Assembly (NCBI GenBank): GCA_016124845.1
Contig: WGMW01000013.1
Coordinates: forward strand, 1 to 46,063
Length of the DNA: 46,063 nucleotides
Origin: Flavobacteriales bacterium
GTDB taxonomy: Bacteria > Bacteroidota > Bacteroidia > UBA10329
Direction: 5' to 3'
Part shown: in pieces, positions 1-46,063 of the stretch
How the letters are laid out: each line of letters begins with the position of its first letter
How positions within the stretch are numbered: position 1 is the stretch's first letter
Notes under the pieces: model-generated
The model's database searches: none
What the model was told of the DNA's origin: nothing
The model's input: only the letters and a program-made list of their open reading frames with translations
Translations under genes and position numbers: made by a program

Positions 1-102
1 TCCAGCGTATTTCTTCCAGTAATTGAATACACTTTTTCTGTGTATTGTATTTTCTATGTATCGCTATCAAATTCATGCTACAATCCTTTATTTGTAAGGG
101 TT

Positions 103-330
103 TCAATTATCTTGCCATCCGTTATAGGGAGACGCGCGAAATTCTTTGATGGTGCGAACCTGAATTTCTTTGGAAGGAAGGTTTTCTGTCCCCGTCCACC
201 TTGCTTCAGTTAGAATTAGATTGATAATGTTTTTCTTGTCGTATCTTTTGTCAAGTTCTGGGTTGGAAACCCCAAAAGCATTCATCATAAAGTTTTGATA
301 TGCATAACCATCGGTTATTGGAAGTCGGTT
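103..330 (-). other. Possible orphan C-terminal gene fragment
   Basis: An open minus-strand frame of about 76 codons ends in TGA at 103-105. The translated stretch (with NELDKRYD-like charged segments and an aromatic end, SPYNGWQDN) looks more like real protein than the rest of this 335-bp leading gap. The frame formally continues to 489, but beyond about 330 it runs antisense into the next gene, so only the left part is plausible. I do not recognise a family. It may be the tail of a broken gene, or chance. Nothing else is seen in bases 1-335. Confidence 0.2.
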
Positions 331-335
331 TAGGT

Positions 336-1265
336 ATGATCTATCGTGTGGCATTGCTAATCGTGTTACTGGTTCAGTCATTTTTACTCCAAGCTCAAAA
401 AGCTGAGTTTGAGTCCATTTCATATTTGAATAAAGATGGGAAAAGTTATACTTCCTACACGAATGTAAATTCAGATTTTCCAGAAACATACAGGTATTTA
501 GAAAAGGGGAAAAGCCCGCTCCAATACTTCCTGTATGTAAATCCTAACGATTACATACGTGAACCTTTGGAAAATGAATTCTTTGATCGGTTGAGGTTCT
601 TAAGTGGGGCTAATTCAATTATTCTGAATGACACTCTCACGAGCAAAGAGTTAACCATTGACGATAACGGTGTATATACCGTTAGAACTGATGATAAGAA
701 AAACGTAGATGGACACTATGGTTTCTTTTGGGAAGGAAGATCTCTTGGTTTCAGTCACATCGCATTGGTTTGGGTTCTGCCAGACAATTTTGAAATTCTT
801 TCATACTCATGTAATCGTAACGGAAAATGGGTCGAGAGGGAAAACTCACTAAGTTTTTTCGGAAAAGATGTGAATGACCTTGTTTTTGAAATCAAATACC
901 GAAAGAAATCCTCAACCCCCTCAACCTACTTGAACCGCTCCGTTGATGTTAAAAAATCCATCAATACTTCTGCTGAAAACGTTGAGCTACATCTTCGAGA
1001 CAATTCAACTGAAGATGGAGATATTATTTCTGTTAGCCTGAATGGAGAGTGGATTGTAAAAGGTTTGAGAGTTACTAAGGCAGGAGCTACATTAAACGCT
1101 AAACTTTCTCCAGGCAACAATTACCTGATTATGCACGCTGAAAATGAAGGAAGCATTCCTCCCAACACGGCTGCAATTAAAATTTCTGCTGAAGGGCTGG
1201 ATGAAGAAATTATTCTCAGTTCTTCCCCAAATACGAGCCAAGCCATTGAATTAATACGGAAGTAA
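336..1265 (+). CDS. Secreted hypothetical protein with C-terminal beta-sandwich-like domain
   Basis: 309 residues. I chose ATG 336 over the in-frame ATG 300 because translation from 336 begins directly with a signal peptide (MIYRVALLIVLLVQSFLLQAQ), with likely cleavage after the AQ at about residue 21. The middle is hydrophilic without a motif I recognise. The last 100 residues (DGDIISVSLNGEWI, then LSPGNNYLIMHAENEG and IPPNTAAIKI) resemble a small beta-rich module that recurs at the ends of exported Bacteroidota proteins, sometimes with OmpA-type proteins. It has no CTD of the type IX kind. It is probably periplasmic or outer-membrane associated; the function is unknown. It stands alone, 162 bp upstream of hipB. 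Confidence 0.8.
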   Translation: MIYRVALLIVLLVQSFLLQAQKAEFESISYLNKDGKSYTSYTNVNSDFPETYRYLEKGKSPLQYFLYVNPNDYIREPLENEFFDRLRFLSGANSIILNDTLTSKELTIDDNGVYTVRTDDKKNVDGHYGFFWEGRSLGFSHIALVWVLPDNFEILSYSCNRNGKWVERENSLSFFGKDVNDLVFEIKYRKKSSTPSTYLNRSVDVKKSINTSAENVELHLRDNSTEDGDIISVSLNGEWIVKGLRVTKAGATLNAKLSPGNNYLIMHAENEGSIPPNTAAIKISAEGLDEEIILSSSPNTSQAIELIRK

Positions 1266-1358
1266 CCTATTCTCTGTAGCCTGTCCTTTCAAGACCTACA
1301 ACTATTAACGCGCTTATATTGATACATTAAATCTATTATTTGGCTTTATTGTGATGTT

Positions 1359-1390
1359 TTTGACGCAAATGATGAAATGATTACATTTGT
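1359..1390 (+). promoter_or_regulatory. Candidate Bacteroidota promoter of hipBA
   Basis: TTTG at 1359-1362 and TACATTTG at 1382-1389 fit the -33 (TTTG) and -7 (TAnnTTTG) elements with a 19-bp spacer, 38 bp before the hipB start. The related words TGATACAT (1320-1327) and TGTATCAT (1389-1396), inverted with respect to each other, flank the promoter and are a possible HipB operator, as hipBA operons are normally self-repressed. The operator assignment is inference. Confidence 0.5.
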
Positions 1391-1427
1391 ATCATAAACG
1401 ATGTATTAACACTTAAATAAAAGGTTA

Positions 1428-1784
1428 ATGTATCAGAAAAGCATCACAGAAGACTGGTCGGCCATGAGTGACACGGCCATTGTGAACCGCATCTGTTCGC
1501 AATTGCGCCAAATACGTCTCGACCAGAACATCACACAGGAAGAACTGGCCGAACGTTCTGGGCTTGGTCGTGCCACCATCAGTCGCATCGAAAAAGGACA
1601 ATCGGTTTCATTGCTCACGCTCATTCAATTGCTACGTGCCTTGAACCGCCTCGACCTACTCGATGCCTTCCAAAGCGTTTCTCCAGAAATCAGTCCGCTG
1701 CAATTGCTGAAAGAGCAGAAACCGCAGCGTTACCGTGCTTCGGGCAAACGACACACTACCGATAAAAACGATTCCGCATGGTAG
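1428..1784 (+). CDS. hipB: HipB-like XRE-family antitoxin/repressor
   Basis: 118 residues with a helix-turn-helix of the XRE type at about residues 22-72 (QLRQIRLDQNITQEELAERSG, then LGRATISRIEKGQ). HipB proteins bind operator DNA and hold the cognate HipA kinase inactive. The gene ends 7 bp inside the start of the hipA gene (ATGGTAG overlap), the usual translationally coupled antitoxin-first order. The tail after residue 85 is basic and probably disordered (QKPQRYRASGKRH). An internal ATG (residue 13) would give a shorter protein that still contains the whole HTH. Confidence 0.85.
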   Translation: MYQKSITEDWSAMSDTAIVNRICSQLRQIRLDQNITQEELAERSGLGRATISRIEKGQSVSLLTLIQLLRALNRLDLLDAFQSVSPEISPLQLLKEQKPQRYRASGKRHTTDKNDSAW

Positions 1785-3064
1785 TGGCCGAAGTGCTTCT
1801 TTGGGGAATTCGCGTAGGTGCGGTTGCGTGGAACGAGGCCGCCAATCATGGTGTTTTCGAATTCGAAACTGATTTTCTGAAGCAGGATTTGGACGTTGCT
1901 CCGTTGAAAATGCCATTGGCCGAGGCTCGGAACGGAAAGCGCATCTTTCTGTTTCCTTCGCTCAACCCCGAAACATATCAAGGATTGCCTGGCCTGCTGG
2001 CCGACAGTCTGCCTGACAAATTCGGTAACCGCTTGATCGAGGAATGGCTCTCGCGACAAGGACGAACCGTGCAAAGCATGAACCCAATAGAAAAGCTCTG
2101 CTACATCGGTTCACGCGGAATGGGTGCGCTGGAATTCAAACCCGCCATTGCTTCGTTTGAGCAGGAATCTGAGCCGCTACAGGTTGATGAGTTGGTGCAA
2201 TTGGCCAGCGATATTCTGCATCAACGCAATGCGCTCAAAACCAATTTGGACAATCCCAAAAATCACGGTATTGAAGACATTATCCGTGTGGGAACTTCCG
2301 CTGGCGGAGCGCGTGCCAAGGCCATTATTGCCTACAATCCGCAAACAGGTGATGTGCGTTCGGGGCAGGCACAACAGTCGGAAGGCTACGAACATTGGAT
2401 CATCAAATTTGATGGTGTGAGCAACGACCTGTTGGGCGATCCGCAGGGTTATGGGCGCATTGAGTATGCGTATCACCTCATGGCCAAGGAATGTGGCATC
2501 AACATGACCGAATGCCGCCTGCTGGAAGAAGGCGGCCGCGCGCATTTCATGACCAAACGGTTTGACCGCAGCGGACCGGAAAAACTACACATGCAAACGC
2601 TGTGCGGCATGGCACATTTCGATTACAACATGCCGAATGTGTATTCGTACGAACAGGCATTTCAGGTCATGCGGCAATTGCGGCTTCCGTATCCTGATGC
2701 GGAGGAACTGTTCCGCAGAATGGTATTCAACGTCATCTGTTTCAACTGCGATGACCACACGAAGAACATTTCCTTTCTGATGAACAAGCGCGGAGAATGG
2801 AAGCTCTCTCCTGCCTACGATGTCACTTATGCTTACAACCCCGATAACCGTTGGCTGAAACAGCACCAGCTTTCGGTAAATGGAAAACGTGAAAACATTT
2901 ACAGGGCTGACCTGCTGAAAGTGGCCAGCGAAATGAACATCAAAAAGCCATTAGAAATCATTTCCGCTGTTCAAGAAGCGGCAAGTAAGTGGAACGAGTT
3001 CGCATCAACAGCTGGCATTCCTGAAACTCAGGCGGAGAGCATTGGGCGATTGATCAATTCCTGA
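1778..3064 (+). CDS. hipA: HipA-family serine/threonine kinase toxin
   Basis: 428 residues, full length for the family. HipA kinases phosphorylate translation factors such as glutamyl-tRNA synthetase and cause growth arrest or persistence. Visible motifs are the glycine-rich ATP loop GTSAGGARAK (172-181), the ATP lysine in WIIKFD (K210), the catalytic loop CDDHTKN (324-330) and the metal-binding SPAYDV (344-349). All catalytic positions appear intact, so an active kinase is expected. It follows hipB with a 7-bp overlap and ends at a convergent hairpin shared with the M1 peptidase gene. The natural target is not known; gltX is present in the same window at 25598-27127. Confidence 0.9.
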   Translation: MVVAEVLLWGIRVGAVAWNEAANHGVFEFETDFLKQDLDVAPLKMPLAEARNGKRIFLFPSLNPETYQGLPGLLADSLPDKFGNRLIEEWLSRQGRTVQSMNPIEKLCYIGSRGMGALEFKPAIASFEQESEPLQVDELVQLASDILHQRNALKTNLDNPKNHGIEDIIRVGTSAGGARAKAIIAYNPQTGDVRSGQAQQSEGYEHWIIKFDGVSNDLLGDPQGYGRIEYAYHLMAKECGINMTECRLLEEGGRAHFMTKRFDRSGPEKLHMQTLCGMAHFDYNMPNVYSYEQAFQVMRQLRLPYPDAEELFRRMVFNVICFNCDDHTKNISFLMNKRGEWKLSPAYDVTYAYNPDNRWLKQHQLSVNGKRENIYRADLLKVASEMNIKKPLEIISAVQEAASKWNEFASTAGIPETQAESIGRLINS

Positions 3065-3087
3065 TCAAACCATTGGAGGTTTTCGGC

Positions 3088-3110
3088 TGATAGTATCAAA
3101 GATACTATCA
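3088..3110. terminator. Perfect hairpin between convergent hipA and M1 peptidase genes
   Basis: TGATAGTATC, a 3-base loop AAA, then GATACTATCA forms a perfect 10-bp stem. Its right arm includes the TGA stop codon of the minus-strand M1 peptidase gene. There is no strong T-tract on either side, so it is a weak or bidirectional terminator, or an mRNA 3'-end stabiliser, rather than a classical intrinsic terminator. Confidence 0.5.
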
Positions 3111-5414
3111 ATTCCCCCTTTCCTTGGCGCGTTTGGCGCGCTGCATGGGGTTTTCACTGTCGTGATGGCTGGATTTGAACAGCTCAAACCGTGTCGGTTC
3201 CTGCTTTGGCGGCCAATAATTGTTGTTACGGTCCACATCCGCTGTTTCCAAAAATGGATCGAGTACAACACGTACCAGTTCCTTTTTGGAATAGAAGACC
3301 TTGCTGATGTTCTTATCGTTCATCTTCCATATCTCGGCAGGAATGCGATGCACTTCCTTGGTGCCATCCGCAAACTCAAACTCGAAGATGACTGGCATGA
3401 CCAATTCGCCAGGCGATGAAAGGTCAATTTCGTAGTAGTTCAACCCAGAGTTGAGCAATTCTTTCTCTTCATTATCCAAACTCGCCAAGTACTTGTCATA
3501 CTCCTCAGAATCAAGGATCGTCCACCTGTAAGGGTCGTATTCATTATTGTAGAAATCGCGGGTCTTCGCGTCCTTCTCCACCACGCTTTGGTAGGCTGTT
3601 TCGTTGCGGATATCGCTGATGTAAACCTCCTTCGCCTCATCGCGTTTTTTGGCCAACGGCTTTTCAACCGCTGGGTCTTTCGTGTCTATTTGGAACCATT
3701 TTACCGCGTCCAGACTTTGATCGCAATGATTGGTGGTGTAGAACCAACCGCTCCAGAACCAATCAAGATCCACACCCGAAGCATCTTCCATAGTGCGGAA
3801 CAGGTCTGCGGGTGTCGGGTGTTTGAACGCCCAACGTCTTGCATATTCCTTAAAGGCGTAATCAAACAACTCACGACCAAGAATCGTCTCACGCAGAATG
3901 TTCAGGGCCGTGGCAGGTTTTCCGTAAGCGTTGTTCCCGAACTGCTTGATGCTCTCGCTGTTGGTCATAATCGGCACCATGCCGCTCTTATCGCCCTTCA
4001 TATAATCGACAATGTTCGGTGCAGGACCTCTGCGTACAGGGAAATCCTTGTCCCATGAGATCTCCGCCAAATACTCCACGAATGAGTTCAGCCCTTCGTC
4101 CATCCATGTCCATTGGCGCTCATCCGAATTGATGATCATGGGGAAGAAATTGTGCCCGACCTCATGCGTGATCACCCCGATCATCCGATACTTGATGTAA
4201 TCGGAATACGTTCCGTCCTTTTCTGGTCGTCCGAAGTTGAAGCAGATCATCGGATACTCCATTCCGATGGATCTTGCATGAACCGAAATGGCCACGGGAT
4301 ACGGGTAATCGATGGTGTGTTTGCTGTAGGTTCGTAGCGTATGAGCGACAACTCTGGTAGAATACTGCTCCCAAAGCGGATTTCCCTCTTTCGGGTAATA
4401 GCTCATCGCCATCACCTTCTTGCCCGCGATCTCCACGCCCATCGCGTCCCAGATGAATTTACGTGATGACGCAAAGGCAAAGTCACGCACGTTGGTTGCT
4501 TTAAACGTCCACGTTTTCTTGTCTTTGGTTCCTTCCTTTTCGTTCTCCTCGGCTTCGCTTTGCGTAACGATGATGACGGGTTCATCCGCGTTCTTCGCCT
4601 CATCGAAACGTTGCTTCTGTTCGGCAGTTAGCACTTGGCTGTAGTTCTGGCAAAAGCCTGTTGCGCCTACAATGTGATCCGCTGGAACGGTGATATCGAC
4701 CTTATAATCTCCGAATGGAAGCGCAAACTCACCACGGCCCAAGAACTGCTTGTGCTGCCATCCTTCAACTTCGTTGTAAACGCACAGTCTTGGAAACCAT
4801 TGCGCAATGGTGTAGAGGTAATTTCCATCCTCGGGGAAAAACTCATACCCAGAACGACCACCGATTTCCATACGGTCGTTGATGTTGTACCACCACTTCA
4901 GTTTGATGCTCGTCTTGCCTTTGGCTTTCAATGGTTTCGGCAGATCCACGCGCATCATGGTTTTCACAATCGTGTATGGCAGGTCATTTCCTGCTCCGTC
5001 TTTCACATACTCGATCTTGAACCCGCCATCGAAATTGTTGTGCATGCGCGCCAGATCACCGAAGTTCATGCGATCACTGATTGTTCCCGTTTCAATCTTC
5101 TTCGAATCGCTGTCCTGCGCCCGAACGTTCTGATCCAATTGCAACCACAGATAAGTCAATTCATCTGGCGAATTGTTGACGTATGTGATGGTACTCGAAC
5201 CATAGATGCGTTGCGTCTCATCGTCCAGCTCCACTTTCATGTCGTAATCTACCTGCTGCTGGTAGTATTCGTGGCCAGGCGCGCCACTTGCCGTGCGATA
5301 AACATTAGGTGTGGGAAGTTCGGTTCCCAACTGTTCAAACTTGTCTCGCGCAGATTGCTGGGCATTGACGAAAAACGGAAAAAGGATGAAAAAAGAAAGG
5401 GCAAATCGTCTCAT
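3108..5414 (-). CDS. Secreted M1-family zinc metallopeptidase
   Basis: 768 residues from ATG 5414, the start that gives a signal peptide (MRRFALSFFILFPFFVNAQ); the open frame extends further upstream but into the preceding gene. The gluzincin core is complete: GMEYP (384-388, equivalent to GAMEN) and HEVGH (417-421) followed by WMDEGLNSF, where the glutamate is the third zinc ligand. M1 enzymes remove N-terminal residues from peptides; this one is likely periplasmic or exported and feeds on protein. It is longer than the second M1 enzyme in this window (8495-10336), with an extra C-terminal part rich in acidic residues. It follows the HupE-like gene by 29 bp and is probably co-transcribed with it. 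Confidence 0.92.
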   Translation of the reverse strand: MRRFALSFFILFPFFVNAQQSARDKFEQLGTELPTPNVYRTASGAPGHEYYQQQVDYDMKVELDDETQRIYGSSTITYVNNSPDELTYLWLQLDQNVRAQDSDSKKIETGTISDRMNFGDLARMHNNFDGGFKIEYVKDGAGNDLPYTIVKTMMRVDLPKPLKAKGKTSIKLKWWYNINDRMEIGGRSGYEFFPEDGNYLYTIAQWFPRLCVYNEVEGWQHKQFLGRGEFALPFGDYKVDITVPADHIVGATGFCQNYSQVLTAEQKQRFDEAKNADEPVIIVTQSEAEENEKEGTKDKKTWTFKATNVRDFAFASSRKFIWDAMGVEIAGKKVMAMSYYPKEGNPLWEQYSTRVVAHTLRTYSKHTIDYPYPVAISVHARSIGMEYPMICFNFGRPEKDGTYSDYIKYRMIGVITHEVGHNFFPMIINSDERQWTWMDEGLNSFVEYLAEISWDKDFPVRRGPAPNIVDYMKGDKSGMVPIMTNSESIKQFGNNAYGKPATALNILRETILGRELFDYAFKEYARRWAFKHPTPADLFRTMEDASGVDLDWFWSGWFYTTNHCDQSLDAVKWFQIDTKDPAVEKPLAKKRDEAKEVYISDIRNETAYQSVVEKDAKTRDFYNNEYDPYRWTILDSEEYDKYLASLDNEEKELLNSGLNYYEIDLSSPGELVMPVIFEFEFADGTKEVHRIPAEIWKMNDKNISKVFYSKKELVRVVLDPFLETADVDRNNNYWPPKQEPTRFELFKSSHHDSENPMQRAKRAKERGN

Positions 5415-5443
5415 AGAAATAGCATAAGTGGTTCTGAATGAAC

Positions 5444-6061
5444 TCAGAACGGAATTCTTTGGGCGGCCAAAAGTAACGAAATGGCGCCTGCGGTGAGGGA
5501 AACGATGAGGTTCCAATGCTTCGGCTTCACGCGAATTGTGTTCATCAATACAAATTGCAGCCCGAAAATGAGCGCAACGACCAGCAACTGGCCTAATTCC
5601 AAACCCACGTTAAACGCGAAAAGTGGCATCAGCAATTCATCGCCTAAAAGCGAACGGAGGTAATTGGAAAATCCCATACCGTGAATCAGACCGAACGTCA
5701 ACGCCATCAGGTAGGTCAGATCCAAAATGGCGGTTTGTGCCTTTTCCGGCTCGCGGAACGGTGAACTGCTTTCTGCAAAGGAGGGCGCCACTTTAAAACT
5801 GAGGAGGTTCTTTGCCGCAGTGGCTGCAATCGTAACTGGAATAAGGAACTCGACCCAGGCCGCATTGACGGGAATGATGTTCAAAACCGCCAGCGCCAAT
5901 GTAATGGAATGTCCGAGCGTGAAAGCCGTGACAAGCACCAGGATCTTCTTCCAATCGGAATAAACATAAGCAGCACACAGCGCCAACAGAAACAGCATGT
6001 GGTCGTAGCCGGTCAGGTCGGTAATATGCTCAAAGCCGAGTTGGAGGTAGGTTGGGAACAT
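5444..6061 (-). CDS. HupE/UreJ-like integral membrane protein
   Basis: 205 residues, hydrophobic throughout with about six membrane segments. Conserved membrane histidines and neighbours are present: GYDHMLFLLAL near residue 19, FTLGHSITLAL near 48 and FGLIHGMGFS near 122, typical of the HupE/UreJ_2 family, which includes nickel or cobalt permeases of hydrogenase and urease loci. No hydrogenase or urease genes are nearby, so the substrate is unknown and transport is only a family inference. First gene of a probable two-gene operon with the M1 peptidase; divergent from the coiled-coil gene at 6152. Confidence 0.85.
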   Translation of the reverse strand: MFPTYLQLGFEHITDLTGYDHMLFLLALCAAYVYSDWKKILVLVTAFTLGHSITLALAVLNIIPVNAAWVEFLIPVTIAATAAKNLLSFKVAPSFAESSSPFREPEKAQTAILDLTYLMALTFGLIHGMGFSNYLRSLLGDELLMPLFAFNVGLELGQLLVVALIFGLQFVLMNTIRVKPKHWNLIVSLTAGAISLLLAAQRIPF

Positions 6062-6151
6062 ACGCCCGAAATTAAGATTACGCAGGGTCTAACCTCTATC
6101 AGTTTTCGATTTGAGGAAATCTTCTACCTTTTGTGCCAAATAATTGACACC

Positions 6152-6760
6152 ATGGAAAAGAAGACCATCAAAGACCATTTGGAAAACCTGAAAACAACCG
6201 TTGAAGGATTGAACGTGCAATTGCATTTGGGCAAGGCTGATGCAGAAAAAGCATTTGAAGAGCAGAAAGCAAACCTCCGCGATTGGACAGTGAAAATGTC
6301 ATCTCGGCTGGATGAGGCAAAAGAGCTCAATAAGGAGCAGGCGGCCAAGATCAAGGCCACGTTGGAAGATTTGCGCGTTCAGGCCGCGCTTGGCAAAGCA
6401 ACTTCCGAAGACCTGCTTCGCGAACAACAGAAAGAATTGAAAAAACGATTGGAACAACTACGCTCCGACCTTGACCTCGTTTTCAATACAAGCAAGGAAC
6501 ATTCAGATGCGTTTTTGGAAGATCTTTCATTGAAACTCCACGACTACCAGGTTAAGTTTGACATCTTCAAATTGCAGCTTCAACTGGCCAAGATGGAGAG
6601 TGAGCAGGAGTGGGAAAAGCGTAAGAAAGAGGCTTCCGTCAAATTGCAGGAATTCCAGAAAGACCTGGAGAAACGCGCTGGTGAAGCTTCAGACAAGTTG
6701 GGTCATTTCTCAACCGAAATGTCTCATGCTTGGAAACACGTACGGAAAGCGTTCGAGTGA
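6152..6760 (+). CDS. Cytoplasmic coiled-coil protein of unknown function
   Basis: 202 residues from ATG 6152 (MEKKTIKDHLENL). The frame is open further upstream to 5909, but that part is antisense to the HupE-like gene, so it is not used. Almost the whole protein is charged heptad-like helix rich in Lys, Glu, Leu and Gln, without signal peptide, membrane segment or cysteine. Helical bundle or filament-like proteins of this kind are common; no enzyme motif is seen. TACCTTTTG at 6126-6134 is close to a -7 box. It ends 3 bp from the stop of the convergent operon. Confidence 0.75.
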   Translation: MEKKTIKDHLENLKTTVEGLNVQLHLGKADAEKAFEEQKANLRDWTVKMSSRLDEAKELNKEQAAKIKATLEDLRVQAALGKATSEDLLREQQKELKKRLEQLRSDLDLVFNTSKEHSDAFLEDLSLKLHDYQVKFDIFKLQLQLAKMESEQEWEKRKKEASVKLQEFQKDLEKRAGEASDKLGHFSTEMSHAWKHVRKAFE

Positions 6761-6763
6761 TTT

Positions 6764-7966
6764 TCACTCGAAACTCAACTTCGCATTGTAAAGTTCCATT
6801 ACCGAAACCCCAAGGTTCAAATAACCTGTTAAGAGGTTTCGCTCCTTATCCCAATTGAGGTGAGAAAACCACGTTTTCATCCCCTCTTTTCGGATGGGAT
6901 TTGATGTGGTGTACCTGATAACCTTTCCTGTCAATCCAGCCTCATCGAGGGAGAAATTCTTCTCTAAAAAGTACATGTCTGAGGCACTCCCTGGCACATT
7001 TTCCAGTGTCGTCAGACCCTCTGCATTGAACAGATCATGAATCAAGTGTTCAAGTGTTATTTTTAGAGTGTCGTTTTTCAGGTCGAACACAAACGGCACC
7101 GAGATCTGCCCAACTCTTGGCTCCTTTTTCTTGTACCATCCACGGAATCGGTTGCTCGACTCGCGCATGAAACCGATGAACCATGTCTGCGCTTTTTCCT
7201 TCAAACGGTCAGGGTGTGTGTCATACCACCAAAGCCATTCGTACGGATGCATTTCAGGTCCGCCCGTATGGTTGTAGTCGGCCACAAAGGCTCCATACCC
7301 ACCAATGGTGGTCTGATCAGAACCAAGTGCGTAATGCTCCATAGATGAATGGGGACGAATGCACGGATAGAACTTCTCGTTGAGCATGGCGCGGTATTTT
7401 ACGGGAGGTGTGATCTCGCAATGCAGCCGATACTTATTGATGTTTTCAAGTGTTTCGGGATAGACGCATGGCGGCTCTTCCAAGTTTTTGATGCGCTTAA
7501 AGCGGTTCCTCTCGCACTTCTGAACATAGCCAGGCCATAGCACGTCAATGTATCTCCGCGTATGCGGAATGAGGTTGAAATTCACGTCATATTCCGTGAA
7601 TAGCGGTGGTTCGCTTGGCACGCGGATGCCATCACGCTCCGTTCCCACAAACTTCAACTTGGTCATGGAAAGTGCCTTCCATTTATAGCCGAAAATGCTG
7701 ATGACCCAACCTGCCGCAGCCACCCGATGACGCTGGCTTTTTGATGGAAGCACGCTATCTACCACGAACGCGTTCACCAGATCCACCATTTCCTCATTAA
7801 GACTGTCGTGGTCGCTGATGAATTTGCGGTCTTTGGTCAGCAAAAGCCATTGCTCCGAAAGCGGTTTGTACGACTCGATCTTTAGTTTCTGCTGCGCGAA
7901 TGAGGAAACACCGATGAACAGGGAGAGAATGAAAAATGTGATTTGCTTCGCTGTTCTACTTTCCAT
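6764..7966 (-). CDS. Secreted hypothetical protein, last gene of a 12-gene cluster
   Basis: 400 residues from ATG 7966, chosen because it opens with a signal peptide (MESRTAKQITFFILSLFIG, cut near SFAQQ). The start lies 11 bp inside the DUF192 gene, so the two are coupled. The mature protein is rich in Trp, Tyr, Arg and Pro, with a striking aromatic block (EWLWWYDTHPDRL) around residue 245. I recognise no family and no catalytic motif. It is likely periplasmic. Conserved cysteines (around ECNRF-like and PPCVYP segments) could form a disulphide. Its position suggests envelope work shared with the peptidases upstream, but this is inference. Confidence 0.8.
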   Translation of the reverse strand: MESRTAKQITFFILSLFIGVSSFAQQKLKIESYKPLSEQWLLLTKDRKFISDHDSLNEEMVDLVNAFVVDSVLPSKSQRHRVAAAGWVISIFGYKWKALSMTKLKFVGTERDGIRVPSEPPLFTEYDVNFNLIPHTRRYIDVLWPGYVQKCERNRFKRIKNLEEPPCVYPETLENINKYRLHCEITPPVKYRAMLNEKFYPCIRPHSSMEHYALGSDQTTIGGYGAFVADYNHTGGPEMHPYEWLWWYDTHPDRLKEKAQTWFIGFMRESSNRFRGWYKKKEPRVGQISVPFVFDLKNDTLKITLEHLIHDLFNAEGLTTLENVPGSASDMYFLEKNFSLDEAGLTGKVIRYTTSNPIRKEGMKTWFSHLNWDKERNLLTGYLNLGVSVMELYNAKLSFE

Positions 7967-8498
7967 CTGTTCGGACGTATGAGATCTTATCGCCTGGTAC
8001 CAACCCATAAATGTCGCTGAAGCCTTCTTTCACTTCCAAAACATACGTAGAGGGGCCTTTGGACGGAATCGATTTGTCAGATTTTGGCACGCAGTATTTA
8101 GCAATGCTTTCGATGGTTCCATCCTCTCGTATGAAAATGATGTCCAGCCCCATAAGCGTGTTGTGCATCCAGAACGAACGTGGTTCTTCTTCCTCAAAAA
8201 TGAATAGCATTCCTTGCGTGTCGGGCATGCTCCAGCGGTGCATCAGGCCAATGGTGCGCTCACTTTCAATGTCTGCTATCTCGATGTCCAACTGACGAAT
8301 GGTGTCTCCTTCTGCATGCGTCAGCCAAAGTTCTCCCTCCTTCTTAAATTGAGGCCCTGCTTGGTGAACTTTTGTTTGATCTGCTCCGCTGTGATCTGTA
8401 CCCGTGCCTTTGTCCGCTCCATTGTTGCACCCAACCATTGCCATAAAAAGTAGGCCTGCGGCCAGAATCAGGGAGTGTCTATTTTTTGTGTGTGTCAT
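7956..8498 (-). CDS. DUF192-domain lipoprotein
   Basis: 180 residues. The N-terminus is a lipoprotein signal with lipobox MVGC (cysteine 24). The DUF192 core is at about residues 58-175: ERTIGLMHRWSMPD, GMLFIFEEEE, FWMHNT and LDIIFI are the standard family blocks. DUF192 proteins are small exported beta-fold proteins without an agreed biochemical role. The gene overlaps the upstream M1 peptidase by 4 bp (ATGA) and the downstream orphan by 11 bp, so it is part of the long minus-strand operon. Confidence 0.9.
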   Translation of the reverse strand: MTHTKNRHSLILAAGLLFMAMVGCNNGADKGTGTDHSGADQTKVHQAGPQFKKEGELWLTHAEGDTIRQLDIEIADIESERTIGLMHRWSMPDTQGMLFIFEEEEPRSFWMHNTLMGLDIIFIREDGTIESIAKYCVPKSDKSIPSKGPSTYVLEVKEGFSDIYGLVPGDKISYVRTDGK

Positions 8499-10336
8499 TT
8501 TCTCTCTTTCGGAAAAGGATAAATTCCGTTAGTGTTGTTCAGATCGGCCAAACGCCCCGAAGGGTCAATCACAATCGACTCGATCTTTCGTTTCTTCAAA
8601 TCGACCTCAAAACTATACGTTGGATTGGTCCATTCCCAATCGGGCAGAACGGTTCGGTTCTCCTGGCCTTCGTCTGCGGGTTTTTCACCTCGCATCAGCC
8701 CTAAGGGAATGTAGTACCAACTTTCATTGCCCTCCTTGTCAACGATCTTTATGTCCAGCGGCATCGGAAATGGCCCATTGCGCTTTAGAACAATTTCCGT
8801 TCGACCTTTTTTCTCCTTGTCTAGTTCCTCAATGCTGTAATCAATGGTCTGAGTTGTGCCGACCCAAAGGTCCAAGAACCAGTTCAGTTCCAGGCCAGAT
8901 GTTTTTTCCATTACTCGAATGAAATCGTTCGGGTTCGGATGCTTGAATTTCCATTCATTGAAATAACGTTTCATGCCTTTCCAGAACGCCTCTTTGCCAA
9001 CGATGTATTCCAGCTGCATCAAAAAGATAGAGCCTTTCACGTAAGACGAAATGCTGTAACAGTAATTGGTCTGAAAATGGTCTGCATGCGTGGTGAGCGG
9101 TTCCTGTAGACCATTTGCATACAGATCGGCCATGGCCTTAATGTCGTTGGCATGAGGATTCTCCACGGGTTTCGGAGAAAGCGCATTCAGCACATGATCC
9201 TGTGCGTAAGAGGTAAACCCTTCATCCATCCATGGATACTTGGCCTCATTGGTGGCAAGCACACCGTAATACCAATTATGAAACGCCTCGTGAACCGTCA
9301 CACTCAAAAGGCCACCATACGTGGTTCCGGGGGCGATAAGCGTGGCCATGGGGTATTCCATGCCGCCATCTCCACCCTGAATGACCGAAAACTGCTTGTA
9401 TGGGTATTTGCCGAATTTCTCGTTCATAATGCCGAATGCGGCAACGAAATCATTCTCCAAGCGCGTCCAGTTTCTAACCGTATCTGGCTGATAGAAAAAG
9501 TGCAGAAGCGGTCCATCTGGAACCTGCTTGGTGTCGTGGATGTAATCGGGATCTGCCGCCCAAGCGATGTCGTGGACCTGTGGTGCCACAAAATGCCACG
9601 TGAGTTTCTCTCCCAATGGTTCTTTGACATCCGCATCGGAAACTGCGTATCCATGTCCAATCTCATTGGGGTTTTGCAGATAGCCTGTTCCTCCGACCGT
9701 ATACTTCTTATCGATGGAGATCTTCACATCAAAGTCGCCCCAAACACCATAGAACTCTCGGCCAACATACGGGTCGGAGTGCCATCCTTCGTAATCATAT
9801 TCGGCCATTTTCGGGTACCACTGCGTCATGGAATAATCAATGCCTTGCGCGTTATCTCTTCCGCTTCTGCGCACCTGCAACGGAACTTGCGAATGGAAAT
9901 CCATCAAGAACTCTGACTTCCCACCAGGAAGAATCGGTTCTGACAGTTTTACCTCAACCACCGTTCCCTGAATATGATATTCCAACGGCTTTCCGTCCTG
10001 TGTGAATTTGTCAATCTGGTGATAACCGATCTCATCCGGTTTCAACTTTGAGATTCTATCTCCCACGCGCGGATCCGGGTCAGGAATCGTTCTCGAACGG
10101 ATGTCCATCATGCTTCCGGGCTGAAACGCGTTGAAATACAGATGGTAGAAAACCTTGGTGAGTGTGTCAGGGGAATTGTTCGTATAAACCAACTTCTGTT
10201 TCCCTGAAAATTGATGTTTGGCCGCATCCATGTCAACTTCCATCTGATAGGAAACGTGCTGTTGCCAATAGCCGTGTTGAGCCATTGCCCCAAATGAAAA
10301 CAGGATTAAAAATGCCGTTGTTCCGAGTCTTTGCAT
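8495..10336 (-). CDS. Secreted M1-family metallopeptidase (second copy)
   Basis: 613 residues beginning with a signal peptide (MQRLGTTAFLILFSFGAMAQ). The catalytic set is complete: GGMEYP (324-329), HEAFH (349-353) and the third zinc ligand in WMDEGF (E372), with YSISSYVKGSIF further on giving the tyrosine region. The enzyme is an aminopeptidase-like gluzincin of the short, two-domain exported type. It starts 1 bp after the stop of oligopeptidase B upstream and overlaps the DUF192 gene by 4 bp. Sequence and length differ clearly from the M1 enzyme at 3108-5414, so this is not a recent duplication. Confidence 0.93.
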   Translation of the reverse strand: MQRLGTTAFLILFSFGAMAQHGYWQQHVSYQMEVDMDAAKHQFSGKQKLVYTNNSPDTLTKVFYHLYFNAFQPGSMMDIRSRTIPDPDPRVGDRISKLKPDEIGYHQIDKFTQDGKPLEYHIQGTVVEVKLSEPILPGGKSEFLMDFHSQVPLQVRRSGRDNAQGIDYSMTQWYPKMAEYDYEGWHSDPYVGREFYGVWGDFDVKISIDKKYTVGGTGYLQNPNEIGHGYAVSDADVKEPLGEKLTWHFVAPQVHDIAWAADPDYIHDTKQVPDGPLLHFFYQPDTVRNWTRLENDFVAAFGIMNEKFGKYPYKQFSVIQGGDGGMEYPMATLIAPGTTYGGLLSVTVHEAFHNWYYGVLATNEAKYPWMDEGFTSYAQDHVLNALSPKPVENPHANDIKAMADLYANGLQEPLTTHADHFQTNYCYSISSYVKGSIFLMQLEYIVGKEAFWKGMKRYFNEWKFKHPNPNDFIRVMEKTSGLELNWFLDLWVGTTQTIDYSIEELDKEKKGRTEIVLKRNGPFPMPLDIKIVDKEGNESWYYIPLGLMRGEKPADEGQENRTVLPDWEWTNPTYSFEVDLKKRKIESIVIDPSGRLADLNNTNGIYPFPKERK

Positions 10337-10337
10337 A

Positions 10338-12470
10338 TCATTCTTTTATTCCAACAAGTTTGAACATGAACGCGTATTCCATGGCCGTTTCCTTCAAACT
10401 TTCGAAGCGACCGCTGGCGCCTCCGTGTCCCGCCTCCATGTTGGTGTGAAGCAATAGAACGTTATTGTCCGTTTTCTTGTCCCTCAGCTTGGCCACCCAT
10501 TTGGCGGGTTCCCAATACTGAACCTGACTATCGTGCAGACCAGTTGTCACCAGCATGTTCGGATAATCCTGCCCCTTCACGTTATCGTATGGTGAGTAGC
10601 TCAATATGTAGTCGTAGTATTCTTTTTCGTTCGGGTTTCCCCATTCGTCATATTCGCCCGTTGTAAGCGGAATGCTCTCGTCCAGCATGGTCGTTATCAC
10701 ATCGACAAACGGAACCTGAGCGACCACGCCCTTCCAAAGATCGGGTCGCATGTTGACGACCGCTCCCATCAGCAGCCCTCCAGCAGACCCTCCCATGGCA
10801 AATAAATCATCTTTGGTGGTGTAACCTTTCTCGATGAGGAATTCTCCACAATTGATGAAATCCGTGAATGTGTTCTTCTTCTTAAGCAGTTTTCCGTCCT
10901 CGTACCATTGCCTTCCAAGATCCTGACCTCCACGGATATGCGCCAAGGCGTAAACGAAGCCACGGTCCAATAAACTCAGCCGTATTGAACTGAAATAGGG
11001 GTCCATGGTTGCCCCGTAGGAACCGTACGCATACAGCAATGTTGGGTTGACCCCGTCCTTTTTCAGGCCCTTCCTGTAAACGATTGACATCGGAACCTGC
11101 GTTCCATCGCCTGCCGTCACCATCACGCGCTCGGTCTGATAATTGTTCCTGTCGAAATCACCTAACACTTCCTGTTCTTTCAGTAGGGTTTTCTCTTGCG
11201 TTCGCATGTTGTAATCAAGCGTTGACCAAGGCGTGGTGAGCGAAGAATAACCGTAGCGAAGAACCTCGATGTCGAAATCCATGTTGGTGCCTATGTAGCT
11301 CGTGTAGGCTTCCTCGCCAAAATCCAAGTAATGCTCCGAACCCGTTTTCTGGTCGATGATTCGCAGCTGTGGCAGTCCAGCCGTTCGCTCTGCCACCACC
11401 AGATAATTTCTGAATATTTCGATGTTTTCAAGCAGAGTCTCTGGACGATGCGCAATAACCTCTTTCCAGTTTTCCTTCCCTGGTTTTGAAACTGGAGTCT
11501 CCATCAACCGAAAATTCTTCGCGTTCCAGTTTGTAACGATATAGAACTTGTCTCCGAAATGGGAGACGTTGTACTCGTGATCTCTTTCGCGCGCCTGTAT
11601 GACCGTGAATTCACCCGTTGGGTTGTTTGCATCAAGCATTCGATATTCTGAAGACACCGTTTGAAACGAGCCAATGAAGATGTAATCCTTGCTTTTGGTA
11701 CGCCACGCATAGCAGGTAAAGGTCTCATCCTTCTCTAAATAAACCTCAAAATCTTCGCGCACATCTGCGCCCAATTCGTGACGAAGAATTCGGTTTGTTC
11801 TTAGTGTCTCGGTGTCTTTTCCAATATAGAAAAAGGTCTTGTTGTCCTTGGCCCAAGCTCCTCCACCAGCGCAATTGGCAATGGTCTCGTAGTACATTTC
11901 TCCCGTGTCCAGATTTTTGAAATGAATGGTATAAAGCCTCCTACTTACCGTGTCGATTCCGAACGCAGCGATCTTGTTGTCATCACTTATTTCAATTCTC
12001 CCCAAAGAGAAATAGTCGTGTCCTTCGGCCAATTCATTCTCATCAAGGAACACTTCCTCGGGCGCATCCAACGAGCCTTTTTTTCTGCAATGTATCCTAT
12101 ACTCCCTCCCTCCCTCGTAGCGCGTGTAATAGTAGTATCCGTTGTCCATGTACGGCACGCTTTCGTCATCTTCTTTGATGCGGCTTCTCATTTCCTTGTA
12201 CAGGTCATCCTGAAACTGCTTGGTGTCTGCCAGTTCGTGTTCCGTGTAGGCGTTCTCCTCTTCCAGATAGTTGATCACTTCTGGGTTTTCGCGCTCTCTC
12301 AGCCAGAAATAATTGTCAACGCGTGTGTGACCATGAATGGTCATTTCATATGGCTCGATGGCCGCAATTGGTGGTTTCATCGCCTTATTTGCTTCCTGAT
12401 TCTGTTCGCTACAACCCGAAACAACGTTTGTCATTAAAAGGCTACATGTGCCATTATTCTGCCGTGCCAT
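10338..12470 (-). CDS. ptrB: Oligopeptidase B-like prolyl-oligopeptidase family serine peptidase
   Basis: 710 residues from ATG 12470. The N-terminal half is the beta-propeller; the C-terminal alpha/beta hydrolase domain carries the triad Ser562 (in GGSAGG), Asp647 (in GLHDSQV) and His682 (in EAGHGG). The acidic SYSPYDN and the YAYGSYG blocks are typical of oligopeptidase B, which cuts short peptides after Lys or Arg. The start is uncertain: ATG 12470 overlaps the upstream gene by 17 bp, ATG 12434 would leave a stub ending in a lipobox-like VVSGC, and ATG 12380 (MKPPIAAIEP) is the usual start of the cytoplasmic enzyme. It may be a lipoprotein with an eroded signal, or cytoplasmic. Confidence 0.9.
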   Translation of the reverse strand: MARQNNGTCSLLMTNVVSGCSEQNQEANKAMKPPIAAIEPYEMTIHGHTRVDNYFWLRERENPEVINYLEEENAYTEHELADTKQFQDDLYKEMRSRIKEDDESVPYMDNGYYYYTRYEGGREYRIHCRKKGSLDAPEEVFLDENELAEGHDYFSLGRIEISDDNKIAAFGIDTVSRRLYTIHFKNLDTGEMYYETIANCAGGGAWAKDNKTFFYIGKDTETLRTNRILRHELGADVREDFEVYLEKDETFTCYAWRTKSKDYIFIGSFQTVSSEYRMLDANNPTGEFTVIQARERDHEYNVSHFGDKFYIVTNWNAKNFRLMETPVSKPGKENWKEVIAHRPETLLENIEIFRNYLVVAERTAGLPQLRIIDQKTGSEHYLDFGEEAYTSYIGTNMDFDIEVLRYGYSSLTTPWSTLDYNMRTQEKTLLKEQEVLGDFDRNNYQTERVMVTAGDGTQVPMSIVYRKGLKKDGVNPTLLYAYGSYGATMDPYFSSIRLSLLDRGFVYALAHIRGGQDLGRQWYEDGKLLKKKNTFTDFINCGEFLIEKGYTTKDDLFAMGGSAGGLLMGAVVNMRPDLWKGVVAQVPFVDVITTMLDESIPLTTGEYDEWGNPNEKEYYDYILSYSPYDNVKGQDYPNMLVTTGLHDSQVQYWEPAKWVAKLRDKKTDNNVLLLHTNMEAGHGGASGRFESLKETAMEYAFMFKLVGIKE

Positions 12471-13812
12471 CTTTCTTCAGCGCAACTTTGAATTCGAGTC
12501 CATAGGCCTTTCGAAAATCTTTATTTATCCAGTTGTCAGGATCCTCTGAAAAATCTTCAAAGTAAAGGACTCCATTATAACTTAATGGTTCAACAAATAA
12601 TGTGTCTTGACCCTTGTGTGAGAATATGGTATTCAAGCGTCTGTCATAGTTTGATTTCAGTTGTTCTGCACTGCTCAATTCTGCGCCAAAACCAGTAAAA
12701 AGCCTCAGACAAAGACCAACAACTCCCAAAACAGAAAACGGTACGACCAAGGCTCTTGTTCGAACTGAGATGAATGAACAAAACCAAAGCCCATAAACTA
12801 ATGCCATTGCCAAAAAAAGAAAGGAATGTAACGACAGAACGCGTGTCCATTCGCAATACCCTGTCACAATCACGAAGATGAGTTCGTGTACCACGGCAAA
12901 CCCCATATAAACAACAATCGGGACAAACCAGACCCAGATTTTCTCTGGTTTTAGGTCCCGCTCTGCTCCAGACAAAACGGGATACGCAGCTAAAAGCGCC
13001 AACAATATTCTGTCCGTCTTGGCCAGATTGTAAGACACAAGCAGATTGTGGAGCCCGACCTTGAACTGCGAAGCCATGAACGAAACGGAATTTCCGTGTT
13101 CACTCATCCTCACATAATTGCCAGGAGCAACCAGATAGATCAGTAGAAAAGCGCACAGTCCTGCCCCAAGCAAAAGCCATTTTCTTCGGTTCTTCCACTT
13201 GAGTATGATGCTGGCAAGACACAACAGGGCGATGAAGCCAAAAACAATCAAAGAATAGGTAGCACGGCTTTGCATGACAAACGCCAAGGGAACCATGGAC
13301 GCAATGACACGACCCTGAATCAATAATGCTGCTCCAAGCTGTAAGAATATCAATGGGGTCAGGTAAGCCGTTCCGATAAGCCAGTGCCATATCTCCGATC
13401 TATTGGGCGAAATCAGATAAAGCGTTACCTGAAAAACCAAGGAGAGAAACAACCGTTGATCTAGGTTCCATGCGAGGCAAAACCTGTTTGAGATACTTGT
13501 GATCAGCGTCAACGAAGAGAACAAAAGAACAAGTTTTACGGAAAATAGGACAACGAAGGGGGGCACCCCGATAGCCACCGCCCGCATGAATAGCCCCTGA
13601 ACAATCATGGAAAGGAACGGACCCTCCCATCCAAAATAAAATCGCCAAGCGTAGCTCAGACCAGGGATTCCGTCTGTAGCATAGTCGATTCCAGAGAAAT
13701 CATCAGCACTAAGGCAATAGTTATAATCCAGAAAAAGATGATAAAGCGAAAAACCTACCGCAAGAACAACTAACTGCGCTATTATCAATCTGTTTTCTAC
13801 AACCCGTCTCAT
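12454..13812 (-). CDS. DUF6056-like multi-pass membrane protein
   Basis: 452 residues with roughly ten or eleven membrane segments. The first periplasmic loop has SADDFSGID after the first segment, an acidic pair placed as in polytopic GT-C-type glycosyltransferases and the DUF6056 family, which often accompany GtrB-like GT2 genes. NRSEIWHWLIGTAY is a second conserved-looking block. The C-terminal 75 residues are a soluble tail. It follows the GT2 gene by 17 bp and overlaps oligopeptidase B by 17 bp. I infer transfer of a lipid-linked sugar on the outer face of the inner membrane; no activity is proven by sequence. Confidence 0.75.
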   Translation of the reverse strand: MRRVVENRLIIAQLVVLAVGFSLYHLFLDYNYCLSADDFSGIDYATDGIPGLSYAWRFYFGWEGPFLSMIVQGLFMRAVAIGVPPFVVLFSVKLVLLFSSLTLITSISNRFCLAWNLDQRLFLSLVFQVTLYLISPNRSEIWHWLIGTAYLTPLIFLQLGAALLIQGRVIASMVPLAFVMQSRATYSLIVFGFIALLCLASIILKWKNRRKWLLLGAGLCAFLLIYLVAPGNYVRMSEHGNSVSFMASQFKVGLHNLLVSYNLAKTDRILLALLAAYPVLSGAERDLKPEKIWVWFVPIVVYMGFAVVHELIFVIVTGYCEWTRVLSLHSFLFLAMALVYGLWFCSFISVRTRALVVPFSVLGVVGLCLRLFTGFGAELSSAEQLKSNYDRRLNTIFSHKGQDTLFVEPLSYNGVLYFEDFSEDPDNWINKDFRKAYGLEFKVALKKDGTAE

Positions 13813-13829
13813 TTAATCCAATCTATGGC

Positions 13830-14591
13830 CTAAAATATCTTTTCGATAACGAACAGTGGCTGCGAACCTTTAGCCAAGCATGTCTTCCACAAATAATGGA
13901 GGACCGATACTCTACGCGATGCAAAGAAAAGCAGGGTTCTGGTTGCCAGACTCACCTTTCGCCCCATTGTCCACATAGACTCCCCAATCTGCCGGCTGCT
14001 CTTTGTAAAGGAAACTTCCCTGAACTCGCGTCCAGGGGATAGTAAAAGATAGAGGTTATTTATTCCATGTTGCGCCTGTTTTTGTAGCTGCCGCTTTAGG
14101 GTCTGGTCGAATAAGCAGAAATCGAATCCTCCGCTCGGAAGTGTGGGAATAATTCTTTTCATGAGATGATGAAATATCCAAGGCAATGGACTTGATGCCA
14201 TCGCCCTCACAGAAACCAGCTTTTTTCCGACAACCACCTTATACCCTTTTGTCCATTGCGTATACATTGAGATGATGGTTTCTGGCGGGTCTTGAAGATC
14301 GGCCGCCATAACAACAATACAATCGCCTTCTGTATGCTGAAGTCCCGCAATGATTGCTCCGTACGAGCCGACATTTGACCTAAGTTTAAGTACCGTTATT
14401 CTTTGCGGGTCTTTCTTCTTGAATTCGAGCAACTTACCGAGAGTGCCATCGCCTGATGCGTCATCCACCATCACATACTCGAACTCAACATCCTCTGGAA
14501 AACGATTCTCGTTTTCAATCAAAGCCGCTGTAGTTACTGGAATGTTTCCCTCGTTGAAATAGCATGGAATGATTACCGAGATTTTAGGCAT
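13830..14591 (-). CDS. GT2 glycosyltransferase lacking the usual C-terminal membrane pair
   Basis: 253 residues. GT-A fold of the DPM1/GtrB type: ISVIIPCYFNEGN at the N-terminus, VMVDDASGDGT (about 40-50) and the metal-site AADLQDPPE (about 96-104). Relatives normally continue with two C-terminal membrane helices; here the protein stops after about 250 residues with a hydrophobic-basic tail (VSVLHYLWKTCLAKGS). It probably makes a polyprenyl-phosphate sugar used by the DUF6056 protein encoded next. It overlaps the DegT aminotransferase gene by 8 bp. Confidence 0.88.
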   Translation of the reverse strand: MPKISVIIPCYFNEGNIPVTTAALIENENRFPEDVEFEYVMVDDASGDGTLGKLLEFKKKDPQRITVLKLRSNVGSYGAIIAGLQHTEGDCIVVMAADLQDPPETIISMYTQWTKGYKVVVGKKLVSVRAMASSPLPWIFHHLMKRIIPTLPSGGFDFCLFDQTLKRQLQKQAQHGINNLYLLLSPGREFREVSFTKSSRQIGESMWTMGRKVSLATRTLLFFASRRVSVLHYLWKTCLAKGSQPLFVIEKIF

Positions 14592-15690
14592 GGTAAAACG
14601 CTTTCGTGGTGTTATTTACGTATTCCTGCTGTTCCTCGGTGATTCCAACGAACATCGGAAGACTCAGACTCGTCTCTGCTATTCTTTCAGCTATTGGAAA
14701 TGACCCTTTTCTGTAACCGAGATACGCATACGCTTCTTGTAGGTGTGGTGGTTTTGGATAGTGAATCGCGGTTTCCACACCGCTCTTGGCCAAGTGTTGA
14801 CGCAGCCCGTCCCGCTTTTCTGTTCGAATCACGTATTGGTGGTAAACATGAGGCCTTGTAGATGTCGCTTTTGGCAGAATCAAATCTCCGATTCCTGCCA
14901 GTTGCTCGTGATACCTGTTGGCTATTTTCTTGCGCTCAGCGTTCCATTTATTGAGGTGTTTCAGCTTAATCGAGAGAAACGCGGCCTGTAATTCATCCAA
15001 GCGGCTGTTTTGGCCAATGATCGCGTGCTCATTCTTTTGCATGGAACCGTAGTGACAGAGCATTCTCAATCGGTTTGCCAGTTGCTCGTTGTCCGTGGTT
15101 ATCGCGCCAGCATCTCCCAAAGCGCCCAAATTCTTGGTCGGGTAAAAGCTGGTCGCATTCAGATGTCCCCATGAACCCGTTCGTTTGCCCGCAACCTCGG
15201 CTCCATGTGCCTGCGCATTATCCTCAATTACAAACAAACCCCGTTTCTCTGCCAATTCCATAATCGAATTCATTTCACATGTCTGACCGAAAAAATGAAT
15301 CGGAATGATCGCCTTTGTTCTTGGAGAAATGGCTGATTCAATCCTATTCGGATCAATGTTGAAGGTCCGCTCGTTCGGCTCCACAAAAACAGGAATGGCA
15401 CCAACCTGAGATACGGCCATGACCGTAGCGATGTATGCATTGGAGGGAAGAACGACCTCATCGCCCGACCCAATTTCCAAAGCTCGCAACGATAGAATGA
15501 GCGCGTCCGTGCCGCTGTTTACCCCAATGGCAAACTTGGTCTCGCAAAATTCCGCGAATTCCTTTTCAAACCGTTCGAGTCGGCCTCCCAGAATAAATTG
15601 ATTGCTTGCATATACCTCACTAAATGCCTGCTCCATTTCTTGTTGAATGGCTGCATGAATCGGGTTCAGGTCTATGAACGGAACTTTCAT
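14584..15690 (-). CDS. DegT/DnrJ/EryC1/StrS sugar aminotransferase (FdtB/QdtB-like)
   Basis: 368 residues from ATG 15690 (MKVPFIDLNPIHAAI); a GTG six codons earlier is less likely. PLP-dependent fold type I enzyme: GVNSGTDALILSLRAL binds the phosphate, EDNAQAHGAE carries the PLP-ring aspartate, and SFYPTKNLGALGDAGAI holds the Schiff-base lysine (about K186). The N-terminal FIDL block and sequence type fit aminotransferases that act on nucleotide 3-keto-6-deoxy sugars. With WecD and WecE upstream the operon can build at least two amino sugars; the sugar dehydratase genes are not in this window. Confidence 0.9.
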   Translation of the reverse strand: MKVPFIDLNPIHAAIQQEMEQAFSEVYASNQFILGGRLERFEKEFAEFCETKFAIGVNSGTDALILSLRALEIGSGDEVVLPSNAYIATVMAVSQVGAIPVFVEPNERTFNIDPNRIESAISPRTKAIIPIHFFGQTCEMNSIMELAEKRGLFVIEDNAQAHGAEVAGKRTGSWGHLNATSFYPTKNLGALGDAGAITTDNEQLANRLRMLCHYGSMQKNEHAIIGQNSRLDELQAAFLSIKLKHLNKWNAERKKIANRYHEQLAGIGDLILPKATSTRPHVYHQYVIRTEKRDGLRQHLAKSGVETAIHYPKPPHLQEAYAYLGYRKGSFPIAERIAETSLSLPMFVGITEEQQEYVNNTTKAFYHA

Positions 15691-15737
15691 TTTTCGTTCT
15701 TGCGCCACATCGGTTCGCCCGTGGCTTTAGCTTGGAA

Positions 15738-16883
15738 TCAGCTGTAAAAGCGATTCACTTCGTCCACCACACGAGCCACATCCGCATCGTCAAGATCCAG
15801 GTGAAGTGGAAGCCTGACCAGACACTCGCTGTATCTGTCCGTGTTTGTCAATGGTTGACCTTTGTATTGGTCGCCAAAGAACCGCGCCTTGTGCAGTGAT
15901 TGGTAATGGAAAACGCTATGGATCTCATTCTTTTTGAGGTGCGCAATGAGTTCGCCTCGTTGATTCTCATTATCACAAACCAGATAGAACATGTGGGCGT
16001 TATTGGTCGCATAATCAGGAATGGATGGCCCTTTGACCGATCCGTTCTGGAATAGACCAGACATGCCTTCCCAGTACTGCTTCCAAATTACTTTTCGTCT
16101 ATCCTGAATTTCTTCGGCTTTTTCAAACTGCGCATAAAGAAAGGCCGCCACAATCTCGGATGGTAGAAACGATGAGCCGATATCCACCCAGCCGTATTTG
16201 TCTATCTCTCCACGCCAGAAAGCCGCGCGGTTGGTCCCCTTTTCCCAAATGATCTCTGCCCGTTTTTCGAACTCAGTGTCATTGATCATTAGGGCGCCTC
16301 CTTCCCCGCATTGGATATTCTTGGTCTCGTGGAATGAATACGTCCCAAAATGACCGATACTTCCCAATGCTTTTTTTATCCCGTCAGCTCCAATGAAATA
16401 GCTGTCAATACCCTGTGCCGCATCTTCAACCACAAAAAGACCGTGTTTTTTGGCCAAAGTCATGATCCTGTCCATGTCGCAGGCCACACCCGCGTAGTGA
16501 ACGCAGACGATTGCCTTCGTTTTTGGAGTAATCTCCTCTTCAATGAGGGATTCATCCATTCCTGGGTGATCCTGACGGCTATCAACAAAAACCACCTTCG
16601 CGCCCCTCAAAATGAACGCATTGGCCGTGGAGACAAACGTGAATGAAGGCATAATCACCTCGTCCCCTTCCCGAATGTTCGCCAGGATGGCCGACATCTC
16701 CAAGGCGTCCGTGCATGAAGTGGTAAGCAAGGTTTTGTTTGCTCCCGTGTGGCGGGTTATCCATTCCTGGCACTTTTTGGTGAACATGCCATTGCCTGAG
16801 ATCTTCCCAGAATCTACCGCCTCAATGATGTACTTCGTCTCGTTGCCTGTGAGGTATGGCTTATTGAACGGTAAATGCTTCAT
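15738..16883 (-). CDS. wecE: dTDP-4-amino-4,6-dideoxygalactose transaminase (WecE/RffA)
   Basis: 381 residues from ATG 16883 (MKHLPFNKPYLTG), close to the usual length of about 376; the frame is open upstream but antisense-like inside the wecD gene. WecE aminates dTDP-4-keto-6-deoxyglucose to dTDP-4-amino-4,6-dideoxygalactose. Marks are TTSCTDALEMSA, EDAAQGIDSYF and the PLP lysine in SFHETKNIQCGEGGAL (K188); the HETKN sequence is characteristic of this subfamily. It overlaps the wecD gene by 23 bp. Product and substrate fit the acyltransferase encoded just upstream. Confidence 0.93.
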   Translation of the reverse strand: MKHLPFNKPYLTGNETKYIIEAVDSGKISGNGMFTKKCQEWITRHTGANKTLLTTSCTDALEMSAILANIREGDEVIMPSFTFVSTANAFILRGAKVVFVDSRQDHPGMDESLIEEEITPKTKAIVCVHYAGVACDMDRIMTLAKKHGLFVVEDAAQGIDSYFIGADGIKKALGSIGHFGTYSFHETKNIQCGEGGALMINDTEFEKRAEIIWEKGTNRAAFWRGEIDKYGWVDIGSSFLPSEIVAAFLYAQFEKAEEIQDRRKVIWKQYWEGMSGLFQNGSVKGPSIPDYATNNAHMFYLVCDNENQRGELIAHLKKNEIHSVFHYQSLHKARFFGDQYKGQPLTNTDRYSECLVRLPLHLDLDDADVARVVDEVNRFYS

Positions 16884-17553
16884 TCCAATAATTGTAGATG
16901 TAGGTTTCACTAATCCGTTTGAATCCAAAATGCTCATAGACGGCACACGCTGAACTGTTTTTCCCCTGTGTTGCCACCCTGAGTTCGCGGTCTCCCCTAA
17001 CGAAACTGATGGCATCAGCAGCTTGGAGCAATTTACGCCCAATTCCTTTTCCCCGATGCCCTTCTGCCACTGCAAACAGGCCAATGGCTGAAACTCCATT
17101 GCCGTCATCACCCAAAGTGAGAATCCCGCCAGGTTTTTCATCGATCAGAACCGTTAGCGTTCGATAGGCGATTTCCTTCTTCATGCTACGCTCCACCCAG
17201 ATGCCGTACATCTTTTCGAAATCCGAATGCTTGAAATTCTGATCGAGCGCAAAACGGGACCAGACTCCACTCTGTAGCCCGATGGCTTTCATTTCCTCCA
17301 TCAACTCAACAGGTGCCTCCACGACCTCCATTGGAAATTCCCGGTTTACGGGTTCCTTTCCAAAAACCACCTTCGTATCTCCGCATGAAAGTAGGTCGGA
17401 ATCAATCTCTTTCTGGCTTGTGACGTAAACCAGTTTCATTTCACTCGTCAAATTCTTGAGGTCACTCTCGTCAAACGGTCCACTCTCCAATTTGATAATG
17501 CCCACAGGATATCCGAAAAAGTTCGAATCCCATTCCAACTTGGCCACCTTCAT
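16861..17553 (-). CDS. wecD: dTDP-4-amino-4,6-dideoxygalactose N-acetyltransferase (WecD/RffC-like)
   Basis: 230 residues. The N-terminal block LEWDSNFFGYPVG is the WecD hallmark; the GNAT domain is C-terminal, with acetyl-CoA loop EGHRGKGIGRKLL (about 165-176) and the ACAVYEHFGF motif. WecD acetylates the WecE product to give dTDP-Fuc4NAc, a sugar donor for surface glycans. It overlaps the GT2 gene by 4 bp and wecE by 23 bp. No enterobacterial common antigen genes are nearby, so the sugar probably goes into a different glycan. Confidence 0.88.
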   Translation of the reverse strand: MKVAKLEWDSNFFGYPVGIIKLESGPFDESDLKNLTSEMKLVYVTSQKEIDSDLLSCGDTKVVFGKEPVNREFPMEVVEAPVELMEEMKAIGLQSGVWSRFALDQNFKHSDFEKMYGIWVERSMKKEIAYRTLTVLIDEKPGGILTLGDDGNGVSAIGLFAVAEGHRGKGIGRKLLQAADAISFVRGDRELRVATQGKNSSACAVYEHFGFKRISETYIYNYWNEAFTVQ

Positions 17554-18494
17554 TGGGCGCTACTTTCGGTTGTTTCGCTGATGATAAAGTTCGGCCTATC
17601 CTTCACCTTCTCGAACACCTTTCCGAGATAAAGGCCAATCATTCCCAGAATCATGATGTTCATGCCAGAAAAGAACGAGATGGACACGATGAGACTGGCG
17701 AAACCGAGTACATCAATCTCGCCCATGAAGTACTGGATCAGATAGAAGATTCCGATTCCCAACGATATGAGCGCAATCCAAAATCCGAACCTGACGGTGA
17801 GTTTCAGAGGTTTGTCGGAGAAGGCCAGAATATTATTGAATGCCAAAGCGAACAGGCTTTTCCAGTTGTAAGAAGATTCTCCTTCCGCCCGTGCATCGTG
17901 TTCCACATCCACGTATTCGCGCTGAAAACCGACCCATTGGAGCATGGTTGGGAAGTATCGGATCTGATCCCTCATGGAAAGAATTGCCTCTATAACTTTT
18001 CGGTTATAGATGCCGAAGTTGGCCACGGCTGGATCCTGAACCGTGTCTGTCAAATAACTGAACGTTGTGTAATAAAACCTGGAAGACATCCGCTTCAGCC
18101 ACGTGTCCCTACGTTCAGCACGTCTTGCAACAACCGCGTCCGCCTTTGTTTCTATTGCTTTCCGATAAAGCGCTGAAATCTCTTCCGGTCGATCTTGGAG
18201 GTCACAGTCCATCACCACGATCCAGTTGCCTTGAGCCAAGCTCAATCCTGCGGTAATCGTGTTGTGCTGTCCAAAGTTCCTACTCAAGCGAAAGCACTTG
18301 AGTTCGGGCGTGTCCGCGGCCAACGACTTCATTGCCTTCCAAGAACCATCTGGCGAGCGGTCATCCACCAGCACGATTTCATAGGTAATACCAATAGTGG
18401 AAAGTTCCGATTTTAACCTTCGAACCAGTTCAGGAAGAATCGCTTCCGCCCGGTAAACGGGACTTACAACAGATATTTCGACCGCTTTACTCAA
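17550..18494 (-). CDS. GtrB/ArnC-like GT2 glycosyltransferase with two C-terminal TM helices
   Basis: 314 residues from TTG 18494. I prefer this start because it gives MSKAVEISVVSPVYRAE, overlaps the upstream stop in a TTGA, and has AAGGAG about 9 bases upstream; GTG 18524 is the alternative. GT-A domain with VLVDDRSPDGS and the metal site MDCDLQDRPEE; then DKPLKLTVRFGFWIALI and a second helix ending in LYLGKVFEKVKDRPNF, the classical C-terminus of polyprenyl-phosphate glycosyltransferases. It probably loads a sugar onto undecaprenyl phosphate for flipping and glycan decoration. It overlaps wecD by 4 bp. Confidence 0.9.
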   Translation of the reverse strand: MSKAVEISVVSPVYRAEAILPELVRRLKSELSTIGITYEIVLVDDRSPDGSWKAMKSLAADTPELKCFRLSRNFGQHNTITAGLSLAQGNWIVVMDCDLQDRPEEISALYRKAIETKADAVVARRAERRDTWLKRMSSRFYYTTFSYLTDTVQDPAVANFGIYNRKVIEAILSMRDQIRYFPTMLQWVGFQREYVDVEHDARAEGESSYNWKSLFALAFNNILAFSDKPLKLTVRFGFWIALISLGIGIFYLIQYFMGEIDVLGFASLIVSISFFSGMNIMILGMIGLYLGKVFEKVKDRPNFIISETTESSAQ

Positions 18495-19498
18495 TTGAAA
18501 CGCTCCTTCGATAGGTTCAACCACTCCAAACTCGAATTACAGAAAATATCCTCAACGGTTTGCTGTGGGAGGTTCATTTCTTCAATGAATTTACCGATCT
18601 CGAGATCTCCGAGTGGGAATGGGTAATCGCTTCCGAGACAAACACGGTTCGAGCCCGTTTTCTTGAGGATGAACTCCAACGTATCTGCATCGTGTGTAAT
18701 GCAATCGATCCAGAATTTGCCGAGATATTCCTTCGGGTTAACGTCATTATCGATGGCCACAAGATCGGGGCGACAGTTGAATCCGTGTTCAATTCTCCCG
18801 ATTGTGGGTATGAAAGAGCCGCCAGCATGGGCAAAGCAGACGCGCAACTCGGGCAGCTTTTCAAAGATTCCAGCAAAGATCATGGAGGTGATTGCCCGTG
18901 ATGTCTCAGCTGGCATACCTACCAACCACGGCAACCAATATTTCCGCATCTGATCCATTCCCATCATGTTCCAAGGATGGACGAAAACCGCCATTCCGAG
19001 GTCTTGACACGCCTCAAAAATGGGATAGAATTCAGGCTCGCTCAGGTTCTTGTCGTTGATGTTCGAGCCGATCTGTACACCTGGGAAGCCTAATTCCTTA
19101 CATCGCTCCAATTCCTTAATGGAAAGGTCTGTGTCCTGCATTGGAAGCGTTCCCAAACCGATATAATTCTTCTTGTATGGCGCGATGGATTCCGCCAGAT
19201 CTTCATTCAGAAAACGGGCCACCTCCGCACCATCTTTCGGGCGTGCCCAATACGAGAAGAGAACTGGAATTGTGCATACAACCTGAACCTGCGTATTGTA
19301 TTCCTCATACTCCGAAATCCGTGTCTCAGGATTCCAGCAGTTCTCTTTGATCTTTCGGAAGAAGCGTTTGCCCTGCATCATGTTGGCTTCGCCAGGCGCT
19401 ACATGATCGAGCATGATGAAATCACCATAGCCGAACTTGCGTGCGAAATCGGGCATTTCACGCGGCATGATGTGCGTATGCATATCGATCTTAAGCAA
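18491..19498 (-). CDS. 2-amino-3-carboxymuconate-6-semialdehyde decarboxylase (ACMSD)
   Basis: 335 residues from TTG 19498, which overlaps hemB by 8 bp; the first ATG is five codons later and would cut into the conserved IDMHTH. The zinc set of this amidohydrolase family is complete: H7 and H9 (MHTH), H174 (FVHPWNMMGMD), the catalytic H224 (CFAHAGG) and D291 (GSDYPFP). Blocks such as VLFSYWARP, KYWLPWLVGMPAET and LGTLPMQ are characteristic of ACMSD, the branch-point enzyme of tryptophan degradation by the kynurenine route, which diverts carbon away from NAD. No other kynurenine genes are in the window. Its placement between hemB and a GT2 gene is odd. Confidence 0.92.
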   Translation of the reverse strand: MLKIDMHTHIMPREMPDFARKFGYGDFIMLDHVAPGEANMMQGKRFFRKIKENCWNPETRISEYEEYNTQVQVVCTIPVLFSYWARPKDGAEVARFLNEDLAESIAPYKKNYIGLGTLPMQDTDLSIKELERCKELGFPGVQIGSNINDKNLSEPEFYPIFEACQDLGMAVFVHPWNMMGMDQMRKYWLPWLVGMPAETSRAITSMIFAGIFEKLPELRVCFAHAGGSFIPTIGRIEHGFNCRPDLVAIDNDVNPKEYLGKFWIDCITHDADTLEFILKKTGSNRVCLGSDYPFPLGDLEIGKFIEEMNLPQQTVEDIFCNSSLEWLNLSKERFN

Positions 19499-20474
19499 GC
19501 TTCCCGTCTTTCAGCATTTGTGCGTATTCCTTCGCAAAATAGGTGAGAATGGCCGTGGCACCCGCACGCTTGATGCTCAACAACATTTCGGGCATGGCCT
19601 TATCGTAATCCAACCACCCTTTCTGTGCCGCAGCTTTCAGCATAGCGTATTCTCCACTCACGTTGTAAGCCGCAATCGGCAACTCAAACTTTTCCTTCAG
19701 CAAATGAATGATGTCGAGATACAGCATCGCGGGCTTTACCATGAGGAAGTCCGCTCCTTCAGAAGCGTCCAATTCTGCTTCACGAAGAGCTTCCCACTTG
19801 TTGGCAGGATCCATCTGGTAGGTTTTTTTGTCGCCAGCTTTCGGGGCACTTTCCAACGCATCGCGGAACGGACCATAATACGCGCTTGCGTACTTTGCCG
19901 AGTAACTCATAATACCCACATTCTCGAAATCCGCATCATCCAATTCTTCTCGGATGTGCTGCACTCTGCCATCCATCATATCTGACGGACCGATGATGTC
20001 AATTCCTGCTTCAGCCTGCGCCACGGCCATTCTGCCAAGAATATCCAGCGTTTCATCGTTCAAAATGCGGCCGTCTTCCACCAATCCGTCATGTCCATCA
20101 GAACTGTACGGGTCCATCGCCACATCGCTCACCAAGCAACCTTCAGGAAATTCCTTTTTCAGCTTCGCGATAATGCGCAGATAGAAGTTCTTCTCATCGT
20201 AACTGTATGTGGCTTCCTTGTCCTTCAGACTTTCTTCCACCGCAGGAAACAGCACAAACGACCGAAGTCCGAGGTTCATGCTCTGCTCCACTTCCTTCAA
20301 CACTTGGTCTTCCGAAAAGCGGAAAATGCCTGGTAACGAACCGATCTCGTCTCGTTTTCCTTTTCCGTCCACCACAAACAGCGGATAAATGAGGTTGGAA
20401 AGGTCGAGGCGGGTTTCGCGCACCATGCTGCGGATGGCTTCGGTGGCGCGGTTTCGTCTGGGTCGTTCAAGCAT
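19491..20474 (-). CDS. hemB: Delta-aminolevulinic acid dehydratase / porphobilinogen synthase
   Basis: 327 residues, full length. HemB joins two 5-aminolevulinate molecules to make porphobilinogen for haem. The two active-site lysines are visible: K194 in SYSAKYASAYYG and K247 in FLMVKPAMLYLD. The metal region reads DVAMDPYSSDGHDG, without the cysteine triad, so it belongs to the zinc-independent, magnesium-type class. It is the first gene of the twelve-gene minus-strand cluster and overlaps ACMSD by 8 bp. The 65-bp gap upstream is a divergent promoter region; TACTTTTA on the minus strand is one base off a -7 box. Confidence 0.95.
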   Translation of the reverse strand: MLERPRRNRATEAIRSMVRETRLDLSNLIYPLFVVDGKGKRDEIGSLPGIFRFSEDQVLKEVEQSMNLGLRSFVLFPAVEESLKDKEATYSYDEKNFYLRIIAKLKKEFPEGCLVSDVAMDPYSSDGHDGLVEDGRILNDETLDILGRMAVAQAEAGIDIIGPSDMMDGRVQHIREELDDADFENVGIMSYSAKYASAYYGPFRDALESAPKAGDKKTYQMDPANKWEALREAELDASEGADFLMVKPAMLYLDIIHLLKEKFELPIAAYNVSGEYAMLKAAAQKGWLDYDKAMPEMLLSIKRAGATAILTYFAKEYAQMLKDGKLA

Positions 20475-20519
20475 TGTCTGAGAATGTCGGCTAAAAGTAC
20501 AAAGCTCCGATCAACCCGT

Positions 20520-20528
20520 TAGTTTTGC
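20520..20528 (+). promoter_or_regulatory. Candidate -7 element of the ABC transporter operon
   Basis: TAGTTTTGC matches the Bacteroidota -7 consensus TAnnTTTG, 11 bases before ATG 20540, so the leader would be very short. No clear -33 TTTG is seen at the expected spacing. No obvious Zur- or Fur-type palindrome is visible in the 65-bp gap. Confidence 0.35.
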
Positions 20529-20539
20529 AGGGCTAAGAA

Positions 20540-21166
20540 ATGCTACAGACCGAAGACCTTTCTTTCAGCTACGCGAACGGACCGCGTTTTTCGTTCCCGA
20601 ACCTATCCGTCAAGGCGGAAGAAGTGCTGCTGGTGCTTGGCCGCTCGGGAAAAGGCAAAACGACCTTGCTTCACCTTTTGGCGGGATTGATGGAGCCGAA
20701 TTCCGGTTCGGTTTCGATTGATGCACAATCCATTACAGAACTGAAAGGCAGCAATCGTGACAGCTTTCGCGGAAAGAATATCGGAATGGTTTTCCAGCAG
20801 GCGCAGTTCATCCGTTCGGTCAGTGTGATGCAGAATTTGCAGTTGGCACGTTCGTTGGCGGGTCTTCCGAATGATGAAAATTTCGCGAAGCAACTACTAA
20901 CTGAACTTGGCATTGCGGACAAGGCCAACAACCGCCCAAGCGAACTGAGCATTGGCGAACGTCAGCGGGCTGGGATTGCGCGGGCATTGGTCACACAACC
21001 GAAAGTTGTTTTGGCAGATGAACCAACCTCCGCTTTGGATGACGAGAACTGCCAATTGGTTGCCGATCTGTTGCAGAAAACCGTAACTGGTCATGGTGCT
21101 GCTCTCATCATCGTGACACACGACCAGCGTTTGAAAAACCGCTTTCCATACTCGGTGGAAATATGA
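20540..21166 (+). CDS. LolD/MacB-type ABC transporter ATP-binding protein
   Basis: 208 residues. Complete ATPase: Walker A GRSGKGKTT (34-42), Q-loop FQQAQF near 86-90, signature LSIGE (136-140), Walker B VVLADEP (156-162) and the H-switch in IIVTHDQRL near 193-201. The closest functional class by sequence is the LolD/FtsE/MacB group, which drives mechanotransmission rather than classical import. First gene of a four-gene operon; it overlaps the permease gene by 4 bp. Confidence 0.92.
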   Translation: MLQTEDLSFSYANGPRFSFPNLSVKAEEVLLVLGRSGKGKTTLLHLLAGLMEPNSGSVSIDAQSITELKGSNRDSFRGKNIGMVFQQAQFIRSVSVMQNLQLARSLAGLPNDENFAKQLLTELGIADKANNRPSELSIGERQRAGIARALVTQPKVVLADEPTSALDDENCQLVADLLQKTVTGHGAALIIVTHDQRLKNRFPYSVEI

Positions 21167-22362
21167 AAATGCTGCAGCTTGCATACGCCAATCTGAAGGA
21201 GCATTTCCTCACAACTTCGCTTAGCGTCATGCTGCTTTCCATCGGTGTGGGAATGGTGAGTTTCATCGTTACCGTAAGCGGGCAACTGAACGACCGCTTC
21301 AACCGTGACATCCGAGGAATTGATATGGTTGTTGGCGCCAAGGGAAGTCCACTGCAACTTATTCTTTCGGCCGTTTATCAGATTGATAATCCAACCGGAA
21401 ATATTCCATTGAGCGAGGTAAGCAAAATTCAGCGGCATCCGTTGGTGAAATACAGTATTCCGCTTTCGTATGGCGATAGTTACCAAGGCTTTCGAATTGT
21501 GGGAACCGACACGCTTTATCTGTCTCATTTCAAAGCCAAATTCCGAGAAGGGAAACCTTGGCAAAAAAGTATGGAAGTGGTGCTTGGAAGTACAGTTGCC
21601 GCGCGCTTGGAACTGAATCTTGGTGACCATTTTCACGGAACACACGGTTTTGAAAAGGAAGGTCAGGAACATGAAGAAAAACGTTACTCCGTTGTTGGGA
21701 TTCTTGAACCGACAGGAACGGTTGCTGACCGTTTGATCCTCACCTCCACCGAAAGCGTATGGGACATCCATCATCACGAAGAAGCGCATGATGAGTCTGC
21801 CGAACACCATGAAGAATCTGCGCAGATCACTGCGTTATTGGTCAAGTTCAAAAACCCGATGGGCATGATGCAGCTTCCGCGTTTCATCAACGAAAAAACA
21901 TCCATGCAGGCCGCGCTTCCAGCCATCGAGATCAATCGTTTGTATGAATTGATGGGAATCGGTTTCAGTACGCTTCAAACCATCGGAATTCTCATTATGA
22001 TCATTGCTGCTTTGAGTGTTTTTATTTCGTTGCTCAATTCATTGAAAGAACGCAAATACGAACTCGCTCTGATGCGATCTTTGGGGGCTTCTCCTGCCAA
22101 ACTGTTCGCTTTGGTCATTCAGGAAAGCCTGTTGCTGTGTTTGGCGGGATACGTTTTTGGCATCATCTTGGGTCGAATAGCGATCATGACACTTTCATCT
22201 TTCGGAGAAGAACAATTTCATTTCAGCGTGTCGCAAAGTGGTGTTTCTGCGGTAGAAATTTGGCTACTGCCCCTCACGCTTGGTGTAGGTCTGGTCGCGG
22301 CCATTATTCCCGCCATCCGTGCTTATCGTTCAGACATTTCAACCATTCTGAGAAATGAATAG
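21163..22362 (+). CDS. FtsX/MacB-type ABC permease with histidine-rich periplasmic domain
   Basis: 399 residues. One N-terminal membrane helix (about 17-40), a large periplasmic domain (about 45-265) and three C-terminal helices with the coupling region ERKYELALMRSLGASP, the type VII ABC layout. Two segments of the periplasmic domain are rich in His and Glu: about 155-175 (GDHFHGTHGF, then QEHEEK) and 198-220 (WDIHHHEEAHDESAEHHEE). Such runs suggest metal binding, zinc being the commonest ligand partner. It overlaps the ATPase by 4 bp and the next gene by 8 bp. The function is inferred only. Confidence 0.9.
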   Translation: MKMLQLAYANLKEHFLTTSLSVMLLSIGVGMVSFIVTVSGQLNDRFNRDIRGIDMVVGAKGSPLQLILSAVYQIDNPTGNIPLSEVSKIQRHPLVKYSIPLSYGDSYQGFRIVGTDTLYLSHFKAKFREGKPWQKSMEVVLGSTVAARLELNLGDHFHGTHGFEKEGQEHEEKRYSVVGILEPTGTVADRLILTSTESVWDIHHHEEAHDESAEHHEESAQITALLVKFKNPMGMMQLPRFINEKTSMQAALPAIEINRLYELMGIGFSTLQTIGILIMIIAALSVFISLLNSLKERKYELALMRSLGASPAKLFALVIQESLLLCLAGYVFGIILGRIAIMTLSSFGEEQFHFSVSQSGVSAVEIWLLPLTLGVGLVAAIIPAIRAYRSDISTILRNE

Positions 22363-22990
22363 TGCCTTTTTTCCCTTGAAGAATAATCCCCCGTCCCGTA
22401 AAGTTCCGCAAGCTCCACTTTCGGTCCACCCCCTTTTGAAGGGGGAACTGGCCGGTTCCTCCTTTACAAAGGAGGTGCCGAGGGACGAGGCGGAGGATTT
22501 GTCTATCGCGAAAAAACGATCATTCCCGATTTGCAGGATCAGTAAACATCAGTGTTCATTGCCTTTTCTCGTTTTCTCCTTTTTCCTGATTTCGCTGCAA
22601 AGCATCGCGCAGCACAAAAAAATTGATTGGTCGTTACTTGCAAAAGTTGACTGGGAAGACCGCTATTTCCCTGCGTATGACGAAACCGTGTGGTATCCTG
22701 ATTTCAGCAAGGAGGTTCTGGCACTTGACAGCATACTGGTGGAAATCGAAGGCTACATCATTCCCATTGATATTGAATCCAATTATTACGTGCTTTCTGC
22801 CAACCCGTACACCAGTTGCTTCTTTTGCGGAAATGCGGGCCCGGAAAGCGTGGTTGAGCTCCAGTTTGCCAACAGACCGGACAAAACATTCAATGCCGAT
22901 GACATTGTCACATTTCAAGGTCGGTTAAAACTGAACTGGGACGACCTTGAACATTGTAATTATATCTTGCGCAACGCTAAAGCGAAATGA
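22355..22990 (+). CDS. Exported CFFCG-motif protein (DUF3299-like), 5' part altered by a palindromic repeat
   Basis: 211 residues from ATG 22355, which overlaps the permease stop. Residues 10-49 are encoded by a palindromic repeat (22385-22500), and the hydrophobic signal core (LPFLVFSFFLISLQSIAQ) lies only at residues 69-86. A signal peptide cannot normally sit so far in, so translation may really begin at TTG 22559. After cleavage the protein is about 125 residues: IEGYIIPID, then SANPYTSCFFCGNAGPESV and a DIVTFQGRLKLN end. It is a paralogue of the next gene. The CxxC could bind metal or be redox-active. Similarity to DUF3299 is my judgement, not a search result. Confidence 0.75.
   Translation: MNSAFFPLKNNPPSRKVPQAPLSVHPLLKGELAGSSFTKEVPRDEAEDLSIAKKRSFPICRISKHQCSLPFLVFSFFLISLQSIAQHKKIDWSLLAKVDWEDRYFPAYDETVWYPDFSKEVLALDSILVEIEGYIIPIDIESNYYVLSANPYTSCFFCGNAGPESVVELQFANRPDKTFNADDIVTFQGRLKLNWDDLEHCNYILRNAKAK
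22385..22500. repeat. Palindromic repeat element inside the start of a CFFCG gene
   Basis: 116 bp bounded by AATCC at 22385 and GGATT at 22495-22499. It contains CCCCCTTTTGAAGGGGG (22429-22445), the near-palindrome AACTGGCCGGTT (22446-22457) and CCTCCTTTACAAAGGAGG (22458-22475). Repeats with this order of words are scattered in many Bacteroidota genomes. It is read through in frame. Confidence 0.7.
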
Positions 22991-23427
22991 AACTCTTGTT
23001 TTCCATTCTTTTTACCCTGTCGGGCGGATTCGTTTCAGCTCAAACCCTGGTGAGCTGGAACACGTTTGCACAGGTCAAATTCCATCGCGAATATTCCGAA
23101 ACATTCGGTTTTGAAGTGAACGTGAAACCACCTGAATTCTCGGATGAATTGATGGCTTTGAACGGAAAAGAAATACGAGTTAAAGGCTACGTGATTCCTG
23201 TGGATGTGGAGCTTGGTATGTACATGGTTTCGGCCAACCCGTTTGCCAACTGCTTCTTCTGCGGAAACGCAGGACCTGAAACCGTTGTAGAATTATTCCC
23301 TGGAGGAAAATTCCCTCGATTCGCCACTGATCAGATGGTCACCTTCAAAGGTGTTCTGCAGATCAATACCCAAGGAGAAATGAATGCAGTGCCGTATCAG
23401 CTCTTCCAGGCGGAAGTGGTGAAATGA
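22987..23427 (+). CDS. Exported CFFCG-motif protein (DUF3299-like), intact copy
   Basis: 146 residues with a clean signal peptide (MKLLFSILFTLSGGFVSAQ). The mature protein is a close relative of the upstream gene product: VKGYVIPVDVE, then SANPFANCFFCGNAGPET and MVTFKGVLQIN. The shared CFFCGNAGPE block, with two cysteines two residues apart, is the only strong motif. It overlaps the preceding gene by 4 bp, so the ATPase, permease and both exported proteins form one operon. Its stop abuts the stop of the convergent gene at 23428 with no base between. It is probably the substrate-side partner of the ABC transporter; whether it carries metal is not shown. Confidence 0.82.
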   Translation: MKLLFSILFTLSGGFVSAQTLVSWNTFAQVKFHREYSETFGFEVNVKPPEFSDELMALNGKEIRVKGYVIPVDVELGMYMVSANPFANCFFCGNAGPETVVELFPGGKFPRFATDQMVTFKGVLQINTQGEMNAVPYQLFQAEVVK

Positions 23428-23832
23428 TCAGGCGTTTTTCAGCCGCTCAATCTTCTCAAACAGGCTGGTTTTGAGGCTCTGTGCGCCAACTCGGAAATCC
23501 TGCACCTCTTTACTGACATCCTGATGTTTGAACGGAAATTCCCGGTCCTTTAAAAGCACACGGTCCTCAACTATTTTCAAAAGGTATTCTTCATGCTCCC
23601 GTAGAAGCTTTTTGTGTCCTTCAACCCGATGTTCCAAAAATGATGTAAGGGTTCGCTTGAGGTGAACTACATCTGCTGCATCGCCCGATTCTGCTGCCTT
23701 CAGGCCATAGATGTCCAAAATCCGCTGAAAGAACATGAGGTCGATAACCTGCGTGTTGATCTCCGATTGCCATTGCCTGACCTCCTCGTAAAACGTCTGG
23801 GCCTTTACCCTATCATTTACCTCCACCGACAT
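23428..23832 (-). CDS. Small helical protein of unknown function
   Basis: 134 residues, no signal peptide or membrane segment. It is rich in charged helix: residues 5-30 and 60-134 look like amphipathic coiled coil (EHRVEGHKKLLREHEEYLL). No family is recognised. It is a single gene, tail-to-tail with the CFFCG gene. Length and composition fit a small cytoplasmic bundle protein. Confidence 0.7.
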   Translation of the reverse strand: MSVEVNDRVKAQTFYEEVRQWQSEINTQVIDLMFFQRILDIYGLKAAESGDAADVVHLKRTLTSFLEHRVEGHKKLLREHEEYLLKIVEDRVLLKDREFPFKHQDVSKEVQDFRVGAQSLKTSLFEKIERLKNA

Positions 23833-23919
23833 ATTTCAAAAGTAACCCATGAAGGTCGGAAACAAAATGATTAAGGTTGCTCTGTGCGCAATAAAGCAAA
23901 TTGCAAGTGGGCGCTACCT

Positions 23920-24102
23920 CTATGCTGCTTCTTTTTTAAGCTTCAATTTCCTTATTCCGTAGAAGACCCCTATCAAGACAAGAAGGCCGACCAGAATGTC
24001 CAAGGAAATTGCCGTGTTTGGTGGTGGTGGTGGTGGTGGTTGTGCAGCCGCGTTATAAGCGGTGGAAAACAGCACGATCAGGATTGAGAGAAGCTTCTTC
24101 AT
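23920..24102 (-). CDS. Tiny exported polyproline/one-TM protein
   Basis: 60 residues: signal peptide (MKKLLSILIVLFSTAYNAAAQ), seven prolines, then a single hydrophobic helix (SLDILVGLLVLIGVFYGI) and a basic end RKLKLKKEAA. Small proteins with this signal, proline linker, helix and basic-tail order are frequent in Flavobacteriia and recall membrane-retention sorting tails. The prolines are encoded by seven CCA codons (GGT on the plus strand, 24020-24040), a microsatellite that could change length in frame. It follows the T9SS cargo gene by 30 bp on the same strand. Confidence 0.7.
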   Translation of the reverse strand: MKKLLSILIVLFSTAYNAAAQPPPPPPPNTAISLDILVGLLVLIGVFYGIRKLKLKKEAA

Positions 24103-24132
24103 TTGTCAGCAAGAACACAAAAATATTCAATT

Positions 24133-24924
24133 TTATTGAAACGCAACTTTTTTTGAAATGGTTTCACCCATTGCATCAACCGCCTGAAAAATATAAACCC
24201 CGTCTGCCAAAATCGTTCGATCCATGTCAGTTCCGCTTTTCGTTCCGGACCAAACCTCCCGATAAACCTCTTTTCCTGTACAGTCGTATACGAAAAACTG
24301 TCCATCTGAAATCTCAATCTGGAATGAGATTTTTACTAATGCCCCGTCACTAATCACTTTAAGATTAGGCCTCGTTCTTTCTAAACCAGATGTACCCGTG
24401 ACCGTTTGAGGGTAAAAATGAATTATAAACCTGAGCTCATCATCAGATGGCGCGCTCCATGTTGAGTACGTGGAATCAACAAGCAAATCCTGCGAAACGT
24501 TCTGCGCCAGATCCTCAAGTGTGACACCCATTCCCGCAGGAAGTGTGTATAGTTCCTTAAACGTAAAGTCGTATGATGCCAATTCTCCGGGGTGAAAGCC
24601 CATGGGAACGTCTGTCTGTTGGGTTATGTGAGGCAGTCCATTTATAGACAACTTCGGATTATTCGGTGGTTCAGGCGGTTCAACAACCTCGGTATAAACA
24701 TGCGGCTGGTTTTGATTCGCAATAATGAGGTTAGCGTCACAACATGGGTCCCAACCAAGGGTTGGTTCTGATTGCACTGGGTTTAAACCATCTTCAAAAT
24801 AGACCTGAGTAAAGTGTGCAAATCCGTTACCTTCAACTTCCACCCGAACTGAATAGTCCCCATATTGCGCAAAACATGTTGTGCCGACAAACATGGTCAG
24901 AGGAAGAAGTAATCGTGTTTTCAT
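24133..24924 (-). CDS. Secreted protein with type IX secretion (type A) C-terminal domain
   Basis: 263 residues from ATG 24924. Signal peptide (MKTRLLLPLTMFVGTTCFAQ), a middle domain without known family, and a C-terminal region of about 80 residues with the T9SS sorting-domain pattern: FFVYDCTGKEVYRE, then DRTILADGVYIFQAVDAMGETISKKVAFQ-like ending (LxxGxYxxxxxxxGxxxxKKxxx). Such CTDs send proteins through the outer membrane via the gliding-associated T9SS. The cargo is acidic and has paired cysteines (DPCCD). A MITE-like element begins 22 bp upstream of its start. Confidence 0.85.
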   Translation of the reverse strand: MKTRLLLPLTMFVGTTCFAQYGDYSVRVEVEGNGFAHFTQVYFEDGLNPVQSEPTLGWDPCCDANLIIANQNQPHVYTEVVEPPEPPNNPKLSINGLPHITQQTDVPMGFHPGELASYDFTFKELYTLPAGMGVTLEDLAQNVSQDLLVDSTYSTWSAPSDDELRFIIHFYPQTVTGTSGLERTRPNLKVISDGALVKISFQIEISDGQFFVYDCTGKEVYREVWSGTKSGTDMDRTILADGVYIFQAVDAMGETISKKVAFQ

Positions 24925-24946
24925 CAAGTTTATGTTTATTCAAAAA

Positions 24947-25076
24947 CGGAATTATAAAGTTGATGGGTTCGATCTGAGATTCCTCACTGCGTTCGGAAAA
25001 GCAGCCAAACTTTGTTCTTGTTTTCCTGACGAAGGAAGGAACTCAACGCTTTTGTACCGTTTACTTTATAATTCCG
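24947..25076. mobile_element. 130-bp MITE-like element with TIRs and target-site duplication
   Basis: CGGAATTATAAAGT at 24947-24960 is perfectly inverted at 25063-25076. Both ends are followed outward by TTCAAAAA (24939-24946 and 25077-25084), an 8-bp direct repeat as left by a transposase. The interior is non-coding and is itself a loose inverted repeat (GAGATTCCTCACTGCGTTCGG against the complement of CTGACGAAGGAAGGAACTC), so the whole element can fold into a hairpin. It has no ORF of its own. It lies between the T9SS cargo gene and the tRNA-Cys terminator. Confidence 0.75.
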
Positions 25077-25078
25077 TT

Positions 25079-25120
25079 CAAAAATACAAAACCCCAACCA
25101 CGAAATCGTGTTTAGGGTTT
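25079..25120 (-). terminator. Intrinsic terminator of tRNA-Cys
   Basis: Read on the minus strand: AAACCC, then CACGA-TT-TCGTG, then GGGTTT, followed by TTGTATTTTT. The hairpin lies 7 bases downstream of the tRNA 3' end (25127). Confidence 0.6.
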
Positions 25121-25126
25121 CTTTTG

Positions 25127-25197
25127 AGGTCGGGAGCGGATTCGAACCGCTGTACGAGCTTTTGCAGAGCTCTGCCTAGCCACTCGGCCACCCGACC
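25127..25197 (-). tRNA. tRNA-Cys (anticodon GCA)
   Basis: Minus-strand cloverleaf, 71 nt: acceptor GGTCGGG paired with CCCGACC, D-arm GCC/GGC, anticodon arm GAGCT-CTGCAAA-AGCTC with GCA in the loop, TpsiC arm AGCGG-TTCGAAT-CCGCT, discriminator U. CCA is not encoded. Confidence 0.95.
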
Positions 25198-25202
25198 ATG
25201 CC

Positions 25203-25211
25203 GCAAAAGTA
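25203..25211 (-). promoter_or_regulatory. Candidate -7 element of tRNA-Cys
   Basis: TACTTTTGC (minus strand) matches TAnnTTTG, 5 bases before the tRNA 5' end. GTTTA about 19 bases further upstream could act as a weak -33 element. Confidence 0.5.
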
Positions 25212-25244
25212 ATAATCGCGGAGATTAAACCACGATGAATTTAC

Positions 25245-25598
25245 TTATGCTGTTCTCCACACTATTCTGCTTTGCCCCAAGTTGCCACCAACTGGTGGGT
25301 TGAATTTGGTCAGGCTCACTTCCCATTCAGCCACCCACGAATACTGCTGCTGGAGTTTTTCTGCAATACGCCTTGCAACTGTTTCGATGAGTTTTGAACG
25401 GATTTCCATTTCCTGCTTCACAAGGTTGTACACAACCACATAATCAACTGTTTTGTTCAGGTCGTCCGTGTCGGCACATTCGTTGAAGTCGGCAACCGCT
25501 TTGATGTCAACGCGGTACTTCCCTCCTATTCTGCCTTCTTCTTCCAAGCAGCCGTGATAGGCATGAAGCCGAATATCCTCGATAAAAAGCTCTTGCAT
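25245..25598 (-). CDS. folB: Dihydroneopterin aldolase
   Basis: 117 residues from ATG 25598, which shares a base with the gltX stop codon (TGATG). FolB removes a two-carbon unit from dihydroneopterin in folate synthesis. The family N-terminus IEDIRLHAYHGCLEEEG, the central TVDYVVVYNLV and the late VSLTKFNPPVGG are present, with the catalytic lysine in LTKFNPP. Size (about 117-120) is standard. It is translationally coupled to gltX. Confidence 0.92.
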   Translation of the reverse strand: MQELFIEDIRLHAYHGCLEEEGRIGGKYRVDIKAVADFNECADTDDLNKTVDYVVVYNLVKQEMEIRSKLIETVARRIAEKLQQQYSWVAEWEVSLTKFNPPVGGNLGQSRIVWRTA

Positions 25599-27127
25599 CA
25601 CTTCAGTTTTGCAACACCTTCGCGAAGACGTTCAACCACTTCTTTCTGTCCCAACAGTTCTGTCATTTCGAACAGAACAGGACCGCCTCCTTGTCCGCTC
25701 AAGAGAACACGGAACAACTGCATTACGTGACCTGGATTAATCTCGAGGCTTTCTGCCGTTGATTTGAATGTTGCTTCAATTGATTCCGCTTTCCAGTCGG
25801 TCATTTTCTCGAACGAATCCGCGAGCGCAGGGAAAAACTTGGCTGCGTTCTCATTCCAACGTTTCTCCACAACCTTTTCGTCAAACGATTCTGGTTTCAG
25901 GAAAAAGTAATAACCGAAATCCCAGAACTCAGCCGTGAATTGCGTTTTCTCCTTGATGAGTGCACAGACCTTCGCTACGTGCTCATCTGAGGCTTCGATT
26001 CCTTTTTCCTTCAGCGTTACCTGAAAAATATCCGCAAGGGCTGCATCATCGTACGAACGCAAGTATTGCTGATTATACCACTTGGCTTTTTCGGGGTCGA
26101 ACTTGGCGCCTGATTTACCTACACGCTCCAGTGTGAAAGCTTCAACCAATTCTTCCAACGAGAAAATCTCTTGGTTTGTACCTGGATTCCACCCGAGCAT
26201 TGCCAACATGTTGGTGAATGCCTCTGGGAAATAGCCTCGCTCGCGATAACCTTGTGATTCTTCACCTGTGTTCGGGTCTTTCCAGTTCAAAGGGAAAACC
26301 GGGAATCCGAGTCGATCACCGTCTCGCTTGCTCAACTTTCCATTTCCGTCAGGCTTAAGAATAAGTGGCAGGTGCGCGAAAACTGGCATCACATCTTCCC
26401 AACCCAAATAGCGATAAAGCAATACATGAAGCGGTGCTGACGGCAACCATTCTTCACCACGAATAACGTGGGTGATCTTCATTTTGTAATCATCCACCAC
26501 GTTGGCCAAATGGTAGGTCGGCATGCCGTCTGATTTGAACAGCACTTTATCATCCATCTGAGCCGAATGAACCACAACCCAACCACGAATCACATCATGG
26601 AAACGCACTTCCTCCTTACGCGGAATCTTGATTCGTATAACGTATGCTTCACCCGAATCCAATCGTCTTTTCACTTCGTCTTCTGAAAGCGTGAGCGAAT
26701 TCTTCATGGTTTCCCGTGTCACCGCGTTGTATTGCGGTGCGGCAACTTTCGCTTTTTTCAAACGCTCACGCATCTCGTCCAACTCCTCTGGCGTATCGAA
26801 CGCATAGTAAGCGTGTCCGCTTGCAATCAACTGCTCTGCGAATTCGCGATAGCTTTCCTTTCGCTCCGACTGTCGGTATGGGCCGTATTCGCCACCCGTT
26901 TTCGGGCCTTCGTTCAGCTGCATTCCGCACCATTCCAGCGCTTCCATTATGTACTCTTCGGCACCAGGAACGTAGCGCGTTTGGTCGGTATCCTCAATTC
27001 GGAGGATGAAATCTCCGCCATGCTTTTTGGCGAACAGATAATTGTAAAGCGCGGTACGCACGCCTCCCATGTGCAACGGCCCCGTTGGGCTGGGAGCAAA
27101 TCGTACCCTTACTTTTCGGTTTTCCAT
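25598..27127 (-). CDS. gltX: Glutamyl-tRNA synthetase
   Basis: 509 residues from ATG 27127 (MENRKVRVRFAPSPTG). Class I aminoacyl-tRNA synthetase charging tRNA-Glu: HIGH-type sequence HMGG (19-22) and KMSKS-type KLSKR (264-268), with the RIEDTD motif between. The C-terminal anticodon-binding domain is complete. GltX is the known target of HipA kinases in Escherichia coli, and a hipA is present in this window. Followed by folB with a one-base overlap. Confidence 0.95.
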   Translation of the reverse strand: MENRKVRVRFAPSPTGPLHMGGVRTALYNYLFAKKHGGDFILRIEDTDQTRYVPGAEEYIMEALEWCGMQLNEGPKTGGEYGPYRQSERKESYREFAEQLIASGHAYYAFDTPEELDEMRERLKKAKVAAPQYNAVTRETMKNSLTLSEDEVKRRLDSGEAYVIRIKIPRKEEVRFHDVIRGWVVVHSAQMDDKVLFKSDGMPTYHLANVVDDYKMKITHVIRGEEWLPSAPLHVLLYRYLGWEDVMPVFAHLPLILKPDGNGKLSKRDGDRLGFPVFPLNWKDPNTGEESQGYRERGYFPEAFTNMLAMLGWNPGTNQEIFSLEELVEAFTLERVGKSGAKFDPEKAKWYNQQYLRSYDDAALADIFQVTLKEKGIEASDEHVAKVCALIKEKTQFTAEFWDFGYYFFLKPESFDEKVVEKRWNENAAKFFPALADSFEKMTDWKAESIEATFKSTAESLEINPGHVMQLFRVLLSGQGGGPVLFEMTELLGQKEVVERLREGVAKLK

Positions 27128-27146
27128 CAAGGTTGATTTTGGGCGC

Positions 27147-27155
27147 GCAAAGGTA
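27147..27155 (-). promoter_or_regulatory. Candidate -7 element of gltX-folB
   Basis: TACCTTTGC on the minus strand is a full match to TAnnTTTG, 19 bases upstream of the gltX start. A good -33 element is not obvious. Confidence 0.45.
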
Positions 27156-27209
27156 GCCTTATTTAACATTTGTTCCTGAGTGGAAGCACTTCGCGCAGCG
27201 GAATACCCG

Positions 27210-27218
27210 TATTTTTGT
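27210..27218 (+). promoter_or_regulatory. Candidate -7 element of the DUF4175-ybeY-mnmG cluster
   Basis: TATTTTTGT matches TAnnTTTG, 46 bases before the DUF4175 start. With the gltX element it makes a divergent promoter pair in a 137-bp gap. Confidence 0.4.
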
Positions 27219-27264
27219 TAGTCGGTCGCGATAACAAAGGAATTACGAAGGCGTTGAGACGAAC

Positions 27265-30200
27265 ATGAGCGGGGACGGCAACCAGTTACTTCAGAAGCTT
27301 GATGAGTTCATTCGGAAATATTATCTGAATCAGCTTATTCGTGGGGCGTTGCTCACCACGGGGCTGTTGGTGGCCTCGTTTTTGGTTTTCGCGATTTTGG
27401 AATATTACGGGCGTTTCGGCATTACGGGCCGCACCATTTTCTTCTATGCGCTGCTGCTGGTTTCGGGTGTTGCGCTGGCGCGATGGGTCATCGGTCCGCT
27501 CATCCATCTCTACAATATCCGACCCGGAATTTCTTACGATGAGGCCGCGACCATTGTCGGAAAGCATTTCAGCAATATTGAAGACCGCCTGCTGAACACT
27601 CTACAGTTGCAACGCTCGGCCGCTGGTTCGAGTTCAGAACTGTTGTTGGCCAGCATCGACCAACGCATCACCGAACTGAAACCCGTTCCGTTTTCCACAG
27701 CCATCGACCTGAAGGAAAACAAGCAGTTTCTGCGTTACGCGTTGCCGCCCTTGTTATTGTTGCTGCTGATCTTGGCCATTGCGCCTTCCCTTATTACAGA
27801 AGGAACTCGCAGAATTGTGAATCACCGAACGGCTTTCGAGAACCTCGCTCCGTTCCTGTTCAATATTCAGAACGAGGAACTCTCTACTATTGAGTTGCAG
27901 GATTTTGAACTGGTAGTTTCGTTGGATGGAAAAGAGGTTCCGAACGACCTTTATGTGGAAATTGACGGCAAGCGCACGCTGATGAACAAGTTGAGCGCGG
28001 CCAAATTCTCATACGTTTTTCATCAGCCGCGCGAGAATGTGGATTTCCGTTTGGGCGGTAACGGTTACAATTCTTCAGGCCACGAATTGAAGGTGCTGCC
28101 CAAGCCTTCTGTAGTTGGGTTTGATGTGGCGCTGGAATTCCCGAAATACATCAATCGACCGAACGAGAACCGCCAGAACAGCGGTGATCTGTTGATTCCT
28201 GAAGGAACGCGCGTCAACTGGAATTTCAACACGAACAAGACCGACAACCTGAGCATGGTCTTGGGCGATGAAACCGTGGAGCTGAACCGAAACGGAAAGG
28301 ACAACTTCAGCTTTTCGGAACAATTCCGAAAGAGTGCAGAGTACACTATTGTTGGTTCCAACGAATTCCTGAAAGCAGGTGATTCGTTGCGCTACACGGT
28401 TACGGTTGTTCCTGACTTGTATCCGTCCATTTCGGTGGTCGGTGTGGAAGATTCGCTGAACCCGAAACGCATGTATTTCAACGGGCAGGTGAAGGACGAT
28501 TACGGTTTCTCTTCGCTTGTTTTCAAGTTCAAAAGATTGAATGAAGACGGTTCATCATCGGAGGAAAAGGATATGGCAATCGCGGTTTCCAAGAATCAGA
28601 AGTCAGAAACGTTTTTCCATTACTGGGATCTGACCGAACTCGGTTTGGAACCTGGCGATGCAGTTGAATACTACTTCGAGGTTTGGGATAACGATGGGGT
28701 GAACGGCAGCAAATCGTCCCGTTCGGAAACCATCACGTATCGCGTAGCAACGCTGAATGAATTGGCCGCTGAGAACGATGCCAAAAGCGAGCAGTTGAAA
28801 CAGGAACTTTCAGAAACGTTGAAGATGGCCAACGAGATGAAGAAAGACCTCGATGACCTTCAGAAAGACCTTCTCAACAAGAAAAATCTCGATTGGGAAG
28901 ACAAGGAGAAAATGAAGCAGATGCTGCAAACGCAGAAGGCCCTTCAGAAAAAGATGGACGAAATCCAGCAGAAATCGGAACAGAAGAACTCCAAAATGAA
29001 CGAGATGATGGAGTTTGATCCGAAGCTGGTGGAGAAGCAACAGCAACTGGAAAAGCTATTCGAGGAAGTGATGTCGGACGAGATGAAAAAGCTTTTCGAT
29101 GAGATGGAAAAGCTGATGGAGGAAATGACCAAGGAAAAGGCGCAAGAGCTTTTGGAGGACATTGAACTCAGCAACGAAGACCTTGAAAAGGAACTTGACC
29201 GCAGTTTGGAACTCTTCAAGCAACTGGAGTTTGAGCAGAAACTGGAGCAGACCATGGAACGGTTGGAGGAACTGGCCAAGGATCAGGAAAAACTCTCTGA
29301 AGAGACCAAGAACAAGGATGCCGACAATCAGGAACTGAGCGATAAACAGGAGAAGCTGAATGAGGAATTCGAGGACATCGAAAAGGACATTGACGACCTC
29401 GAACAGAAAAACGAAGAGTTGGAAACTCCGAACAAAATGGAGGATTTCGGCAATGAGGAAGAATCTGTTTCGGACAGTCAGAAGGAAAGCAAGGAGCAGC
29501 TGGACCAGAATCAGAACAAGAAAGCTTCCGATTCGCAGAAAAAGGCTGCAGACCAAATGAAGAACATGGCTCAGAAAATGGGCAACATGATGATGCAAAT
29601 GCAGGCGCAAGGCCAACAGGAAGATATGGAAGCACTGCGCCAGATCGTGGAAAATCTGCTCACGCTTTCCTTCGACCAAGAAAAACTCATCGGCAACTTG
29701 AAGCAGACCAATATCAACGACCCGAAATACACGGACCTCGCTCGCGAACAGCTCAAGCTGAAGGACGACAGCAAACTCATTGAGGATTCGCTCTATGCGT
29801 TGAGCAAACGTGTTCCACAAATCGAAACGATTGTGAACCGCGAAATCCGTTCGGTCAACTCCAACATGAAGAAATCCATCGAAAAGATGGCTGACCGCAA
29901 AACACCTGAGGCACTTTCGCGACAGCAGTTTGCGCTTACTTCATTGAATAATCTGGCGTTGCTTTTGAGTGAAACCGTTCAGCAAATGCAGGCTGCCGCG
30001 GCTCAGGCGGCTGGTTCTGGTTCGTGCTCCAAACCCGGAGGAGGCGGCAAGCCTTCGGCTGGGGCCATGCGCAAACTGCAAGAGCAGATGAACAAGCAGA
30101 TGAAGGAAATGCGCAAAGGCATGCAGCCTGGCGGCAAACAACAGGGGCAGAAACAGGGCATGTCTCCCGGAAACCGGGGCATGAGCAAGCAACTGGCACA

Positions 30201-30615
30201 AATGGCGGCTCAGCAAGAAGCGCTTCGAAACATGGCCCGTGAATACGAAAAGCAACTTCAGAAAGAAGGCGAAACAGGTAAAGGCGGTTCGGGCGAGATG
30301 AAGAAGATTCAGGAGATGATGGAGCAGACCGAAACTGACCTCGTGAACAAAATGATTACGCAGGAAACATTGATGCGCCAGCAGGAAATCTTAACAAGGC
30401 TCTTGGAGGCGGAAAATGCGGAGCGCGAACGGGAGCAGGAACAACGCAGAGAATCGAAGGAGGCAAAAAATGAAGATTATGGTAACCCTGAGATTTTTTT
30501 CGAGTATATAAGGCAGAAAAAAAATGAGACCGAACTGCTGCGAACCGTGCCTCCGAACTTAAGTCCGTTCTACCGCGACAAAGTTGACGAGTACTTCAAA
30601 AAGCAGGTGGAATAG
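27265..30615 (+). CDS. DUF4175-family membrane protein with long coiled coil
   Basis: 1116 residues. Three membrane segments at about 25-46, 57-78 and 155-174; a beta-rich domain to about 480; a very acidic/basic Gln-Glu-Lys coiled coil from about 495 to 770; then a Met/Gln/Gly-rich, low-complexity region (about 905-985) and a helical C-terminus. This is the layout of DUF4175 proteins, which are typical of Bacteroidota and have no proven role. Upstream of an RsbW-like ATPase, ybeY and mnmG, an order conserved in the phylum as I recall. The next gene begins 8 bp after its stop. Confidence 0.88.
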   Translation: MSGDGNQLLQKLDEFIRKYYLNQLIRGALLTTGLLVASFLVFAILEYYGRFGITGRTIFFYALLLVSGVALARWVIGPLIHLYNIRPGISYDEAATIVGKHFSNIEDRLLNTLQLQRSAAGSSSELLLASIDQRITELKPVPFSTAIDLKENKQFLRYALPPLLLLLLILAIAPSLITEGTRRIVNHRTAFENLAPFLFNIQNEELSTIELQDFELVVSLDGKEVPNDLYVEIDGKRTLMNKLSAAKFSYVFHQPRENVDFRLGGNGYNSSGHELKVLPKPSVVGFDVALEFPKYINRPNENRQNSGDLLIPEGTRVNWNFNTNKTDNLSMVLGDETVELNRNGKDNFSFSEQFRKSAEYTIVGSNEFLKAGDSLRYTVTVVPDLYPSISVVGVEDSLNPKRMYFNGQVKDDYGFSSLVFKFKRLNEDGSSSEEKDMAIAVSKNQKSETFFHYWDLTELGLEPGDAVEYYFEVWDNDGVNGSKSSRSETITYRVATLNELAAENDAKSEQLKQELSETLKMANEMKKDLDDLQKDLLNKKNLDWEDKEKMKQMLQTQKALQKKMDEIQQKSEQKNSKMNEMMEFDPKLVEKQQQLEKLFEEVMSDEMKKLFDEMEKLMEEMTKEKAQELLEDIELSNEDLEKELDRSLELFKQLEFEQKLEQTMERLEELAKDQEKLSEETKNKDADNQELSDKQEKLNEEFEDIEKDIDDLEQKNEELETPNKMEDFGNEEESVSDSQKESKEQLDQNQNKKASDSQKKAADQMKNMAQKMGNMMMQMQAQGQQEDMEALRQIVENLLTLSFDQEKLIGNLKQTNINDPKYTDLAREQLKLKDDSKLIEDSLYALSKRVPQIETIVNREIRSVNSNMKKSIEKMADRKTPEALSRQQFALTSLNNLALLLSETVQQMQAAAAQAAGSGSCSKPGGGGKPSAGAMRKLQEQMNKQMKEMRKGMQPGGKQQGQKQGMSPGNRGMSKQLAQMAAQQEALRNMAREYEKQLQKEGETGKGGSGEMKKIQEMMEQTETDLVNKMITQETLMRQQEILTRLLEAENAEREREQEQRRESKEAKNEDYGNPEIFFEYIRQKKNETELLRTVPPNLSPFYRDKVDEYFKKQVE

Positions 30616-30623
30616 CTGCACTA

Positions 30624-31025
30624 ATGGAAAAACAGAGCCTGAACTTTGACTCAAAGGCCGACAACATTGTCATTGCCGAAAAGCTTGTTGATGACGTTTG
30701 CAAAAAGTACTCGGTGGATGAGGATTACTACGGAAACATTCTGATTGCTGTAACCGAAGCCGTGAACAACGCCATCAACCACGGCAATCGCCAAAATCCT
30801 GATAAGAAGGTTCATCTTGATTTCACCGACCGTGGTGACCGACTTTCGTTCAGTGTGAAAGACGAAGGCGAAGGGTTTGACCATGATGCGCTTCCGGATC
30901 CGACCGACCCAGAAAACTTGGAGAAAATCAGCGGCCGCGGTGTGTTTCTCATGAAACATTTGGCCGATGAGGTCGAGTTCTCAGAGAACGGAACCAAGGT
31001 GGAAATGATTTTCAAGGTCGGCTAA
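30624..31025 (+). CDS. RsbW/SpoIIAB-like ATP-binding protein (HATPase_c_2)
   Basis: 133 residues, only a GHKL ATPase domain: N-box EAVNNAINHGN (about 45-55), G1 DEGEGFD (about 79-85) and G2 GRGVFLMKHL (about 104-113). In Firmicutes such proteins are anti-sigma factor kinases that phosphorylate STAS-domain antagonists. No sigma factor or STAS gene is adjacent. The gene abuts ybeY with no gap. What it binds here is unknown; the DUF4175 protein is an obvious candidate by position. Confidence 0.88.
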   Translation: MEKQSLNFDSKADNIVIAEKLVDDVCKKYSVDEDYYGNILIAVTEAVNNAINHGNRQNPDKKVHLDFTDRGDRLSFSVKDEGEGFDHDALPDPTDPENLEKISGRGVFLMKHLADEVEFSENGTKVEMIFKVG

Positions 31026-31448
31026 ATGGCTGATGTTTCGTTCCATTCGGAGCAAACCGATTTTATCGTTTCAAATCCTGAACAAATTGCCGCTTGGCTT
31101 GAGGAAACTTGCCGTGCTGAAGGCAAGGAACTGGCCGAACTCGGAATCATTTTCTGTTCGGATGATTACCTCTTGGAGATGAATCGAAAGCATCTCGACC
31201 ACGACTATTTCACAGACATCATCACATTCGATTATTGCGTGGATTCTTTCGTTTCGGGTGATCTGTTCATTAGCATTGACCGCATCGCTGAAAACGCTTC
31301 CGATTTAAACGTTTCGATGCTTGATGAATTGCACCGCGTGCTTGTTCACGGGGTGCTTCATCTCATTGGTTATTCCGACAAGGGAAAGGCCGCCAAAACT
31401 CAAATGACTTCCAAAGAGGATTTTTATCTATCTTTGCGCTCCTTTTAG
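31026..31448 (+). CDS. ybeY: Endoribonuclease YbeY, rRNA maturation factor
   Basis: 140 residues. YbeY trims the 16S rRNA 3' end and takes part in ribosome quality control. The zinc motif reads HGVLHLIGYSD: H108, H112 and, in place of the usual third histidine, D118, a change common in Bacteroidota homologues as far as I recall. DIITFDYC is the second family block. It starts immediately after the ATPase gene stop and is followed by a parS-like site and mnmG. Confidence 0.92.
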   Translation: MADVSFHSEQTDFIVSNPEQIAAWLEETCRAEGKELAELGIIFCSDDYLLEMNRKHLDHDYFTDIITFDYCVDSFVSGDLFISIDRIAENASDLNVSMLDELHRVLVHGVLHLIGYSDKGKAAKTQMTSKEDFYLSLRSF

Positions 31449-31483
31449 AGGATTCAATCATTTGGTTTTCAGTTACTTATGAT

Positions 31484-31499
31484 TGTTCCACGTGAAACT
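31484..31499 (+). promoter_or_regulatory. parS-like ParB-binding site upstream of mnmG
   Basis: TGTTCCACGTGAAACT matches the Bacillus parS consensus TGTTNCACGTGAAACA at 15 of 16 positions. It ends 6 bases before the mnmG start codon. Origin-proximal parS sites are bound by ParB/Spo0J and organise chromosome segregation. Confidence 0.8.
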
Positions 31500-31505
31500 T
31501 GAAGC

Positions 31506-33374
31506 ATGCACGCTCATTATGACGTAATTGTTGTTGGTGGTGGACACGCAGGATGCGAGGCCGCTGCTGCTGCCGCGAACTTGGGTTCCAAGACGCTGCT
31601 CGTTACCATGAACATGAACACGATCGGACAGATGTCGTGCAACCCAGCAATGGGTGGTATAGCCAAAGGCCAGATCATTCGTGAGATTGATGCGCTGGGC
31701 GGTTATTCGGGTATTGTTTCCGACCGTTCAGCCATTCAGTTCCGTATGCTGAACCGTTCCAAAGGACCGGCCATGTGGAGTCCGCGTACACAAAACGACC
31801 GATTCAAATTCGCTTACGAATGGCGTATGATGCTGGAGCAAACCAGGAACTTGGACTTCTGGCAGGATACTGTCAATGAGGTGATTGTTGAAGGGGAAGC
31901 GGTTTGTGGTGTCAAAACTTCGCTTGGTCATACGTTTAGAAGTAAGGCTGTTGTACTTACCAACGGAACCTTCTTGAATGGACTGATTCACATCGGTGAG
32001 AAGAACTTCGGTGGCGGTCGAACTGCTGAAAAAGCTTCTGTTGGTCTGACCGAAAACTTGGAAACTTTTGGGTTCGAATCTGGCCGAATGAAAACTGGAA
32101 CTCCACCAAGAATCGATGGTAGATCCATCGATTACTCGGTAATGGAAGAACAGCCGGGAGATGAACATCCAAGCAAATTTTCCTTCTCAGACACTTCAAA
32201 ACTGTCCTCACAGCGAAGCTGCTATTTAGCTTACACCAACGATGCGGTACACGACATCCTCCGACAGGGTTTTGATCGCTCTCCGATGTTTACAGGCCGT
32301 ATTCAGGGACTTGGCCCTCGTTATTGCCCTTCCATTGAGGACAAGATTGAGCGTTTCTCCGACAAGAACCGCCATCAACTATTTGTTGAGCCAGAAGGTT
32401 GGGACACAGTGGAGGTTTACCTCAATGGATTCTCAACTTCGCTTCCTGAAGAAATACAATACAAAGCGTTGCGACTAATACCAGGTTTTGAGAATGCAAA
32501 AATGTTCCGTCCTGGTTACGCAATTGAATATGACTATTTTCCACCAACCCAGCTTTCGCATACGCTTGAAACCAAGTTGGTAAAGAACCTGTTCTTCGCT
32601 GGGCAGATCAATGGAACAACTGGCTATGAAGAGGCGGCTTGCCAAGGACTAGTCGCAGGAATCAATGCACATCAGAATATTGAGGAGAAAGAACCGTTCA
32701 TTCTCGGACGCTCAGAGGCTTACATCGGGGTTTTGATTGATGACCTTATCACAAAAGGAACCGAAGAACCTTACCGCATGTTTACGTCCCGCGCGGAGCA
32801 CCGAATTCTACTCCGACAAGATAATGCGGATGAACGGCTAACTCCGGTTGGACATCATATTGGATTGGCTTCCGATGAGCGTTTGATGCGGGTAGAATTC
32901 AAACAACAAAAGGCTCAGGAAATAGAAAAGGTTCTCTCAAAATTGAGCTTGGAAACGGAGGAAAGCAACGCATATTTATCTGGTCGTGATAGCAGCGAGG
33001 TAAACCAAAAATTACGGGCGTTTTCATTGATTTCTCGTCCTGAGACCGATTTGACCTCAATGATTGATTCCATCGAATCTGTCCGTGATGCGGTTCATGC
33101 TATTTCCACTGAAGCTGAGATTATTGAGCAAGTTGAAATACGTGCCAAATACTCTGGTTACATCCGAAAAGAACAGGATACTGCTGACAAACTCTTGCGC
33201 TTTGAGGGTATTCGGTTAAAAGATGATTTCGACTATGATAAGCTTCAATCGTTGTCTGCAGAAGCTCGTCAAAAGCTGACTAAAATCCGTCCTCAATCCA
33301 TCGGACAAGCATCAAGAATCAGTGGTGTTTCTCCTTCCGATATTTCCGTTTTACTCGTTCATTTAGGTAAATAG
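31506..33374 (+). CDS. mnmG: tRNA uridine-5-carboxymethylaminomethyl modification enzyme MnmG/GidA
   Basis: 622 residues, full length. With MnmE it installs the cmnm5 group at U34 of several tRNAs. FAD-binding [12 protein letters not shown] (9-20), the signature [12 protein letters not shown] (about 46-57), [10 protein letters not shown] and the C-terminal MnmE-binding domain with the [17 protein letters not shown] tail are all there. The gene is bracketed by two identical parS-like sites in opposite orientation, the first 6 bases upstream of the start and the second overlapping the stop codon TAG. Confidence 0.96.
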
Positions 33375-33388
33375 TTTCACGTGGAACA
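33373..33388 (-). promoter_or_regulatory. parS-like ParB-binding site at the end of mnmG
   Basis: AGTTTCACGTGGAACA, the exact reverse complement of the site at 31484-31499. It starts within the mnmG stop codon and contains the GTG start codon (33381-33383) of the next gene. Confidence 0.8.
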
Positions 33389-34283
33389 TTCTTTAGAAAC
33401 ACTTGAAAGCTGTCCTTCTTGCAAGACAGACAGCTTCCGAGAAACCCTTCGTTGTGTAGACTCAACGTACTCAAAAGACACATTCACAATTGTTGAATGT
33501 GTCAATTGCGGTCTTCATTTTACCAACCCCAGACCAACAGAATCAGTCATTGGCAAATACTATGATAACCCCGATTATGTATCGCATACAGACACTCAAC
33601 AAGGGTTCTTATTCAAGGTATATGCGCTTGTCAAAAACTACACACTGGGTAAAAAAGAACAGCTTCTTTCATCGCTTACGGCAGACAAAACCGTATTAGA
33701 CTATGGCGCGGGTAGTGGTGATTTTTCCAATTATCTACAGCAATCCGGCTGGTCTGTCTCTGCTTTTGAGCCTGACCCAAATGCCCGTGGTTTAATAGAA
33801 AAGAAGAACCCTTCCATCAACTTGGTTAACACCCTCAACGAAATTTCTGAAGCATCGCTTTCAGTAATTACTCTTTGGCATGTTTTGGAGCACGTTCATC
33901 GGCTTGATGAAACCCTTGACGAGTTCAAGAGAATACTAAAGCCAAATGGTAATTTGATTATCGCTGTTCCCAATCATACTTCGTATGATGCCAAGGTTTA
34001 CAGAGAAGGCTGGGCTGCTTATGACCTCCCGCGCCATCTCTATCATTTCAATCCAAAAACCATCGAACCCCTTTTGAAACAGGTTGGTTTTGAATTGGTT
34101 GCATTCAAACCAATGTGGTTCGACTCGATTTATGTTTCCTTACTTAGTGAGAAAAATCGCGGCTACAATGGCTTGATTGCTTGGCTAAGAGCTGGACTTA
34201 TCGGTTCACTATCAAACCTTAAAACCGTATTTGACACTTCCAAGTGCTCCAGCATCATCTATATCTTCCAAAAGTCTGAATAA
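33381..34283 (+). CDS. Class I SAM-dependent methyltransferase with N-terminal zinc ribbon
   Basis: 300 residues from GTG 33381, which lies inside the parS-like site; no other start codon precedes the first conserved block. The N-terminus has CPSC (11-14) and ECVNCG (about 39-44), a zinc-ribbon arrangement. The methyltransferase core follows: VLDYGAGSGDF (motif I, about 109-119), EPDPNARG and the SVITLWHVLEHV block, then NGNLIIAVPNH. The class methylates many kinds of small molecules or carbohydrates, and the substrate cannot be told. It may share transcription with mnmG. Confidence 0.85.
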   Translation: MEHSLETLESCPSCKTDSFRETLRCVDSTYSKDTFTIVECVNCGLHFTNPRPTESVIGKYYDNPDYVSHTDTQQGFLFKVYALVKNYTLGKKEQLLSSLTADKTVLDYGAGSGDFSNYLQQSGWSVSAFEPDPNARGLIEKKNPSINLVNTLNEISEASLSVITLWHVLEHVHRLDETLDEFKRILKPNGNLIIAVPNHTSYDAKVYREGWAAYDLPRHLYHFNPKTIEPLLKQVGFELVAFKPMWFDSIYVSLLSEKNRGYNGLIAWLRAGLIGSLSNLKTVFDTSKCSSIIYIFQKSE

Positions 34284-34373
34284 CGCGATTATGGAGGTTT
34301 TTTCTTCCTCTGCTATGCCTTACTCAAGAAAAGAAAAGAAATGCGCTCAGCGTTTAATTCTGTGCGTCAGTTT

Positions 34374-35126
34374 TTACACGAATTTCAACCGGCTGTTCAG
34401 TTCATCCCTGTAAGAACCGCCTACTGGAATAATTTTCTTGTCGTCCTCCATAACCAAGTTGTTCTGCTCAATGGCCACAATCTTATCAACTCTTACAATA
34501 TAAGACCTGTGCACTCTTAGAAACTCACTACTGGAAAGCTTTGCCAACATATCCTTCATCGTTGAATGAACAGTATACTTGGCGTCCTTGGCATGAATGA
34601 TCACGTAATCCTTCAATGCCTCCACGAAATAGATTTCCTTGGTCTTAACTTTAACCAAACGGCTATTCGACTTGACGAAAATGCAGTCGTCCGCTGACTT
34701 ATCAAGAACGATAGAAGAGTAGAGGTCCCGCTCTTTCTTGACCTCCTGCTCCTTCCCGTGTTTGTACAACGCCATCTCAATGGACGTATGCAAATCGATT
34801 TCCTTGAACGGCTTGATGATGTATCCATAAGGCTCGGTCACTTTTGCCTTACTTAATGTACTTTCATCGGCATAAGCCGTAAGAAAAATGACAGGAATCT
34901 GATAACGATTGCGAATCTGCTCTGCCGCATCGATACCGCTGATTTCTCCTTTTAGCATGATATCCATAAGAATGAGGTCTGGCTTGTACTGGCCTGCCGC
35001 ATCAATAGCGTCTTCTCCCGTGTTCTCAACGCTTGGTACTGCATAACCAAGCTTCTTCAGACTATTCTGAATATCCTTTGCAACGATACTCTCGTCCTCT
35101 ACAACCAATACACTTGTCTTTGCCAT
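34374..35126 (-). CDS. LytTR-family response regulator
   Basis: 250 residues. Receiver domain (1-120) with the phospho-acceptor D55 in DLILMDIMLKG and TAYAD; the LytTR DNA-binding domain (about 148-250) has FVKSNSRLVKVKTKEIYFVEALKDY and FLRVHRSYIVRVDKI. LytTR regulators bind direct repeats in promoters. The start codon lies 3 bp after the histidine kinase stop, so it is the kinase's partner. Convergent with the methyltransferase gene. Confidence 0.93.
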   Translation of the reverse strand: MAKTSVLVVEDESIVAKDIQNSLKKLGYAVPSVENTGEDAIDAAGQYKPDLILMDIMLKGEISGIDAAEQIRNRYQIPVIFLTAYADESTLSKAKVTEPYGYIIKPFKEIDLHTSIEMALYKHGKEQEVKKERDLYSSIVLDKSADDCIFVKSNSRLVKVKTKEIYFVEALKDYVIIHAKDAKYTVHSTMKDMLAKLSSSEFLRVHRSYIVRVDKIVAIEQNNLVMEDDKKIIPVGGSYRDELNSRLKFV

Positions 35127-35129
35127 AAT

Positions 35130-36965
35130 CTATTGCTCTTTGAACACGATGGTGAACCGCGTTCCATTTGAATTATCTATTTCCAATTCTCCACTAACCT
35201 GCGTAACAAGGGTTGTTACCAACTGTAACCCAAGTGACTCTGCATTTTCTATATCAAAGTTATCAGGAAGTCCTATACCATCATCACTGATAATTAGTTT
35301 CAATTTTCCATCCGTTAGTTTAGAAAACTGCACTTCGATAACACCATTTTCTCTTCCATTGAACGCATACTTCAATGAATTAGAAACTACTTCGTTGATT
35401 ATCAGTCCACACGGAATAGAGGTGTCCAAATTGAGGTAGATATTCTCAAGTTCAAAATTCAAACTTATTCCGCCTTCAGGACGAGAATATGAGTGATACA
35501 GATTCTTCGTGATATTCTGTATATACTCTGCAAAGTTCACTTCCGAAAGCGTGTTGCTCTGGTACAGACTCTCGTGAACAAAAGACATTGATTTGATCCT
35601 GTCCTGACTTTCTCTAAGTATGCCAAGTGCTGTTTCATCTTCAATGTAAGATGATTGCAAATTCAAAATGCTGGAAATCACCTGCATATTGTTCTTCACG
35701 CGGTGATGAACTTCCTTTAAGAGTACTTCTTTCTCCCTTAACGATTCTTCCAGCTGTCGCTCGTACTCTTTCCTTTCTGTAATGTCCTCAAATACGGCCA
35801 CAAAATAGTTAGGACTGTCATTCGTGTCTCGCACCAGCGACACCGTCACATTTGCACTTAACAATTCACCATCTTTCCGAATGTAGGTTTGTTCCCGCGA
35901 GAAGTTCTTAATCTTTCCACTTAACAGTTGATCCCAATCAACAAGGCTCTCTTCTACTTCCTCAGGAACCGCTAATTCATAGAACGTTTTCTTGTAAAGT
36001 TCTTCTGCTGAGTAATTTAGCATGTCACACAGACGCTCGTTCACGAGTAGGAAACGTCCCATTTTTGCTATCCGTGCAATACCAATATATGCCTGATCAT
36101 AGATTGCTCTATGCCGCTCCTCACTTAAACGAAGTTCCTCTTCCGCTTTCTTAATGGCCGTGATGTCTCGCGAAACGCCCATCGCCCCTACGATCTCTCC
36201 TTTCTCATTCCTTAAAACCGATGCCGATAGAAAGGAAATAAAGAATGTTCCGTCCTTCTTCTTATTGATAATTTCATTGGCCAGCGAACCATTTTCCGTT
36301 ATACGCTGAATGACCTTTTTCATTTCCTGCTCATCAGAAAAGAGCAGAGATAGATGTTGACCTATTACCTCATCGCGTGTGTATCCGAAAGTTGCTTCTG
36401 CAGCTGCATTGAACTCATTGATGGTATAATCAATATCTGTGGCCACGATCATATCCAACGAACTGTCAATAATGCTTCGCGCATATTGCTGCGCCTGCCG
36501 TAATTCCTTTTCCGCTTTCGTTCGGTCAATGATTTCCCGCTGAAGTTGGAGATTTGTTTCCTCCGCTATCTGTGCCCGGAGCTGCTCACGAGCGAGTTGC
36601 TTCCTTGTGGAAACGTCATGCAACAACAACTGTATCGCTCCATCATCCAGCATACTTCCGCTTGCTTCCACATCGAGCAATGATGTCGTTCCCGACCGTA
36701 CAATCTTCAATTCGATGAATCCTGGTTCTCTTCCGTTCTTGATTCCGTTGATGAGAAGATCGAACTCGTTATTGTACGATGGATGCAGAAAATTTACTGG
36801 CTGCAATCCCGCAACCTTACTCTGTTCAATTCCGAGCAATTTTATGGCGTGTGGATTTGCATACTCAATGCTACCGTCACGAAAAATGAGAACGCCTACT
36901 GGCAAGTTCTCAATCAAATGCTGATAGCGTGTCGTTTTATCTTCCACCCGAATATTATTGCTCAT
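35130..36965 (-). CDS. Soluble multi-PAS histidine kinase (HisKA_2/HWE-like)
   Basis: 611 residues without a membrane segment, so it senses something inside the cell. Three PAS domains at about 12-120, 160-280 and 285-405. The phosphorylation site is in VHHRVKNNMQ (His near 420), the HisKA_2 type, followed by the HATPase domain with NEVVSNSLKYAF and DDGIGLP. It overlaps the upstream MORN-repeat gene by 11 bp and precedes the LytTR regulator by 3 bp, giving a three-gene operon. The signal is unknown. Confidence 0.92.
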   Translation of the reverse strand: MSNNIRVEDKTTRYQHLIENLPVGVLIFRDGSIEYANPHAIKLLGIEQSKVAGLQPVNFLHPSYNNEFDLLINGIKNGREPGFIELKIVRSGTTSLLDVEASGSMLDDGAIQLLLHDVSTRKQLAREQLRAQIAEETNLQLQREIIDRTKAEKELRQAQQYARSIIDSSLDMIVATDIDYTINEFNAAAEATFGYTRDEVIGQHLSLLFSDEQEMKKVIQRITENGSLANEIINKKKDGTFFISFLSASVLRNEKGEIVGAMGVSRDITAIKKAEEELRLSEERHRAIYDQAYIGIARIAKMGRFLLVNERLCDMLNYSAEELYKKTFYELAVPEEVEESLVDWDQLLSGKIKNFSREQTYIRKDGELLSANVTVSLVRDTNDSPNYFVAVFEDITERKEYERQLEESLREKEVLLKEVHHRVKNNMQVISSILNLQSSYIEDETALGILRESQDRIKSMSFVHESLYQSNTLSEVNFAEYIQNITKNLYHSYSRPEGGISLNFELENIYLNLDTSIPCGLIINEVVSNSLKYAFNGRENGVIEVQFSKLTDGKLKLIISDDGIGLPDNFDIENAESLGLQLVTTLVTQVSGELEIDNSNGTRFTIVFKEQ

Positions 36966-38484
36966 CTTCCTTTCCCGCTTGCGCTACCTTTTCTCCGTCA
37001 ACCTTAATTAACTCTCCCTGTCGGTAGGTTTCCATTCGTGTCTGTACTCCCTCTTCGTTGAACGAATACCAATCGCCTTCCTTCTGGCCAAACTTGTACG
37101 TACCTACTTCTTCAACCTGTCCGTTCTCGTAGAACCATGTGTGCTTTCCACTTTCCAAACCTTGTTCAAACTTACCCTCAAACCTGAGTTTTCCATTCGG
37201 ATAATGGTATTTCCACATGCCATTACGTTGCCCAGCCACATAAGTTCCTTCTTCCTTTTCGTCTCCCAAGTCAATCAACCATTCTCCTTCACGTTCACCA
37301 GAAAGGTAATTTCCCTTCGACACAACCTTACCCGTATCGTTGTATTCGATGGCCAAACCTTCTTCCAATCCATCATAAAACACCTCCTCTCGCCAGGTTT
37401 GTCCGTTAGCGAAAGTCCATTTCCATTCACCATCTGGTTTACCGCGGTGATAGCTCCCTCGCTGTTCCTCCTTACCGTCTTTGTAATAGAAGACCCAATC
37501 ACCTTCGCGAAGTCCATCCTTGTATTTGCCTTCGCTGCGTAACTCCCCTGTTTCGTAGAATTCTTTCCACGGTCCTTGGCGTCTTCCTGCCTCATCTACA
37601 ATTCCTTCTCCTGTTACTTTTCCCTTGCTGTAAATTTTTGCGCCCGTCACTTTTCCGTCCATCGAAAACTCGCGATGCACTCCTTCCTTCACTCCCTTGT
37701 TGTAACTACCGACAGATTTGACCTGAGCGTTGGGATAATATTCTCGCTTGATGTCCAGTTTCGCCAATTCCTCTGGCTCTGGTATCAGAATTCCATCCTC
37801 ATACTTCAGCGTTTCCACCAAGTTTCCTTCCTCATCGTACGTTTTGAAATAGCCGTTCTTCTTATCGTTCTTGTATCGTCCCTCAACCTTTACGGAACGG
37901 CTTTCATAGAATTCTTTCCAAAGCCCTTGTTTCTGGTTGAATTTGTCCTTGCGGTTTATGCGTTCGCGGTTAGCAACATAGCCGTTCCTGTATTCGATAA
38001 TGGCTGTGATCCGTCCATCATCTTCTGCAAATTCGTACCCGAAACCCTGTTCTTTCCCCTTACCCAGCGTGTCCAGCGGAATGGTCTCGGCCAATTTTCC
38101 TGATGGATAGTACTTCTTGATCGTTCCTACCAGTACATCATTCTTAAACGTTTCTTCCTTCTGCAAAACACCATCTTCGAAGAACGTCTTTCGAACACCG
38201 TTTTTCTTCCCATCCAAATACGTGATACTTTGGGTAATTTCTCCTTCAGGAGAATAGAATTTCCAGATGCTATCGAGTTGATGTTTGACGCGGTTCCCTT
38301 CCGATTTTAGCGTTCCGTCTTCATAGTAGGTTTTCCAATAACCTTCTGGCTGACCATCTTGCATGAACCCTTCGCTGGAAACAACACCATTGTCGTAGGT
38401 AAATTTGACATACTCCTTTTCCTGTGCCTCAGCGTTTGTGGCAAACAGAAGAAAAAGCAGAAAGAAGTGGTTGCGCAATTTCAT
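36955..38484 (-). CDS. Exported MORN-repeat (YwqK-like) protein
   Basis: 509 residues beginning with a signal peptide (MKLRNHFFLLFLLFATNAEAQ). The rest is a regular chain of about twenty copies of a 20-23 residue MORN-type unit of the form G.W..YY.DG.L..EG.Y..G; clear copies start at EGYWKTYYEDGTLKSEG and REGDWVFYYKDGKEEQRG. MORN repeats form elongated beta structures that bind partners. First gene of the kinase/regulator operon. The exported repeat protein may be sensed or controlled by the cytoplasmic kinase; this is inference. Confidence 0.88.
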   Translation of the reverse strand: MKLRNHFFLLFLLFATNAEAQEKEYVKFTYDNGVVSSEGFMQDGQPEGYWKTYYEDGTLKSEGNRVKHQLDSIWKFYSPEGEITQSITYLDGKKNGVRKTFFEDGVLQKEETFKNDVLVGTIKKYYPSGKLAETIPLDTLGKGKEQGFGYEFAEDDGRITAIIEYRNGYVANRERINRKDKFNQKQGLWKEFYESRSVKVEGRYKNDKKNGYFKTYDEEGNLVETLKYEDGILIPEPEELAKLDIKREYYPNAQVKSVGSYNKGVKEGVHREFSMDGKVTGAKIYSKGKVTGEGIVDEAGRRQGPWKEFYETGELRSEGKYKDGLREGDWVFYYKDGKEEQRGSYHRGKPDGEWKWTFANGQTWREEVFYDGLEEGLAIEYNDTGKVVSKGNYLSGEREGEWLIDLGDEKEEGTYVAGQRNGMWKYHYPNGKLRFEGKFEQGLESGKHTWFYENGQVEEVGTYKFGQKEGDWYSFNEEGVQTRMETYRQGELIKVDGEKVAQAGKEDEQ

Positions 38485-38963
38485 AACGAAGCGGTAAAGA
38501 TAGATTCAAACGACCGATAGCTAAAAACGATCAACAAACTGAATTAATATTTAAAAGAGATTTAGAAATATCTATGTTGATATTATTAGTGTGTTGATTC
38601 GTGCAAAACTTTAAAAACGGTTTTTTGGTTGGGATAGTTATCAGCTTTACATAACACGAAATGAACATAAAATTCGGAAGGATCGTTCTGTAAAATCAAG
38701 TATTTACGGATTTATCAACCGTTTGTCAATAACGTCTATTGTTGGTATTTGATTGCATCTTTGACAAGAGAAATGATGACGGAGATCGTTGACATTTGAC
38801 GGATCAAAAGATTTGTCTAATCCAATTGTTTGGACAACTGAGCATTTGGTTTGGTTACGGCAAACATTTGTTTGAGAAGATGTTAACAACCAAATAAGTT
38901 TTACCGATTACCAGCGTGAATAAGTTGGAAGTTTGAATAGACCATTATTAACACGAATTACGA
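38485..38963. other. AT-rich intergenic region between divergent MORN and rpiB operons
   Basis: 479 bp with no coding signal I trust. It is clearly richer in A and T than its neighbours, especially at 38540-38620. It holds both operon promoters and three imperfect DnaA-box-like words: TTATCAACC (38712-38720), CGTGAATAA on the plus strand, that is TTATTCACG on the minus (38915-38923), and TTATTAACA (38945-38953). I see no strong terminator or riboswitch. An origin is not established. Confidence 0.35.
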
Positions 38964-39401
38964 ATGGAAAAGATCGCGATTTCCTGCGACCACGCAGGGT
39001 TTGAATTGAAGGAACGTATAAAAACAGAATTGGTTGGGAAAGGATTTGATGTGGTGGATTTCGGGCCAAGCACACCTGAACGGGTAGATTACCCAGATGC
39101 CATTCATCCGTTGGCAAAAGCAATCGATTCGGGTGAAATTTCCCGTGGTATCATCATGTGTGGAAGCGGAAATGGCGTTGCGATGGTCGCCAACAAATAC
39201 CCGAACGTGCGCGCAGGCTTGGCTTGGGAACCAGAACAGGCGGAATTGACACGACAGCATAACGATGCGAATGTGCTGTCGCTCCCTGCACGTTTCATCT
39301 CTGAACAGGAAGCGTTGGAATGCGTGGAAAAATTCTTGAATACGGCATTTGAAGGAGGAAGACACACAGAACGGGTGAAGAAAATTCCTATTCCATGCTG
39401 A
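38964..39401 (+). CDS. rpiB: Ribose-5-phosphate isomerase B
   Basis: 145 residues, standard length. RpiB interconverts ribose-5-phosphate and ribulose-5-phosphate. The family features are AISCDHAGFELKE at the start, the active cysteine region IIMCGSGNGVAM (about 69-80), ARFIS and the basic HTERVKKI end. It overlaps the M28 peptidase gene by 7 bp. Confidence 0.95.
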   Translation: MEKIAISCDHAGFELKERIKTELVGKGFDVVDFGPSTPERVDYPDAIHPLAKAIDSGEISRGIIMCGSGNGVAMVANKYPNVRAGLAWEPEQAELTRQHNDANVLSLPARFISEQEALECVEKFLNTAFEGGRHTERVKKIPIPC

Positions 39402-40975
39402 GAAATGTACTGCTGATTTGCATGGTTTCTGTTGGTTTTTCGGCCTACGGCCAGAAAGACAGTTTACAGTTGAAATACGCAGAAACCATTACCGCAAAGG
39501 ATCTGCGCAAGCGGTTGGAAATCATTGCTTCGGACGAGTTTGAAGGCCGCGAAACGGGGCAGGAAGGACAGAAGAAAGCGGCCAATTACATCAAGGAGCA
39601 ATTCCAGGAATTCGGGTATCAGCCGATAAAGCAATTGGGTGGATATTTCCAGCCATACAAGTTGCAACTCACCTATCCAGACACGGTGAAATTGATGGTC
39701 GGTTCGGACACGCTCCAGTTCTTGAAGGACATGTACTATTTCCCTGGTTTCGGAGATATGCTCATCCAGACGGAAAACCTGCTCTACTTGGGTTATGGAA
39801 TTGCCTCGGAGAACTACAGCGATTATGCTGGAGTGGAGGTGAAAGACCGTGTGTTGATGATATCGGGTGGCGAGCCGAAAGACAAAAAGGGAAAATCGTT
39901 GGTTACGGGCACGGAAGAGTTAAGTGATTGGACAACGGATTGGACAAAGAAGATTGAATTGGCACAGGTGAGTGGAGCAAAGGCGTTACTGATCATCGAC
40001 AATAATTTCACATCATCTGTCACACAATTTGGCCGCTACATAAAACGGCCCGATTTACAGATCGGTGATGAACCCGTTGAACCTGAAGGCATACCCTTGA
40101 TCTACATCAGCAACCGTATGGCCAATCGTACATTGAAAGGAGCGGGCGAAAAAGGAAATCTGCAGAAGTTGGAAACAACGATAAGCAAGAAGGGAAAACC
40201 GTTGCATAGAGAATTGAACGTACCAGTGACGATTGATGTGAAAAAGAACCGCGAAGAATTGACCGCGGAGAATGTGCTGGCCTATCTGCCAGGAAACGAA
40301 AAACCAGACGAATTGGTGGTGGTTACCGCGCATTACGACCACTTGGGAAAAAAGGGAGAAGACATTTATAATGGCGCGGACGATGATGGTTCTGGAACGA
40401 CCACACTTTTAGAGATTGCCCAGGCCTTTGCACAAGCGAAGAAGGAAGGAAACGGACCGAAGCGCAGCATGCTGTTCATGACCGTTTCGGGAGAAGAGAA
40501 AGGATTGCTCGGTTCGGAATTCTACACCGACAATCCGGTTTTTCCGCTGGAGAACACGGTTACGGATCTGAACATTGACATGATCGGGAGAATTGATGAG
40601 AAGCACGCGCCCGATTCCAACTACGTTTACATCATTGGTTCGGACAAATTGAGCACAGAATTGCATGCGTTGAGTGAGAAGGTGAACGAAACATATTCAG
40701 GGCTGGAATTCGATTACACGTACAATGACGAGAAGGACCCGAACCGTTTCTACTATCGGTCGGATCACTACAATTTTGCGAAAAACCAGATTCCCGTCAT
40801 TTTTTATTTCACGGGAGTTCACGAAGATTACCACCAGCCAACAGACACGGTGGATAAGATCATGTTTCAGAAGATGGAAAAGATTGCAAGACTCATATTT
40901 CATACGGCATGGCAAGTGGCCAATCGTGATAAGCGGTTAGAGGTAGAAACCCTCCAACCCGTGAAGGGGGAGTAA
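39395..40975 (+). CDS. Secreted M28-family metallopeptidase with PA-like insert
   Basis: 526 residues with a signal peptide (MLRNVLLICMVSVGFSAYG). The M28 zinc site is complete: TAHYDHLG (H313), NGADDDGSG (metal-bridging D near 330), VSGEEKGLLGS (E367 and E368), NIDMIGR and the late YHQPTDT histidine. A region between about 130 and 240 fits the PA-type insertion common in this family. It is an aminopeptidase/glutaminyl-cyclase-fold enzyme of the periplasm or surface. The last eight codons (TLQPVKGE) are made by a palindromic repeat at 40951-40975. Confidence 0.92.
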   Translation: MLRNVLLICMVSVGFSAYGQKDSLQLKYAETITAKDLRKRLEIIASDEFEGRETGQEGQKKAANYIKEQFQEFGYQPIKQLGGYFQPYKLQLTYPDTVKLMVGSDTLQFLKDMYYFPGFGDMLIQTENLLYLGYGIASENYSDYAGVEVKDRVLMISGGEPKDKKGKSLVTGTEELSDWTTDWTKKIELAQVSGAKALLIIDNNFTSSVTQFGRYIKRPDLQIGDEPVEPEGIPLIYISNRMANRTLKGAGEKGNLQKLETTISKKGKPLHRELNVPVTIDVKKNREELTAENVLAYLPGNEKPDELVVVTAHYDHLGKKGEDIYNGADDDGSGTTTLLEIAQAFAQAKKEGNGPKRSMLFMTVSGEEKGLLGSEFYTDNPVFPLENTVTDLNIDMIGRIDEKHAPDSNYVYIIGSDKLSTELHALSEKVNETYSGLEFDYTYNDEKDPNRFYYRSDHYNFAKNQIPVIFYFTGVHEDYHQPTDTVDKIMFQKMEKIARLIFHTAWQVANRDKRLEVETLQPVKGE

Positions 40976-41082
40976 CGAGAATGGAAGCTGGTTGAAAAAG
41001 TAAAAGAGGACGATGCGAAAAGAAAGATTTATAAAACTACACTGTTTATTCAATTCCCCCTTTGGGGGATTTAGGGGGTTGG
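40951..41082. repeat. Paired ends of a palindromic repeat between M28 and DUF445 genes
   Basis: Left end CCTCCAACCCGTGAAGGGGG (40951-40970) and right end TTCCCCCTTTGGGGGATTTA followed by GGGGGTTGG (41054-41082). The outer CCAACCC and GGGTTGG are inverted, and the right end contains CCCCCTTTGGGGG (41056-41068). Same word family as the repeat at 22385-22500. The left end is coding for the M28 C-terminus; the right end stops 1 base before the DUF445 start codon. Confidence 0.6.
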
Positions 41083-41083
41083 T

Positions 41084-41677
41084 ATGATCTATTCGCTACC
41101 GTTCATAGCGGCCTTGGTCGGTTGGTTCACCAATTTTATTGCGGTGAAAATGCTCTTTCATCCGAAGGAGCCGGTGAACATATTGGGCATCTACACACTT
41201 CAGGGCATCTTTCCGAAAAACCAAAAAAAAGTAGCAGAGAACATTGGCCGAATGGTGGCAGAGGAGCTGCTGTCGAGTGAGGACCTGAAGGAAAAACTCA
41301 ACAACCCAGAGAACATTCTGACCATAAAGGAACTACTGGAGGCTAAGATCGACTTTTATCTCAACGTTACGTTTCCTAAAAACTATCCGATAACAGCTGC
41401 ATTGGTCGGTGACAAGCGTAAAACGAAGCTGAAAGACACGGTAATGGCAGAAGTGGACGAATCGGTACCAGCCATGATAGACAGCTACCTGTCCAATATT
41501 GAGGAGAAGTTCAATGTGGAACACATCATTCGCGAACGCGTGAACAACCTATCGCCCGAAAGGCTCGAAGGTCTTATCATGAATCTGCTCAAACGCGAAT
41601 TCAAATTCATTGAATACATCGGTGCGGTTATCGGTTTCCTGATCGGTTGGATTCAGGTGTTGATGGCCACACTTTAA
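41084..41677 (+). CDS. DUF445-family membrane protein
   Basis: 197 residues. N-terminal helix LPFIAALVGWFTNFIAVKMLF (about 4-24) followed by HPKEP, then a soluble helical middle and a C-terminal helix GAVIGFLIGWIQVLMATL. This two-helix layout with the TNxIAVKMLFxP start is the DUF445 (YheB-like) pattern; the function is unknown. The start codon lies 1 base after a palindromic repeat. Its last 50 bp overlap the SGNH gene on the other strand. Confidence 0.88.
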   Translation: MIYSLPFIAALVGWFTNFIAVKMLFHPKEPVNILGIYTLQGIFPKNQKKVAENIGRMVAEELLSSEDLKEKLNNPENILTIKELLEAKIDFYLNVTFPKNYPITAALVGDKRKTKLKDTVMAEVDESVPAMIDSYLSNIEEKFNVEHIIRERVNNLSPERLEGLIMNLLKREFKFIEYIGAVIGFLIGWIQVLMATL

Positions 41678-42632
41678 TTGAACCAGGACGATCGTCTGTA
41701 AAATCAGATAAGTGTTTTCTGAAAGCTTCGGAGATGATCTGGTGCGCAATTGCATTCGGGTGATGATCTAAACGACACAGCCAATACTGTTGCTTATTGT
41801 CATCAGAAAAACTGGTGTGAGACGAGGAAAATCCAACACCTGATCGTGAACAGACGGAGGAAATGCTGTCAATTGACGCAAGGTGTTCATATGAAACCAC
41901 AAAGACAGAAAACGACATGTTATTGGCAATGCAAACCGAGTCAATCTTACCAAGGATTTGCTGACACTGTTTAACTTGTGTTTGTGTTGGATACAACTCG
42001 CTCTCGGAGCGATGAAGAAAGGAATGCATCGATCGCTTGACAATATTGCCGAAGTAACTGTTTAGCATAGGTGGACGAGCGCATTCAGATTTCACAGTAG
42101 GATTGTATCCTTCAAGGTCGAAATCATTGTAAGGGCAGAAGCCAACAACAATATGGTCGCATTCAAACGGGAGAACCCGTTCAACAAGCATGTCATAATA
42201 ATTGAAAAGGTTATAGGTGGAAACCGAGAAATTCAAAACCTCCAATGGGCCATTTTGACAGGATTCCTCAACCAACGCATGATAGCTTTCATTCATCGCT
42301 ACACCAGTGGCCATGCTAAAAGAATCCCCCAGCAGGCCGACACGCGTAACACCGGGAGGTTTGGTTTTTTCGTATTCACGGTCGTTCATCCCGCAAGAAT
42401 TGGTTTTAACAAAAGCAAACTTGTGCCATGTTGTTTTGTTGGGAATCAGTTCATATTCAAGATTGGATTCAGGACGCGTGTACCATAAATGCGAATTCCA
42501 AAACGGATTGAATGAACTGATCTGATACGGACTCAAACCTTTAGGGCCGAACAGGTAGAACCTCGATATGATCTCGGCAAAAAAGAACGAAAACAGGAAA
42601 CCAAGAAATAGTAGAAGTGTATTTCTTTTCAA
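41628..42632 (-). CDS. SGNH-hydrolase-type exported esterase/acyltransferase-like protein
   Basis: 334 residues from TTG 42632; no ATG or GTG precedes the signal-like helix MKRNTLLLFLGFLFSFFFAEI. The SGNH core has the nucleophile GLLGDSFS (S104), NFSVSTYNLFNY, VVGFCPYND and the catalytic dyad DHHPN (D289, H291). Such proteins act on acyl groups of glycans or lipids. The C-terminal 17 residues are antisense to the DUF445 gene end. It follows the ABC1-kinase gene by 12 bp and is probably co-transcribed with it. Confidence 0.82.
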   Translation of the reverse strand: MKRNTLLLFLGFLFSFFFAEIISRFYLFGPKGLSPYQISSFNPFWNSHLWYTRPESNLEYELIPNKTTWHKFAFVKTNSCGMNDREYEKTKPPGVTRVGLLGDSFSMATGVAMNESYHALVEESCQNGPLEVLNFSVSTYNLFNYYDMLVERVLPFECDHIVVGFCPYNDFDLEGYNPTVKSECARPPMLNSYFGNIVKRSMHSFLHRSESELYPTQTQVKQCQQILGKIDSVCIANNMSFSVFVVSYEHLASIDSISSVCSRSGVGFSSSHTSFSDDNKQQYWLCRLDHHPNAIAHQIISEAFRKHLSDFTDDRPGSIKVWPSTPESNRSGNR

Positions 42633-42644
42633 AACATCACCGCA

Positions 42645-44336
42645 TCATTTATACTTCCGTCTTCTAATGATAGAGTAGAGGAGAAGTACAGCAAGGACAC
42701 CAGCGATCCAAAGGCCATAAATACTGATGGCGGGCATTCCTTTAATGTATTCCATTCGGTCACCCCAATCCACAGTCATGGTTATTGATGAACCGATAAC
42801 AAGCGCACAGATGAGGAATGTGACAGCCATGCGGTTGGCAATGCTGTCCATTTTTTTGAGGAGATAGCCGTAGCCTTGCAACTCCACTTCAAAATGGATC
42901 TTGCCGCGCGAGGTCTTGTCCAGAATTTCGCGAACATCCTTGGGGAAGGAGTTCAAGAACGCATTGAACTGCGAAACACGGAAGCTCACATCCTGCCAGA
43001 TGTTCTGTGGCGAGTAGCGCTCCTTCATCAATTTCAATCCGTACGGACGGATGAAATCATACGTGTTGAAATGAGGATGAATGGTCTTTCCTATTCCTTC
43101 TAAAATTGCAAACGCGCGGAAGATTAGAAAGACATCGCCAGGAACACGGATCTGGTGATCGAACATGATTTTTTGAAGGCGTTCCACCGTGTCGGCAATG
43201 CTGGCCTCATCCACGTTCAACGACCCAAAATCCTCAATAAGTTCGTTGAGGTCATATTCCAACTGGCGCATGTCCTCAATGCCATCTTCCACCGCAAGAG
43301 CCTTGAGGTTGAGCGCCATTTTGCGCGCATCCTTTTCGGCCATGCCGACAAAAATGCCTGCGAAAGCAAACTTGTCTTTGCGCATGAGCGTACCGACCAT
43401 TCCAAAATCGAGCAGGCAGATAACGCCATCTTTCCGAACGAGGACGTTTCCTGGATGAGGATCGGCATGAAAGATTCCGAACTCAAATATCTGGGTCAGG
43501 TAAATGTCCATGCCGTTTTCGGCCACCTTTCTTGGGTCAAGACCCCAAGCACGGATCTGGGCAACGTCAGAGATTTTACAGCCGCCAACGAACTCCATGA
43601 TCATCACCTTTTCGGTGCTGTATTCGCGTAGCGAAGCAGGAATGTAGAAGTTTCGGTAATCCTTATACAGGTTGCGAAACCGTTCAAGATTGCGGGCCTC
43701 TGTTCTGTAATCAAGCTCCTTGTGCATGCTTCGCTCAAACGAGCGCACCATATCCATGGCATTCAGAATTCCTTGCTTTTTGAGGTAGCGGTCAGCGCGG
43801 TTCACACCATCTTTCAAAATGGCCAGATCCAGATACACCTGTTCCTTTACTCCAGGCCGTTGAATTTTAACGACCACTTCTTTTCCACTCACCAAACGTG
43901 CTTTGTGCACCTGTCCGATAGAAGCAGTTGCAAGTGGTTTTTCGTTGAAGGTCTGGAAAATGTCTTCCAGCTTTTTTCCTGTTTCGCGCTCAATGGTTGC
44001 CTTTACCTCCTCGTACGGAAAAGGAGGAACGTTATCCTGAAGTTTTTCCAACTCCAGAATAAGCGGTGCAGGAAGCATATCGGGGCGGTTGCTGAGAACC
44101 TGTGCCAGCTTGATGAAAGTCGGGCCCAATTCTTCACAAACCATCCTAATTCGCTCCCAGCGGGTGTATTCAAGAACAGAATGACCGCCTCTTGTCCAGG
44201 CAAGCCGCCCAGTTTCCGAAACAAAGTTCCTTAGCGTTGAGTTGGTGACCACATCCTCGAAGCCATACTTTACCAACACCCCGATGATCTCGCGGATGCG
44301 GTTTATGTTTTGAAAAGTATGGCCGTTGAACAGCAT
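42645..44336 (-). CDS. ABC1/UbiB-family atypical kinase
   Basis: 563 residues. The family controls ubiquinone or menaquinone-related lipid metabolism. Landmarks: KLAQVLSNRPDMLP (KxGQ motif with alanine in place of glycine), TASIGQVHKA (alanine-rich loop), VVVKIQRPG (ATP lysine), FHADPHPGN (catalytic loop) and LLDFGMVG (metal site). Two C-terminal membrane segments follow (about 500-560). The KLAQ variant is worth noting, but I believe it is common in this phylum. On the minus strand TACATTCGC (44356-44364) resembles a -7 box. Downstream is the SGNH gene. Confidence 0.9.
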   Translation of the reverse strand: MLFNGHTFQNINRIREIIGVLVKYGFEDVVTNSTLRNFVSETGRLAWTRGGHSVLEYTRWERIRMVCEELGPTFIKLAQVLSNRPDMLPAPLILELEKLQDNVPPFPYEEVKATIERETGKKLEDIFQTFNEKPLATASIGQVHKARLVSGKEVVVKIQRPGVKEQVYLDLAILKDGVNRADRYLKKQGILNAMDMVRSFERSMHKELDYRTEARNLERFRNLYKDYRNFYIPASLREYSTEKVMIMEFVGGCKISDVAQIRAWGLDPRKVAENGMDIYLTQIFEFGIFHADPHPGNVLVRKDGVICLLDFGMVGTLMRKDKFAFAGIFVGMAEKDARKMALNLKALAVEDGIEDMRQLEYDLNELIEDFGSLNVDEASIADTVERLQKIMFDHQIRVPGDVFLIFRAFAILEGIGKTIHPHFNTYDFIRPYGLKLMKERYSPQNIWQDVSFRVSQFNAFLNSFPKDVREILDKTSRGKIHFEVELQGYGYLLKKMDSIANRMAVTFLICALVIGSSITMTVDWGDRMEYIKGMPAISIYGLWIAGVLAVLLLYSIIRRRKYK

Positions 44337-44391
44337 ATTGGACGAATGCTAAAGGGCGAATGTACTAAATAAGGTGTGGAGCAATTATCAC

Positions 44392-44420
44392 AAAAAAACG
44401 CCCCGACCAAGGCCGGGGCG
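44392..44420 (-). terminator. Rho-independent terminator of the phasin gene
   Basis: On the minus strand CGCCCCGGCC, loop TT, then GGTCGGGGCG and a run of seven T. A strong GC stem with T-tract, about 50 bp after the phasin stop codon. Confidence 0.9.
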
Positions 44421-44469
44421 CTTACCATGAAAAGGTGCAAGGTGGCTAAACCCTGCGGAAAAACTCTTC

Positions 44470-44808
44470 TTAAGCTTTTGCAGCCGCTTTAGGAGCCGCA
44501 GCTGTCTTAGTTGAAGACTTACCGATCTTGCTTTCAAGATCAGCAACTTTTGCCTTAAGATCAGCAAGTACTTCTTCTTCGGTTTTCTTAACGATACCAA
44601 CTTTCTCTTTGATCTCGTTGTACTTTGCTTCGAACTCTTCTTTGCGAGACTCGGTCTTTTCGAAAAGCTCATCAACCAATTTCTTACCTTCTACATCAGA
44701 GATCTTACCTTTCTCGATAAGCTCTTTTACAGATTGCTCGAATTTGTTTGATACTTCAGCAGCCAGATCAACACCAGCGTAAAGGAATTTTTTGAATGCG
44801 TCTTCCAT
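44470..44808 (-). CDS. Phasin-like small helical protein
   Basis: 112 residues. Helical, charged N-terminal 90 residues (AFKKFLYAGVDLAAEVSNKF, then KGKISDVEGKKLVDELFEK) and an Ala/Lys-rich tail (TKTAAAPKAAAKA), as in PhaF-type phasin-related proteins that coat polyhydroxyalkanoate granules or bind nucleic acid. No polymer synthase is in the window, so a role in granules is not shown. It has its own terminator and a highly structured upstream region (44809-45060), which suggests strong regulation. Confidence 0.8.
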   Translation of the reverse strand: MEDAFKKFLYAGVDLAAEVSNKFEQSVKELIEKGKISDVEGKKLVDELFEKTESRKEEFEAKYNEIKEKVGIVKKTEEEVLADLKAKVADLESKIGKSSTKTAAAPKAAAKA

Positions 44809-44910
44809 TGTTTCTATGTTTTAGTTGTTAATGATTTAATGTTTGACGGTTGGCGTTAGGCAATTACCGTGCACATGGCCGTGCCAAAGTTGAAATTCAA
44901 ACTCTATAAC

Positions 44911-45054
44911 CGTCTGAAACCCCTATGAATAAACGATTTCAAGAATTTCAGACGTTTTTTGGCACGCATTCATGCCAAATTTCAAGAATACTGACACACA
45001 TGACAGACCGTGTGTCAGAGTGAGGTTTTCGCGCAATGCTGTCAGGTGTGTCAG
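44911..45054. promoter_or_regulatory. Cluster of inverted repeats upstream of the phasin gene
   Basis: Three inverted repeats: CGTCTGAAA / TTTCAGACG (44911-44919, 44946-44954), TTTGGCA / TGCCAAA (44958-44964, 44973-44979) and CTGACACAC / GTGTGTCAG (44991-44999, 45010-45018). GTGTGTCAG recurs at 45046-45054. This occupies the 331-bp gap between the divergent phasin and M42 genes. It looks like a regulatory region with operator-like sites; the protein that binds them is unknown. Confidence 0.5.
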
Positions 45055-45139
45055 TTATCCCACGTTTATAAAGAAGATGGCTTCCAACAAAAGGGAGGAG
45101 ACGGAGGATTTCTTTCTTTCTTTGGGCCAAAGACGGAAA

Positions 45140-46063
45140 ATGAACCACTACAATAAGCTTCGCGAACTGGTAGAGATCGACTCGCCAACAGGCTTTACTG
45201 CTGATGCCTGCAAATACATCTACGATTATTTCACACAGTTAGGCTATTCGCCCGAATACACAAACAAGGGCGCGGTCAAGTGTTCGTTGGGAGAAAACCC
45301 GACCATCGCCATGGCTGCACACGTTGATACGCTCGGAGCCATCGTCAGCGGGATTCAAAAAGACGGTCACTTGAAGTTTTCCCTGCTTGGTGGACTTTCA
45401 TTGAACGGCTTCGAAGGCGAGTATTGCCGTATTCACACGCATAGTGGAAAAACCTATTCAGGAACGCTGCTTTTGAAAGACCCTTCGGTGCACGCCAACA
45501 AGGACACGAACAGTAAACAGCGATCTTTGGATAATATGTTCATCCGTTTGGATGAGGAGGTTTCGTCTCCTGAAGACACTAAAAAGTTGGGCATTTCCAA
45601 CGGAGATATTATTGCCTTCGATACCAAGTATCAAGAGTTAGAGAGTGGCTACATCAAAAGCCGTTTTATGGACAACAAAGCGGGTTGTTTCGTTCTGATG
45701 GAAGTAGCGAGGAGGTTGAAAGATGAAGGAAAATCCGCACCTGTGGAACTGTTCTTCAGCAATTATGAGGAGGTTGGCCATGGAGGAACGTGTGGTTACG
45801 CACCAACCATCAAAGAACTATTGGTCATTGACATGGGCGTGGTGGGCGATGCCTGCGAAGGCAAGGAAACATCCTGTTCCATCTGCGCCAAAGACAGTAG
45901 TGGGCCGTATGATTATGAGTTCAGGAAGAAACTGGTAGACATTGCCAAAATGAACAACCTTCCTTTTGAAGTTGACATCTATCCGTATTATGGTTCGGAT
46001 GGTTCGGCAGCATTGCGGGCGGGCAATGATTTTCGGGTTGGCCTCATTGGTCCAGGCGTGGCC
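45140..46063 (+). CDS. M42-family metallopeptidase (truncated by the window end)
   Basis: 308 codons to the right edge, no stop reached. The frame has AAHVDTLGA, FMDNKAGCF, FSNYEEVGHGG and VVGDACEGKE, the zinc-binding and catalytic blocks of M42/M18-type aminopeptidases (the Glu pair in YEEVGHGG acts in catalysis and metal binding). M42 enzymes are cytoplasmic, dodecameric aminopeptidases. Start ATG 45140 (MNHYNKLRELVEIDSPTG) fits the family; an in-frame ATG at 45077 would add a poorly conserved, repeat-like N-terminus. It is divergent from the phasin gene. Confidence 0.9.
   Translation, partial: MNHYNKLRELVEIDSPTGFTADACKYIYDYFTQLGYSPEYTNKGAVKCSLGENPTIAMAAHVDTLGAIVSGIQKDGHLKFSLLGGLSLNGFEGEYCRIHTHSGKTYSGTLLLKDPSVHANKDTNSKQRSLDNMFIRLDEEVSSPEDTKKLGISNGDIIAFDTKYQELESGYIKSRFMDNKAGCFVLMEVARRLKDEGKSAPVELFFSNYEEVGHGGTCGYAPTIKELLVIDMGVVGDACEGKETSCSICAKDSSGPYDYEFRKKLVDIAKMNNLPFEVDIYPYYGSDGSAALRAGNDFRVGLIGPGVA

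Follow-up and report, generated by a model that had tools for sequence, protein, structure and literature searches.

The closest described relatives of the operon analysed here are the ZrgABCDE system of Vibrio (PMC9817125, PMC9820375) and the PA4063-PA4066 system of Pseudomonas aeruginosa (PMC8561739, PMC11481552). In V. parahaemolyticus, zrgB and zrgC encode an ABC permease and its ATPase and zrgE encodes a DUF3299 protein, all of them strongly induced by zinc starvation (PMC9817125). Loss of zrgABC in V. cholerae and of zrgA in V. parahaemolyticus worsens zinc-limited growth (PMC9820375 and PMC9817125, cited jointly for both species). The P. aeruginosa system is Zur-regulated, and a MacB-type transporter was suggested to serve there for the export of pyochelin-cobalt; PA4065 mutants accumulated cobalt and intracellular pyochelin and still exported pyochelin, no relevant change in zinc content was observed in the P. 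aeruginosa mutants, and zinc binding was not evident for PA4066 (PMC11481552). Transporters of the type VII class usually pass no substrate across the membrane and normally perform periplasmic work, and no path across the membrane is seen in their structures (PMC12646458).

The window, that is, the whole stretch of 46,063 nucleotides that was analysed, contains four ORFs on the + strand at positions 20540-23427, which encode an ABC ATPase (20540-21166), a permease of the FtsX/MacB type (21163-22362) and two proteins that we call CF1 (22355-22990) and CF2 (22987-23427), with successive overlaps of 4, 8 and 4 bp. The initial annotation had described a four-gene ABC/CFFCG operon of overlapping genes, and this description is borne out by the ORF coordinates, the Pfam matches and the shared CFFCGNAGPE motif. 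A divergent hemB gene lies 65 bp from the operon start, and the short intergenic region contains a putative Bacteroidota-type -7 promoter element, TTAGTTTTGC (20518-20527, + strand), some 13 nt upstream of the first ATG. Alignment of the intergenic regions revealed that TTAGTTTTGC is kept at three other loci of the same genus and that TAnnTTTG, which we take to be the -7 consensus of Bacteroidota-type promoters, is also found upstream of the ATPase gene at two additional loci; this -7-like element was the only conserved feature of the alignment, and the sequence may be part of the operon promoter. Of eight further genomes from the genus, seven contain both CFFCG genes in the order permease-CF1-CF2, with the ATPase gene ahead of them whenever the contig extends that far; hemB is located divergently upstream in four of these seven genomes, as it is here. 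A scan of genome contigs with a single protein recovered only two loci, both from the same lineage. The operon is real and conserved.

The ATPase (208 aa; PF00005 ABC_tran, 116.8 bits) is of the LolD/MacB/FtsE type and resembles ZrgC and PA4064, and its gene adjoins and overlaps that of the permease. It can be called LolD-like by similarity but not as a LolD equivalog, with a score of 169.9 bits against a cut-off of 307.75; together with the LolCE score of 61.2 bits (cut-off 362.45), this led us to reject a LolCDE label for the operon. The permease (399 aa; Pfam FtsX 60.7 bits and MacB_PCD 41.0 bits) is of the type VII class, as had been proposed, and resembles ZrgB and PA4065. Its homology to these proteins is full length: tblastn against plasmid records retrieved proteobacterial Zrg-type permeases with 27-33% identity over approximately 98% of the permease, the profile match to the Zrg/PA4063-PA4066 type had an E-value of about 1e-72, and direct comparison with the Pseudomonas permease gave 29% identity over the full length (E 6e-53). 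The ATPase is 36% identical over 200 aa to that of the same Pseudomonas locus, where the genes are arranged in the order DUF2796 (ZrgA)-ATPase-permease-DUF3299. Related loci are found in Phaeobacter (Fur-DUF2796-ATPase-permease-DUF3299), in Catenovulum (MerC, DUF3299, ATPase and permease) and on a Thermus plasmid, where a CPFCS version of the CFFCG protein stands beside the same type of ATPase and permease. The tie to Vibrio Zrg that the initial annotation had suggested was correct, since zrgB and zrgC encode the ABC permease and ATPase and zrgE the DUF3299 protein (PMC9817125). As in Vibrio, a MacB-type permease, an ATPase and a periplasmic protein, here a remote and putative member of the DUF3299 family, are encoded in one operon, with a His-rich, putatively metal-gathering periplasmic segment and an association with zinc genes. 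The sequence, profile, fold and neighbourhood data indicate that the assignment of the operon to the same family as the zinc-starvation systems ZrgBCE of Vibrio and PA4064-PA4066 of Pseudomonas is largely right.

To compare the periplasmic part of the permease, we examined 78 permeases from Bacteroidota, Proteobacteria and Thermus. Ten of the 14 histidines of the permease fall within 47 residues, at positions 155-176 and 199-223 (hypergeometric P 1.4e-7), which agrees with the two His/Glu-rich segments first noted at residues 155-175 and 198-220. The former stretch (21625-21690, + strand) contains the near-invariant H161-G162 and H170, and the latter (21757-21831, + strand) contains the invariant H203, followed by a loop rich in His, Asp and Glu that is specific to Bacteroidota. 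H161 and H203 are present in all 78 permeases and H170 in 77 of them. The loop has at least three histidines in 66 of the 73 Bacteroidota permeases and fewer than three in the other seven; its median length is 55 residues, with a median of 7 histidines and up to 33, and it is often built of HDHE-type tandem runs. In the five non-Bacteroidota relatives the loop has 1-2 histidines, the Pseudomonas permease having only 2. This conservation suggests that H161, H170 and H203 form a putative metal site. An AlphaFold model of the permease, built from three sequences, was discarded for its pLDDT of 40, and the three residues could therefore not be placed in space.

The same histidines bear on the possibility that the operon encodes a type VII machine that handles lipoproteins or lipids or activates proteins, as LolCDE, YbbAP or FtsEX do, with thiol-redox OB-fold partners and His-rich loops that are incidental. 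The nearest solved permeases are LolF, YtrF, MacB and LolC/E, with which the operon shares the transmembrane part and the class of ATPase, and the CxxC of the CFFCG proteins could be a redox motif. Nevertheless, we regard this explanation as very improbable: the HG...H / H triad is kept across phyla, and none of its three histidines is seen in the LolF periplasmic stretch as far as it can be aligned; the His-rich loops in 66 of 73 permeases and the zinc-gene neighbours would be left unexplained; and CxxC is not kept in DUF3299 relatives, which carry CxH or similar. Unlike those systems, the Bacteroidota permease has the triad and the His-rich loop in its periplasmic domain, and its partners are OB-fold DUF3299-like proteins rather than a lipoprotein chaperone, MacA or TolC.

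In contrast to Vibrio, the Bacteroidota operon has neither ZrgA (DUF2796) nor ZrgD, and the His-rich segment is located inside the permease. None of the 76 operon-bearing genomes, this one included, had a ZrgA match above the cut-off, and only sub-threshold, mostly interrupted matches were found. From this absence and the anatomy of the permease, the loop may gather metal in place of ZrgA. The two are not strict substitutes, because the Catenovulum permease has no His-rich loop and no ZrgA gene nearby. A more specific version, which we put forward tentatively and at somewhat less than even chance, is that the permease is itself the metal receptor, the three histidines and the fast-evolving loop replacing ZrgA, the CxxCG OB-fold proteins serving as periplasmic zinc carriers, and mechanotransmission taking the place of classic ABC import.

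The two exported proteins are paralogues that share CFFCGNAGPE, as proposed, and are 40% identical over 126 aa. CF2 (146 aa) is probably a divergent DUF3299 protein, with a predicted OB-type fold, and CF1 is a 211-aa ORF in which the signal peptide starts only at about residue 66. An interspersed repeat copy with 19 matches in this genome (22415-22501, + strand) is located in frame within the 5' end of CF1, inside the first ~65 codons, downstream of the overlapping ATG and ahead of the signal peptide. In two close relatives the signal peptide directly follows the same ATG, so the 8-bp permease/CF1 overlap is ancestral; other species show differing N-terminal extensions at this position. Because of the late signal peptide, the CF1 start in this genome is putative. 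The initial annotation had tentatively considered the CFFCG proteins DUF3299-like, which is supported as remote homology and not by the Pfam cut-off: CF2 scores 14.1 bits against DUF3299 (PF11736), under the 22-bit gathering threshold, and CF1 gives no match. The best PDB match of a profile of 30 CFFCG relatives was PA4066 (4hsp), the P. aeruginosa DUF3299 protein (E 0.0033); in this alignment the first Cys of the CFFCG motif is paired with that of the CIH motif in PA4066. An AlphaFold2 model of CF2 (pLDDT 77) has an OB-type fold like that of PA4066, and 4hsp was its top Foldseek match and nearest solved fold (E 2.7e-4, probability 1.00), with a TM score of only about 0.43. Intermediates are found in the same phylum, where permease-adjacent proteins that carry a GCMHVPPP or GCCYSIPP motif score 52-58 bits with DUF3299 and reach E-values of 1e-7 to 1e-12 with the CFFCG profile. 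The profile, the fold model and these intermediate sequences indicate that the CFFCG proteins are a divergent DUF3299/OB-fold branch in which CxxCG replaces CxH; two such proteins are encoded here, against one with CIH in Vibrio. The CFFCG proteins may bind no metal, given that PA4066 did not evidently bind zinc (PMC11481552).

Among 392 genomes of the phylum Bacteroidota, the permease is present in 65 and CFFCG in 57, and all 57 CFFCG genomes contain the permease (Fisher P 2e-60, with no correction for shared ancestry). The initial annotation had named a transporter found without CFFCG partners and without His-rich loops as evidence against a link; this case was not encountered in Bacteroidota, where every CFFCG genome has the permease. 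The co-occurrence holds also where the permease and CFFCG genes are unlinked, for example in seven genomes. Eight genomes have the permease without CFFCG, and in most of them a laxer cut-off revealed a DUF3299-like gene of greater divergence next to the permease; such an arrangement was found at six loci, at one of which a MerC-like N-terminus is fused to the DUF3299-like part. MerC-family genes recur as neighbours in several genomes.

Genes of the COG0523 (CobW-domain) family, known for cytoplasmic metal allocation, are found within 10 kb of 18 of 70 permease or CFFCG copies, in 15 genomes, when 0.53 were expected (P 1e-22). They also stand beside isolated CFFCG genes distant from the permease at five loci, and the one COG0523 neighbour that was compared with the model of the zinc chaperone ZigA scored 567.5 bits, close to the cut-off of 600. 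These neighbours would fit a high-affinity importer that delivers zinc captured by the permease and CFFCG proteins to the cytoplasm, as has been argued for ZrgABC, and so would the poorer zinc-limited growth of the Vibrio mutants (PMC9820375, PMC9817125). We consider such an importer doubtful, given that no transmembrane path is visible in type VII structures (PMC12646458) and that the P. aeruginosa mutants had no relevant difference in zinc content (PMC11481552); it is a special case of our preferred explanation, and the probabilities that we attach to the two are not exclusive.

In five genomes, a divergent Zur-like class of Fur proteins is encoded next to the operon or to CFFCG genes; the class is commoner in genomes with the permease (39 of 65) than in those without it (93 of 327; P 2e-6, uncorrected). 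It gives weak matches to each of the NCBIfam models for PerR, Zur and Fur, and may correspond to Zur. MacAB-TolC systems are recognised by a MacA adaptor, a TolC-type channel and an ATPase fused to the permease. Neither the operon nor its recurrent neighbours include a MacA-like adaptor, an outer-membrane channel or a gene for metallophore biosynthesis, and the ATPase is a separate gene here, so the MacAB-TolC label was rejected. The absence of these partner genes also weighs against export of a metal-chelate, a metallophore or an excess metal complex from the periplasm or membrane, with the loop recognising the complexed metal, although the permease has MacB-type domains and belongs to the family of PA4065, whose mutants build up cobalt and intracellular pyochelin (PMC11481552). 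As the genes conserved nearby encode zinc chaperones and regulators and pyochelin export persists in PA4065 mutants (PMC11481552), we consider this exporter unlikely. The Pseudomonas system also differs from the Bacteroidota operon in its gene order, in its regulation by Zur and in the pyochelin-cobalt export proposed for it.

The initial annotation had also proposed a link to zinc, which is supported for the family by the COG0523/ZigA-like, Zur-like Fur and MerC neighbours and is not supported for this organism. In this genome (98.9% complete) we detected neither a Zur-like gene, the best match (22 bits) being the housekeeping Fur, nor a COG0523/CobW-type gene; its one Fur gene is of the housekeeping type. 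This is a difference from the Vibrio system and from the Zur-regulated system of Pseudomonas; relatives have Zur-like genes, some of them adjacent to the operon. A search of the literature for Zur and COG0523 in Bacteroidetes returned nothing. As neither gene was detected, there is no support for control by zinc in this organism, and a metal other than zinc could be handled here.

In the type VII class, the ATP cycle is known to drive the movement of periplasmic domains. We think it probable that the operon is the Bacteroidota branch of the Zrg/PA4063-PA4066 envelope metal-handling systems, comprising the permease metal site, the loop and the CFFCG partners. The ATPase and permease would form a machine of the MacB/LolCDE fold whose ATP cycle moves the periplasmic domains, and H161, H170 and H203 may allow the periplasmic domain of the permease to bind Zn2+ or a comparable divalent metal. 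The His/Asp/Glu-rich loop would collect metal locally, the job of the separate His-rich ZrgA in Proteobacteria, and the two OB-fold CFFCG proteins would act as docking partners of the permease that donate or accept metal, probably by way of the CxxCG knuckle. Judging from the family neighbours and the Vibrio and Pseudomonas data, the net effect would be to help the cell to use scarce envelope zinc. Metal import, export as a complex and periplasmic hand-over are all possible, and we favour periplasmic handling; simple import is doubtful because type VII transporters usually pass no substrate across the membrane (PMC12646458).

The role of MacB/LolCDE-type transporters in survival of zinc starvation is disputed, with import argued for in Vibrio and pyochelin-cobalt export in Pseudomonas. 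The Bacteroidota branch reduces the system to an ATPase, a permease and an OB-fold partner, a core common to Bacteroidota, Proteobacteria and Thermus. Transporters of the MacB/LolCDE type are not known to move ions. The three near-invariant histidines of the permease are direct targets for mutation, and the location of the His-rich loop inside the permease argues for metal handling at the permease itself. Within the known Zrg/PA4063-PA4066 family, this branch is distinguished by histidines for metal capture that seem to form part of the permease and not of a separate helper protein.

The hemB gene beside the operon (19491-20474, reverse strand), transcribed divergently from it, encodes DVAMDPYSSDGHDG, with no cysteines, and on these two features it appears to be of the zinc-independent type. 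In an unrelated family, a CFFCG gene has a hemB of the same type (L133:4587-5567) one gene away.

At the 5' end of CF1, the first gene for an exported CFFCG protein, we found an interspersed repeat (22415-22501) with 19 matches in the source genome, which reads PLLKGELAGSSFTKEVPRDEAEDL in the CF1 frame and is placed as an insertion past the permease stop and ahead of the CF1 signal peptide. The related loci L022, L028 and L029 display N-terminal extensions at this site, each unlike that of the window. In L029, from one same-genus genome, the operon is split by a 389-aa ORF (L029:4169-5338; MQMVEAQFSHFDLK...) separating ATPase from permease.

Tandem HDHE-type units build the permease loops, which have up to 33 His, at L040:6325-7800 (reverse strand), L091, L112 and L113. 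The wide variation in loop length from species to species suggests rapid slippage.

Another locus, L063 (G133:C7:266500-280500), holds four CFFCG paralogues in a single cluster next to the permease, and a Zur-like Fur gene interrupts this cluster. A Thermus plasmid protein with CPFCS (L055:2851-3318) matched the CFFCG profile (E 1.6e-13), and ATPase and permease genes lie directly downstream; its existing annotation is just that of a hypothetical protein, of shorter length. We also detected, upstream of the same permease type, a single ORF (L105:4104-4994) with a MerC-like N-terminus and a DUF3299-like C-terminus, possibly a fusion tying MerC to the permease/DUF3299 system.

Follow-up and report, generated by a model that had tools for sequence, protein, structure and literature searches.

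The window (the whole stretch of 46,063 nucleotides that was analysed, from a Flavobacteriales bacterium) contains a short element placed between a tRNA-Cys gene and the start of a gene on the minus strand. The features found at this locus are the following:

24133 to 24924, minus strand: downstream gene, 263 amino acids, possible secreted protein with a weak T9SS sorting tail; a similar start lies beside tRNA-Cys in three congeners
24939 to 24946: left target-site duplication, TTCAAAAA (direct reading)
24947 to 25076: MITE of 130 bp, one of four copies in the genome (ends, duplications, copy search)
24947 to 24966, plus strand: left terminal inverted repeat, 14 bp perfect, 17/20 over 20 bp; 18/20 positions agree with one end of an IS1595-family insertion sequence (IS) of genome G128
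24975 to 25003, minus strand: left REP-like arm of the interior hairpin, TGAGATTCCTCACTGCGTTCGGAAAAGCA (fold; short matches elsewhere in the genome)
25018 to 25046, plus strand: right REP-like arm, TTGTTTTCCTGACGAAGGAAGGAACTCAA, repeated in the own genome and some congeners; stem positions covary
25057 to 25076, minus strand: right terminal inverted repeat (direct reading, exact 14-mer search)
25077 to 25084: right target-site duplication, TTCAAAAA (direct reading)
about 25088 to 25125: terminator-like palindrome of tRNA-Cys, palindrome and T-tract ending at the insertion point
25126 to 25197, minus strand: tRNA-Cys(GCA), confirmed in the window

Direct reading agrees with the original prediction of a 130-bp element with perfect 14-bp terminal inverted repeats and a perfect 8-bp target duplication. 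The order is TTCAAAAA, CGGAATTATAAAGT (24947-24960), 102 internal bases, ACTTTATAATTCCG (25063-25076) and again TTCAAAAA. Both 14-bp ends extend imperfectly to 20 bp, with 17/20 identical positions. The distance of 22 bp to the ATG of the downstream gene is also correct, the A of this ATG is at 24924. The same prediction placed the element between a T9SS cargo gene and tRNA-Cys, which is right as regards the tRNA; the label of T9SS cargo is weak, with a TIGR04183 score of 16.2 bits, below the cut-off of 23.

The element was said to form a hairpin, and this is found in both folds we have calculated. As DNA, the strand including the duplications gives a z of -3.85; as RNA, the minus strand of the element alone gives a z of -5.0, and 0/200 shuffles are equally stable in each case. 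Among the open reading frames of at least 80 amino acids, a single one overlaps the 130 bp (115 amino acids, unsupported); there is no transposase gene. The interior hairpin is a resident REP-like repeat, a point absent from the original prediction.

Copies, empty sites and the downstream gene

The genome searched has 4,359,145 bases in 65 contigs and is 98.94% complete. The exact 14-mer occurs six times in it, twice in each of three elements as their paired ends; the reversed pattern, used as control, gives no match. Four near-full copies are found by similarity search: the window copy, C42 and C7 (both 100%), and C40 (96%). Their 8-bp duplications are TTCAAAAA, TTTTCAAA and TAATTGAA, all perfect, and TCGGTTAA/TTGGTTAA, with 7/8 agreement. 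Besides the window copy, the genome has three more, with differing flanking repeats. No full copy is found in the 58 other genomes searched, and plasmids and phages give no match.

The empty-site comparison refers to the locus of the window copy. Its tRNA-Cys side is present in 8/9 genomes of the genus searched, including the own genome. Eight congener loci from seven genomes were inspected, six of them with the tRNA. In three loci (L073, L075 and L076), a gene whose start resembles that of the window's downstream gene lies next to tRNA-Cys and the site is uninterrupted: the sequence is continuous via ATCAAAAATA or ACCAAAAATA up to the terminator-like palindrome. The target is found there as a single orthologous copy, ATCAAAAA in L073 and L075, ACCAAAAA in L076. 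Loci L077, L078 and L079, whose sequence past the tRNA differs, do not form part of this evidence.

Judged from these sequences, the element is a MITE rather than a conserved regulatory hairpin, because there are four copies with their own duplications and the site is empty in congeners. The reading as a non-autonomous MITE is supported, and the opposite outcome, a single copy conserved at its locus, is excluded by the three extra copies and the empty sites. A conserved regulatory RNA or terminator of the tRNA-Cys and secreted-gene locus, suggested by a strong fold located between a tRNA and a gene, is refuted: the hairpin is missing at the orthologous site in three congeners and present at three other loci, each with an 8-bp duplication, and Rfam matches nothing in the window besides the tRNA.

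The 130-bp unit would have been inserted by an 8-bp staggered cut into the A/T-rich target TTCAAAAA. The insertion point would be the T-tract that separates the terminator-like palindrome of tRNA-Cys from the beginning of the downstream gene. The T-tract on the tRNA side is kept intact by the target duplication.

A TATTTTTG box is found 34 to 42 nt upstream of the ATG in the three informative congeners. Its sequence matches the TAnnTTTG consensus of Bacteroidota promoters. When the empty site of the own genome is joined, the box is at -24; in the window it is at -162, the only one within the 260 nt examined. The insertion has likely shifted this conserved box from -24 to -162, and would have set a strong hairpin upstream of the gene. 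A disrupted promoter of the downstream gene, as originally proposed, is possible from the position of these sequences. The box overlaps the T-tract behind the terminator-like palindrome, and it may be just this terminator T-tract. A sigma-70 scan is empty; the sigma-70 model is not expected to be informative for this host.

In itself, the insertion is an ordinary event of a known kind. Like the bacterial MITEs NEMIS, RUP and MITEAba12, among others, the window element is short and non-coding, it has terminal inverted repeats and a target duplication, and it is found in several copies near genes. It differs from them in its interior, which is a recognisable interspersed hairpin of the host, and in the fact that the same type of ends is found with other hairpins in another genus.

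Insertion sequences with similar ends

A transposase sharing the terminal repeats was expected in the same genome. This expectation holds in part: IS1595-family ISs with similar ends are found in other genomes, none in this one. A search for CGGAATTATAAAGTWRAYGG, allowing 2 mismatches at most, was made in 395 genomes of the class and led to G128, a genome from another family of the class. Two pattern searches over the 395 genomes gave matches in 56 and 25 genomes, mostly single ends which we take as chance; part of them was inspected. Elements are confirmed only in G000, G093, G155, G211 and G128, together with the congener G005, which was reached by a protein search of 20 genomes.

G128 contains two identical IS copies of 1819 bp, with ends CGGAATTGTAAAGTTGTTGG / CGGAATTATTAAGATGTTGG and, at one copy, a perfect 8-bp duplication, ATGAAGAA. 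By eye, the other copy (L134:1066-1085) is flanked on either side by TTCCATTT, and five additional bases, CGGAA, separate the duplication from the left end. The transposase (325 amino acids) scores 186 bits with NF033547, the IS1595 family (cut-off 75), and 125 bits with PF12762; its zinc ribbon scores 24.0, with a cut-off of 25.4. The congener G005 has an IS of 1716 bp with ends CGGAATTAGAAACTTGTCGG / CGGAATTAGCAAGATGACGG and duplication AAAAAAAA. Its transposase is 57% identical to that of G128 and also reaches 186 bits with NF033547.

The outer CGGAATT is common to the window MITE and both ISs, but the full ends are similar rather than identical, a point against these ISs as partners. When 20 positions are compared, the MITE ends agree with the G128 IS in 18 and 17 for one end, 15 and 14 for the other, and in 15-16 with the G005 IS. 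A second sizeable open reading frame lies beside the transposase in both ISs (L175:2295-3936, L133:1061-2832), with 233 amino acids in G005 and 238 or 261 in G128. The one in G005 is hydrophobic by eye. These frames have no Pfam or NCBIfam match and are possible passenger genes.

The IS1595 family comprises the subgroups ISPna2, ISH4, IS1016, IS1595, ISSod11, ISNwi1 and ISNha5. The window MITE and the two candidate partner ISs share its 8-bp duplications, and the ISs also share its DDE domain and zinc ribbon. There are two differences: the window element has no transposase, and the ISs have a second reading frame, where one gene is the usual number in the family. According to one source, duplications in this family are usually of 8 bp (PMC8101967). 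Mobilisation in trans by an IS1595-type transposase is the best supported mechanism, because the ends, the duplication size and the A/T-rich targets agree and the family usually makes 8-bp duplications. The transposase of an IS of this type would act in trans on CGGAATT-type ends, and we infer from the sequence likeness that this IS1595 group moved the MITE. Very probably, then, we have here a non-autonomous MITE of the IS1595 family, mobilised in trans, with a REP-like hairpin as cargo.

It is very unlikely that a different transposase family, also making 8-bp duplications, moved the MITE and that the likeness to IS1595 ends is convergence. Such a reading is favoured by the own genome, where no matching transposase is found with PF12762, the family searched there. 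Against it are two IS1595-family ISs with the outer CGGAATT, up to 18/20 bases in common and duplications that are A/T-rich and of 8 bp; one of these ISs is from the same genus.

In the own genome, the PF12762 search gives no autonomous copy with matching ends. The sole IS1595 match (L080/L168, C59) has ends TCTGATTCCCCC and duplication ATATTTAA, and its transposase is 25% identical to that of G128. We have rejected this element as partner: its ends differ. By eye, it is flanked (L080:162-3225) by a tyrosine-recombinase-like and an ATPase-like reading frame; it is perhaps part of a mobile island.

A hidden autonomous element is not found among the near-matches of the terminal repeat. Twenty-four such loci (L037-L060; two places with 2 mismatches were left out) were scanned for a partner end, using the 14-mer with at most 3 mismatches, a threshold at which chance partners are expected. 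Based on extended ends of 20-22 bp and their flanks, the only real pair is the diverged MITE copy (L037/L057). A scan of the contig collection genome_contigs for the terminal repeat plus six positions gives 15 loci, each with one exact end only. Just one of them, L091, forms a pair, a poor one with 6 mismatches in one end and a 7/8 duplication, which we take as chance. The paired-end scan over all retrieved loci gives 0 matches on reversed loci; the poor pair that it gives at L105 is not counted as an element. An autonomous copy in an assembly gap is possible, because the assembly is 98.94% complete in 65 contigs. The partner IS would have been lost from the own genome, or would be unassembled in it.

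Hairpins inside the transposon ends

The interior of the window MITE is a pair of REP-like mini-hairpins, which is also found standing alone in the own genome and in some congeners. These host interspersed repeats would have been enclosed by the transposon ends. With at most 1 mismatch, CTGACGAAGGAAG is found 30 times in the own genome (control 12), 45 in G005 (6) and 26 in G004 (7). G008 (9, control 11) and G006 (2, control 4) are at the control level, therefore this repeat is not general in the genus. The retrieved loci contain GACGAAGGA at 64 distinct places, of which 73% have at least four flanking pairs, compared with 27% (maximum 39%) with shuffled partners; in this count, the search pattern determines the first two pairs in part. 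At stem positions 3 and 4, C-G, G-C and T-A pairs are exchanged for one another.

Most of these hairpins are not enclosed by transposon ends, which we call a shell. In the own genome, 4/17 hairpin sites have a shell and these are exactly the four MITE copies; 13/17 have none, and the control gives 0. In G005, a single site out of 21 is strictly shelled, with another type of ends, GGTCATTTCCTAGGATGTGA, and duplication TTGGGGAA; the other 20 are not. This second shell type (L272:67-263, ends GGTSATTKCCTAG), unrelated to the first, contains the same REP-like repeat as the window. Shell transport is thus at most one route of spread, because most of the sampled hairpin copies are unshelled.

The end type of the window MITE is also found in another genus, g4 (7 genomes), in seven MITEs whose 8-bp duplications differ at no more than one position. 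These are L126 and L161 in G211, L128 and L129 in G155, and L130, L131 and L260 in G093. The first six have three unrelated palindromic interiors. L126, L161 and L131 are built on ACCACATAGGCACATA, L129 on CCACAGATTACACAGATT, and L128 and L130 on TTCGAGCGTAGTCGAGAA, as is also L260. L126 and L129, whose cargo is unlike, have about 31 bp in common at the left end, with few differences. The degenerate pairs L261, L322 and L127 (the same site as L302) look related and are outside this strict count.

One of these interiors is an abundant repeat. With at most 1 mismatch, TTCGAGCGTAGTCGAGAA has 70 matches in G093, 60 in G155 and smaller numbers in the five remaining genomes of g4, with 0 in every reversed control; there are no matches in G000, G005 and G128. 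Among the copies displayed for G093, most form a hairpin of about 64 bp, TGTCAC...GTGACA, with perfect or nearly perfect pairing. In a sample of 43 hairpin site clusters of G093, strict shells are found at two when no end sequence is presumed, both of the CGGAATTAT type, with 0 in the control. In G155, 3/26 clusters are shelled with 2 in the control, and L308 and L319 are not of this shell type, so that count is uninformative. Both are lower bounds: the known shell L128, with diverged ends, was missed. In the retrieved g4 loci, cargo of the CACAGATTACACAGA type is found unshelled once (L255), and cargo of the CACATAGG type never.

The ends may be regarded as the vehicle and the hairpin as the cargo, because one end type encloses three different palindromes in the second genus. 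From these sequences, the transposon ends seem to serve as a carrier whose hairpin cargo can be exchanged. Either a hairpin would enter the shell, or the ends would come to flank a hairpin. The variety of cargo could equally have arisen if the same short ends had captured different hairpins on separate occasions.

The REP-like hairpins might themselves be the active mobile unit: by chance they would have entered several MITEs of IS origin that were already present, and the shell would then have copied them passively. We regard this as quite possible, if somewhat less than probable. Standalone copies are the majority of those sampled, with no strict shell at 41/43 sites in G093, 13/17 in the own genome and 20/21 in G005, and REP dimers inside palindromes are on record in the 2013 survey (PMC3733652). 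On the other hand, no shell free of cargo has been seen. This reading differs from that of a trans-mobilised MITE with hairpin cargo only in which step came first, and the two are not exclusive.

The cargo resembles in part the CGTC/TGTC REPs of that survey (PMC3733652). Many standalone relatives of the cargo also start with TGTC, form inverted pairs and have covarying stems. CGTC REPs have stems of 8-9 bp and loops of 4-5 nt, whereas the window type has mostly 4-5 bp stems and a 9-nt loop, GACGAAGGA. The unpaired tag of these REPs is TGTC in many standalone relatives; the window copy has TTGTTTTCC instead, and its pair has the tags inside. We call the window cargo REP-like only, because its stem and loop lie outside the sizes that define CGTC REPs. 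The survey gives no dedicated transposase for CGTC REPs, which a broad spectrum of transposases may mobilise, and in the parts consulted we find no description of IS1595 ends around them. BrickBuilt, from Porphyromonas gingivalis, is likewise a MITE-like element of Bacteroidota in which another repeat was captured and then propagated (PMC4596501). The repeat trapped there is a 23-nt direct repeat (a minisatellite), whereas the window interior is a palindromic REP-like inverted pair.

IS1595 does not occur in a further review (PMC10969869). No paper with at least two of six hairpin motifs was found by string search, and four terminal repeat strings matched only irrelevant titles. Titles and the first lines of abstracts on IS1595 and MITEs describe no such element. 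The insertion varies from the known kind in two respects, a REP-like cargo enclosed by IS1595-type ends and several sorts of cargo in a single end type; the precedents are a MITE with a trapped minisatellite (PMC4596501) and the REP dimers inside palindromes (PMC3733652).

More generally, IS1595-type ends, with at least one other shell type, might be interchangeable carriers for REP-like hairpins which have no transposase of their own, an extension that we consider rather doubtful. If true, DDE transposases would provide a dispersal route for the orphan CGTC/TGTC-like REPs of Bacteroidota, within and between genomes. The movement of CGTC-type REPs is left open in the 2013 survey (PMC3733652), and shelled hairpins with clean 8-bp duplications make the idea of multiple transposases testable.

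Two further observations concern the repeats of the window's genus. By eye, L263, in G005, appears to be a second, imperfect case of this other shell type. L263-L282 and further loci of the genus contain REP-like repeats that read TGTC-stem-GACGAAGGA-stem-TCTC, with stems that covary, in many places paired with a second hairpin such as GAGATTCCTCGTTCCTCGGAATGACA.
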